DNA of 43,835 nt from Magnetococcales bacterium DCbin2. GTDB taxonomy: Bacteria > Pseudomonadota > Magnetococcia > Magnetococcales > UBA8363. The translations under genes and the position numbers were made by a program. This document shows, piece by piece, positions 1 through 43,835 of the stretch. The stretch spans positions 1 through 43,835 of the forward strand of contig PEAO01000010.1 in NCBI GenBank assembly GCA_002753615.1, written 5' to 3'. Each line of letters begins with the position of its first letter. The stretch's first letter is position 1. The notes under the pieces were generated by a model. It saw nothing but the letters and a program-made list of their open reading frames with translations, was not told the origin of the DNA and made no database searches.

Positions 1-18
1 TTTTTCTTTTAATAATTT
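1..18 (+). repeat. Left copy of window-end inverted repeat
   Basis: TTTTTCTTTTAATAATTT is the exact reverse complement of 43779-43796. Confidence 0.55.
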
Positions 19-104
19 TCTAGGGTGTGTCTCAAGTTATCGGATACCAACACGGCCTAATGTCAAAGGATTCCAAATGCAATTGCCCTGCTGCGCTGTG
101 GCGG

Positions 105-1502
105 TCAGGAGGATGGCCAGATTTTGCCAGGGTTGAGTAATCCCAGGGGGTCGAAAACTTGTTTGATTTGTTTTTGCAGGGAGAGACAATTTTCGTCCAA
201 TTCCCAGGCGATGTAGTCACGTTTCTGAGTTCCTACGCCGTGTTCTCCCGAGAGGGATCCGTCGAGATCAAGTACCAGTCGGAATACGCGGTCCAGTACC
301 CCGCCAACTTGTGACATGATTTTCTCATTTTGAGGATCTACCAGAAGGTTGACGTGGATGTTGCCGTTGCCGGCATGGCCAAAATTAATGATAGGGATTC
401 CCGCATCTTTGGAAATGTTTTCCAGACCGGCCATCAAAGCGGGCAATCTGGAAACCGGGACGACGACATCTTCATTGATTCTTTTGGGGGCCAATTTTTT
501 CAGGATGGGTGACAAGGCACTTCGTGCTTGCCAAACCGATGCCGCATCGGAACCATCGACGGGGGGGGTCCATTCCAGGGGCTTGAAGCGCAGGATTGTG
601 TTGATCATCTCCTGTATCTGAGCATCCAAGCCGTGGAGACCACCGGCCACTTCCAGGAGCAGCATGGCGCGGGCTTCTTTGGGGATGGCGAGCGTTGTTT
701 CGCGGCGCAGAAGATCGAGTGCGGAACCGTCCAGAAATTCGAGGGCCGATGGGGGTTGTCGGGCCGCGAGCAGGGTGGAAACCGCCGCCGCTGCCAGTTC
801 CACACTGGGAAAAGCGATGCGGGAGAGCAGACGTTTTTCGGGTCGTGGGGCCAACTTCAGTATGGCCCGTGAGACGACCGCCAGCGTCCCCTCGGAGCCT
901 GTGAGCAGGCGTGTCATGTCAAAGCCGACAACACCTTTGGTCGTGCGGCCTCCGGTATGAATGAGCGTTCCGTCCATCAAGACGGCGTTCAACCCCAACA
1001 CCCAATCGCGGGTGACCCCCCAGCGTACCGCCCCTGGACCGGCGGCACACATCGCAATATTACCGCCGACGGTACAGGCGCGTGCCGAGGAGGGATCTGG
1101 GGGCCAAAATAAGCCGGAACTTTCCAAATGTTTTTGGAGATCGTGATTGACAACACCCGGTTCTACGATGACGTACCGATCCGCAGGGGAAAATTCCAGA
1201 ATATGTTTCATACGTTGGGTCGATAACACCAACCCACCCTGGACGGCCAACGCTCCCCCCACATTGCCCGTTCCGGCACCACGGGGGGTGACGGAGACGC
1301 GATGGTTGTGGCACAGGTGCAGGATGGCGCAGATTTGCTCTTCGCTGGTTGCCAGGGCGATGGCGTCGGGCAAGGCGCGATAACCGGTATTATCCCAGGC
1401 ATACGCTTCGCGGTCCGTGGTGGCGGTGAGAAATCCATCATCTCCGAGAAGGGTTTTCAGTTCATGAATAACCGGTCCGGGAATTGTGGGCACTGCCGTC
1501 AT
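105..1502 (-). CDS. glcD: FAD-binding oxidase, glycolate oxidase subunit GlcD-like
   Basis: 465 aa ORF with FAD-binding PCMH-type motifs (TPRGAGTGNVGGAL, CTVGGNIAMCAAGPGAVRWGVTRDWVLG, TGSEGTLAVVSRA) and C-terminal FGHAGNGNIHVN / SGEHGVGTQKR / NPGKIWP typical of GlcD/D-lactate dehydrogenase family. Confidence 0.9.
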   Translation of the reverse strand: MTAVPTIPGPVIHELKTLLGDDGFLTATTDREAYAWDNTGYRALPDAIALATSEEQICAILHLCHNHRVSVTPRGAGTGNVGGALAVQGGLVLSTQRMKHILEFSPADRYVIVEPGVVNHDLQKHLESSGLFWPPDPSSARACTVGGNIAMCAAGPGAVRWGVTRDWVLGLNAVLMDGTLIHTGGRTTKGVVGFDMTRLLTGSEGTLAVVSRAILKLAPRPEKRLLSRIAFPSVELAAAAVSTLLAARQPPSALEFLDGSALDLLRRETTLAIPKEARAMLLLEVAGGLHGLDAQIQEMINTILRFKPLEWTPPVDGSDAASVWQARSALSPILKKLAPKRINEDVVVPVSRLPALMAGLENISKDAGIPIINFGHAGNGNIHVNLLVDPQNEKIMSQVGGVLDRVFRLVLDLDGSLSGEHGVGTQKRDYIAWELDENCLSLQKQIKQVFDPLGLLNPGKIWPSS

Positions 1503-2113
1503 GGTTTGGTTTTGGCTTGATGATTGGCCAGGGGGAGGGCGGTCCCTTCCACCTCGATGTAGGAAACCACTTCGACGACCCCTTTGACCCCTTGGGCGAC
1601 TTCGATGGCGCGGTCGCGTTCCGGGACCAGTTTGGCCATTCCGGTGAGGTAGACAACCCCCTTGGTGGTTTCGACGTGAATATCCAGGCCGCGCACGGCG
1701 TTATCCGCCAGCAGTTGGATTTTGATTTGATTGCTGATCCAGACATCCTGGGCCAATTCCATGGCGGTGGCATGTTGGACGATCAATTCCGAGGAGACTT
1801 CGATGACGCCACGGGTATTTTTGGCGATGGCAATGGCTTCCTTGATTTCTCCTTCGGAGGAGGCGGTTCCGGTGAGCAACACTTTACCGTTGTAGACGGA
1901 GACGTTGACATTGCCCGCTTGGACCTTTTCACTATCGACGTAGGCACTGCGAATTTTCCACGCCACCCAATTATCTTCGATGAAGCTGTTGGCTCCGCGT
2001 CGTTCGGCGACCATATCGGTGGCAACAAGCCCTCCCCCGGCAATCATGGGGACACATCCCCCCAAAAACAGCACCATGCCCAGTGCCGCCATCATTTTCC
2101 ACAGTGTGATCAT
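1499..2113 (-). CDS. BON-domain outer-membrane lipoprotein (DolP/YraP-like)
   Basis: 204 aa; lipobox (MVLFLGGC) and two BON-like repeats (VNVSVYNGKVLLTGTASSEGEIKEAIAIAKNTRGVIEV...; LDIHVETTKGVVYLTGMAKLVPERDRAIEVAQGVKGVVEVVSYIEV); stop overlaps the start of the downstream glcD-like gene. Confidence 0.82.
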   Translation of the reverse strand: MITLWKMMAALGMVLFLGGCVPMIAGGGLVATDMVAERRGANSFIEDNWVAWKIRSAYVDSEKVQAGNVNVSVYNGKVLLTGTASSEGEIKEAIAIAKNTRGVIEVSSELIVQHATAMELAQDVWISNQIKIQLLADNAVRGLDIHVETTKGVVYLTGMAKLVPERDRAIEVAQGVKGVVEVVSYIEVEGTALPLANHQAKTKP

Positions 2114-2282
2114 GCCCGACCTCGACTTATATTTTGGCGTTAAGGAATCTGGCAGTCGTCCGGTTGCAAGAGACTCCCTTTGCGACTTCCACGGGTAGTG
2201 TACTGGTTTTTGGTTCCTAAATCAATTAAGGCAAGTCAAAAAATAGGGACCAACGTGTTTACGGCAACATGTTGGGTCGGTT

Positions 2283-2649
2283 TTGCTTGCGCCAACCGAA
2301 TCGGTGTCCGAACAATTGGGATGGCGTGGAAAATTGGGTGGAAGTCCGGTACAATTGAAGTTTACTATGGAGCCAACAGGCTCTCCAGACATCGATATCT
2401 TCGACCGCAAGGTCTCCTCCAAAGCGGACAACACGATGGGCATCTTTGTTTCGATATCCGGCTATTAATGATGGAGCTATCAAGACAGCTTCCCGGGAGA
2501 AGACGCCTTTGCTGCTGCTGGATGGAACCCACCTGTACAATTTTGTTTTACGGGAAACCATGTTATTGCCCGACGTAATCCGCAGGGTAAAACGACATGC
2601 TGCTCAGACGGGGAACGCCTTTCTCCCACCGAGTCAATTTTCTGGATGA
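2283..2649 (+). pseudogene. Frameshifted remnant of a nuclease-like (restriction-endonuclease-type) protein
   Basis: Frame 2283-2468 reads ...PTGSPDIDIFDRKVSSKADNTMGIFVSISGY* and the +1 frame 2446-2649 continues AIKTASREKTPLLLLDGTHLYNFVLRETMLLPDVIRRVKRHAAQTGNAFLP; the two halves join as one coherent protein across a single frameshift near 2462-2470. Confidence 0.6.
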
Positions 2650-2966
2650 TTTATGATCATTGGTTCCAACGCCATGGGACTACGTTTTTGGAAAGAAGGA
2701 AGCATACTGGGTTATTGTTCACCTTACGGATGGTTAGGAGAGTGGGAGGAAGATTTGATCAATCTTCAAATGCAAGTGCCTTCCCAAAAGAGAATCAGAT
2801 TTATATTGAAGAAGTGTGGGAACTTGGAGAGAACGGCGTTTTCAAAGAGAAGGTGAACGGAACTCGAGGAATTATAGTTCAGGGCAAGGACATATCTTTA
2901 GTGGAATTCTTTGGTAATAACGAGGTGCAAGATGAGGAACAAGAAATTACCCAAAAGCCCTGTTGA
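2646..2966 (+). CDS. Hypothetical protein (uncertain; may be part of the decayed region)
   Basis: 106 aa ORF with plausible C-terminal half (IYIEEVWELGENGVFKEKVNGTRGIIVQGKDISLVEFF); no family recognised. Confidence 0.35.
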   Translation: MIYDHWFQRHGTTFLERRKHTGLLFTLRMVRRVGGRFDQSSNASAFPKENQIYIEEVWELGENGVFKEKVNGTRGIIVQGKDISLVEFFGNNEVQDEEQEITQKPC

Positions 2967-3120
2967 TATCCAACCTGGGAGAGTTCAGACAGTAGTAATA
3001 GGATCTTATCAACCAACGAGAAGTACTCTGAATCCGGCAACTCCCCCAAAAGGGGGGTCTGGCGTTCCTCCCAAAGGTTCTGGATCCAGTTCTTCAGGTG
3101 GCGGGCAGGCGCAAAGCTGA
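2932..3120 (+). CDS. Small hypothetical protein (63 aa, Pro/Gly/Ser-rich tail)
   Basis: ATG at 2932 overlaps the previous ORF; MRNKKLPKSPVDIQPGRVQTVVIGSYQPTRSTLNPATPPKGGSGVPPKGSGSSSSGGGQAQS; coding status uncertain. Confidence 0.3.
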   Translation: MRNKKLPKSPVDIQPGRVQTVVIGSYQPTRSTLNPATPPKGGSGVPPKGSGSSSSGGGQAQS

Positions 3121-3186
3121 TACGTTGATATGTCACCATGGAATTTGGGGGCACAGTTACGAAGCGGTTGCCCCGTTGCCGATGCG

Positions 3187-3567
3187 TTACCACCCTGGTC
3201 TGAAGGCATCCTTGATCCAGTCGATTTGCCAATCCTGGTTGCGCTTGGCGACCAGGATGACATCAAAACGACAGACGCAATGGTGCAAGTGGGGATGACG
3301 TTGCAGGTAGGCTTCCGCCAGCATGAACAAGCGACGTTGTTTGGCGGCGTTGATCGATTCGCCAATGGATCCAATCTCTTCCGAATGAACAAGACGGCGC
3401 GAACGGACTTCGCAAAAGACTAAGTTGTCGTGTTTTTGGGCGATGAGGTCCATTTCACCCATGGCGGAGGTGTGGTTCTTCTCAAGGATGAGATACCCAT
3501 CTTTCAATAGGGTCTTTTCGGCCAGGGTTTCACCATGGCGTCCCAGCCATTGTCGCCAAAATGTCAT
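3187..3567 (-). CDS. yraN: YraN/UPF0102 family putative endonuclease
   Basis: 126 aa; GRHGETLAEKTLLKDGYLILEKNHTSAMGEMDLIAQKHDNLVFCEVRSRR matches the GExxAxxxL...GEIDLI...lvFvEVK pattern of UPF0102. Confidence 0.9.
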   Translation of the reverse strand: MTFWRQWLGRHGETLAEKTLLKDGYLILEKNHTSAMGEMDLIAQKHDNLVFCEVRSRRLVHSEEIGSIGESINAAKQRRLFMLAEAYLQRHPHLHHCVCRFDVILVAKRNQDWQIDWIKDAFRPGW

Positions 3568-4412
3568 GGACGCTGCTTTAATTGAAGTGCCAATCGATAA
3601 ATTTCATTGGCGGGAAGACCAGTCTGGGCGGCAATGAGACGGGCCGTCTCCTTAACGCCTGTCCCTTGGTGTAAACTTGCTGTAATTTGCTCTTCGACTG
3701 CGGTAGAATGAAGGTCGGGTTTGCGTTTGACCGCCCCCTCAAGGATGATGACGATCTCCCCTCGTGGTGGTGTGTGTTCAAAAAAATGGGCCAGTTCGCT
3801 TAGACGGCCCCGGTGCCAGCTTTCATGAATTTTTGTGAGTTCGCGGGCAACCACGGCACGTCGGTCTGGATCGGAGATGCGGGCCAAGTCACCCAGTGTT
3901 GCGTTCAGGCGTATGGGGGATTCAAACAAAATGCAGGTGCGCTCCTCGGTTTTGAGTGCCTGGAGAAATGCGTTTCTCTCTTTGCCTTTCCGGGGGAGAA
4001 AGCCTTCAAAAATAAAACGATTGGTGGAAAAACCACATCCGGCGATGGCGGTTATGACCGAGGAGGGTCCGGGTAAGACTTCCATGGGCAACGATTCGGC
4101 GATGACTTGATTGATCAACGGCCCCCCTGGATCGCTGATCCCTGGACAGCCCGCATCGCTGACAAGGGCAAAATGGGTTCCCGCTTTGAGTTGGTCGCAT
4201 ATCCAGGGGATCTTTGTGGCACTATTGTGTTCGTTGAAACTGACGCGGCGGGTGCGTATTTCGTAGCGACGGCAAAGGATTCCCGTCAGTCGGGTGTCTT
4301 CCGCCAAGATGCAATCCACCGATTGCAGTACCCGAATGGCCCGGAATGACATATCCTCCAGGTTGCCGATGGGGGTGGGAACGATGGTCAAAGTGCCTGG
4401 ATCTTTTTTCAA
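3564..4412 (-). CDS. rsmI: 16S rRNA (cytidine(1402)-2'-O)-methyltransferase RsmI
   Basis: 282 aa; GTLTIVPTPIGNLEDMSFRAIRVLQSVDCILAEDTR, LVSDAGCPGISDPG, FEGFLPRKGKER; apparent TTG start (in-frame stop just upstream). Confidence 0.95.
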   Translation of the reverse strand: MKKDPGTLTIVPTPIGNLEDMSFRAIRVLQSVDCILAEDTRLTGILCRRYEIRTRRVSFNEHNSATKIPWICDQLKAGTHFALVSDAGCPGISDPGGPLINQVIAESLPMEVLPGPSSVITAIAGCGFSTNRFIFEGFLPRKGKERNAFLQALKTEERTCILFESPIRLNATLGDLARISDPDRRAVVARELTKIHESWHRGRLSELAHFFEHTPPRGEIVIILEGAVKRKPDLHSTAVEEQITASLHQGTGVKETARLIAAQTGLPANEIYRLALQLKQRP

Positions 4413-4429
4413 TTGAAAACCTGTCTTCT

Positions 4430-6622
4430 ATGGAAACATGCATGAGTACTTGTCACCGCAACGATCTACAGCCCGCAATGATGGTACCATCGGGAGTGCC
4501 AATCCCAAGGGGATTTTGGCTCGTGATGCTGGTTTTTATTCTGGCACTGATCGGAGGGTGTGTCACGACGACAGACGAAAAGCCAAAGAGATCGGTTGCG
4601 CCGAAGGAATCGCTTGAGAGCAAGAGTGAGGCTTCCGTACCGCCGCAAAAAGGGGAAGGGGTTGCAGAGGCCCCCATGCGTATGATCGCGGAGGCCCGCA
4701 GTCTTGTCGAGAAAAATCGATTGGATGCCGCGATGCTTCTTTATCGGCGTATTTTGCAAGAGTTTGGGCAGACCGATCAGGCCAATGAAGCCCGATTTCG
4801 TTTGGGCGAGGTCTTGATGCTTCAAGGCCAAACGGAACAGGCATTACCATTTTTAATCGATGCGGCTTCCAAATCGAATCAACCTTATGCCTGGGAAAGT
4901 TTGTCCCTTGTCGGAGATATTCAAGAGCAACGCGGTGATGTCGAGGGGGCGTGGTCCAGTTGGATTCGGGTGGCTTATTCCGGCTCTACGCAAGCGATGA
5001 CGCCTTGGAAAAAGTTTTTGAAAAGTTATATGCAAAACGGCAACGCTGAGAACACCCAGCGGCTGTTCCTGATGTTGCCTCCCGGTCAACTTTCCAGCGA
5101 CCAGACGGGGGTGGCCCTGACAACGGCGGACCAGGTTGAGACGGAAAGGTTGAAACAACTCCATGCCATCCAGCCACCGCAATCACCGTTTACCCCTTTG
5201 TTTGCCCTGATTTTGGGTGATCGCCAATATCAGGAAGGTGGTTCCCAAGGGGCTATGGATTACTGGAAATCGGCCAATGGGAGCGATCTGGCCTCGTTGG
5301 AGGCCCAGCGTCGCTTGGCCCCGGCGGACAATCAACCTGGATTGACGATGGGGTTGCTGCTCCCCCTGAGTGGTGATTATGCGACCATCGGGAAAAACCT
5401 GTTGAAGGCGATTAAAAAAGGATTGCGTGATTATCCCGATACCAAGATCATCTTGCGGGTAGCCGATAGTCATGGAAAGGCGGAGGAGGCCCGAAGTGCC
5501 ATGGAACAATTTCGCCTGGATGGCGTGGGGGCCGTCATTGGACCTGTCTTCCAGGAGGAGGCCAAGGCGGCGGCGGAAGTGGCGGCCCGTTATAATATTC
5601 CCATTGTGACGTTGAATCCCCGTGATGGCATTGTGCCACCCGGTTCCAGCGTTTTCCAGAATGCCTTCCGCCCCGAAACGGAAGGGCAATTGATGGCCAA
5701 ATTTGCGGTGGAAGAAAAAAAATTCCGCCGAATTGCCGTTTTGGCCCCCGATTCTGAGTATGGCCACCTGCTGACGCAAACCTTTTCCGATGCGGTGCGA
5801 CAGTCCGGTGGAACCATCGTCCGCGTCACTTTCTTTCCTACGGGAACCAGTGATTTTTCTCCGTGGATCAAGGCGTTGGTCAATGCGGATCCCAAGGATA
5901 TCCAGGCGCGCACCAACGCAGCCGGGTCCGATGGACCGTTGGACCCTGTGGAAGCGGTCTCTTCGGGGAGTGGGGCCTCCTTGCGGCCCTGGTCCGATTT
6001 TGATGCCTTGTTTTTGCCAGCCAATGCCCAGGAAGTCCGCTTGATCGCCCCACAGGCCGCCTTTTTTAAATTGCGCCAGCCCCAGGTCACATTCCTCGGT
6101 ACGTCGTTATGGAACAAGCCGGAACTCTTCAAAGAAGGAGCGGATTTTATCAAAGGGGCGTTCTTTTGTGACTCCGATGACGTGGCCCGTAACCGATTCA
6201 GCGAATCATTTTATCAGGTTTGGAAGGATACACCGTCCTCTCTCGATATGTTGGCCTATGATTCGGTGGCCCTGGTGGCTCAGTCCTTGCGGGTGGAACG
6301 GATGTCGGGTAGACCGTGGTATTCGGTGTTGAAGGGGGGGCAGAGGATCTACGGGGCTGCGGGGGTTGTTTATTTTGATGAGGGGGGGCAAAGCCGCAGA
6401 GATCTTTATGTTTATAAAATCGAAGCGGATGGGCCAAAAAAAATGGAGGCCATGCCATTCCAGGGGCAAATTGGCCAGATGTCAGTTCCTGAAAATTCTT
6501 TTCAGCCAGGGGACGGTCGTGGATTGGAAGTCGGCGGATCTGGAAGGGAGAAAGAGATGCCTATGGGGCAATCACCTGGGATGTCTCCGCCGCCAGGTGC
6601 CCTGGGGCCTTCCTTTTTCTGA
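4430..6622 (+). CDS. Penicillin-binding protein activator, LppC/LpoA-like lipoprotein
   Basis: ORF 4346-6622, probable start ATG 4430; lipobox (LVMLVFILALIGGC), TPR-like N-terminal half, periplasmic-binding-protein-like C-terminal half (MGLLLPLSGDYATIGKNLLKAIKKGL...VIGPVFQEEAKAAAEVAARYNIPIVTLNP); divergent from rsmI as in the lpoA locus. Confidence 0.85.
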   Translation: METCMSTCHRNDLQPAMMVPSGVPIPRGFWLVMLVFILALIGGCVTTTDEKPKRSVAPKESLESKSEASVPPQKGEGVAEAPMRMIAEARSLVEKNRLDAAMLLYRRILQEFGQTDQANEARFRLGEVLMLQGQTEQALPFLIDAASKSNQPYAWESLSLVGDIQEQRGDVEGAWSSWIRVAYSGSTQAMTPWKKFLKSYMQNGNAENTQRLFLMLPPGQLSSDQTGVALTTADQVETERLKQLHAIQPPQSPFTPLFALILGDRQYQEGGSQGAMDYWKSANGSDLASLEAQRRLAPADNQPGLTMGLLLPLSGDYATIGKNLLKAIKKGLRDYPDTKIILRVADSHGKAEEARSAMEQFRLDGVGAVIGPVFQEEAKAAAEVAARYNIPIVTLNPRDGIVPPGSSVFQNAFRPETEGQLMAKFAVEEKKFRRIAVLAPDSEYGHLLTQTFSDAVRQSGGTIVRVTFFPTGTSDFSPWIKALVNADPKDIQARTNAAGSDGPLDPVEAVSSGSGASLRPWSDFDALFLPANAQEVRLIAPQAAFFKLRQPQVTFLGTSLWNKPELFKEGADFIKGAFFCDSDDVARNRFSESFYQVWKDTPSSLDMLAYDSVALVAQSLRVERMSGRPWYSVLKGGQRIYGAAGVVYFDEGGQSRRDLYVYKIEADGPKKMEAMPFQGQIGQMSVPENSFQPGDGRGLEVGGSGREKEMPMGQSPGMSPPPGALGPSFF

Positions 6623-6726
6623 ACTTTTGCTATCTCATTTCCAAGTGACAAAGCATACCTGTCGGGCTAGAATCAAAGAGAGGACATTTTTTTCCGATAA
6701 TCTCCGCCGATGGCTGTGAAGGGTCC

Positions 6727-7137
6727 ATGAAGTGTCTCATTGTTGACGATCAGATTGAAAACAGGATGGTTCTGGCAAAAATTATGGAACCTTACGCCCA
6801 GTGCGACCAAGCTTCGGATGGTGCCGAAGCTTTGGAGTTGTTTTCCCTCCGTTTAGGCGAGGGCCAGCCCTATGATCTGGTACTCATGGATATCATGATG
6901 CCCTTGATGGATGGCCAGGAATCTTTGTGTAAAATGCGGGCTTTGGAAGAAAGTCTGGGTATTTTACAGGAAAATCAGTCTGCCATCGTTATGGTAACCG
7001 CCGTGGATGCCTCCTCCGAAATGAAGCGGGCATTTGAGGAGGGGCGATGCACCGGTTACATCAATAAACCGATCAACCGCGCGAAAATTCTGGTCAAACT
7101 GAGTGAACTTGGAATAAGTCCCAAAGTTTGGTGGTAG
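6727..7137 (+). CDS. CheY-like single-domain response regulator
   Basis: 136 aa; CLIVDDQIENR, DLVLMDIMMPLMDG, IVMVTAVDA, GYINKPINRAKI. Confidence 0.88.
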   Translation: MKCLIVDDQIENRMVLAKIMEPYAQCDQASDGAEALELFSLRLGEGQPYDLVLMDIMMPLMDGQESLCKMRALEESLGILQENQSAIVMVTAVDASSEMKRAFEEGRCTGYINKPINRAKILVKLSELGISPKVWW

Positions 7138-7195
7138 ATTCCTCCTGATCAAAAACGGTAACTATTCACATTCTTTTCTGCATAGCCTATCGACG

Positions 7196-7236
7196 AAAAA
7201 GGGTCTGGGGGTCATTCTCCAGACCCTTTTCTTTCT
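7196..7236. terminator. Intrinsic (probably bidirectional) terminator
   Basis: AAAAAGGGTCTGG-gggtcattct-CCAGACCCTTTT followed by CTTTCTT; perfect 12-13 bp stem. Confidence 0.8.
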
Positions 7237-7281
7237 TGATCATTGGGTGGGGAAAGACTACAACCGCAACGGAAATCAACG

Positions 7282-8643
7282 ATGAGACGGGTTGGCGGTG
7301 GGCAACCAATGGGGAACCGTGTGGGGAACGACCAAGCTGTTGTTAGTTCAGGAATTTTTCGCACAGGGTGGCCGTTTGCCGGAGCCATGTTGGTGCTGTT
7401 GGTTGGTTGCTGGCTTTCCACGGGAACTTTGGCACCTTATGCTGCGACCCAGGCTTCTCCGTTGGAATTGCCGTGTGGCTATCTGGCCAATACGGATCAT
7501 TTCTTTCACCTGCAACCTTTTCTGATGTTGGAGGGTGCGCCCCCCGAACAGTGGCAATCCGCCCTGATGTTGCGGCGGATCCTTTATCCGCTCCTGGCCT
7601 GGCCCCTGGTTGCAACGCTGGGTATTCTGTGGGGTGGCTTGCTGATCAATGTCTTATTGACGGTGGCTGGGGTTGTCGTTTGGATCCTCTTTATCTATCG
7701 GCGGGAGGGGCGTGCCGGGGCGATTGCGTCGGCATGGTTGTTGGCGACCTATCCTGGGATTATGTATTGGGTCGGCTTGCCTTACAGTTATGCCGTCATT
7801 GTGCCGGCGACGCTGGTTGGTTGCATTGGGCTGTTTGTCATATCCGAAGAATCTTGCTCCCTGCGTCAACTATTTTTGTTGAGTTCTGGGATTGGCGTTT
7901 TGTTCATCGCCTATGATGGTTTGCTCAACACGCTGGTCCCTGCCGCCCTTTGGATTTTGTGGCGGCAGCGGGGCGGCAGCCGGATTCCTCTGGCACTGGT
8001 GGGTTTAGTTTGGCCGACGGTGCTGACCTTGGCGGTTTTGCATTGGGGATTGGGTGTCCGTCTCGACAACTCCAATTCACAGACTTACCGGATCATTCTG
8101 GATAGTTGGCTGCATATCATGACCGCTTGGCCGGATGTACTCCAGAATGTTGCCCATCTGCCGCTTTTAGCCATTAGAAATTATTTTTACAGCAATTTTT
8201 TCTTTCTTCCCCTATCTTTTCTTGTCTTTCATCTGCTGATGCGGCGTTGTGGCGGGAGGCGTTATCATGTGGTCGAAGAGGGGATTATGGTGGCAACGGT
8301 ATTTTTCTTCCTGTTTTTGAATCTGGCTCCGCATTATCCCGGCTGGCAAATGCGGGGTGAGTGGATTGCTAGGCTTTATCAGCCGGTGTTTGTGGTGTTT
8401 GTCGTCTATCTTTCGCGTGGTTTTGGCAGGTTACCCCGGTCGTCAGGCTTACGGCGGATGGCGGTGGTGGTGGTCGGTGCCACGGTATTGGCCAATGGCT
8501 GGATTGTCTTTGGGGGATTGCATGGCAGTGCTATCACCGATCTTGCCTACCAACGATTTTATCAGCATACCCCCCCGTTTCGTTATTCCTATCATTTAGA
8601 AAAATATGGAATCAGGCCGTTGGGCTTTTGCCGACAACCCTAG
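7282..8643 (+). CDS. Multi-pass integral membrane protein (GT-C glycosyltransferase-like topology), uncharacterised
   Basis: ORF 7243-8643 with many hydrophobic segments; start codon uncertain; no family recognised. Confidence 0.6.
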   Translation: MRRVGGGQPMGNRVGNDQAVVSSGIFRTGWPFAGAMLVLLVGCWLSTGTLAPYAATQASPLELPCGYLANTDHFFHLQPFLMLEGAPPEQWQSALMLRRILYPLLAWPLVATLGILWGGLLINVLLTVAGVVVWILFIYRREGRAGAIASAWLLATYPGIMYWVGLPYSYAVIVPATLVGCIGLFVISEESCSLRQLFLLSSGIGVLFIAYDGLLNTLVPAALWILWRQRGGSRIPLALVGLVWPTVLTLAVLHWGLGVRLDNSNSQTYRIILDSWLHIMTAWPDVLQNVAHLPLLAIRNYFYSNFFFLPLSFLVFHLLMRRCGGRRYHVVEEGIMVATVFFFLFLNLAPHYPGWQMRGEWIARLYQPVFVVFVVYLSRGFGRLPRSSGLRRMAVVVVGATVLANGWIVFGGLHGSAITDLAYQRFYQHTPPFRYSYHLEKYGIRPLGFCRQP

Positions 8644-8864
8644 TCTCACCCTGAGCGCACTCAAAAATATTTGGAAAAATAGTTGGTGACAACCCGATGT
8701 TGCCAGTGTCAATATCAGAATTGTGCTGAAATGCTTCACCATGAAACACTTGCAATAAAATGATTTCTTGGCATGATTATTGTTTACGTTGCGTTATTTG
8801 AGGTGCGACAATGGTTGCGGGGCAACCTGAGGCCGCAAAGTGTTGGCCATACGGGAGTTGGGCG

Positions 8865-9422
8865 ATGTTTGACGAGATTAAAGTATCTCAGGTTGCAGCG
8901 TTTTTCCTGAACAAAACCCAGGAAGGGCGTATGCCACATTTAAAGTTGATGAAGCTGATGTATCTCGCTGATCGTGAAGCAATCCGCACGATGGGCTTGC
9001 CCATCACATGGGACTATCCTGTTTCGATGCCGCATGGACCGGTACTTTCCATGACGTTGGACTTGATGAATGGGAATGTCCGTTCATCACCGGGAGGATG
9101 GGAAGACTGGGTTTCTGCCAAAGAAAATCATGAGGTCTCTTCCCGCACCATCTTTGAGCCTGATAGGTTGACCAAGCTGAGCAGGGCGGAAATCAGCGTA
9201 CTCGAATCGGTTTGGCAGCAATTTCGCGAGATGAATCAGTGGAAAATTCGGGATTGGACTCATGATCATTGTTCCGAATGGCAGGATCCCCATGGGTCGT
9301 CTTTCCCAATTTCTTTCGACTCAATGGCACGATGTGTGGGATTTGACGCCGGCGCAGCAGCAAAACTAGCGGAACGTATTGAAGAAGCGCGAGGAATAGA
9401 CCAACTTTTTGCATCATTATGA
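8865..9422 (+). CDS. Panacea (DUF4065/SocA-like) domain protein, putative antitoxin
   Basis: MFDEIKVSQVAAFFLNKTQEGRMPHLKLMKLMYLADREAIRTMGLPITWDYPVSMPHGPVLSMTLDLMNG, the characteristic Panacea N-terminal pattern (KLxKLxYLADRxAL...YxxxxHGPVxsxxxxxl). Confidence 0.85.
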   Translation: MFDEIKVSQVAAFFLNKTQEGRMPHLKLMKLMYLADREAIRTMGLPITWDYPVSMPHGPVLSMTLDLMNGNVRSSPGGWEDWVSAKENHEVSSRTIFEPDRLTKLSRAEISVLESVWQQFREMNQWKIRDWTHDHCSEWQDPHGSSFPISFDSMARCVGFDAGAAAKLAERIEEARGIDQLFASL

Positions 9423-9838
9423 GTTTGTTTATTCCTTGCAAGAAAGCGACAGTTCTTATCCCATCGGGACCACAGAGGGATCCAAATCGAAAGCACCTTT
9501 TTGTTCTGCTCACCGATCCCGATCCTGTCAGGTTCGGCGTGGAAAGTGTTTTGATTGTCCCGATTTCGAGTGTCCGTGAGGGGATCCCGTATGATAGGAC
9601 ATGTGTGTTGGAGAGTGGTGACCATCCATTTATCAAGCATCGGAGTTTCGTATCTTACGCTTGGTCACGCATCGAAGATGTCACCAAAATCATGCGTGGC
9701 GTTCAAGGGGGTCAGCTTGTGGCCCATAAACAGGTAAACGAAAAGATATTTGGCTGCATTTGTCAGGGTGTTGATGACTCTCCGCAGACTCCTTGGGGAA
9801 TCCAGAAGTTCTACCACACGAGCAAAATATTTCTCTAG
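9419..9838 (+). CDS. Putative toxin partner, possibly PemK/MazF-like beta-barrel fold
   Basis: 139 aa; starts 4 bp inside the Panacea ORF (ATGA overlap); FVLLTDPDPVRFGVESVLIVPISSVREGIPYDRTCVLESGDHPFIKHRSFVSYAWSRI resembles MazF/PemK-type strand pattern; fold assignment is inference. Confidence 0.55.
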   Translation: MSLFIPCKKATVLIPSGPQRDPNRKHLFVLLTDPDPVRFGVESVLIVPISSVREGIPYDRTCVLESGDHPFIKHRSFVSYAWSRIEDVTKIMRGVQGGQLVAHKQVNEKIFGCICQGVDDSPQTPWGIQKFYHTSKIFL

Positions 9839-9910
9839 GGCCATGTCGGTTGGATGACATCCAAACGCTTGGCAACGGCAGGGCAGAGTGGCACCCCTGA
9901 GCGGATCCTT

Positions 9911-11845
9911 CTACAGCCATCGAGACAACATTCTCGCCAGTTCGTTTTTGCGGACAGGCTTGCACAGATAATCGTCCATGCCGACTTCAAAGCAGCGCTG
10001 TTTATCCTCACCCATGGCGAATGCCGTGACCGCCACCACTTTGACCGGGGTTTGATGCGTCGCTTTCTCCCGTTTGCGTAGGGCCGTCACGGCGGCTAAC
10101 CCATCCATCTCCGGCATCTGCACATCCATCAGCACCAAGGCGTACCGTTTGGCTGCGATCATCTCCAAAGCCTCACGACCATTCCCAGCCAGATCGGGGG
10201 AAAGGCCAAGCTTCTTTAACATTTTCAATAAAACCAGTTGATTGATCGGATCATCATCCACCACCAACACCGGCAACCCATGGTATCGTTCGTTCAGCCC
10301 GGAAGAGAGTCCAAAATCGGGTGCGGCAAAATAGGGTAGGGGGGCGGTTTTGTGGATCAGTTCCAATCCATCTTGTGATCGTTCGGGGGCGGGAACGGGG
10401 GCGGGAATGGAAAATTGAAAAACACTCCCTTGGCCGGGGATGCTTTCGACCCAGAGGTGACCCAGCATAATCTCCACCAGACGTTTGCTGATGGCCAGAC
10501 CCAGCCCGGTTCCACCATACTTATTGTAAATCGTGGCATCCGCCTGTACAAAAACCCCAAAAATCGTCCCAAGCTTGTCCGCTGGAATGCCGATGCCGGT
10601 ATCGGAAACCGAAAATAGCAGTCGTGATTCCTGGGAGGCAGTGTCGTAATCCACGGCAATTCGGATCCAACCCTGATCGGTGAACTTGATGGCATTGCCC
10701 ACAAGATTGATCAGCACCTGACGGATACGCCGATAATCGGCTTGCACCATGTCTGGAACCGTGGTCCCGACCTGGTAGGTGAGCTGCAACCCTTTCTGCC
10801 GTTCCGCAGGTCCGCGCATGATGTTGAAAACGCTCTCCAGCAGATCGTGTGGGGAAAAGAGTTCCGGTTGCGTGTGGACCGCGCCGGCCTCGATTTTGGC
10901 CAGATCCAGGATGTCGTCAATCAGTGTTAGCAACGCCTGACCCGAATCCTTGATGACCCGTATGGCCTGGGCGCGTTCTTCCGGCAGATCTTCGCCGCTG
11001 ATCAGATCTGCCATGCCGATGATGGCGTTCATGGGTGTGCGGATCTCATGGCTCATCATGGCCAAAAATTGGCTTTTGGCCAGATTGGCGGTCTCCGCCG
11101 CGACCTTGGCACGACGTAACTCGTCTTCAATTGTTTTCCGCCCGGTGATATCCCGCAAGGCAGCCAGATAGCTCAAACGCCCGTTCCACAGGGTTTCCGA
11201 GACCCGCATTTCGACGACACGCCGCACACCCCGGTCCAGAGGGACGATATCCAGTTCTGTCGTCTCCCCAGAGGCCACGGGAAAACCAAATTCGTCACCT
11301 TCGTGCAATTCCCGACCATCGAAGATGGTGCGGACAGCAGGGTTGCAGAACTGAATCCGCCCCATGGGATCCACCACCAAAATACCATCGACGTTTTTTT
11401 CTACCAAGCTGCGGAAATTGGCTTGATTCAACTCTCGTTGTAATGGGGTCTGGTTTCGTTGGATGGCTTTGCGCACGGAACCGGAGAGAAAAGGGACCGG
11501 ATCCATCGTCAGGATCGTCTTGACCAGACAATCCTGGGCACCGTGCCGCAGCCCCTCCAGGGCCAATTCCTTATCGTCAAGGCTAGTCAGGATGATGACC
11601 GGCAGGTGTGGTACACGGGTCTTGATCGAAAAGAGGGTCTCCAGTCCGGTACTATCGGGGAGATTTAAATCCAGCAGAATGGCGTCAAACTTTGTCTGTA
11701 TGAGTTCCATCAGCCCCGTCGCCAGATCCCCCGCCCAGGAAACACGAAACGAGCCAACCTCGGCGGTCTCCAATAACTCCCGGATCTGATTGGCCTCGGG
11801 CTGATTATCCTCGATCAGGAGAATGTCAATGCAGGCTGGGTTCAT
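9911..11845 (-). CDS. Hybrid sensor kinase: REC-PAS-HisKA-HATPase-REC
   Basis: 644 aa; N-terminal REC (ILLIEDNQPE, AILLDLNLPDS), PAS (VEKNVDGILVVDPMGRIQFCNPA), H-box SQFLAMMSHEIRTPMNAIIGMADLI, N box LINLVGNAIKFTDQG, G boxes SDTGIGIP/GGTGLGLAIS, C-terminal REC (VLVVDDDPINQ, ALVLMDVQMPEMDG, DDYLCKPV). Confidence 0.93.
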   Translation of the reverse strand: MNPACIDILLIEDNQPEANQIRELLETAEVGSFRVSWAGDLATGLMELIQTKFDAILLDLNLPDSTGLETLFSIKTRVPHLPVIILTSLDDKELALEGLRHGAQDCLVKTILTMDPVPFLSGSVRKAIQRNQTPLQRELNQANFRSLVEKNVDGILVVDPMGRIQFCNPAVRTIFDGRELHEGDEFGFPVASGETTELDIVPLDRGVRRVVEMRVSETLWNGRLSYLAALRDITGRKTIEDELRRAKVAAETANLAKSQFLAMMSHEIRTPMNAIIGMADLISGEDLPEERAQAIRVIKDSGQALLTLIDDILDLAKIEAGAVHTQPELFSPHDLLESVFNIMRGPAERQKGLQLTYQVGTTVPDMVQADYRRIRQVLINLVGNAIKFTDQGWIRIAVDYDTASQESRLLFSVSDTGIGIPADKLGTIFGVFVQADATIYNKYGGTGLGLAISKRLVEIMLGHLWVESIPGQGSVFQFSIPAPVPAPERSQDGLELIHKTAPLPYFAAPDFGLSSGLNERYHGLPVLVVDDDPINQLVLLKMLKKLGLSPDLAGNGREALEMIAAKRYALVLMDVQMPEMDGLAAVTALRKREKATHQTPVKVVAVTAFAMGEDKQRCFEVGMDDYLCKPVRKNELARMLSRWL

Positions 11846-13161
11846 GTTGCGGTTGCCCCTTTGACAGCCTGTTTTTTTTCCATCTTATTGCGGTACATGG
11901 CGGCATCGGCCTCAAGGATCAGTTCCTCCAGGTTGTACGTCTGCTGTCTGGATACTTCGACAAGGCCGATACTTAACGAAAGTTGAAACATCCGTCCTGG
12001 GCGGGCGTTGTTGTGGGCGGTTTCGCGATCCAGTCGCATCAGGATGTTGGACACGGGGCTGTCGTCCCCCAACTGGAAAGTAAGTGCCAAAAATTCGTCT
12101 CCGCCAAGCCGGGCCAGAATGTCCGATTTGCGGAATGCTCGACGCAGGATCGCAGAGGTCTCCACCAGGGCCTGATCCCCAAATTTGTGTCCCAGTAGGT
12201 CGTTAATTGGTTTCATGCCGTCCAGGTCGATAAAAAACAGCACTAGTTTGGCGTTGCTTCTTTCGAGGATCCTGAGTTCCTGTTCTGCGAGCAGAAAAAA
12301 TCCCCGGCGGTTGTTAAGTCCGGTCAACTCGTCCTCCATGGAGAGTTGCCGCAGTTGATCGCGCAAGCGTACGTTTTCGGTGACATCCCGCAGGGCGACC
12401 AGCAGGGCGTTTTTTCCCCGCCATTGGGTTTCTACCGCCCGCATCTCGGCTACCCCCACATCGCCCCCCTTTTGGATGATGTCTACCTCGGTGACATCGC
12501 CCGACACCATGGGAAAGCCGAACGGCAAACCAAGCATTTCGTCTTCGCTGCGCCCGAGCAGAATGATGGCGGAGCGGTTGAGATAGGCGACCCGATTGCC
12601 TTCGCTCAGAATCAGGATGCCATCCACACTCTTTTCGACGATGGCCTGGAAATTTTCCATGCTGGAACGCAAGGCTTCGCGCAGTCTGAGGTGTTCGGAG
12701 ATATCCAGGGCGGCGCAGACATAACCGTCCAGGTTACCATTCGGGGCGCGCAGCGCGGAAACCGAGATCAGCACGGGAATTTTTTGGCCAGATACCCCCA
12801 GTAGCCAGGTCTCCAGGTTGCGAATTGCCCCTTGATGAGCCACCTCCGTCATGCAAGATTCACTCAAAAGTTTCCCTTCGACCAGGATCCGCTCCACAGC
12901 CATCCCCGGCAACCGTTGTCGCGCATAGCCCAGAAGGTCGCCAGCGGCTTGATTGACCCGGAGGATTTTGGCGTCGCGGGAAATCACTAAAACCGCATTG
13001 ACCATGGCATCCAGGATTTCTTGCAGTGAGTCGCGCTCGACCATCGAGGTTGCCAGGGTCCGCACGATGCGATCCAACTGCTCACTGGAGATTTGCGCAA
13101 TCGGCTCCTGGGGAAAAACGTTCATGCTGCTGACCTGAATATTGGGATTGGCTGGATTCAT
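11842..13161 (-). CDS. PAS-PAS-GGDEF diguanylate cyclase
   Basis: 439 aa; MEDELTGLNNRRGFFLLAEQEL, FIDLDGMKPINDLLGHKFGDQAL, LARLGGDEFLAL (intact GGDEF); no EAL domain. Confidence 0.92.
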   Translation of the reverse strand: MNPANPNIQVSSMNVFPQEPIAQISSEQLDRIVRTLATSMVERDSLQEILDAMVNAVLVISRDAKILRVNQAAGDLLGYARQRLPGMAVERILVEGKLLSESCMTEVAHQGAIRNLETWLLGVSGQKIPVLISVSALRAPNGNLDGYVCAALDISEHLRLREALRSSMENFQAIVEKSVDGILILSEGNRVAYLNRSAIILLGRSEDEMLGLPFGFPMVSGDVTEVDIIQKGGDVGVAEMRAVETQWRGKNALLVALRDVTENVRLRDQLRQLSMEDELTGLNNRRGFFLLAEQELRILERSNAKLVLFFIDLDGMKPINDLLGHKFGDQALVETSAILRRAFRKSDILARLGGDEFLALTFQLGDDSPVSNILMRLDRETAHNNARPGRMFQLSLSIGLVEVSRQQTYNLEELILEADAAMYRNKMEKKQAVKGATAT

Positions 13162-13469
13162 GTCCCATCTTCCTGAGGGGAGTCGTTCCCCCCGGCTACT
13201 GCGAAAAATGATCGAAGATGCGCACTGTCCGATAGGTCACCAATAATCTTGAAGGAGGGGGGAGGCTCGATGCGGACCAGTGCTGGCACTGCGACGATGC
13301 GATCCATTTCCGCCCGTTCTGGCGATTTGAGGACATCCACGACCTCCAATTCGGCATTCCCAGAGAGGATGACCTCCTGAATAATCTTGAAGTTGTCTCT
13401 AGCCCTTTGCCCGGCTGGGGTATCTCCCACAACGTAGAGACGATATTGATGCACACTCGTGTCGTTCAT
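13158..13469 (-). CDS. kaiB: KaiB-like protein (divergent paralog)
   Basis: 103 aa; YRLYVVGDTPAGQRARDNFKIIQEVILSGNAELEVVDVLKSPERAEMDRIVAVPALVRIEPPPSFKIIGDLSD, the KaiB thioredoxin-like signature; adjacent to kaiC. Confidence 0.85.
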   Translation of the reverse strand: MNDTSVHQYRLYVVGDTPAGQRARDNFKIIQEVILSGNAELEVVDVLKSPERAEMDRIVAVPALVRIEPPPSFKIIGDLSDSAHLRSFFAVAGGNDSPQEDGT

Positions 13470-13525
13470 GCCCGTTCGTCACGTTCCCGGCCAAAGATCT
13501 TTGAAATAGTGTAGCAGTGTTGCCT

Positions 13526-15043
13526 TCAATCCTGGAACATGCCGGAAAGCCGATCCGCATTGTCTATGTTCAGGTATTCCGGCTTGCCGGTGAGGATACC
13601 GATAATGTTTCGGAACGGTTTGCCGATGTGCATTCCCTTGTCGCTGATGGTGAACTCCCGGATGTCCTTTTCGTGCATGGAGCCACGCATTTTTAGCACG
13701 GTCACTCCGCGCCGCATCTCTCCGAGCATCTCCACATAGCGCAACAGGATGATGGTGTCGGTGATGGAAGAGAAGTGGGATTCGGTCACCGACGGTCCCC
13801 CCATGAGGGTTGCGGTGGTCGCCGTGAACATGCCGGGGATCTCCCGATGTTTGACAAAGGAGGCGAGGCTGATGATGAACTCTCGGAAACCCCGGTCGGT
13901 CCCCACCCGCTCCATGGCCGACACGCTGTCCACGGCCACCCGATCCGGCTTAAAGGCGTCGATTTCCCGTTTGATTGCGATCAGATGGTCCTCCAGTCCG
14001 GCACTTTCGGGATAGGCGCACACCATCCGCAGCAGGTTATCCTGTTCCAGGGCCTCGAAATCGATACCCCAGCCGTGGGCGTTGCGCAATAACTGTTCCC
14101 GGCTCTCCTCATAGGCGAACAACAGACTTTTTTCTCCCTTCTTGGCCCCGCCGCCGATGAACTCCGCCGTCATCAGGGTCTTGCCGCACCCCGTGGCCCC
14201 GGAGACCAAAATCAGCGAATCCCGGAAGAAGCCGCCGCCGCACATGCGATCCATCTCCGGGCTGCCGGAGGGGACGCGCATGGCTGACGAACGCTGTTTC
14301 AGCTCGATGGCCGAAATCGGGATGATAATGATCCCCTGGTCGGGTAATACGGTGAACGGATACTCCCCTTTTTGATGGGTCGTGCCGCGAAATTTTAAAA
14401 TCTCAATGGTCCGGCGGCGTTTTTCTGCCTCCAGGACGTTGCGCAGGATGATCACGTTGTCGGCGACGAACTCTTCGACCCCGAAGCGGGCGATTTCTCC
14501 GAACTCCTGCGTGCGTTCGGCGGTCATCACCGCTGTGACCCCGATCCCCTTGAGGGCCGCGCTCAGGCGACGCAGTTCGGAGCGGACCAGCAAGGCATTA
14601 CTGAACAGGGTAAACACGGCTCCCAGGGAGTCGATGGAGATTCGTTTGGCGTTGACCGTGCGTACTGCATGTTCAATCCGTGCCAGAAGCGCACCCAGAT
14701 CGAACTCCCCAGACTCGATGGCCTCGTCACCGGGTTGCGGAGAGGCGTCCACGAAACGCCACAAACCGCGTTCCTCCCACTCCGCAATGTTCCAATTCAT
14801 GGACAAAAGATTTTTGCGAATCTCCGCAGGATGCTCCTCGAAGGTGACGAAGACCCCCGGCTCGTCGGTCTTGCGGATCCCTTCGGCGAGAAACTGGGCG
14901 GCGAAGACCGTTTTGGCACTCCCAGCGGTACCGGTGATCAGGGTGGTGCGCCCCTTGGGCAATCCGCCCTGGGAGATCAGGTCGAATCCCTCGATGCCGG
15001 TGGAAAGTTTTTCTACGGGAATTTTTGGATTCTCGATAGACAT
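13526..15043 (-). CDS. kaiC: Circadian clock ATPase/kinase KaiC (CI and CII domains)
   Basis: 505 aa; two RecA-like domains with Walker A GTAGSAKT and GATGCGKT, catalytic EE pairs (FVTFEEHP, LLFAYEESREQ), CII phosphosite region SVTESHFSSITDTIILLRYVE aligned to cyanobacterial SITDSHISTITDTIILLQYVE. Confidence 0.95.
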   Translation of the reverse strand: MSIENPKIPVEKLSTGIEGFDLISQGGLPKGRTTLITGTAGSAKTVFAAQFLAEGIRKTDEPGVFVTFEEHPAEIRKNLLSMNWNIAEWEERGLWRFVDASPQPGDEAIESGEFDLGALLARIEHAVRTVNAKRISIDSLGAVFTLFSNALLVRSELRRLSAALKGIGVTAVMTAERTQEFGEIARFGVEEFVADNVIILRNVLEAEKRRRTIEILKFRGTTHQKGEYPFTVLPDQGIIIIPISAIELKQRSSAMRVPSGSPEMDRMCGGGFFRDSLILVSGATGCGKTLMTAEFIGGGAKKGEKSLLFAYEESREQLLRNAHGWGIDFEALEQDNLLRMVCAYPESAGLEDHLIAIKREIDAFKPDRVAVDSVSAMERVGTDRGFREFIISLASFVKHREIPGMFTATTATLMGGPSVTESHFSSITDTIILLRYVEMLGEMRRGVTVLKMRGSMHEKDIREFTISDKGMHIGKPFRNIIGILTGKPEYLNIDNADRLSGMFQD

Positions 15044-15072
15044 GTTCTGGTATCCAGTTCTTTAGGGAATGA

Positions 15073-15393
15073 CTATTGGAGGTTGAGATCGACCGGGAGC
15101 AGATCCAGACCCAGCAGCACCTTTTCCGTGTCCGACAGATCACCGATGATGCGGCGTAGGGGTGGGGGCAGCACCTTGATCAGGGTGGGGGTGGCCAGGA
15201 TTTTTTCGTCCTCGGCCAATTGCGGCTGTTCCAGGATGTCGATGACCCGCATCTCATAGACACCAGACAGGTCATGTTCGCAGATGCGGCGCAGATTTTT
15301 GATGGCACGTTCGGAGCGTGGGGTGTGACCGGTGATGTACAACCTCAATAAAAATTTTTCGCATACGCTCATCGTTTGGCTCTCCTCGCTCAT
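15073..15393 (-). CDS. kaiB: KaiB (canonical type)
   Basis: ORF 15073-15507; probable start at 15393 or 15372; [87 protein letters not shown] closely matches cyanobacterial KaiB. Confidence 0.95.
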
Positions 15394-15428
15394 AGGGATC
15401 CCATGCCCGCTTAGGTCACCCGGTAACA

Positions 15429-16283
15429 TTATCCGTCCCCCCCCAGGGCGTAGGGACGATAGAAGGAGACCAGACGGCCCATCAACTCGAACGCCAGATA
15501 GCGGCACTCTTCATGGATCGATTCGTTTTTGATCGGGTTTCCCGGAGTCTCCCTGGAACCCAGAGTGGCCAAGTAGATGTCCACCACGTCTCGAGGGCCG
15601 CAACGTAAAAATCCGAGTTCCTCCGAAATTTGCTTCAAGTCGTCGGAGATGTTGAAGACGACCTTGTGGGTTCTCATTTGCAACAGTTTGTCGAGAATTT
15701 CGCCCAACTGTGCGGCGATACGTGCGAACTGGTCGGGATATCCCCCTTTCAATTCCTGGATTCCCAACATGCGCGATGCAATCCGGCTGACATTCCGGTC
15801 GGAGAGACGATCCAGGGAACCTTGTTCCCGCTGGCGTCGTTCCTTCTCACGCACCTGTTCCAATTCCCGATGCAAGGTGTGGCGTTCCAGGGCGTAGCGA
15901 ATGGAACGAAACAGCAGATTGCCGTCGATGGTGTTCTTGACCAAGTAATCCTGGGCACCGCTGCGCACGGCTTGGATGGCCAGGGACTCGTCATCCAGAC
16001 CGGACAGGACGATGACAGGATAGTCCACATTCCGGTTACGAATCCGTTCAAAGGTCTCCAGACCTACCGAGTCGGGAAGATTGAGATCGACCAGCAGGAT
16101 ATCGAACTCGGTACCATCCATCTGTTGGAGTGCTTTGGACAGACTATCCACCTGGGTCACCAGAATCCGGGAGGGGAGAATGGTGGTCGGATGGCCTGAC
16201 AGCTCCACCAGCCATTCGTCCAGCAGTCCGGCAAATCCCAGATCGTCTTCAACCAGCAGAACCCGAATGGTTTGGCCTACCAT
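15429..16283 (-). CDS. Response regulator with C-terminal candidate KaiA-like domain
   Basis: ORF 15429-16304, probable start ATG 16283 preceded by AGGAAGG; N-terminal canonical REC ([28 protein letters not shown]); C-terminal ~100 aa helical domain. REC call firm, KaiA-like call is inference. Confidence 0.75.
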
Positions 16284-16304
16284 AACGCATGCCCTTCCTC
16301 GCAT

Positions 16305-16763
16305 TCAGGTCGTCTCGCCGTTTTTAGGCGGAAGTTTGACCACGGAAAACCAAAAATTCTCCACCGATTTGACGACCGCGAAGAATTGATTGATATCCAC
16401 CGGCTTGGTGATGTAGCAATTGGCGTGAAGGTTATAGGTGCGCAAGATGTCTTCGCCGGCCTGGGATGTGGTCAGGATGACCACGGGAATCGCTTTTAAC
16501 GCATCGTCCGCCTTGATCTCTTCCAGCACTTCCCGCCCATCTTTGCGGGGCAGGTTCAGGTCCAGCAACACCACATCAGGACGTGTGGCATGGGCGTAGC
16601 ACCCCTGCTGACGCAAATATTTCATCGCCTCCTCGCCATCCTCGACCACGTTCAGGCGGTTGAGCATTTTGCTGTCGGCCAGGGCTTCCCGGGTCAATTC
16701 CACATCACCGGGGCTGTCTTCAACCAGGAGAATTTCCACAGGTTTGGCGCAATTTGGATCCAT
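16305..16763 (-). CDS. Rcp1-like single-domain response regulator
   Basis: 152 aa; [78 protein letters not shown], typical of Rcp1-type receivers. Confidence 0.9.
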
Positions 16764-16847
16764 TCTTTCCCCTGACGCATCAGTTGATCATCAATATCAA
16801 CGATTTAAGCTATGAACGGCCTATTATATATTAAATGATAGCGTTGC

Positions 16848-19469
16848 TCAATTGGAATTCAAAGCGGACGGATTGGCATCGGGGATAGAAAAATGGAACG
16901 CACTCCCCTGGCCCGGTTTCGACTCTACCCAGATCTTTCCCTTATGGAGTTCGACGATCCGTTTGCATAAGGCCAAGCCGATGCCGGTCCCTTCGTAGCG
17001 GGTGCGGGAGTGGAGTTTTTGAAAAATCAGGAAAATCCGTTCCTGGTGATGGGCTTCGATGCCGATACCGTTGTCCTGGACTGTGAAAATCCAGTGTCCT
17101 GGCCCCCGTTTGGCGTGGATCTGTACCTTGGGCGTTTCCTCTGAGCGGAATTTTAAGGCGTTACCCAGCAAGTTTTGGAATAACTGGGTCAATTGTACCG
17201 GGTCGGCGTGTAGTGTTGGCAGGGAGGTACTGGTTACCTCGGCTCCGGTGTCGTGAATCCGTTGCGCTAGGTTGGCTATGGCCCGTTCCAGGGAGAGGTT
17301 TGCGTCGGTTTCCTCGAACGCTTTGTCCCGGGTACCTGTCCGGGCGTAGGTGAGCAGGTTATTGATCAAGGTCTGCATATGGCCGACACCATCGACGGCA
17401 TAGGCGATGTATTTATCGGCCTGTGCGTCTAACTGGCCGCGATAGCGTTTTTCCAGCAATTGGACATACCCGGCAATCAGCCGCAACGGTTCTTGGAGAT
17501 CGTGACTGGCGACATAGGCAAATTGTTGGAGATCCTGGTTGGACCGTTCCAACTCCTGAGTCCGTTCCGCCACCCGGTGTTCCAGATTCAGGTTTGTCGC
17601 CTGGAGATGGTCCTCCAGCCGTTTGCGCTCGGAAATATCCTCAATCACCGCAACGAAAAATTGCGGTTCGCCATCTGGGCTGGTCAGTAGCGAAACCGTC
17701 AATAATACCCAGATCGGGTGGCCAAGCTTATGCAGACAGCGTTTTTCCAGGGAGTAGCGGGAGATTTCTCGGTTGAGCATACGACGTGCGTATTTCAGGC
17801 CCGTCTCCAAGTCGTCGGGATGGGTCATCTCCTGGAAACTTTTTGTTGCCATCTCGGCGCGGGTAAAGCCGGTGATTTCGCCAAAACGGTTGTTGAGCAA
17901 CAAAAATGTCCCGTCTATGGCGACATGGGCGATACCGACGGCGGCTTGTTCAAAGGTTGCCTGGAATTTTCGCCGTTCCTCCTCCAACGAGTGTTCAAAG
18001 TTCAGGCGTTCGGAGACATCCCGGAAAATCCCCTGGATCACCTTGTCATTATCTCCCAGATCGGTCACTCCAGCACGAATTTCTACGGGGACACGGCCCC
18101 CGTCTTTGCGGAGGACGACAATGCCGGTGAGCAAACCACGTCCTCTGCGGACATTCTCCTCGAACAGACTGCGGTAGCGTTCGCGTTCTTCTGGGGGATG
18201 CAGCGCAGTCTGATGCATACCGATCACTTCGTGGACCGGGCATCCCAACAATTCGCCCGCCATAAGGTTGGCCTCTGTGATGATCCCGGTTTGGGCATCG
18301 GCGATAAAAATGGCGTCATTGGCCGATTCGATCAGAAGACGATACTTCCGTTGGGTGCGCAAGAACACCTCTCTGGCCTGATTGGCTTGGGTGACATCTT
18401 TGGCCATGAGGAGGAATCCGGTCAACTTGTTATCCCGGTCCAGGATGCTGGAGAGACGTGCTTCCATGGTCCGTTCTTTGCCGTCCCGGTTGATGTGCAT
18501 CTCAAAACTGTGTTCTCCCCGTTCCATGACGCTTTGGATCGCCTCGGTCAACGGGTTTTCATGGATCCCAGTCCACTCGTGGATTTCCTCGATGTTGTGG
18601 TTCAGTACCGATTCGGCCCGGCGGTCGAACAACCTTTCTGCTTCCGGGTTAAAATAGCGGATACACAAGGTTTGATCCGTGGCCACGATCGCCAGATCGG
18701 TGGCGGTGCGCAGGATGTTGTCCAGGTAGGCGGTGTTTTTTTGTAGAGAGGCCTGGGTCTTGACGAGTCGTTCACGGCTTTCGCGCAGTGCCGCAGTCTC
18801 CATGAGTTGCTGTACCATGGGATTGCTCACTTTGTAAAATAACAACGTCCCCAATCCGATGACCACCACGCCAACGGCAAACACCATCCCCCCAGCGTGG
18901 ATGAAGGGGCGGCGGATCTCATCCATATCAATCTTGGCCACCATCCCCATTTCCAATTCCTTGACAGGCTCGTAGGCAGCCAGGACCGTTTGGTTGCGAT
19001 AATCCTGTCCGATCAACACCCCGGAACGACCCGCCAACGCCGCGCGCATCGGTTCGGCGAGTCTGGAGTCTGGTGGCACGGGGAGGGGTTGATCGATGTC
19101 TGTATGGCGATGGCGCAAAACAAAGAGAATATTTTTGCCTTCCAGCTTGCCCATGGTGAATTCTCCGGTTTCACCGAAGCCCACGAAATGGCGATGGGCA
19201 TCCCGGACCTGCGCCATGGTCGATTCCACCACCTGCTGCATCGATGATGCCCCGTGTTCGCCCAGGTGGGCGGCCTCTTGGCGGGCGATGGCCTCCATCA
19301 ATCGCGCACGGCTTTGCACCGTCTCCTCCAGCCGTTGTTGGGTCTGATCGAAGGAGACTTCATAAAGAACGGCGATAGAGATCCCGCTCATGATCAACCC
19401 GACCAGTGCCATAATGAGGATCAATAGCAGAATGTGCGTAGTCTCTTCTCTTTTTCCCAGGGCCATCAC
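16848..19469 (-). CDS. Membrane sensor histidine kinase with extracytoplasmic sensor region and multiple PAS domains
   Basis: 873 aa; two TM segments flanking an extracytoplasmic region, several PAS/PAC blocks, phytochrome-type HisKA (LQQFAYVASHDLQEPLRLIAGYVQLLEKRYRGQL), HATPase (NLLGNALKFR, DNGIGIE, GTGIGLALCKRIVELHKG). Confidence 0.93.
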   Translation of the reverse strand: MMALGKREETTHILLLILIMALVGLIMSGISIAVLYEVSFDQTQQRLEETVQSRARLMEAIARQEAAHLGEHGASSMQQVVESTMAQVRDAHRHFVGFGETGEFTMGKLEGKNILFVLRHRHTDIDQPLPVPPDSRLAEPMRAALAGRSGVLIGQDYRNQTVLAAYEPVKELEMGMVAKIDMDEIRRPFIHAGGMVFAVGVVVIGLGTLLFYKVSNPMVQQLMETAALRESRERLVKTQASLQKNTAYLDNILRTATDLAIVATDQTLCIRYFNPEAERLFDRRAESVLNHNIEEIHEWTGIHENPLTEAIQSVMERGEHSFEMHINRDGKERTMEARLSSILDRDNKLTGFLLMAKDVTQANQAREVFLRTQRKYRLLIESANDAIFIADAQTGIITEANLMAGELLGCPVHEVIGMHQTALHPPEERERYRSLFEENVRRGRGLLTGIVVLRKDGGRVPVEIRAGVTDLGDNDKVIQGIFRDVSERLNFEHSLEEERRKFQATFEQAAVGIAHVAIDGTFLLLNNRFGEITGFTRAEMATKSFQEMTHPDDLETGLKYARRMLNREISRYSLEKRCLHKLGHPIWVLLTVSLLTSPDGEPQFFVAVIEDISERKRLEDHLQATNLNLEHRVAERTQELERSNQDLQQFAYVASHDLQEPLRLIAGYVQLLEKRYRGQLDAQADKYIAYAVDGVGHMQTLINNLLTYARTGTRDKAFEETDANLSLERAIANLAQRIHDTGAEVTSTSLPTLHADPVQLTQLFQNLLGNALKFRSEETPKVQIHAKRGPGHWIFTVQDNGIGIEAHHQERIFLIFQKLHSRTRYEGTGIGLALCKRIVELHKGKIWVESKPGQGSAFHFSIPDANPSALNSN

Positions 19470-19478
19470 GGACTCCTC

Positions 19479-20282
19479 TTAAGAAACCACGGGCAGGGTG
19501 AAACGGATCAGTGAGCCTTGCTCCTGGAGAGGTTCTACCCAGATGCGCCCCCCATGGTGTTCCACAATGCGTTTGCACAGGGCCAGACCGATGCCGGTCC
19601 CGGGGTATTGGGTGCGGGAATGGAGTTTTTGAAAAATGATGAAAACCCTTTCGGCAGCTTTGGTCTCGATGCCGATTCCGTTGTCTTGAAAGGAAAAAAA
19701 CCAGTTCTCTTCGTCACGACAGGCCGAAATGTGAACTTTCGGTGGGTTAGCCCCCCGGAATTTGATGGCGTTGCCGATCAGGTTTTGAAACACCTGTACC
19801 AGTTGTGCGCCGTCGGCGGACACCTCCGGCAAGGGATCATGGGTGATACAAGCACCCGATTCGTTTACAGCAGATTTAAGAGACAGCAGGGAACGATTGA
19901 GAACCGCTTCGCAATCGGTGGGGACGAACGCCCCGCCACGACTCCCCACACGGGAGAATTCCAGCAGACCGTGGACCATGGCTTGCATATGCCGGGCACC
20001 ATCGGTGATGTAGTGGATATAAAGATCCGCTTTGTCGTCCAACGCTCCGCGATATTTTTTCTCCAGCAGTTGCACATAGCCGGAGATCAGACGCAAAGGT
20101 TCCTGGAGGTCGTGGGAGGCGGCGTATGCAAACTGTTGCAGATCCCGATTGGAATACGCCAGGGTACGGGTACACTGGTCGATTTGGCGTTGCAAATCAT
20201 CCCGCTGTGCAGAGACGCAACGAAGTTGCGCTTGGCTCTCTTCCAGTGCCGCGACAAGGGACTCCAACTCATGCTCACGCAA
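19479..20282 (-). CDS. Short soluble histidine kinase (coiled coil-HisKA-HATPase)
   Basis: 267 aa; LQQFAYAASHDLQEPLRLISGYVQLLEKKYRGALDDKAD..., NLIGNAIKFR, DNGIGIE, GTGIGLALCKRIVEHHGG; no sensor domain. Confidence 0.92.
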   Translation of the reverse strand: MREHELESLVAALEESQAQLRCVSAQRDDLQRQIDQCTRTLAYSNRDLQQFAYAASHDLQEPLRLISGYVQLLEKKYRGALDDKADLYIHYITDGARHMQAMVHGLLEFSRVGSRGGAFVPTDCEAVLNRSLLSLKSAVNESGACITHDPLPEVSADGAQLVQVFQNLIGNAIKFRGANPPKVHISACRDEENWFFSFQDNGIGIETKAAERVFIIFQKLHSRTQYPGTGIGLALCKRIVEHHGGRIWVEPLQEQGSLIRFTLPVVS

Positions 20283-20442
20283 TGTTCAAAATCCCGGCAG
20301 TCTAGCCTTAATGAACACAACACGGCCCAATTCTCTTCGATTCCGGGCGGGTTTGCAAGTTTAATCAGGAATTTTGGGCTGTTGTTGGGTGGCGTCTTGT
20401 GGTACGCTGGAGGCAGTTGTAACCTCTGGAAGGAGAGTTGCC

Positions 20443-20721
20443 ATGACGGCGGTTGCTTTCGATACCCTCAGATACGTAAGAACCCTCAAGGCTGCTGGGG
20501 TTGAGGAGAGACAGGCTGAGGCTATGGCTGAAGCCCAAGTTGACCTTATGGAACAAGTGGAAGACACGCGCCTTAAAGAATTGGCTACCAAAGGTGACGT
20601 TCGGCAACTTGAAGTCAGGATTGCTGAATCCAAGGCCGAGACCATCAAGTGGATGTTTGGGGTGGCTGCCGGGCAGGCCATGTTCATCATCGCCATCCTC
20701 AAGTTGTTCCCATCGCACTGA
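20443..20721 (+). CDS. DUF1640-like coiled-coil protein with C-terminal TM helix (copy 1)
   Basis: MTAVAFDTLRYVRTLKAAGVEERQAEAMAEAQVDLMEQ...IKWMFGVAAGQAMFIIAILKLFPSH; near-identical to the following ORF. Confidence 0.8.
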   Translation: MTAVAFDTLRYVRTLKAAGVEERQAEAMAEAQVDLMEQVEDTRLKELATKGDVRQLEVRIAESKAETIKWMFGVAAGQAMFIIAILKLFPSH

Positions 20722-20801
20722 TCTTTCGGAATTTTGGGCTGTTGTTGGGTGGCGTCTCGTGGTACGCTGGATGTGGTTGTAACTTTGCAAGGAATTTTGT
20801 C

Positions 20802-21113
20802 ATGACGGCGATCGCTTTCGATACCCTCAAATACGTAAAAACCCTCAAGGCTGCTGGGGTTGAGGGGAAACAGGCCGAGGCTATGGCTGAAGCCCAAATT
20901 GATCTTATGGAACAAATGGAAGACACTCGTCTTAAAGAGTTGGCTACCAAAGGTGACGTTCGGCAACTCGAAGTCAGACTTGAATCCAAGATCATGCAAG
21001 TTGAAGTCAGGATTGCCGAATCCAAGGCCGAAACGATCAAATGGATGTTTGGGGTGGCTGCCGGGCAGGCCATGTTCATCATCGCTATCCTCAAGTTGTT
21101 TCCTTCGCACTGA
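20802..21113 (+). CDS. DUF1640-like coiled-coil protein with C-terminal TM helix (copy 2)
   Basis: MTAIAFDTLKYVKTLKAAGVEGKQAEAMAEAQIDLMEQ...; tandem copy with an 11-residue insertion (LESKIMQVEVR). Confidence 0.8.
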   Translation: MTAIAFDTLKYVKTLKAAGVEGKQAEAMAEAQIDLMEQMEDTRLKELATKGDVRQLEVRLESKIMQVEVRIAESKAETIKWMFGVAAGQAMFIIAILKLFPSH

Positions 21114-21129
21114 TCTCCTTGATTGACCG

Positions 21130-21529
21130 ATCATTTTCAATTGCGCCAAGACCTTGTTTCTGCTCGGGGGTTTTGAGCTTGGTCAATAGCCCAGTTGTGT
21201 CCCCAGGGCAATTGTCCAACAGCCTGTTGGATAATTTCAGAATCGGGCCAAGCCTCAGCAAAGGCACGCATAGACATGAGGTTAGCGCGGGAAAAACCCT
21301 TCATTTCAGGAAAGGCACTGCGTAGATCCTGGGCCAGTCGTTCGATGATCTTGGCTCCCCATCCCTCCCGCCCCTGCCGCGCCAGGATATCCCGCCCGAT
21401 CTGCTAATAGAGCAACACCAACTCCCGGTTGACCGCCAACGCCGCCCGTTGCTGGGCGTTGTGGATACGCGCTTTGAGTTCGGCGAGCCAGGGGGCGTAG
21501 TCGGCGGACAGGGGAATGATGTCAGGCAT
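21130..21529 (-). pseudogene. Truncated YhcG/DUF1016-type PDDEXK nuclease with nonsense codon
   Basis: Minus-strand reading from ATG 21529: MPDIIPLSADYAPWLAELKARIHNAQQRAALAVNRELVLLY*QIGRDILARQGREGWGAKIIERLAQDLRSAFPEMKGFSRANLMSMRAFAEAWPDSEIIQQAVGQLPWGHN; TAG replaces the expected W of LYWxIGxxI. Confidence 0.8.
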
Positions 21530-21559
21530 GGAGCATGGCCTCTTCCACGTGTCCAGCGT

Positions 21560-22351
21560 TCATTGCCACGTTGGCTGGATAACCTCCAGCATGAGGCGAT
21601 GGATCAAGGGGGGGGCGGCGAGTACATTGCCAGAGTCCAGAAAACCTTTGTTCCCCGCAAAATCGGTGACCAGTCCCCCCGCTTCCATCACCAGTAGAAT
21701 CCCGGCAGCAATATCCCAAGGCTGCAACGCCGATTCCCAAAATCCGTCATAACGCCCGGCAGCGACAAAGGCAAGGTCCAGAGCGGCACTGCCCAGTCGG
21801 CGGATTCCCCGGGAACCGATCGTTAATTCTTCCACCGTGCGCATGTGGCGTCGCAATACGTCGGGTTTGTTCACCGGAAATCCGGTGGCCAAAAGACATT
21901 GTTCGAGACGCTGGCTGGGGTTGATCCGCATCCGTTGGCCATTCAGGAAAGCCCCGCGTCCCCGCTCCGCCGTGAACAGTTCGTTGCTGGCCGGGTTGAA
22001 GACGACGGCCCCATGGAGTTCATTGTCATGGGCTAGGGCGATGGAAATGGCAAAGTGCGGCAGGCCGTGAATAAAGTTGGTGGTGCCATCGATGGGATCG
22101 ATGATCCAACGCCAACCCGGCTGTACCTGCTTGCGGCTACTCTCCTCGGCAAGAATGCCATAGTCGGGGTAGGCCTTGTGCAGTTGACGGATGATCTCTT
22201 TTTCAACGGTGATATCGGCCTGGGTGACAAAATCATTCTTTCCCTTGGAATCGATGGCGAGTTCATGGCGGTGTGCGAAAAACTTCATGGCTTCGCGACC
22301 CGCCGCCCGGGCGGCGCGTGTGGCAACATTGATGGCGGGGGAGGTGTCCAT
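21560..22351 (-). CDS. suhB: Inositol-1-monophosphatase family protein (SuhB)
   Basis: 263 aa; WRWIIDPIDGTTNFIHGLPHFAISIAL and WDIAAGILLVMEAGGLVTDFAG. Confidence 0.93.
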   Translation of the reverse strand: MDTSPAINVATRAARAAGREAMKFFAHRHELAIDSKGKNDFVTQADITVEKEIIRQLHKAYPDYGILAEESSRKQVQPGWRWIIDPIDGTTNFIHGLPHFAISIALAHDNELHGAVVFNPASNELFTAERGRGAFLNGQRMRINPSQRLEQCLLATGFPVNKPDVLRRHMRTVEELTIGSRGIRRLGSAALDLAFVAAGRYDGFWESALQPWDIAAGILLVMEAGGLVTDFAGNKGFLDSGNVLAAPPLIHRLMLEVIQPTWQ

Positions 22352-22701
22352 AGGGGCCTTGCTCAGGTGGGCTGAAGGGAAAAGGAGGCCACATTATCTT
22401 TAGGAACGGCCCATGGTTGATTCTACCACGGTCATTCCGGTTGCGTCACCCTGGGGCGTTTTCCAGAGGGCTTGCTGGTTTTCGATCCGGGGAAACATTT
22501 GCCGACCTTGGGATGATGTGACAGGGGGAATTTGCCTTGATTTTGAAAAATGGTGTCATGGTTCATATCTTGCATCAGGCGTTCTCGTTTCCATCCAGCC
22601 CAGGGAATGTGCGTAAGGTTCACTAAAAAGATGTTGCAGATCAAACATCCGAAAAAGAACAGGGTGGCGAAACAGGAAAGAAAAAACGTGAGAATAACGA
22701 C

Positions 22702-22717
22702 TGGCACGTCAGATGCA
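22702..22717 (+). promoter_or_regulatory. Sigma54 (-24/-12) promoter candidate upstream of flgK
   Basis: TGGCACgtcagATGCA; GG and GC separated by 10 nt; about 59 nt upstream of flgK ATG. Confidence 0.7.
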
Positions 22718-22775
22718 TGATAGCAAAGCAACGGCGTTTTGTACGACGCCCCCTTTGACTTAAGGAACGGGTTTC

Positions 22776-24587
22776 ATGTCCATCAACAACATTCTGAACA
22801 TTTCCAAGCAAGGCATCTACGCCTCTCAGGGTTCGTTGCAGGTGGTTTCTCATAACATCAGCAACGTCAACACCCCTGGGTATTCCAGGCAGATCCTCAA
22901 TCAGGAAATTCTTGCCGGAGATTTGACCGATCCCAGTGGTGGTGGGGTTACGATCGGCGATATCACCAGGAGTTTCGACCAGTTGGTGGATCGTCGGGTG
23001 GAGATGGGAACGGGTGAGTTGGGCCGCTTGGAAACTCGCGATCACTACCTCACCATGGTTGAGGATGTGTTTAACGATATGGATGGGGAAGGGTTTTCGC
23101 ATCGGTTGGAGGCGTTCTTCTCCGCCGCCGATGCCGTGGCTGACAATCCGGCCAATCCCGTGGGTCGCGAAGAATTGGTTGTCCAAGCCGATGCCCTGGC
23201 GCGAACGATCCAGGATATGCACCGTTCTCTGACGGAAATGACCATGCCGGTGGACAAAGAGGTCAATGTTGTCATCGCAGACATCAATAACCGGCTGAAG
23301 GCAATCCAAAAAATCAATGAAACCATTGTGGCCAATGAAAATACCAATCCCGCTTTGGACCTCAAGGATCAACGTCGGCAGATGGTTTTGGAACTGGGTG
23401 GGTTGATTGATATTCAAACTCTGCCCATGGATCGGGATGGATTGCGCATCATGACCTCCAGGGGGCAGGAAATTCTTGCCGACTCGGTATTCTCCGCCAC
23501 CCTGGAGCGCAGTGCGAAGACGAATGCGGACGGATTCTTGGGAATCAAGATCAACGGCCAGGAATTCAGTGCCACGGGTCGCATTCAAGGGGGCAAGTTG
23601 GGCGGTTTACTCCAGGTTCGTGACCAGATCATCAACGGCAACAAAGGGGTTTTGACTCGCCTGGAGTCCATTACCGATGAATTGCGCTGGCAGGTCAATC
23701 GCGTCAGCAGTCAGTCGGTGAACAAGGCGATGCTCACGTCTACACAAGGGATCATCCCCTTGGGGTCAGATTTGACCACACCCATCAAAAATTTGGTGAC
23801 CGATGCGAAAAATCCCAACTATCAAAAATCACCCGAAGATTTAAGCCGGGTTGTGAATGGGACCATCAGCTTTGCCTTTGGCAATACGACCGATGATCTG
23901 CATCTTGGGGCACCCATCACCATCACCAGAGACATGTCCTTAAGTGATATTCAAAAGGCCATCAACGCCTCATTCGCCGAAGATCCGACGGATGCGACAA
24001 AGAAGGTCAGTGTTGTCTCCGCCCGGTTTGTGAGCAACGGCGATAAACGGTACCTGGAACTTTCTGCCGCCAAAACGGGTGGGGTGTTCGGTGTCGTCGA
24101 AGATACCAGCGGCATTTTGGCCGCTTTGGGTATCGGCGGCATCTTTGGGGGATCGAATGCGGAGAGTATCGCCGTCGGCAAAAACTTGATGAACGATTCC
24201 AAGCTGGTTGCGGTGGCTCGGTTTGGCATGGACAGCAGTAGCGGCACGGTGGTGCCGACGTTTGATGATGGCAACAGTCTGGGGGCCATCGCCCTGGGTA
24301 ATCTGAGGACTGCAAAATTTGTCGTCGATGGCCAAAATGCTTCCCTGACCAGCCATTATGCAACGCTGGTGGGGAACCTGGGATCGATGATCAACCAGGA
24401 TAAGGATAGCCTTCAGGCGCAGCAATCGGCACAGGATTTTATCAGCAACATGCGGGAATCCATCTCCGGTGTTTCGCTGGAGGAAGAATTGACCGATCTC
24501 ATGCGGTTCCAGAGGGCGTTTCAAGCTTCAAGCAAGATGATCAACGTTGCGGACGAGTTGATGCAAACCCTGATTTCCATGGTCTAG
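22776..24587 (+). CDS. flgK: Flagellar hook-associated protein 1 FlgK
   Basis: 603 aa; MSINNILNISKQGIYASQGSLQVVSHNISNVNTPGYSRQ and C-terminal EEELTDLMRFQRAFQASSKMINVADELMQTLISMV. Confidence 0.95.
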   Translation: MSINNILNISKQGIYASQGSLQVVSHNISNVNTPGYSRQILNQEILAGDLTDPSGGGVTIGDITRSFDQLVDRRVEMGTGELGRLETRDHYLTMVEDVFNDMDGEGFSHRLEAFFSAADAVADNPANPVGREELVVQADALARTIQDMHRSLTEMTMPVDKEVNVVIADINNRLKAIQKINETIVANENTNPALDLKDQRRQMVLELGGLIDIQTLPMDRDGLRIMTSRGQEILADSVFSATLERSAKTNADGFLGIKINGQEFSATGRIQGGKLGGLLQVRDQIINGNKGVLTRLESITDELRWQVNRVSSQSVNKAMLTSTQGIIPLGSDLTTPIKNLVTDAKNPNYQKSPEDLSRVVNGTISFAFGNTTDDLHLGAPITITRDMSLSDIQKAINASFAEDPTDATKKVSVVSARFVSNGDKRYLELSAAKTGGVFGVVEDTSGILAALGIGGIFGGSNAESIAVGKNLMNDSKLVAVARFGMDSSSGTVVPTFDDGNSLGAIALGNLRTAKFVVDGQNASLTSHYATLVGNLGSMINQDKDSLQAQQSAQDFISNMRESISGVSLEEELTDLMRFQRAFQASSKMINVADELMQTLISMV

Positions 24588-24609
24588 TCGTCGCGTTAAG
24601 GGGAAGAAA

Positions 24610-25800
24610 ATGCGTGTTACCCAAAATATGATGTTCAAGTCTGGTACGGGTGCTTTGCAAGCGCAACAGCAGGACATTCAAAAGATCCAGGAGAGTTCAC
24701 TGTCGGGCAACCGCACCAATCGCCCCTCGGATGATCCCACGGGAATTTATCGGCACATGTTGTTTTCGGCGGATCTTACGGGTGTGCAAAGCTTGAAAAA
24801 GACAACGGCTTTTGCCTCGGAACGGTTGAATTTGGCCGATAGCCACGTCAATCAGGTTTATGAGCGGTTGTTGGAAGGCAAAGATTTGGCCATGAAGATG
24901 GCCAACAGTTCGGTTGGTGGCGATCCTGAGATTATGAAGGCGACCGCCGAAGAGGCCAAGGCGATTTATCAGCAAATTCTCAGCAGTGCCAATGCCGAAT
25001 TGGATGAGATACCGATTTTTGGTGGCAGCCGCACCCGTGCCCCGTTTGACGCCCAACATTTGCAGGCCACAAGCGTCCAGGTCAGGGCCAATGGTCGGGG
25101 GCCACATGCACCGGCCAAGACGGGAATTACCGCAAGTGTTGCCGATGACCATAGTGTCACCAATTTGCCCCTGAGCGTCAAAGTTACCTACCTGGCATCG
25201 TCCGGGCAGTACGAGGCGGACATCAATGGGATCAAAAGTCTTCCGCAAAATCCGGTGGGAACCCCCCCGGTGTTGGATTTGGGTCAGGGTGTCAAAATGA
25301 CGTTGGGTGCCCAACCGAATGTGGGGGATGTGTATTACTTTGAAGTGGTGCCGCAGTATCAGGGCGGTGCTGCGGATCGGCCCACCAAGGTGTTGAATGG
25401 GCAAACTCTGCCGGGTGTCGTCAGCGGTAAGGAGTTGTTGGAGGGTTCGGGGCCTATCGGGCGCAACGTGAATGTCCTGGGGGCGGTTGCCGCATTGCGC
25501 GGTGCCCTGCTCAGGAGTGACCCGGATGAAGTCTCCTTCCAGTTGAATCGCCTTCAGGAGGCGGGGGCGCAGGTCTCGGATTTGCAAGCGGTTACCGGGG
25601 TTCGGGTGACGCAGGTGGATGCGGTTGGAAGCACTTTGGAAATAGATGAACAGGCGCTGCAAACAGCCAAGGCGACCAACGTTGAGGCGGACATTTTGGA
25701 AGTGATGTCCCGGTTGGAACAAACAACTCAGGCCATGCAGGTCATGACCATCAGCGAGCGCCAAGTTCTGAATACATCGTTAATCGATTTTATACGGTAG
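24610..25800 (+). CDS. flgL: Flagellar hook-associated protein 3 FlgL
   Basis: 396 aa; MRVTQNMMFKSGTGALQAQQQDIQKIQESSLSGNRTNRPSDDPTG and C-terminal flagellin-like helix; directly follows flgK. Confidence 0.93.
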   Translation: MRVTQNMMFKSGTGALQAQQQDIQKIQESSLSGNRTNRPSDDPTGIYRHMLFSADLTGVQSLKKTTAFASERLNLADSHVNQVYERLLEGKDLAMKMANSSVGGDPEIMKATAEEAKAIYQQILSSANAELDEIPIFGGSRTRAPFDAQHLQATSVQVRANGRGPHAPAKTGITASVADDHSVTNLPLSVKVTYLASSGQYEADINGIKSLPQNPVGTPPVLDLGQGVKMTLGAQPNVGDVYYFEVVPQYQGGAADRPTKVLNGQTLPGVVSGKELLEGSGPIGRNVNVLGAVAALRGALLRSDPDEVSFQLNRLQEAGAQVSDLQAVTGVRVTQVDAVGSTLEIDEQALQTAKATNVEADILEVMSRLEQTTQAMQVMTISERQVLNTSLIDFIR

Positions 25801-25824
25801 TTTCTTTGGGAGTGGAGAAAAAAC

Positions 25825-26364
25825 ATGGAGATTCAAGGAACCCGGTTTGGGGTACTGGAGTTCGAGGAAAATGAGATCATTGAGATTGCGGATGGTCTCC
25901 TGGGATTTCCGCTCAGTAAAAAGTTTTTGTTGTTTCCTTACGGGCAGGATTCTTCCTTTTTCTGGCTTCAGTCGGTGGATGAACCCGAGATAGCGTTCAT
26001 CGTGGTCAATCCCTTCGACTTTTTCGCGGATCTGGAGTTTTCCATTCAGGATGAGGATACCAACGCCCTGGGGTTGGAAAACAGCGAGGATGTGGAGGTT
26101 TTTTCTCTGGTGACGATTCCAGAGGGGCGACCGGAGGAGATGCGGACCAATCTGGCAGGGCCTGTGGTGGTCAACACCGGCAACCGCAGGGGACGACAGA
26201 TTCTGATCAAGGATCTGTCGCCGCGGCAGCCGCTGATTCCCAAGGAGTTACGCGCTAAGTATCTGAAAGAGACCGACAGGAAGAAACCCGTGAACAGGGG
26301 GACGCGGCGACGTGCGCGTCAGTTGGATAAACCAAAGTCGCTGAAGGTTGCTGCGGCTGGATGA
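25825..26364 (+). CDS. fliW: Flagellar assembly factor FliW (copy 1)
   Basis: 179 aa; MEIQGTRFGVLEFEENEIIEIADGLLGFPLSKKFLLFPYGQDSSFFWLQSVDEPEIAFIVVNPF. Confidence 0.95.
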   Translation: MEIQGTRFGVLEFEENEIIEIADGLLGFPLSKKFLLFPYGQDSSFFWLQSVDEPEIAFIVVNPFDFFADLEFSIQDEDTNALGLENSEDVEVFSLVTIPEGRPEEMRTNLAGPVVVNTGNRRGRQILIKDLSPRQPLIPKELRAKYLKETDRKKPVNRGTRRRARQLDKPKSLKVAAAG

Positions 26365-26404
26365 TCCCCTGAGGGGTCTGAGAACGTAACGAGAGGAAAT
26401 GACC

Positions 26405-28453
26405 ATGCCACTCTATATCAATACCAATATCGCCTCCCTCAATGCCCAACGCCACATGCTGGGATCGACGGGAGAATTGAATAAAGTTTTCGCACGACTC
26501 TCTTCGGGTCTGCGCATCAACACCGCCGGTGATGACGCGGCTGGTCTTGCCATCAGCAATCGCATGACTTCGCAGATTCGTGGGCTGAACCAGGCGGTGC
26601 GCAACGCCAACGATGGCATTTCCGTCTCGCAGGTGGCTGAAGGTGCTTTGGAAGAACATTCCAACATGCTGCAACGGATCAATGAACTGTCGGTGCAGGC
26701 GGCCAACGCCACCAACAGTCCCGAAGATCGGGCCAGTCTCCAACAGGAGGTGACGCAGCTTCTGGCGGAAATCGAGCGTGTCGCCAATGAGACCGAGTTT
26801 AACGGTTGGCCCATGTTGAACGGCAAGACCGATCCGTTGGTCTTTCAAGTGGGGGCCAAGGAAAATCAAACTGTCGTCGTCACCCTGGCTGATGCCCGCG
26901 CTCAGGTACTTTTGGCGGCTCCCAAGCTGATCAATCCCAACGCCAAAGAGAGTATCCTCAATCCCAAAATTGGTGGAATGACCATCAAAGCCCCCTTTCC
27001 ACAATTGGAAGGGTCCAAGTTGTTCAGTTCCAAGGCTTCGACGATGGTGGGTACGTTGGCCAATGCCAATACCCTGGGCAAGTCCCCTGCGACGACCCTG
27101 ACCACCGATGTTTCCACGAACATGTTGACCGCCATCGATAATAAGAATATCACGACGGTCTCCACGGCGGTCAATGCCGCTGTCATCAGCGGTACCGGCG
27201 TTGTCAGTGCCCTGGAGGCAGGAATCGCCGATGGTGCTACTGTAGATCAGACGGTAACAACTGTCGTGACCAGTCTTTTGGGCGCTCCCGATGCGACGAT
27301 CAATACGGCGGTTGCCACGGGAATTGCCAATGGTAGCACCATGTCTGAGATGGCTACCGCGATTACAACGGCGAATGCCCTGGTTACGGGGACGGACGCG
27401 ACGGCTTTGGCTGCGGCGTCACTGGCGGCTTTCGGACGCACTGGTGATGGGGCGACCAAGTTGACGGGTGGGCCGGGTCTCAAGGCCAATATCATCGGAG
27501 CCTGGGTGGCGGAAGCGACGGTAAAACCGACCGATCCGACCGTTGATTCCGATCAGGCGCGGGTTTTGGCCTCGGCCACGTATGCCGCGACGCGCAGCTA
27601 CACCGCCACCGAAAATGTTCCTGCTGCCTACACGGCCCTGGCGGGGACGACCAACGGGGCGATTACCCTCAATGTCGCGGCCCCTGCCGATGTGGTGGAT
27701 AATGCCGTGGTCAAGGGAACCACCGTTGAGGATGTTCCGGTGGGCAATATCATCGCGGTGATCAAGGCGTTCGATGCCTACATCAGCCAAAACAGGGATA
27801 TTGATAGCGTTGCCAAGGCGGCGGTAGCCGCCGATCAATCCAAGAAATTGACGATACCGCAGGCCAAGATTATTGCTGCGGCTGGTCTGGCAGCGGCCAA
27901 GCCGGGTGGAACGGTTGCTGCGGCGACGACTGCGGGTAAAAACATGGCGTTGGTCATCGCTGCGCGCGACACTGCGGTGACGGCGGCATCCCGACCCACG
28001 GGCGGTGAATATATTACTGTCCCCGATTGGTTGTTGGACACGTCGGGAGCCAATAAATTTCCCCCGTCACCGCTGGTCGATATTACCGGCATGACGATTC
28101 CCACCGATCCGACGTTGCCGTTCAACCCGCCGACAACCGACGCCTCCAACCCACCGTTGGCGGGTCAGGAAGCGGCAGGTCGGATGATCGCCATCGTCAA
28201 GGAGGCCATTGATCGGGTCTCTTCGACGCGGGCCGAACTGGGTGCGATTCAAAATCGGTTTGAATCCAACATCAAGAATCTCTCCAGCGTTGTGGAAAAT
28301 GTTTCCGCTGCACGTTCCCGAATTCTGGATGCCGACATCGCTGCGGAAACGGCCAATCTGACCAAAATGTCCATCATGCAGCAGGCGGGAACGGCGATTC
28401 TTGCCCAAGCCAACCAACAACCGCAATTGGCATTGCAACTGCTTCGTGGTTGA
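26405..28453 (+). CDS. Flagellin with large variable central domain (copy 1)
   Basis: ATG 26405; conserved N-terminus [54 protein letters not shown] and C-terminus [45 protein letters not shown] flanking a long Ala/Thr/Val-rich insert. Confidence 0.95.
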
Positions 28454-28532
28454 GGCCCTAGGCCACCTTAGGGGAATCCGTGTTGCCACCCCACTCCCAG
28501 GCAAACGGAATTCCCCTGGCCTGATGCCTCTT
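28452..28532 (+). terminator. Large nested hairpin 3' of flagellin 1 (terminator or RNA-stability element)
   Basis: GAGGC...AGGCC...AGGGGAATCCGT-loop-ACGGAATTCCCCT GGCCT...GCCTC; 12-13 bp core stem with one bulge; no long U-tract. Confidence 0.5.
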
Positions 28533-28649
28533 AAAGGCCAGGACGAGAGAGCAAAGTTTGCCGCCTCAGATGGGCAACAATGACCCCCCTGGGGTTGAGG
28601 GAAGAGGAGATTGGGGTGGATAAAGCTTGGGAATACAAGATAAAAAGAT

Positions 28650-28665
28650 TGGCACGGTGAATGCA
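28650..28665 (+). promoter_or_regulatory. Sigma54 (-24/-12) promoter candidate upstream of fliW copy 2
   Basis: TGGCACggtgaATGCA; same TGGCAC-N5-ATGCA form as upstream of flgK, GG-N10-GC spacing. Confidence 0.7.
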
Positions 28666-28826
28666 ACATCCATTTTAAGGTTTCGGCGGCAAAGAAGGAC
28701 ACGATTGGGAAGGCAACGATTTTTTTAAGGCTTTTTTTGTGCTTGTACGGTAACACGGGTTGGGTCTCTTCAGGGGCTACCCGGAAAATTGATGAAGTGA
28801 TGCTCAATGACAGGGAGAAGACGATG

Positions 28827-29315
28827 ATGGAGATTCATGGAACCCGTTTCGGAACCCTGAGTTTTGATGATGATGACATCATCCAGGTGGAAAATGGCTT
28901 GCTGGGGTTTCCCATGAGTAAGCACTACATCATGTTTCCCTACTCGGATGATTCCTCATTCTTCTGGCTGCAATCGGTGGATGAGCCGGAGATTTCTTTT
29001 ATCGTCATCAATCCGTTTGATTTCTTCACGGATCTGGAATTTGAAATCTCCGATGAAGATTCTGCCGATATCGGTCTGGAAAAAAGTGAGGATGTAGAAA
29101 TTTTTTCCCTGGTGACCATCCCCGAAGGGAAACCTGAAGATATGCGGACCAATCTGGCCGGCCCGGTGGTGGTGAATACCAGGACGCGATTGGGTAAGCA
29201 GGTGTTATTGAGTGACTATTCGGCGCGCCAGCCTTTGATTCCTAAGGAATATAGGGTTCGGGCCAGGGATGAGGCATCACAGGAAATACGAAGGCAGAGA
29301 ATGGTGGCGGTATGA
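28827..29315 (+). CDS. fliW: Flagellar assembly factor FliW (copy 2)
   Basis: ORF 28737-29315; probable start 28824/28827; MEIHGTRFGTLSFDDDDIIQVENGLLGFPMSKHYIMFPYSDDSSFFWLQSVDEPEISFIVINPF. Confidence 0.95.
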   Translation: MEIHGTRFGTLSFDDDDIIQVENGLLGFPMSKHYIMFPYSDDSSFFWLQSVDEPEISFIVINPFDFFTDLEFEISDEDSADIGLEKSEDVEIFSLVTIPEGKPEDMRTNLAGPVVVNTRTRLGKQVLLSDYSARQPLIPKEYRVRARDEASQEIRRQRMVAV

Positions 29316-29585
29316 ACGAGAGAGAATAAACCAGGACGGCAGGACAGGATATCGTGATTTCTATCATTCGGAACTTCGGCTTAAGAGTTTGGTGGAGTGC
29401 TTCCCCGGTGGAGGGGATTTGAGAACCGAGGCTTGGTTATCTTGAATTTTATCTCCAGGGTTTTCCCGATCACATCGGGAAAAATAGGTAACGACGGGCA
29501 AGAGGCCCGGCTTCATCAGCGACAAAAAGACCGATCCGATCGGGTTGAACTGGGTGAAAGCCTCCCAGGCAAAGGGGAATGAACC

Positions 29586-30425
29586 ATGCCACTTTTTATT
29601 AATACCAACGTCGCTTCATTGAACGCCCAGCGTAATCTGGATCGTTCCACCAATGCTTTGGGAAAGACCTTTGCCCGGTTGGCATCGGGTCTTCGGATCA
29701 ATTCCGCCAAGGATGATGCCGCTGGGCTCGCGATTTCCCAACGGATGACTTCCCAGATTCGCGGTTTGACCCAGGCGGGTCGCAATGCCAACGATGGTAT
29801 TTCCCTGGCGCAGGTGGCCGAGGGGGCGTTGGAAGAAACCACCAATGCCTTGCAGCGGATTCGGGAACTTGCGGTCCAGGCGGCCAATGGTACCAATACA
29901 ACCAAGGATCGGCAGAGCTTGGATCTGGAAGTGAGCCAACTGGTTGAGGAAATTCAACGAATCTCGAAAGATGTCAAGTTTAACGAGAAGGGTGTGTTGA
30001 ATGGGTCGATGGCGGGTGTGGCATTCCAAGTTGGTAACAATGTTGGCCAAACCATCGCGGTGACCATCTCGGCCATGAGTGTTGCCAATTTAAGTTTGGG
30101 GACAGCGACCTTGGGAACTCGCAAGGTAACCATCTCCACGGCTGCTTTGGCTTTCAGTGCCTTGGGTCGGGTTGACATTGCGTTGGAGAAGGTTTCGAGG
30201 GCACGTTCCGATCTGGGCGCGGTACAGAATCGTTTTGAAGCGGTGATTGCCAACCTGTCCAACGTGGTGGAGAACATGTCGGCGGCCCGATCACGGATCA
30301 TGGACGCTGATATTGCCTCGGAAACGGCGACGTTGACGCGCAATGCCATTTTGCAACAGGCGGGGACCGCTGTTTTGGCCCAGGCCAATCAACAGCCTCA
30401 GTTGGCGTTGCAGTTGTTGGGATAA
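29586..30425 (+). CDS. Flagellin (copy 2, short)
   Basis: 279 aa; [54 protein letters not shown] ... [13 protein letters not shown]. Confidence 0.96.
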   Translation: MPLFINTNVASLNAQRNLDRSTNALGKTFARLASGLRINSAKDDAAGLAISQRMTSQIRGLTQAGRNANDGISLAQVAEGALEETTNALQRIRELAVQAANGTNTTKDRQSLDLEVSQLVEEIQRISKDVKFNEKGVLNGSMAGVAFQVGNNVGQTIAVTISAMSVANLSLGTATLGTRKVTISTAALAFSALGRVDIALEKVSRARSDLGAVQNRFEAVIANLSNVVENMSAARSRIMDADIASETATLTRNAILQQAGTAVLAQANQQPQLALQLLG

Positions 30426-30502
30426 ATTGATGAAAGTTTCGCCGGGATTGTCCGATAAGAGGATCATGGGCGGTTTCGGCTGGAAGATAAAGAGAGCCAG
30501 CC

Positions 30503-30790
30503 ATGCGTGAGACAATGATTGCAGAGTATGAAACGCGGCCAGTGCCGGGAATTGGTTGTGATTTTAATGGAATGGGTGATATTGAGTCTTTGATTGGGCA
30601 GGCTAATCGGTCTCTGAATTCCATATCGACCTTGATTTTGCGATTGGATGAGCAGGTGGTGGAGGGGCCGGTGAAGGTTGTGGATTCGGACGGGGATATT
30701 GAGGTTCGTCGTTTGCAGGGTGATGAAATGTTGGATTTGGCGTACAAGGTGCGGTTGCTGGAAAACATGTTGTATGACCGGTGCAGTTGA
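30503..30790 (+). CDS. Small protein of unknown function in flagellar operon
   Basis: 95 aa between flagellin and fliD; in the position where flaG often sits but without recognisable FlaG motifs. Confidence 0.6.
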   Translation: MRETMIAEYETRPVPGIGCDFNGMGDIESLIGQANRSLNSISTLILRLDEQVVEGPVKVVDSDGDIEVRRLQGDEMLDLAYKVRLLENMLYDRCS

Positions 30791-30828
30791 AGCCTGGTTG
30801 AGAGAGCGTCGGTGGAAGGAGAAAGAAC

Positions 30829-32622
30829 ATGGCTGTTGGAAATATCTCTTTTGGAGGACTTGCCAGTGGGTTGCCATCGGACATGGTTGATCAGCTTATG
30901 GCGGTCGAACAGAAACGTCTGACCGCTCTTCAGGCCACCAGGACGGCGGCGTCTAAAAAGACCTCTGCCCTGGACCAACTGGGATCGAAACTTTCCGCAT
31001 TGGCCAGCACTGCCACGACGCTGCAATCAGAATCCTCCTGGTCGCCCCATACGGCAACCAGTTCCGACACGGACAAGGTGGCTGTTTCTGCCTCGTATGA
31101 AGCGGTTGCAGGAACCCACTCTCTGGAGGTGGTCCGTTTGGCCAGCAGCCAGACCCTGGTGAGCGCGGGGGGCGTGACCGATTCCACGGATACTATTGCC
31201 GTTGGCGGTATTACATCGTTCACTTTCACCTATAATGGTACTACCTATGACAACACTGATTTTGCGATTGCCGATGGGGACACTCTGGCCGATATCGCTT
31301 CTAAAATCAGTAACCTCACCTACCAGGATGATGAAAAAGGGGTCAGTGCCAGCGTCCTTTATGATGGGACGAATTATCGCTTGGTCCTTACCGCCAAGGA
31401 CCAGGGGGCCTATGCCCGCAATTCGGATGGTACGACGGCCACCGAGCGGTTGACGGCGGTTAGCTTCGAAATGACCTGGGATGGCGGTGCGACCTGGGAT
31501 ACGGCGGCTGCGACGGGTAATACGGTTGCGGTTTCCTCTCCCACGGCATTTACCGATGCGACGGCAACGACCACGTTGGCCGATCCTACCGATCCTACAG
31601 AGTTTGGTTTTACGTTTAATGGGACTTCTTATACATTAAGCGACTTTGGTTTTATTGCGGGGGATACGCCAACCCTGGCCGACATTGCCGATGCCATCAC
31701 AGATGAGAATATCTCCGGCCTCAAAGCGAGCGTCGTTAACGATGGCTATGAAAATCGTCTGGTCATTGACGGATCTTCGGACATTTCCGCATTGACAGCC
31801 AACATGACCTTTACCGACGGTGGCGGCACTGGCGTTAATGCGGTCTTAAGTACGGCGGTGTTTGGGATATTTCAAACGGCGCAAGGTGAGGATGCCGAGT
31901 TGAAGGTGGATGGCCTGAGTAGCATCTACAGCGAGACCAACAGTGTCACGGAGGTGTTGCCTGGGGTTACCATGATCTTGAAAGAGACGACCTCCTCGGC
32001 CATTACGGTGACGGTGACGGATGATACCAGTACGTTGAAGGGAACCTTGGATTCATTCACATCGGCGTTTAACGATGTCATCGATTATATCAATACCAAT
32101 AAAACGGGGGCGTTGTATGGCTCGACCATTGCGCGCAGCATCATTTCCCAATTGCGTAGCGAGCTGAATACCTCCACGGCGAAAAATGATGCTTCGGGCG
32201 ACGTGTTGAGTCCATTTTCCATCCTGGCCGAACTGGGGTTGAGAACGGACCAAAAGACTGGAAAGATCAGTTTCGACAGTACCGAGTTGGATACGGCTCT
32301 TTCGACCAATTTTACCGTCTTGTCGGATCTTTTTATCAATACGCAGACGGAGGTTGGTAGTGGCTATGAGGCGGGGTTGGCTTACAGACTCGAGGATTTG
32401 TTGGATAATCTGACCAATAGTACCGGTGGTGCGTTGACGGGGGTCAAAAAGAGTCAAGAGGCCCGTTTGGCCAGTCTGGATAAGAGTATCGAGCGTGAAC
32501 AGGCGCGTTTGGAAAAAGTGCGTGACAGGTTGACGAAAAGGTTTTCCAATCTGGAACAGTTGGTCAGCAGTATGAACAGCCAGGGGAATGCTTTGACCTC
32601 AGCCTTGAGTAAGCTTGGCTGA
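30829..32622 (+). CDS. fliD: Flagellar hook-associated protein 2 FliD (filament cap)
   Basis: 597 aa; MAVGNISFGGLASGLPSDMVDQLMAVEQKRLTALQ and C-terminal REQARLEKVRDRLTKRFSNLEQLVSSMNSQGNALTSAL. Confidence 0.95.
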   Translation: MAVGNISFGGLASGLPSDMVDQLMAVEQKRLTALQATRTAASKKTSALDQLGSKLSALASTATTLQSESSWSPHTATSSDTDKVAVSASYEAVAGTHSLEVVRLASSQTLVSAGGVTDSTDTIAVGGITSFTFTYNGTTYDNTDFAIADGDTLADIASKISNLTYQDDEKGVSASVLYDGTNYRLVLTAKDQGAYARNSDGTTATERLTAVSFEMTWDGGATWDTAAATGNTVAVSSPTAFTDATATTTLADPTDPTEFGFTFNGTSYTLSDFGFIAGDTPTLADIADAITDENISGLKASVVNDGYENRLVIDGSSDISALTANMTFTDGGGTGVNAVLSTAVFGIFQTAQGEDAELKVDGLSSIYSETNSVTEVLPGVTMILKETTSSAITVTVTDDTSTLKGTLDSFTSAFNDVIDYINTNKTGALYGSTIARSIISQLRSELNTSTAKNDASGDVLSPFSILAELGLRTDQKTGKISFDSTELDTALSTNFTVLSDLFINTQTEVGSGYEAGLAYRLEDLLDNLTNSTGGALTGVKKSQEARLASLDKSIEREQARLEKVRDRLTKRFSNLEQLVSSMNSQGNALTSALSKLG

Positions 32623-32684
32623 TCGGGGATGATCATGAGGAGTGTTTTAATCAATAACCAGACGCACAAAGCGAGACCATCCGA

Positions 32685-33056
32685 ATGAATATGCAATTGG
32701 CCCAAACTCAGGGAACTCCGGTAATCCCTTCAGGACTGGATATTCTCATTCAACTTTATGAAGGCTGTATTATTTTCTTGAAAGAAGCGGAAGAGGCATG
32801 TGAGAATGGACAGGTCGATGCGTTCAAGGACCGTTTGATGCGGGGACGGAGGATCATCGAACATTTTCAAAAAACGTTGGATTATGAGCAAGGCGGCCAG
32901 GTTCCCAAACAGTTGAATGAACTCTATACCTTCATGCTGGATAGTTTGACGCAATCGGGCTTGACACATGAAACCGATTATATCCTGCGGGTTGTGGAGC
33001 AACTGGAAATATTGTTGGATGGGTGGCGTGGTGCCCGGCCATTGACTCTCTCCTGA
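32685..33056 (+). CDS. fliS: Flagellar chaperone FliS (copy 1)
   Basis: 123 aa; ILIQLYEGCIIFLKEAEEACENGQVDAFKDRLMRGRRIIEHFQKTLDYEQGGQVPKQLNELYTFMLDSL. Confidence 0.85.
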   Translation: MNMQLAQTQGTPVIPSGLDILIQLYEGCIIFLKEAEEACENGQVDAFKDRLMRGRRIIEHFQKTLDYEQGGQVPKQLNELYTFMLDSLTQSGLTHETDYILRVVEQLEILLDGWRGARPLTLS

Positions 33057-33074
33057 TCATCGAGGCCCAACCCC

Positions 33075-33548
33075 ATGTCTTATGGTTTGAAGCGCTATAA
33101 AACGTCACAGGCCAATACCGCTTCTCGGGAAGATCTTCTCATTCTTCTCTACGAGGGTGCGATCCGCTTTTTGGAACGCTCCATCAAGGAGAAGGAAGGG
33201 AAAAACCTGAGTGAGCATAAAATGTATTTACGTCGGGGGTTGGCCATCGTCGCTGAATTGCAGGCCACCCTTGATTTTCAAAAAGGGGGTGAGTTGGCGG
33301 TTCAATTGTTTGAACTGTACAGCTATATGATGGATCGTCTGACCGAGGCCAACATCAAACAGGATATGGAGCAGATCCGTATCGTCATTCGCAACCTGGG
33401 TACGTTGTTGGAAGGTTGGCGTGAGGCGGTCAAACAGGTGCAAGGTCAGGCAGCGGCGTCGGCGGCTGCCGCTGCGGTCGCTCCACCCGATTTGCCGAAT
33501 TCCCCCAATCCCAGAGTCACGCGACGCCTTGCCGGGGGGGCCTACTGA
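33075..33548 (+). CDS. fliS: Flagellar chaperone FliS (copy 2)
   Basis: 157 aa; MSYGLKRYKTSQANTASREDLLILLYEGAIRFLERSIKEKEGK...LRRGLAIVAELQATLDFQKGGELAVQLFELYSYMMDRLTEANIKQD. Confidence 0.93.
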   Translation: MSYGLKRYKTSQANTASREDLLILLYEGAIRFLERSIKEKEGKNLSEHKMYLRRGLAIVAELQATLDFQKGGELAVQLFELYSYMMDRLTEANIKQDMEQIRIVIRNLGTLLEGWREAVKQVQGQAAASAAAAAVAPPDLPNSPNPRVTRRLAGGAY

Positions 33549-33901
33549 TGTCTACGGAAACCATCATCGCGCAACTGGAGACTATTTTTAAGCGTTTGGG
33601 AGTTCCTCAAGGGTTGGAGTCACCGGAACTTGCGGAACTCAATCGTGACTGGCTTGCGGCGACGGCGGCGTTGAATGCCCTGTCGGAAAGGGAGCTGAAA
33701 AGTGCCGTGGCTGTAAACCCTTTCTTGAAGCCACGCCTTAAGCTTTTGGTGGAACGTTTGGCGGAGGTCAACGTGGGTTTGTTGGCGCATAAAACCGAGA
33801 TCGCAGGACAGTTGATGGCGCAAAACCGGAAAATACAGTCCACGCGCCGGGGGTATGGCGGTTCGGTGGGTAAGCTCTCTTTGTTGCGCCAGCAGGCTTG
33901 A
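33548..33901 (+). CDS. Small helical protein, possible FliT-type export chaperone
   Basis: 117 aa; overlaps the end of fliS copy 2; helical, charged; FliT-like by position only. Confidence 0.5.
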   Translation: MSTETIIAQLETIFKRLGVPQGLESPELAELNRDWLAATAALNALSERELKSAVAVNPFLKPRLKLLVERLAEVNVGLLAHKTEIAGQLMAQNRKIQSTRRGYGGSVGKLSLLRQQA

Positions 33902-33954
33902 TGCGTTCTTGTGTGAATGGGTGTATCTCCTCGCAATTTTTTTTGCCCCTCCCT

Positions 33955-33983
33955 CTTGTAAAGCGAAATAACATTTCCTATCT
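33955..33983 (+). promoter_or_regulatory. Sigma32-like promoter candidate upstream of hsp20
   Basis: CTTGTAAA-N14-CCTATCT, near consensus CTTGAAA-N-CCCCATNT. Confidence 0.4.
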
Positions 33984-34052
33984 GTCTTGGTAAGGCGGGA
34001 TCGCCGTCGTGTCAAGATAAGCGGTAAATATTTCCTAAAGAGGAGGCTCAAA

Positions 34053-34490
34053 ATGTCTACACTTGTTCACTATGATCCTTTCCGTAATTTTCGTGTTTTG
34101 CAAAATGAGATCAACCGGTTGTTTGATCGCGACTTGGATGATGCTGCGGGACAGATGACGCAATGGCCTCTGCGGGTGGATATTCGTGAGGATGAGCATC
34201 AGATCATTCTCAAGGCGGATGTTCCGGGGATGGAGCAAAAAGATATCAAGGTCAATGTGGATAACGGTCGCTTGACGATTTCCGGCGAACGGACGTTTGA
34301 CGATGAACAGCACAAAGACCATTATCAGCGGGTGGAGAGACCTTTTGGTCGTTTTAGCCGAACTTTCCAACTGACCAACACCACCGACGTGTCCAAGATT
34401 GCGGCGTCTTACAAGAATGGTGTCCTGGAGATTGTGCTTCCCAAATTGGAGGAGGCCAAACCGCGGGCGATTCAGGTGCAGGTCCATTGA
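34053..34490 (+). CDS. Hsp20/alpha-crystallin family small heat shock protein
   Basis: ORF 33987-34490, start ATG 34053 after AGGAGG; LRVDIREDEHQIILKADVPGMEQKDIKVNVDNGRLTISGER...GRFSRTFQLTNTTDVSKIAASYKNGVLEIVLPKLEEAKPRAIQV. Confidence 0.95.
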   Translation: MSTLVHYDPFRNFRVLQNEINRLFDRDLDDAAGQMTQWPLRVDIREDEHQIILKADVPGMEQKDIKVNVDNGRLTISGERTFDDEQHKDHYQRVERPFGRFSRTFQLTNTTDVSKIAASYKNGVLEIVLPKLEEAKPRAIQVQVH

Positions 34491-34524
34491 GGGATCATCC
34501 GATCAAGACGCACCAGGGACGGCA

Positions 34525-34556
34525 CTTGGGGTACGGAGAAAGAAATCCGTACCCCA
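34525..34556 (+). terminator. Hairpin downstream of hsp20
   Basis: TTGGGGTACGGA-gaaagaaa-TCCGTACCCCAA; 11-12 bp perfect stem but weak U-tract. Confidence 0.5.
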
Positions 34557-34674
34557 ACGCCCTGGGTTTCTGGGGTCCACCGTGGTGTTCGACGGAATTT
34601 CTGGTTGTTGCTTTGTGTTTGGAAATGGTACGCTGGGGGCGTCTGTTACTTATAGCTGCCCTGGAGCATCAGCC

Positions 34675-34971
34675 ATGACTTCTGCCGCTGTTACCTTTGA
34701 CACGCTCAAATATGTCAAGACACTCAAGGCCGCTGGGTTTGATGAACGACAGGCCGAAGCCTTGGCTGTGGTGCAGGCCGATGTGCTGGATAAAAATCTG
34801 GACGATCTTTCTACCAAGTATGATCTCAAAGAACTTGAAATCCGCATGGATGCGCGATTGAAAGAACTTGAACTCCGCATAGCCGCAGAATTGGCCCCTA
34901 TGAAGTGGGGCGTGGCCATTGCTGTCGGTGGTATCATCACACTCATTCTCAAATCTTTCTTCCCACATTGA
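34675..34971 (+). CDS. DUF1640-like coiled-coil protein with C-terminal TM helix (copy 3, dispersed)
   Basis: MTSAAVTFDTLKYVKTLKAAGFDERQAEALAVVQADVLDKNLDDLSTKYDLKELEIRMDARLKELELRIAAELAPMKWGVAIAVGGIITLILKSFFPH; paralog of the 20.4-21.1 kb pair. Confidence 0.8.
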   Translation: MTSAAVTFDTLKYVKTLKAAGFDERQAEALAVVQADVLDKNLDDLSTKYDLKELEIRMDARLKELELRIAAELAPMKWGVAIAVGGIITLILKSFFPH

Positions 34972-35062
34972 TCTAAGATGGATGGATTCATCCGGGGTTC
35001 AAGAGTTCTCCTACCATCACAGCAACTTCACCAGCGCAGCCACTACCTCCTCCATGTTTATT

Positions 35063-36037
35063 TTACAGGGAGACTGCGACTTTCTTGAGTCGGTAGAGGA
35101 AAGTATCCCGGGTCAGCCCCAACAGCCGGGCGGCGCGGCTTTTGTTTCCCGAGGATCGTTGCAGTGCCTGCTGAATCAGGTTTTGCTCCAGATTGGCGAG
35201 ATTGATTCCCTTTTCCGGGAGGTGAAGCAACACGTTTCCCCGTTCATCGTTCCAGGATTCTTTGGCCAGGATTTCTTTGGGGAGATGATGGGGTTCGATC
35301 ATTTCACCTCTGTGGAGGATGCACGTCCGTTCGCACCAGTTGCGCAATTCGCGAATATTGCCAGGCCAGAGGTAGGATTGAAGGATCTGAAGGGCTGGCC
35401 GGCTGATCACGGGCGATGGGGTGTTGTGCTGTTTGGAAAAGTTTTGGATGAAGGCTTCCAGCAACAGCGGGATATCCCCCTGGCGTTGTCGCAGTGGGGG
35501 GAGTTCCAAGGGGACAATGTTCAATCGGAAGAAAAGATCGGCGCGAAATGTCCCTTGTCGCACCATTTCGGCCAGGTCTTTGTTGGTGGCGGCCACGATT
35601 CGAACATCGGCACGAGAGACCTGGGGCTGCCCCACCACCTGACATTCACCGTTTTCCAAAAGCCTGAGGAGTTTGGGTTGAATGGAGAGGGGGAGTTCGG
35701 AGATTTCATCGAGAAACAGGGTGCCGCCGGAGGCACTTTGGACGCGCCCCGGTCGCCGCTCCATGGCACCGGTGAATGCCCCTTTGCCATGCCCGAACAG
35801 TTCGGATTCCGCCAGGGTTTCGGGGAGGGCGGCGCAATTGATGGAAATTAGTGGACCCTGGGCGCGACGACTGTTGGCGGCAATGTGATGGGCGATGAGT
35901 TCTTTGCCGGTACCACTCTCGCCGGTAATCAATACGGTCACATCCGTGGGGGCGAGCAACCCCACCGTTCTGAGAACGGCGAGAAATTCCGGGGATTCAC
36001 CAAGCAGTTGTGGTTCCAGTTTTTTCATTCGATACAC
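35063..36037 (-). CDS. Sigma54-dependent transcriptional activator (AAA+ and Fis-type HTH, no receiver domain)
   Basis: 324 aa; [25 protein letters not shown] loop, [50 protein letters not shown]-terminal [26 protein letters not shown]. Confidence 0.94.
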
Positions 36038-36765
36038 ATTTCAACCGGTTTTGCATGGGATGGATGCGCGTTTGTTTCATGTCCCAGATTTTGAAAAACA
36101 ATGAGCGCGGCAGAGAGGATGATCAAAATCCCCAGACCCCTTTTGAGTTTCAAGGAACGGCGGAACAAAAACATGCGACCGGAAAAAAAACCTGCCGCAA
36201 AAATGCCGGGTAACGTTCCCACACCAAACGCCATCATGGCGACGGCCCCTTGGATGGCGTTTCCGGTGGTGGCCGACCAGATGAGAACGGTATAGGTCAA
36301 TCCACAGGGAAACCATCCCCACAATATTCCAAAGACCACGGCACGAGCGATCGAATTTACCGGCAACAACGACCGGGCCAGAGGGTCAATGCGGTTCCAC
36401 AGACCGATTCCTGTTTTTTCCAACAGGGCGACTCCTGGCAGCCATCCGGCGATATAGAGACCGATCCCCACCAGGAATAAAAAGCTTATCCATAATAAAA
36501 CATTTGAATGGCCATGGTCTAGGCCAAAACTGCGCACCACCATTTCGCCGAAACTTCCGGCCAGGAAACCGGCGAGGGCATAACTGAGGATGCGACCACT
36601 GTTGTAGGCGGCCAGATATCCCAACAGGGTCCGGGGTTGCTCACGAACCGACAGGGGGAGACTCATGGTCAACGCGCCGACAATGGCCCCACACATGACC
36701 AAGCAGTGGGCACTGCTGAACAGTCCGGCGATGAAGAAGCTAATCCATTGAGAAGAGGTATGCAT
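36025..36765 (-). CDS. Sulfite exporter TauE/SafE family (UreH-type) membrane protein
   Basis: 246 aa; multi-pass; FIAGLFSSAHCLVMCGAIVGAL and WGWFPCGLTYTVLIWSATTGNAIQGAVAMMAFGVGTLPG are typical of the cytochrome-oxidase-associated TauE/SafE-like family. Confidence 0.85.
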   Translation of the reverse strand: MHTSSQWISFFIAGLFSSAHCLVMCGAIVGALTMSLPLSVREQPRTLLGYLAAYNSGRILSYALAGFLAGSFGEMVVRSFGLDHGHSNVLLWISFLFLVGIGLYIAGWLPGVALLEKTGIGLWNRIDPLARSLLPVNSIARAVVFGILWGWFPCGLTYTVLIWSATTGNAIQGAVAMMAFGVGTLPGIFAAGFFSGRMFLFRRSLKLKRGLGILIILSAALIVFQNLGHETNAHPSHAKPVEMCIE

Positions 36766-36984
36766 GATTGAGGCATCATTTCAGAATCATGGCACCAAGG
36801 CAAAGTATTTTGGGGTTTGAACCGATTTGAGCCTTTTAACACAGTGGTATGTTATTTAACACATATAGGTGGATTGATTTATATATATCACATTGAATGA
36901 ATACAAATTTTAATTGGACCCTATTTTGCGACATCCGTGGTTTCCAGATATCGCTTCTGCTTACCATCTTTAAGGAAGGATGCT

Positions 36985-39096
36985 ATGAAGAATCTGCTCG
37001 TGTTGTCTGCACTCTGCGCACTATGGGTCGTTCCGGTTCATGCAGCCGAGTCCTCCGATCCCGCTGCTTCCTCCGAAACACAATCCAACGTCATGGATGC
37101 CATTCTCGTTGAGGATACCCGGATAGTGGTCCCTTCCCAATCCACACTGATTTTGGAGGATCGGCGTAAGGGGCCGGTGACCGATGGCGGTGATCTTCTG
37201 AAAACCTTTCCTGGCGTTTCGGGTGGACGCATGGGGGGGCATGGGATGGAACCGACGATCCGAGGTCAGAATCAATCGCGGTTGAACGTGCTTTTGGATG
37301 GATCCTTCGTTCATGGGGGGTGCCCCAACCGGATGGATCCTCCCAGCTCTTATGGTACGTCGGAAACCTATGACGAAGTGGAGGTCATCAAGGGATCGCA
37401 GACGGTGACCCAGGGGAGTGGGGGGAGTGGGGGGACGGTGTTATTCAAACGACAGACCGAACGGTTTACCGATGATGCTTGGTATCGTGGCCGGGCGGGT
37501 GGTGGCTATCAGGGCAATGCCAATATTCGGGAAGGATTTTTCGATCTGGCTGTGGGCAATCCGACGGGTTATCTCCGCGCCATCAGCAACGTCAGCGTTG
37601 GGGATGATTATGAAGATGGTGATGGTCATGCCGTCCGTTCGGCCTATGATGAACGGACCGGTAATTTTTTGGTTGGCCTAACGCCGTCCAACACCTCCCT
37701 GCTGGAATTGGGCTACGAAGCGACACGGGCCAGGGATGTCCTGTATGCCGGTGCCGGCATGGATACGCCGCAGACGGATCATGATGCCTATCGGATGAAG
37801 TTTGGCCATCATGTGGGTGGAACCCTCTTGAAAAAGGTCCAGGGGCAGATTTCCTACTCGGCCATCGAGCATCTGATGGATAATTATAGCCTGCGGACAC
37901 CCCCATCCGCGACGATGGCCATGCGTGCCCCCTCCACGTCCGATACCTGGAGCGGCAGGATGAGCGTGGATTTGGAAAAGGGGCTTTTTTCTTCCACGCT
38001 GGGGGTGGATATTCAGGATAATCAACGCGATGCCGTCCGTTATCGGGGGACCACTGCGTCGGTCAACGCCGTTCAATCCTATCTATGGCCCGATGTCACG
38101 TTGACCGACGTGGGTGTTTTTTCCGAAGCGCAATGGCGTGTCAGCCCAGCGGAGCGTATCAAGGTTGGTTTGCGGTATGATCGTGTCGAGGTGGATGCCG
38201 ATAAGATCAATCTGGTTCCCAACGACACCATGGGTAGTGTGGCCAAACTGAGCGCGGCCAATCTCTATACCGCCTATTATGGTGCCGCGTCCTCGTCGGA
38301 TGAGGAAAACAATCTGGGCGGGTTGGTGCGCCTGGAGCGGGATATGCCCGGTGATCTGGGTATGATGTATTTGTCATTCAGCCGCAGTGTCCGTACCGCC
38401 GATGCCACGGAACGCTATTTGGCGTCCAACAATAATTCCAGCACCAGCAGCCGTTGGGTGGGTAACCCCTTCCTGGAACCGGAAAAACATCACCAGTTGG
38501 AAGTGGGTCTGCACATGAAGCATAACCCTTGGGATTTGGATACGAGCGTTTATTATAACGATGTGGCTGACTATATTCTGCGTGATCGGGATCACAATGC
38601 CCATGGTGCTGGGAATGCCACCATCTACCGCAACGTTCAGGCGACGCTCTATGGTGGTGAGATGTCTCTCAATCGCCATTGGGCACCCCAATGGACCAGT
38701 GGGGTCACTGTGGCGTATGTCCATGCGGACAATGATAGCGACAATCGCCCTTTGGCCCAGACGCCCCCTTTGGAAGGGGCTTTGACCACCGATTATGACG
38801 ATGGGGTGTGGAATGTTGGGGCAAAGTTGCGATTGGCGGCGCGACAAAATCGGGTTGACGCCGATTCGACCACCGGCAGTGGTGTCGATGTCGGGAAGAC
38901 GGCAGGATTTCAGACCACCGACCTTTATGCCGGTTATCTGCACGACAGTGGTATTCGTTTGAAACTGGGCGTCAATAATGTGTGGAACGAAGATTATGCG
39001 GAGCATCTGAATCTGAGCAATACTTTTGACAGCACCCAGGTCCAGGTGGATGAACCGGGGCGCAGCTTTTGGTTGACGGCGAGTATGGCGTTTTGA
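36985..39096 (+). CDS. TonB-dependent copper receptor (OprC/NosA-like)
   Basis: ORF 36937-39096, start ATG 36985 with signal peptide; plug GGHGMEPTIRGQNQSRLNVLLDGSFVHGGCPNRMDPPSSYGTSETYDEVEVIKGSQTVTQGSGGSGGTVLFKRQ is characteristic of the TonB-copper receptor family. Confidence 0.88.
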   Translation: MKNLLVLSALCALWVVPVHAAESSDPAASSETQSNVMDAILVEDTRIVVPSQSTLILEDRRKGPVTDGGDLLKTFPGVSGGRMGGHGMEPTIRGQNQSRLNVLLDGSFVHGGCPNRMDPPSSYGTSETYDEVEVIKGSQTVTQGSGGSGGTVLFKRQTERFTDDAWYRGRAGGGYQGNANIREGFFDLAVGNPTGYLRAISNVSVGDDYEDGDGHAVRSAYDERTGNFLVGLTPSNTSLLELGYEATRARDVLYAGAGMDTPQTDHDAYRMKFGHHVGGTLLKKVQGQISYSAIEHLMDNYSLRTPPSATMAMRAPSTSDTWSGRMSVDLEKGLFSSTLGVDIQDNQRDAVRYRGTTASVNAVQSYLWPDVTLTDVGVFSEAQWRVSPAERIKVGLRYDRVEVDADKINLVPNDTMGSVAKLSAANLYTAYYGAASSSDEENNLGGLVRLERDMPGDLGMMYLSFSRSVRTADATERYLASNNNSSTSSRWVGNPFLEPEKHHQLEVGLHMKHNPWDLDTSVYYNDVADYILRDRDHNAHGAGNATIYRNVQATLYGGEMSLNRHWAPQWTSGVTVAYVHADNDSDNRPLAQTPPLEGALTTDYDDGVWNVGAKLRLAARQNRVDADSTTGSGVDVGKTAGFQTTDLYAGYLHDSGIRLKLGVNNVWNEDYAEHLNLSNTFDSTQVQVDEPGRSFWLTASMAF

Positions 39097-39111
39097 TGAT
39101 CACGGAGGGCC

Positions 39112-39864
39112 GTGGCTGAAGCCATGGAGAATGGTTCAACGATTCGTATCTTGGCGTTTGTGCTGGCCATGGTGTTGCATGGGGCCGCAGTCTGGGGGAT
39201 GGTGCGGCACCCCCCAGACCGCCCTCCCAAGCTTGTGCCGACAGGGCTTTTTGAAATGGTGGTGTTGCCGGAGCCGAAAGAGCCGGTAGTTGGACCCCAT
39301 CCTGAGGCAGCAAAACCGTTACCGCCACCGGATGAAAAAGAGGAAATTTCGCCCGTTTCGGCACCGGACAGGGATCCTGTTTTACAGCGTCCAATTGCCG
39401 CGCCCCCCAAACCATCGCCCAAGGAAGGTTCATCGCCTCGTAAGAAGAATAAGGTATTGGCAAAACCTGCTCCTGTTTTTGCCCCGCCCGATGATGATGA
39501 GGAGGCGGAGGTGCCTGTTTCTCATCGGGATGATGGCGTTTGGAACCGGCCAACGGTTGCCGCTACGACGGCGGACGCAGTTTTTTCTCCGCCGCATGTT
39601 GGGGGTGCTGTGCAGAATAATCCCAAGCCGGTTTATCCCTCTTTGGCGCGGCGGCGGGGATGGGAGGGGCTGGTGTTGTTGCATGTGGAGGTGGATGAGA
39701 TGGGCCATCCGCAGCGTGTGGAGATTAAACAAAGTTCCGGTTTTCCCGTTCTGGACCGTGCCGCAGTGGATGCGGTGAATCGTTGGCAGTTTGTTCCTGC
39801 CCGGCGGGGAGGGGTAGCCGTTGGGGGTTGGGTGGATGTGCCTGTTCAATTTCGGTTGACGTGA
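39112..39864 (+). CDS. TonB family energy transducer
   Basis: 250 aa; N-terminal TM, Pro/Glu/Lys-rich linker, C-terminal [60 protein letters not shown]. Confidence 0.92.
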
Positions 39865-39880
39865 GGGATCAGGAAGAGCG

Positions 39881-40579
39881 ATGGATGAATCGGTATGGAC
39901 CTGGATTCAATGGTATGATGGCGCGGATAGGATTGTGCGGTTTGTCTTTATTTTTCTTGCTTTGGCATCTCTTTGGAGTTGGACGATCATTTTAGCAAAG
40001 GTGTGGCAGTTTTCCCAGGTTATCCGGCGTGAAAGAAAGCTCAATCGTTGTTTGGTTGATCCTTTCCGGGGGCTGGATTCTTTGGTGACGGCGGGATCAT
40101 CGCCGTCACCGACGATGGTTCTTTTGGAGCGGTTTAAGCAGGGGGTGTCTGTGGGGATTTTCCAGACGCGCCATGATATTGAATCCAACTTGGCGCAGAC
40201 GGTACGGGAACAACGGATTATTTTGGAGAACGGTCTTTCCGTCCTTGCCACCATTGGCAGTGCCTCCCCTTTTGTCGGTCTTTTGGGGACGGTCTGGGGC
40301 ATTATGCACGCCTTGGAGGCCCTTGGGAAACAGGCACTTGTGACGATGGATTTGGTGGCAGGTCCTGTGGCGGAAGCCTTGGTGGCCACGGCTGTGGGGC
40401 TGTTTGCCGCCATTCCTGCCGTGATGGGTTATAATTTTCTCATTCGCTATCTGCGCCGTATCATGACCATGGTGGAGAGTAACGCACTCCATATCGCCAA
40501 TCGCCCGATTGTGTACCCGGAAATGGATTCTGACGGGGAGACTTCAGTCTCCATCATGATGCCATGGATGCCGAGGTAA
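39881..40579 (+). CDS. exbB: ExbB/TolQ/MotA family proton channel
   Basis: 232 aa; [69 protein letters not shown]. Confidence 0.92.
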
Positions 40580-40583
40580 AATC

Positions 40584-41006
40584 ATGGCCAGCGGACCTAT
40601 CGGCGAAACAGACCCCGATCAACCTTTGTCCGAGATCAACGTGACCCCGTTGGTGGATGTGATGTTGGTTCTTTTGGTTATTTTTATCATTGCCGCCCCG
40701 TTGATGGCCCAGGCACTCAAAGTGGATCTTCCCCAAGTTCATGCCCTCCCGGATGGTGAACAAACGGTGGTGGAACTGTCTGTGGATGCCACAGGGAGGG
40801 TGTTGGTGGATGGGAAGGTGACCGAGGAGGGGCGGCTTGGGGATTTGTTGAAAAGCAGACGGGAACAGCGGCCCGATGCGGTATTGCGTTTGGGTGGCGA
40901 TGCGGCCACCCCGTACCGGAAAATTGCCGAATTGTTGTCCCTGGCGCAAGGAGTCGGTTTTCGCCGCATCGCTTTTGCCACAGCACCGCCCAATCCTGTG
41001 CCATGA
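40584..41006 (+). CDS. exbD: ExbD/TolR family protein
   Basis: 140 aa; DQPLSEINVTPLVDVMLVLLVIFIIAAPLMAQALKVDLPQ. Confidence 0.93.
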   Translation: MASGPIGETDPDQPLSEINVTPLVDVMLVLLVIFIIAAPLMAQALKVDLPQVHALPDGEQTVVELSVDATGRVLVDGKVTEEGRLGDLLKSRREQRPDAVLRLGGDAATPYRKIAELLSLAQGVGFRRIAFATAPPNPVP

Positions 41007-41154
41007 AACGGGCAGGTTGATGGCTCGAACATGAATTTGTTGCGTCCACGTTAATCAGATATGCTTTACCTTCTTACGGTTTTCCCGCACAATTGGGTTT
41101 AAGTTGACGACGTATGCCGATGGCATGGCATACCCTTTTTGTCAGGAGAACCCC

Positions 41155-42471
41155 ATGTCGCAAGAAAAGGTCAGTAACCGTTGGTTGGTTGTTGTTGGTG
41201 CTGTTTTGATCCAGCTATCTTTGGGGGCTATCTATGCGTGGTCGGTGTTTACACCGGCGTTGCGGGCGGCTGGTTGGAGCAAGTTGGATACGCAGATCGT
41301 TTTTTCGGTTGGCTTGGCGACCTTCGCGTTGGTGATGGCTTTTTCTGGAAAGAGACTTCCTATTTGGCGACCGCATCGGCTGGCCCGGTGGGGGGGATTG
41401 ACGTTGGGTTTGGGGTATGTTCTCACGGGGGTGCTGGGTGGGGATGGATTTTGGCCGGTTCTCATTGGTGTCGGTTTGATTGGCTCGGCGGGTATTGGTA
41501 TGGGTTATGTTGTCCCCATTGCCGTTGGGATGCGTTGGTTTCCAGATCATAAGGGGTTGATCACCGGCCTTGCGGTTGCCGGTTTTGGATTTGGCGCATT
41601 GGGTTGGGTCAAGATCGCGGGCGACTGGGGCCACTTGATCGAGAGCGTGGGGTTGGCCAAAACATTCATGATTTATGGTGTTGCGTTTACCGGATTGATT
41701 TTTTTAGGTTCGTTATGGATGCACATGCCTTCGGCACAATGGTCTCCGGCGGGCTATACGCCGCCGCCGGTCCAATCGGGTGAAGGTGGGGAGAATTTTT
41801 CCATGACCGAGATGTTGCATACGCCACAATTTTACCTGATTTTCATCACGTTTACCGTCAGTGCCGGGGCGGGTCTCATGGCCATTGGTTTGATGAAGTT
41901 GTATCCCATGGAGGCGTTGCAGGCGGCGGGTTATAATCCTGTGCAGGCCAGTGCCATTGCGGGTACGGCGATGGCGGTCTTTTTCAGTCTTGCCAATGGT
42001 GTGGGCCGCATTGTTTGGGGGATACTCAGCGATTTGTTGGGTCGGAAGCGTTCGATTGTGTTGATGACGTTATCTCAGGGGGCGGTGTTTTTTGCTTTTT
42101 CATCCATGGCGGGCAACGAGGTTTTGCTCTATTTGGGTGCGACGCTCATTGGGTTTAATTTTGGCGGTAATTTTGCGTTGTTTCCGGCTATTACGGCGGA
42201 TGAGTTTGGCAACAAAACCATCGGTCAGAATTATCCACTGATTTTCCTTTCGTATGGTGTTGGGGGTATTTTGTTTCCTATTTTAGGCGGTCTTTTGGGT
42301 GACATGGGCGATTTTCCCCTGGCATTTTCCATTTGCGGCATGGCGTGTATCATGGGGGCGGGGTGTACGGCCATTCTTTTTCCACCGCATGTCGAAGAGG
42401 CGCACAAGCCGTTGAGTATGCATGGTTTTCTCCACCAGTTGCATGTATTCGATCACGAAATCAAGAAATAG
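41155..42471 (+). CDS. MFS transporter, oxalate/formate antiporter (OFA) family
   Basis: ORF 41104-42471, start ATG 41155 after AGGAGA; NRWLVVVGAVLIQLSLGAIYAWSVFTPAL..., WFPDHKGLITGLAVAGFGFGAL, NGVGRIVWGILSDLLGRKRSIV, FGNKTIGQNYPLIFLSYGVGGI. Confidence 0.9.
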   Translation: MSQEKVSNRWLVVVGAVLIQLSLGAIYAWSVFTPALRAAGWSKLDTQIVFSVGLATFALVMAFSGKRLPIWRPHRLARWGGLTLGLGYVLTGVLGGDGFWPVLIGVGLIGSAGIGMGYVVPIAVGMRWFPDHKGLITGLAVAGFGFGALGWVKIAGDWGHLIESVGLAKTFMIYGVAFTGLIFLGSLWMHMPSAQWSPAGYTPPPVQSGEGGENFSMTEMLHTPQFYLIFITFTVSAGAGLMAIGLMKLYPMEALQAAGYNPVQASAIAGTAMAVFFSLANGVGRIVWGILSDLLGRKRSIVLMTLSQGAVFFAFSSMAGNEVLLYLGATLIGFNFGGNFALFPAITADEFGNKTIGQNYPLIFLSYGVGGILFPILGGLLGDMGDFPLAFSICGMACIMGAGCTAILFPPHVEEAHKPLSMHGFLHQLHVFDHEIKK

Positions 42472-42489
42472 CTTGCTCGATTTCTTGTG

Positions 42490-42525
42490 AAAATGGCCGA
42501 GGCGTTGCTTCGGCCATTTTTTTTG
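42490..42525 (+). terminator. Intrinsic terminator of MFS gene
   Basis: AAAATGGCCGA-ggcgttgc-TTCGGCCATTTTTTTT; stem plus U-tract. Confidence 0.88.
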
Positions 42526-42536
42526 TCCGTTTACGT

Positions 42537-43529
42537 TTAAGAAGGCGACGTTTCCGTATCAGAAAAGACTTCATCCAATGATTGGGCATCTATCAATTGA
42601 AGGCTCCACGCTTCCAAGGAGGGTGGTTTGGCTTCGGCGATTTTTTGATTGGCCCAGTCGGGCAGGGTGCCAAAGCGACGATGCAACATGCGCGTTAAAA
42701 TCTTTGCCTCGCCGATTTGGATGCCTTTTTCTTCTCCGAGTTGCAGTCCTTTTTTCTCTCCAGCTTGTCGTCCAATCCGTTCAATGCTCGAAATGTAGGG
42801 CATTTTTTGACTCTCCTCAAAAGCAAAAATTTCCTTCCACAGCCTATTGTCGGCCTCTTCCGGCAGGTGAAGTACCCAGTCGATAAACTGAAAAAGCTTG
42901 ACGACCTGTTGACGGTTAAAACCTTTTTGATACAACTTTTTGATCAGATTCCATTTGGCTTGATAACGATCTTCCGTCTGGTATTTGCTCTTTTTGGCAT
43001 GGTGGTGCGCCAATGTGACGATTGCAAACGGATTGTTGGACTGTTCCAAATCCGATTCTGGGAAGTCCAACAGTTTGACTGCCGTAAATTGATAACTCTG
43101 TTTGGTTCCCCAAAGATCGTAACTGAATTCTGTGGGCCGCCAGCCGACCTCTTCATCTGCAAGGATAGCCAAACCGACGACCGGCACTTGATACAGATCG
43201 AAAGCTCGGTATTGGTAGACATACATCCTTAACTCAAAATCGGACTTTCTGTCTCCCTGGATTTCAATATGGATCAATACCCAGAATTCAACCCCATCAC
43301 GCCGCCACACTTTGACCAGCTTATCCATGCGTCGATCACCGATTTGCGATTCACGGGTGATGCGGGACAGTTCTTTGTCGAGGAACTCAAATCCTTGTTT
43401 CCAGTCAATACCCTCATAAGCCACCGGCAGGAAGAACGCCAGAAACTCAGGAAAATAGGCTTCCAGGATATCTTTCCATGGTGCGTCAAACGCATCGTTT
43501 GGAGGTTTTTCCATGTTTTGGCTGATCAT
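42537..43529 (-). CDS. Rpn family recombination-promoting nuclease/putative transposase with DUF4351-like tail
   Basis: 330 aa; DKLVKVWRRDGVEFWVLIHIEIQGDRKSDFELRMYVYQYRAFDLY (PD-(D/E)XK-type core) and C-terminal AKILTRMLHRRFGTLPDWANQKIAEA...LIDAQSLDEVF. Confidence 0.88.
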   Translation of the reverse strand: MISQNMEKPPNDAFDAPWKDILEAYFPEFLAFFLPVAYEGIDWKQGFEFLDKELSRITRESQIGDRRMDKLVKVWRRDGVEFWVLIHIEIQGDRKSDFELRMYVYQYRAFDLYQVPVVGLAILADEEVGWRPTEFSYDLWGTKQSYQFTAVKLLDFPESDLEQSNNPFAIVTLAHHHAKKSKYQTEDRYQAKWNLIKKLYQKGFNRQQVVKLFQFIDWVLHLPEEADNRLWKEIFAFEESQKMPYISSIERIGRQAGEKKGLQLGEEKGIQIGEAKILTRMLHRRFGTLPDWANQKIAEAKPPSLEAWSLQLIDAQSLDEVFSDTETSPS

Positions 43530-43540
43530 CGTCCGCTGGG

Positions 43541-43670
43541 TTATCCCATTTGTTCCATGCTTGAAGGGTAAGGCATTTTTGGGTTCTCCTCAAAGTTGAA
43601 AATTTTCTTCCACAGCCTTTTGTTGGCCTATTCCGGCAGGTGAAGCACCCAGTCATCAAAGCGGGATGGC
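43541..43670 (-). pseudogene. Fragment of a second Rpn-family gene
   Basis: Minus-strand RFDDWVLHLPE*ANKRLWKKIFNFEENPKMPYPSSMEQMG* aligns to FIDWVLHLPEEADNRLWKEIFAFEESQKMPYISSIERIG in the intact neighbour; nonsense codon at 43628-43630. Confidence 0.8.
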
Positions 43671-43778
43671 CTCAGGCGCGACGGCTTGTTTACCGCCTGA
43701 CGGATATCTTTGCCTGATGGGTGCGGTGCCAGGGCAATCGCATTTGAAATGAGCATATCCAAGTGTCTCGGAAATAAT

Positions 43779-43796
43779 AAATTATTAAAAGAAAAA
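43779..43796 (-). repeat. Right copy of window-end inverted repeat
   Basis: AAATTATTAAAAGAAAAA, exact reverse complement of 1-18. Confidence 0.55.
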
Positions 43797-43828
43797 AGGG
43801 GTCTGGGGGATTGCCCCCAGGGTTTTGA
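43793..43828. terminator. Terminator-like hairpin at window end
   Basis: AAAAGGGGTCTGGGGG-att-GCCCCCAGGGTTTTGACTTTT; same style as the 7196-7236 element (AAAAGGGTCTGG...). Confidence 0.5.
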
Positions 43829-43835
43829 CTTTTCT

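Follow-up and report, generated by a model that had tools for sequence, protein, structure and literature searches.

The gene at positions 15429-16283 of the window, by which is meant the whole stretch of 43,835 nucleotides analysed here, is likely to encode a KaiA3-type regulator of the KaiC specified downstream of it, in which a divergent KaiA C-terminal domain is joined to a phosphorylatable receiver. The reading is built, by computation, on the domain architecture of the protein, its KaiA-type predicted fold, its genetic linkage to and co-occurrence with kaiBC, and a KaiC tail of the matching kind. The host, a non-photosynthetic magnetotactic bacterium, is represented by a Magnetococcales genome bin, whose nearest named relative, Magnetococcales nWRX3bin6, has a protein of 96% identity. 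The gene and the parts of its product are as follows.

15429-16283, minus strand: kaiA-like gene, 284 aa, receiver followed by a linker helix and a KaiA-type C-terminal domain (domain scan, homologue alignment, AlphaFold, Foldseek)
15879-16283, minus strand: receiver domain, residues 1-135 (PF00072, E=2e-17), with E12/D13, D66 and K116 in columns invariant over 20 homologues
15798-15875, minus strand: linker helix, residues 137-162, a probable coiled coil (AlphaFold model, moderate confidence)
15447-15737, minus strand: KaiA-like four-helix C-terminal domain, residues 183-279 (core pLDDT >90, Foldseek, hhalign)

The coding sequence starts with an ATG at 16283, behind a purine-rich stretch, and its stop codon ends at 15429; translation might instead begin at another ATG in the same frame, at 16304. 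The preliminary description had placed the gene at the same position and had read in its product a complete phospho-receiver, on the basis of three motifs that are all present: VEDD, VDLNLPD (carrying the phospho-acceptor D66) and YLVKN (carrying K116). The Pfam match and the invariant columns listed above bear out this assignment. Downstream of the receiver, the C-terminal block ([28 protein letters not shown]...[22 protein letters not shown]) is kept in 22 other loci at 26-96% identity, with the motifs GPRD, E..RxL...ELMG and YR nearly invariant, and this conservation indicates that the domain is no chance tail of an open reading frame. Three further explanations of the gene were considered and rejected: a frameshift or assembly artefact, since an intact copy, 96% identical, exists in another metagenome-assembled genome (MAG); a DNA-binding output of the NarL type, since no helix-turn-helix match was obtained and the model shows a bundle of the KaiA type; and a remnant of canonical KaiA taken from cyanobacteria, since the receiver is intact and the family is widespread and divergent.

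The gene lies directly upstream of kaiB-kaiC, as had been described, with a gap of 56 bp to kaiB1 on the same strand, within a cluster that runs along the minus strand in the order sensor kinase, response regulator, kaiA-like gene, kaiB1, kaiC, kaiB2, PAS-PAS-GGDEF gene and hybrid kinase.

16848-19469, minus strand: PAS-HisKA-HATPase sensor kinase, candidate phosphodonor (domain scan, neighbourhood comparison)
16305-16763, minus strand: stand-alone response regulator, conserved as the immediate upstream neighbour (PF00072, neighbourhood comparison)
15073-15372, minus strand: kaiB1 (PF07689, E=1.9e-30; NCBIfam circadian KaiB)
13526-15043, minus strand: kaiC, double-domain, with a Ser-Ser pair at the CII phosphosites (SHFSSITDT; NCBIfam circ_KaiC TIGR02655, 648 bits against a cut-off of 546)
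13529-13663, minus strand: C-terminal tail of KaiC (residues 461-505), a homologue of the A-loop and KaiA-binding tail of S. elongatus KaiC, free of a coiled-coil extension (alignment)
13158-13469, minus strand: kaiB2, a second, divergent KaiB (PF07689, E=3e-21)
11842-13161, minus strand: PAS-PAS-GGDEF protein, overlapping kaiB2, candidate output through c-di-GMP (domain scan, neighbourhood comparison)
9911-11845, minus strand: REC-PAS-HisKA-HATPase-REC hybrid kinase (domain scan, neighbourhood comparison)

The closest relative of the kaiA-like receiver within the cluster is the N-terminal receiver of the hybrid kinase at 9911-11845, at about 40% identity. The kaiB2 gene at 13158-13469 has no KaiC of its own and overlaps the start of the PAS-GGDEF gene; since kaiB2 stands beside a second KaiC in relatives, it may be the leftover of a second kai set. 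The KaiC of the window shows a weak match to the MEDS profile. Elsewhere in the window, two adjacent and similar coiled-coil genes that are CCDC90-like (PF07798) were observed at 20374-20721 and 20790-21113.

The kaiA-like gene is no isolated oddity, as its C-terminal domain accompanies kaiBC in nine lineages. A scan of the genome collection with this domain alone led to 22 loci being fetched, and in 21 of them it is found directly upstream of kaiB-kaiC, in Magnetococcales, Thiotrichales, Betaproteobacteria, Tritonibacter, Nitrospinota, Spirochaetales, Myxococcales, Chloroflexota (Thermoflexales) and UBP7; at the exception, a Chthonomonadales locus (L034), kaiB was not found within 10 kb, and one kaiB is present elsewhere in the genome. 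Among 48 Magnetococcales genomes, the 20 that carry the domain are all nested within the 22 that carry KaiB (Fisher p=1.4e-11), and among 201 Chloroflexota genomes KaiB is present in 13 of the 14 that bear the domain (p=3e-16), both p-values being optimistic given that the genomes are related. The domain is nonetheless no general companion of kaiB, because the rest of the sample from the window's phylum includes 13 genomes with KaiB and the domain was found in none of them. Additional copies were observed in two settings. In two tandem clusters (L027 8834-13780 and L029 775-6634), a shorter paralogue of the receiver/KaiA-like protein comes after kaiA-kaiB-kaiC and is succeeded by kaiB2 and kaiC2; in the second KaiC the phosphosite pair is Ser-Thr (AHISTIT), as against Ser-Ser in KaiC of the first type. 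In five Chloroflexota loci (L060, L064, L067, L069 and L070), a second protein with receiver and KaiA-like domain has no kaiB within about 1.5 kb, and a PAS-PAS version of the KaiA-like protein is also present in these, upstream of kaiBC.

What precedes the domain varies between lineages. Its N-terminal partner is a receiver in Magnetococcales, UBP7, Betaproteobacteria and Tritonibacter, a receiver-PAS combination in Nitrospinota, PAS in Thermoflexales (at a contig edge) and PAS-PAS in many Chloroflexota. Furthermore, a MEDS-PAS-PAS-KaiA-like protein is encoded upstream of kaiBC in a Spirochaetales MAG (L037 1-1779), and in a Myxococcales MAG the domain forms the C-terminus of a HisKA-HATPase kinase, again directly upstream of kaiB-kaiC (L039 4011-5264). 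A conserved KaiA-like domain with a varying signalling part fits the notion of input modules that feed a common KaiC-binding effector.

The KaiC proteins encoded beside the domain share a feature of their own. All 25 of them have a short canonical tail, of 43-51 residues past position 460, and these tails, that of the window KaiC included, align with residues 461-507 of S. elongatus KaiC, which comprise its A-loop and tail; at loci that lack the domain, 15 of 17 KaiCs have tails of 107-120 residues, forming a charged, heptad-like extension as in Rhodobacter KaiC, and the other two end early, at the A-loop. This pairing of the domain with a short KaiC tail would be expected of a protein that acts in the manner of KaiA. 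It is of note that the KaiC tree has two deep clades and that the KaiA-like label needs only two changes on it, so that the correlation with the tail reflects few independent events. The KaiCs of L121 and L123, which belong to the cyanobacterial-like clade and lack a KaiA-like gene, are on a long branch nested among the KaiCs that have the KaiA-like partner, and end at the A-loop; these truncated proteins are possibly KaiA-independent derivatives.

The relationship of the C-terminal domain to KaiA is visible by profile-profile comparison and by fold only. The KaiA profile PF07688 gave no match at E<=1 in the window protein and 19 homologues, nor at E<=10 in some 20 further members or in the whole host genome, and its curated cut-off was reached by none of the approximately 40 family members scanned; in the reverse direction, hmmsearch of a Magnetococcales C-domain profile against PDB sequences yielded a single chance match (E=7), with KaiA absent. 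Comparison by hhalign of a 45-sequence family profile with a KaiA profile made of three PDB sequences gave a score of 23.8, co-linear across all four helices, above the maximum of 20.1 in 300 trials with column-shuffled KaiA and that of 16.9 among 168 real protein segments of about 100 residues from the window (mean 10.7, sd 2.1). The KaiA profile is thin, as a search of plasmids and viral contigs for cyanobacterial KaiA with which to enlarge the alignment found none, and the hhalign probability is 18%, a value at which this comparison alone would not settle homology. The register at which it arrives independently is the same as that proposed by eye in the preliminary description; the KaiA sequence used there is the KaiA C-domain of Nostoc/Anabaena PCC 7120 (1r5q), correct save for one residue. 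The structural alignments give only 8-20% identity to KaiA. In KaiA, H270/H271 matter for the action on KaiC; the equivalent position holds Arg in the window protein and His in only 18 of the 44 members checked.

The predicted fold points the same way. The AlphaFold2 model of the window domain is a four-helix bundle (core pLDDT >90), and Foldseek against 350,542 PDB chains places a KaiA C-domain first (1q6a, prob 0.99), with further KaiA entries among the top 50 (5jwr, 5c5e, 1v2z, 5n8y, 1r8j and 1r5q). A replicate model was made from the core of the Spirochaetales member (L037), which is 32-42% identical to other members; it has a pLDDT of 92.7, its ranks 1-4 are all KaiA (prob 0.99-1.00), and it superposes on KaiA with a TM of up to 0.72 and an rmsd of 2.9 A over 98 columns. 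The two models are not fully independent, since their alignments are partly shared, and the Foldseek E-values are weak (about 0.1, above 0.05), as a small domain made only of helices would lead one to expect; what carries weight in these predicted structures is that KaiA comes first twice in an unbiased search of the PDB. The bundle that had been anticipated from the letters is thus the one that is predicted, with KaiA as the best PDB match of both models. In regard to the proposal of a KaiA-like protein, fold and hhalign support KaiA, and the failure to pass PF07688 places the protein with the KaiA3 type rather than with KaiA proper.

No confident profile match to an unrelated helical domain emerged; the one recurrent weak Pfam match is RsbU_N, whose fold class the KaiA C-domain shares. 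It raises an alternative to which we give a low probability, namely that the C-terminal domain is a partner-recruitment domain of the RsbU_N type that binds, instead of KaiC, some other protein such as a switch kinase, in an output regulator merely sited in a kai cluster. Five distant members match RsbU_N weakly (E=0.005-0.15, over overlapping columns) and none matches PF07688, although even in these distant members the best score for PF08673 (RsbU_N) is 17.4 bits, below the cut-off of 25.5. The second fold search also retrieved RsbU_N structures (TMt 0.53-0.58), and the partner site of RsbU is located where KaiA binds KaiC (PMC11372060). KaiA, however, ranks above RsbU_N in both fold searches, with a TMq of 0.64-0.72 and an rmsd of about 3 A for the replicate as against 0.44-0.47 and about 6 A, and hhalign scores RsbU at 18.5 as opposed to 23.8 for KaiA. 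The domain is moreover strictly linked to kaiBC, and the KaiCs to which it is linked have tails of the KaiA type, no RsbT-like kinase was found among the cluster genes scanned, and the domain stands at the C-terminus, behind receiver, PAS or kinase modules, rather than N-terminal to a PP2C phosphatase.

An equally improbable alternative is that the protein is an input or output response regulator of KaiBC, comparable to the SasA and CikA partners, which would bind KaiB or phosphorylated KaiC and relay the state of the clock without activating KaiC. In its favour, kinases and receivers abound in the cluster, the protein has a canonical receiver, and at one Myxococcales locus the domain forms part of a histidine kinase; yet it is the KaiA-like domain that is conserved across phyla while the signalling part varies, and its presence tracks the KaiC tail, which is the KaiA site, and not KaiB as such. 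A third alternative, convergence, is very improbable; the four-helix bundle would then bear no particular relationship to KaiA, and its fold match and synteny would be coincidental. Small helical bundles match many proteins and the Foldseek E-values exceed 0.05, but models of two divergent members both retrieved KaiA first from the whole PDB, the sequence profiles agree in register with a score above every null, and the fold match was found without use of gene linkage.

The preferred reading, that of a KaiA3-type regulator, suggests a mechanism whose steps are modelled on the biochemistry of KaiA and KaiA3 (PMC11372060; PMC5520375). The four-helix domain most likely dimerises and captures the exposed C-terminal A-loop and tail of KaiC; by keeping the tail exposed, the dimer would promote autophosphorylation of CII at the Ser-Ser pair. 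KaiB1 would later bind KaiC and sequester the KaiA-like protein, whereupon KaiC would dephosphorylate. The presence of a true phosphorylatable receiver suggests that this activity is probably gated by one of the histidine kinases in the cluster. In other phyla the same KaiA-like domain carries PAS, MEDS-PAS-PAS or kinase modules instead of the receiver. For the output, the GGDEF protein is a plausible candidate.

These observations suggest that profile databases understate how widely complete KaiABC-type timers occur outside cyanobacteria. A broader proposition, which we offer tentatively, is that a KaiA-type activator of KaiC is an ancient and widely shared module of the KaiC lineage that lacks the coil, present in many non-photosynthetic phyla under interchangeable sensory heads. 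If so, many kaiBC loci thought to lack KaiA would be complete, signal-gated KaiABC timers, with two tandem sets in some Magnetococcales, and KaiA would be no cyanobacterial invention. According to a 2025 review, no sustained oscillation could be obtained in vitro with Kai proteins of other bacteria or archaea (PMC12378183); should sequence divergence have hidden the cognate KaiA, earlier in vitro tests may have missed the right partner. The family described here offers candidates for the missing proteins in non-phototrophs, ties a KaiA-type activator to the KaiC tail on which it would act, and displays input modules exchanged on one effector domain, so that how Kai clocks arose and how they are entrained can be put to direct test beyond the cyanobacteria.

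A survey from 2017 recorded KaiA in cyanobacteria only (PMC5520375), and in 2024 KaiA3 orthologues were listed for five non-cyanobacterial genera, Roseiflexus, Chloroflexus, Chloroherpeton, Rhodospirillum and Bradyrhizobium (PMC11372060). The suggestion in the preliminary description of a full KaiABC-type set outside cyanobacteria is therefore supported here and is not new in itself, and the window protein taken alone is a further member of the KaiA3 type, a kind already known. The family goes beyond published KaiA3 in lying below the threshold of the KaiA profile, in reaching many more phyla and in carrying sensor modules other than the receiver. How widely it is spread, the exchange of its sensors and the correlation with the KaiC tail seem to be unreported: no prior account was found in the literature searched, which consisted of mostly open-access published papers, and none that joins KaiA, a PAS domain, Chloroflexus and KaiB.

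Among known systems, the closest likeness is to KaiA3 of Synechocystis sp. PCC 6803 (Sll0485), which interacts with KaiC3, promotes its autokinase activity and supports an oscillation of KaiC3 phosphorylation in vitro (PMC11372060). Both proteins have a phosphorylatable receiver and a KaiA-type C-domain, both genes lie directly upstream of kaiB-kaiC, and both KaiCs are devoid of the coil; the likeness is one of architecture and synteny as published, and synteny of the kaiA3-kaiB3-kaiC3 type occurs in the window and its relatives. The window differs in its non-phototrophic Magnetococcales host, the Ser-Ser pair of its KaiC, and the additional kaiB2, GGDEF protein and two kinases. Canonical cyanobacterial KaiA (PF07688; 1R8J, 1Q6A, 5C5E) shares the four-helix C-domain, the two-part architecture, the place upstream of kaiBC and the matching KaiC tail, whereas the window protein has a true receiver in place of a pseudo-receiver devoid of the phospho-acceptor Asp, and a C-domain of low identity that lies below the Pfam cut-off. 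With the N-terminal domain of RsbU (PF08673; 1W53, 2J6Y), the similarity is one of general four-helix fold, together with the weak matches from distant members; that domain superposes worse, has no link to kaiBC and is part of a PP2C phosphatase that acts in the partner switch of the stress response. Lastly, the KaiA-independent KaiBC system of Rhodobacter sphaeroides (8DBA; PMC10076222) is likewise non-cyanobacterial, but there KaiA is absent and KaiC bears a coiled-coil tail, which serves the KaiA-null system in its stead (PMC10076222), whereas the window KaiC lacks that tail. The window KaiC is much closer to cyanobacterial KaiC than to that of R. sphaeroides (about 595 as against 340 bits), its closest solved counterpart being 8zn5 (724 bits), clearly above S. 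elongatus KaiC.
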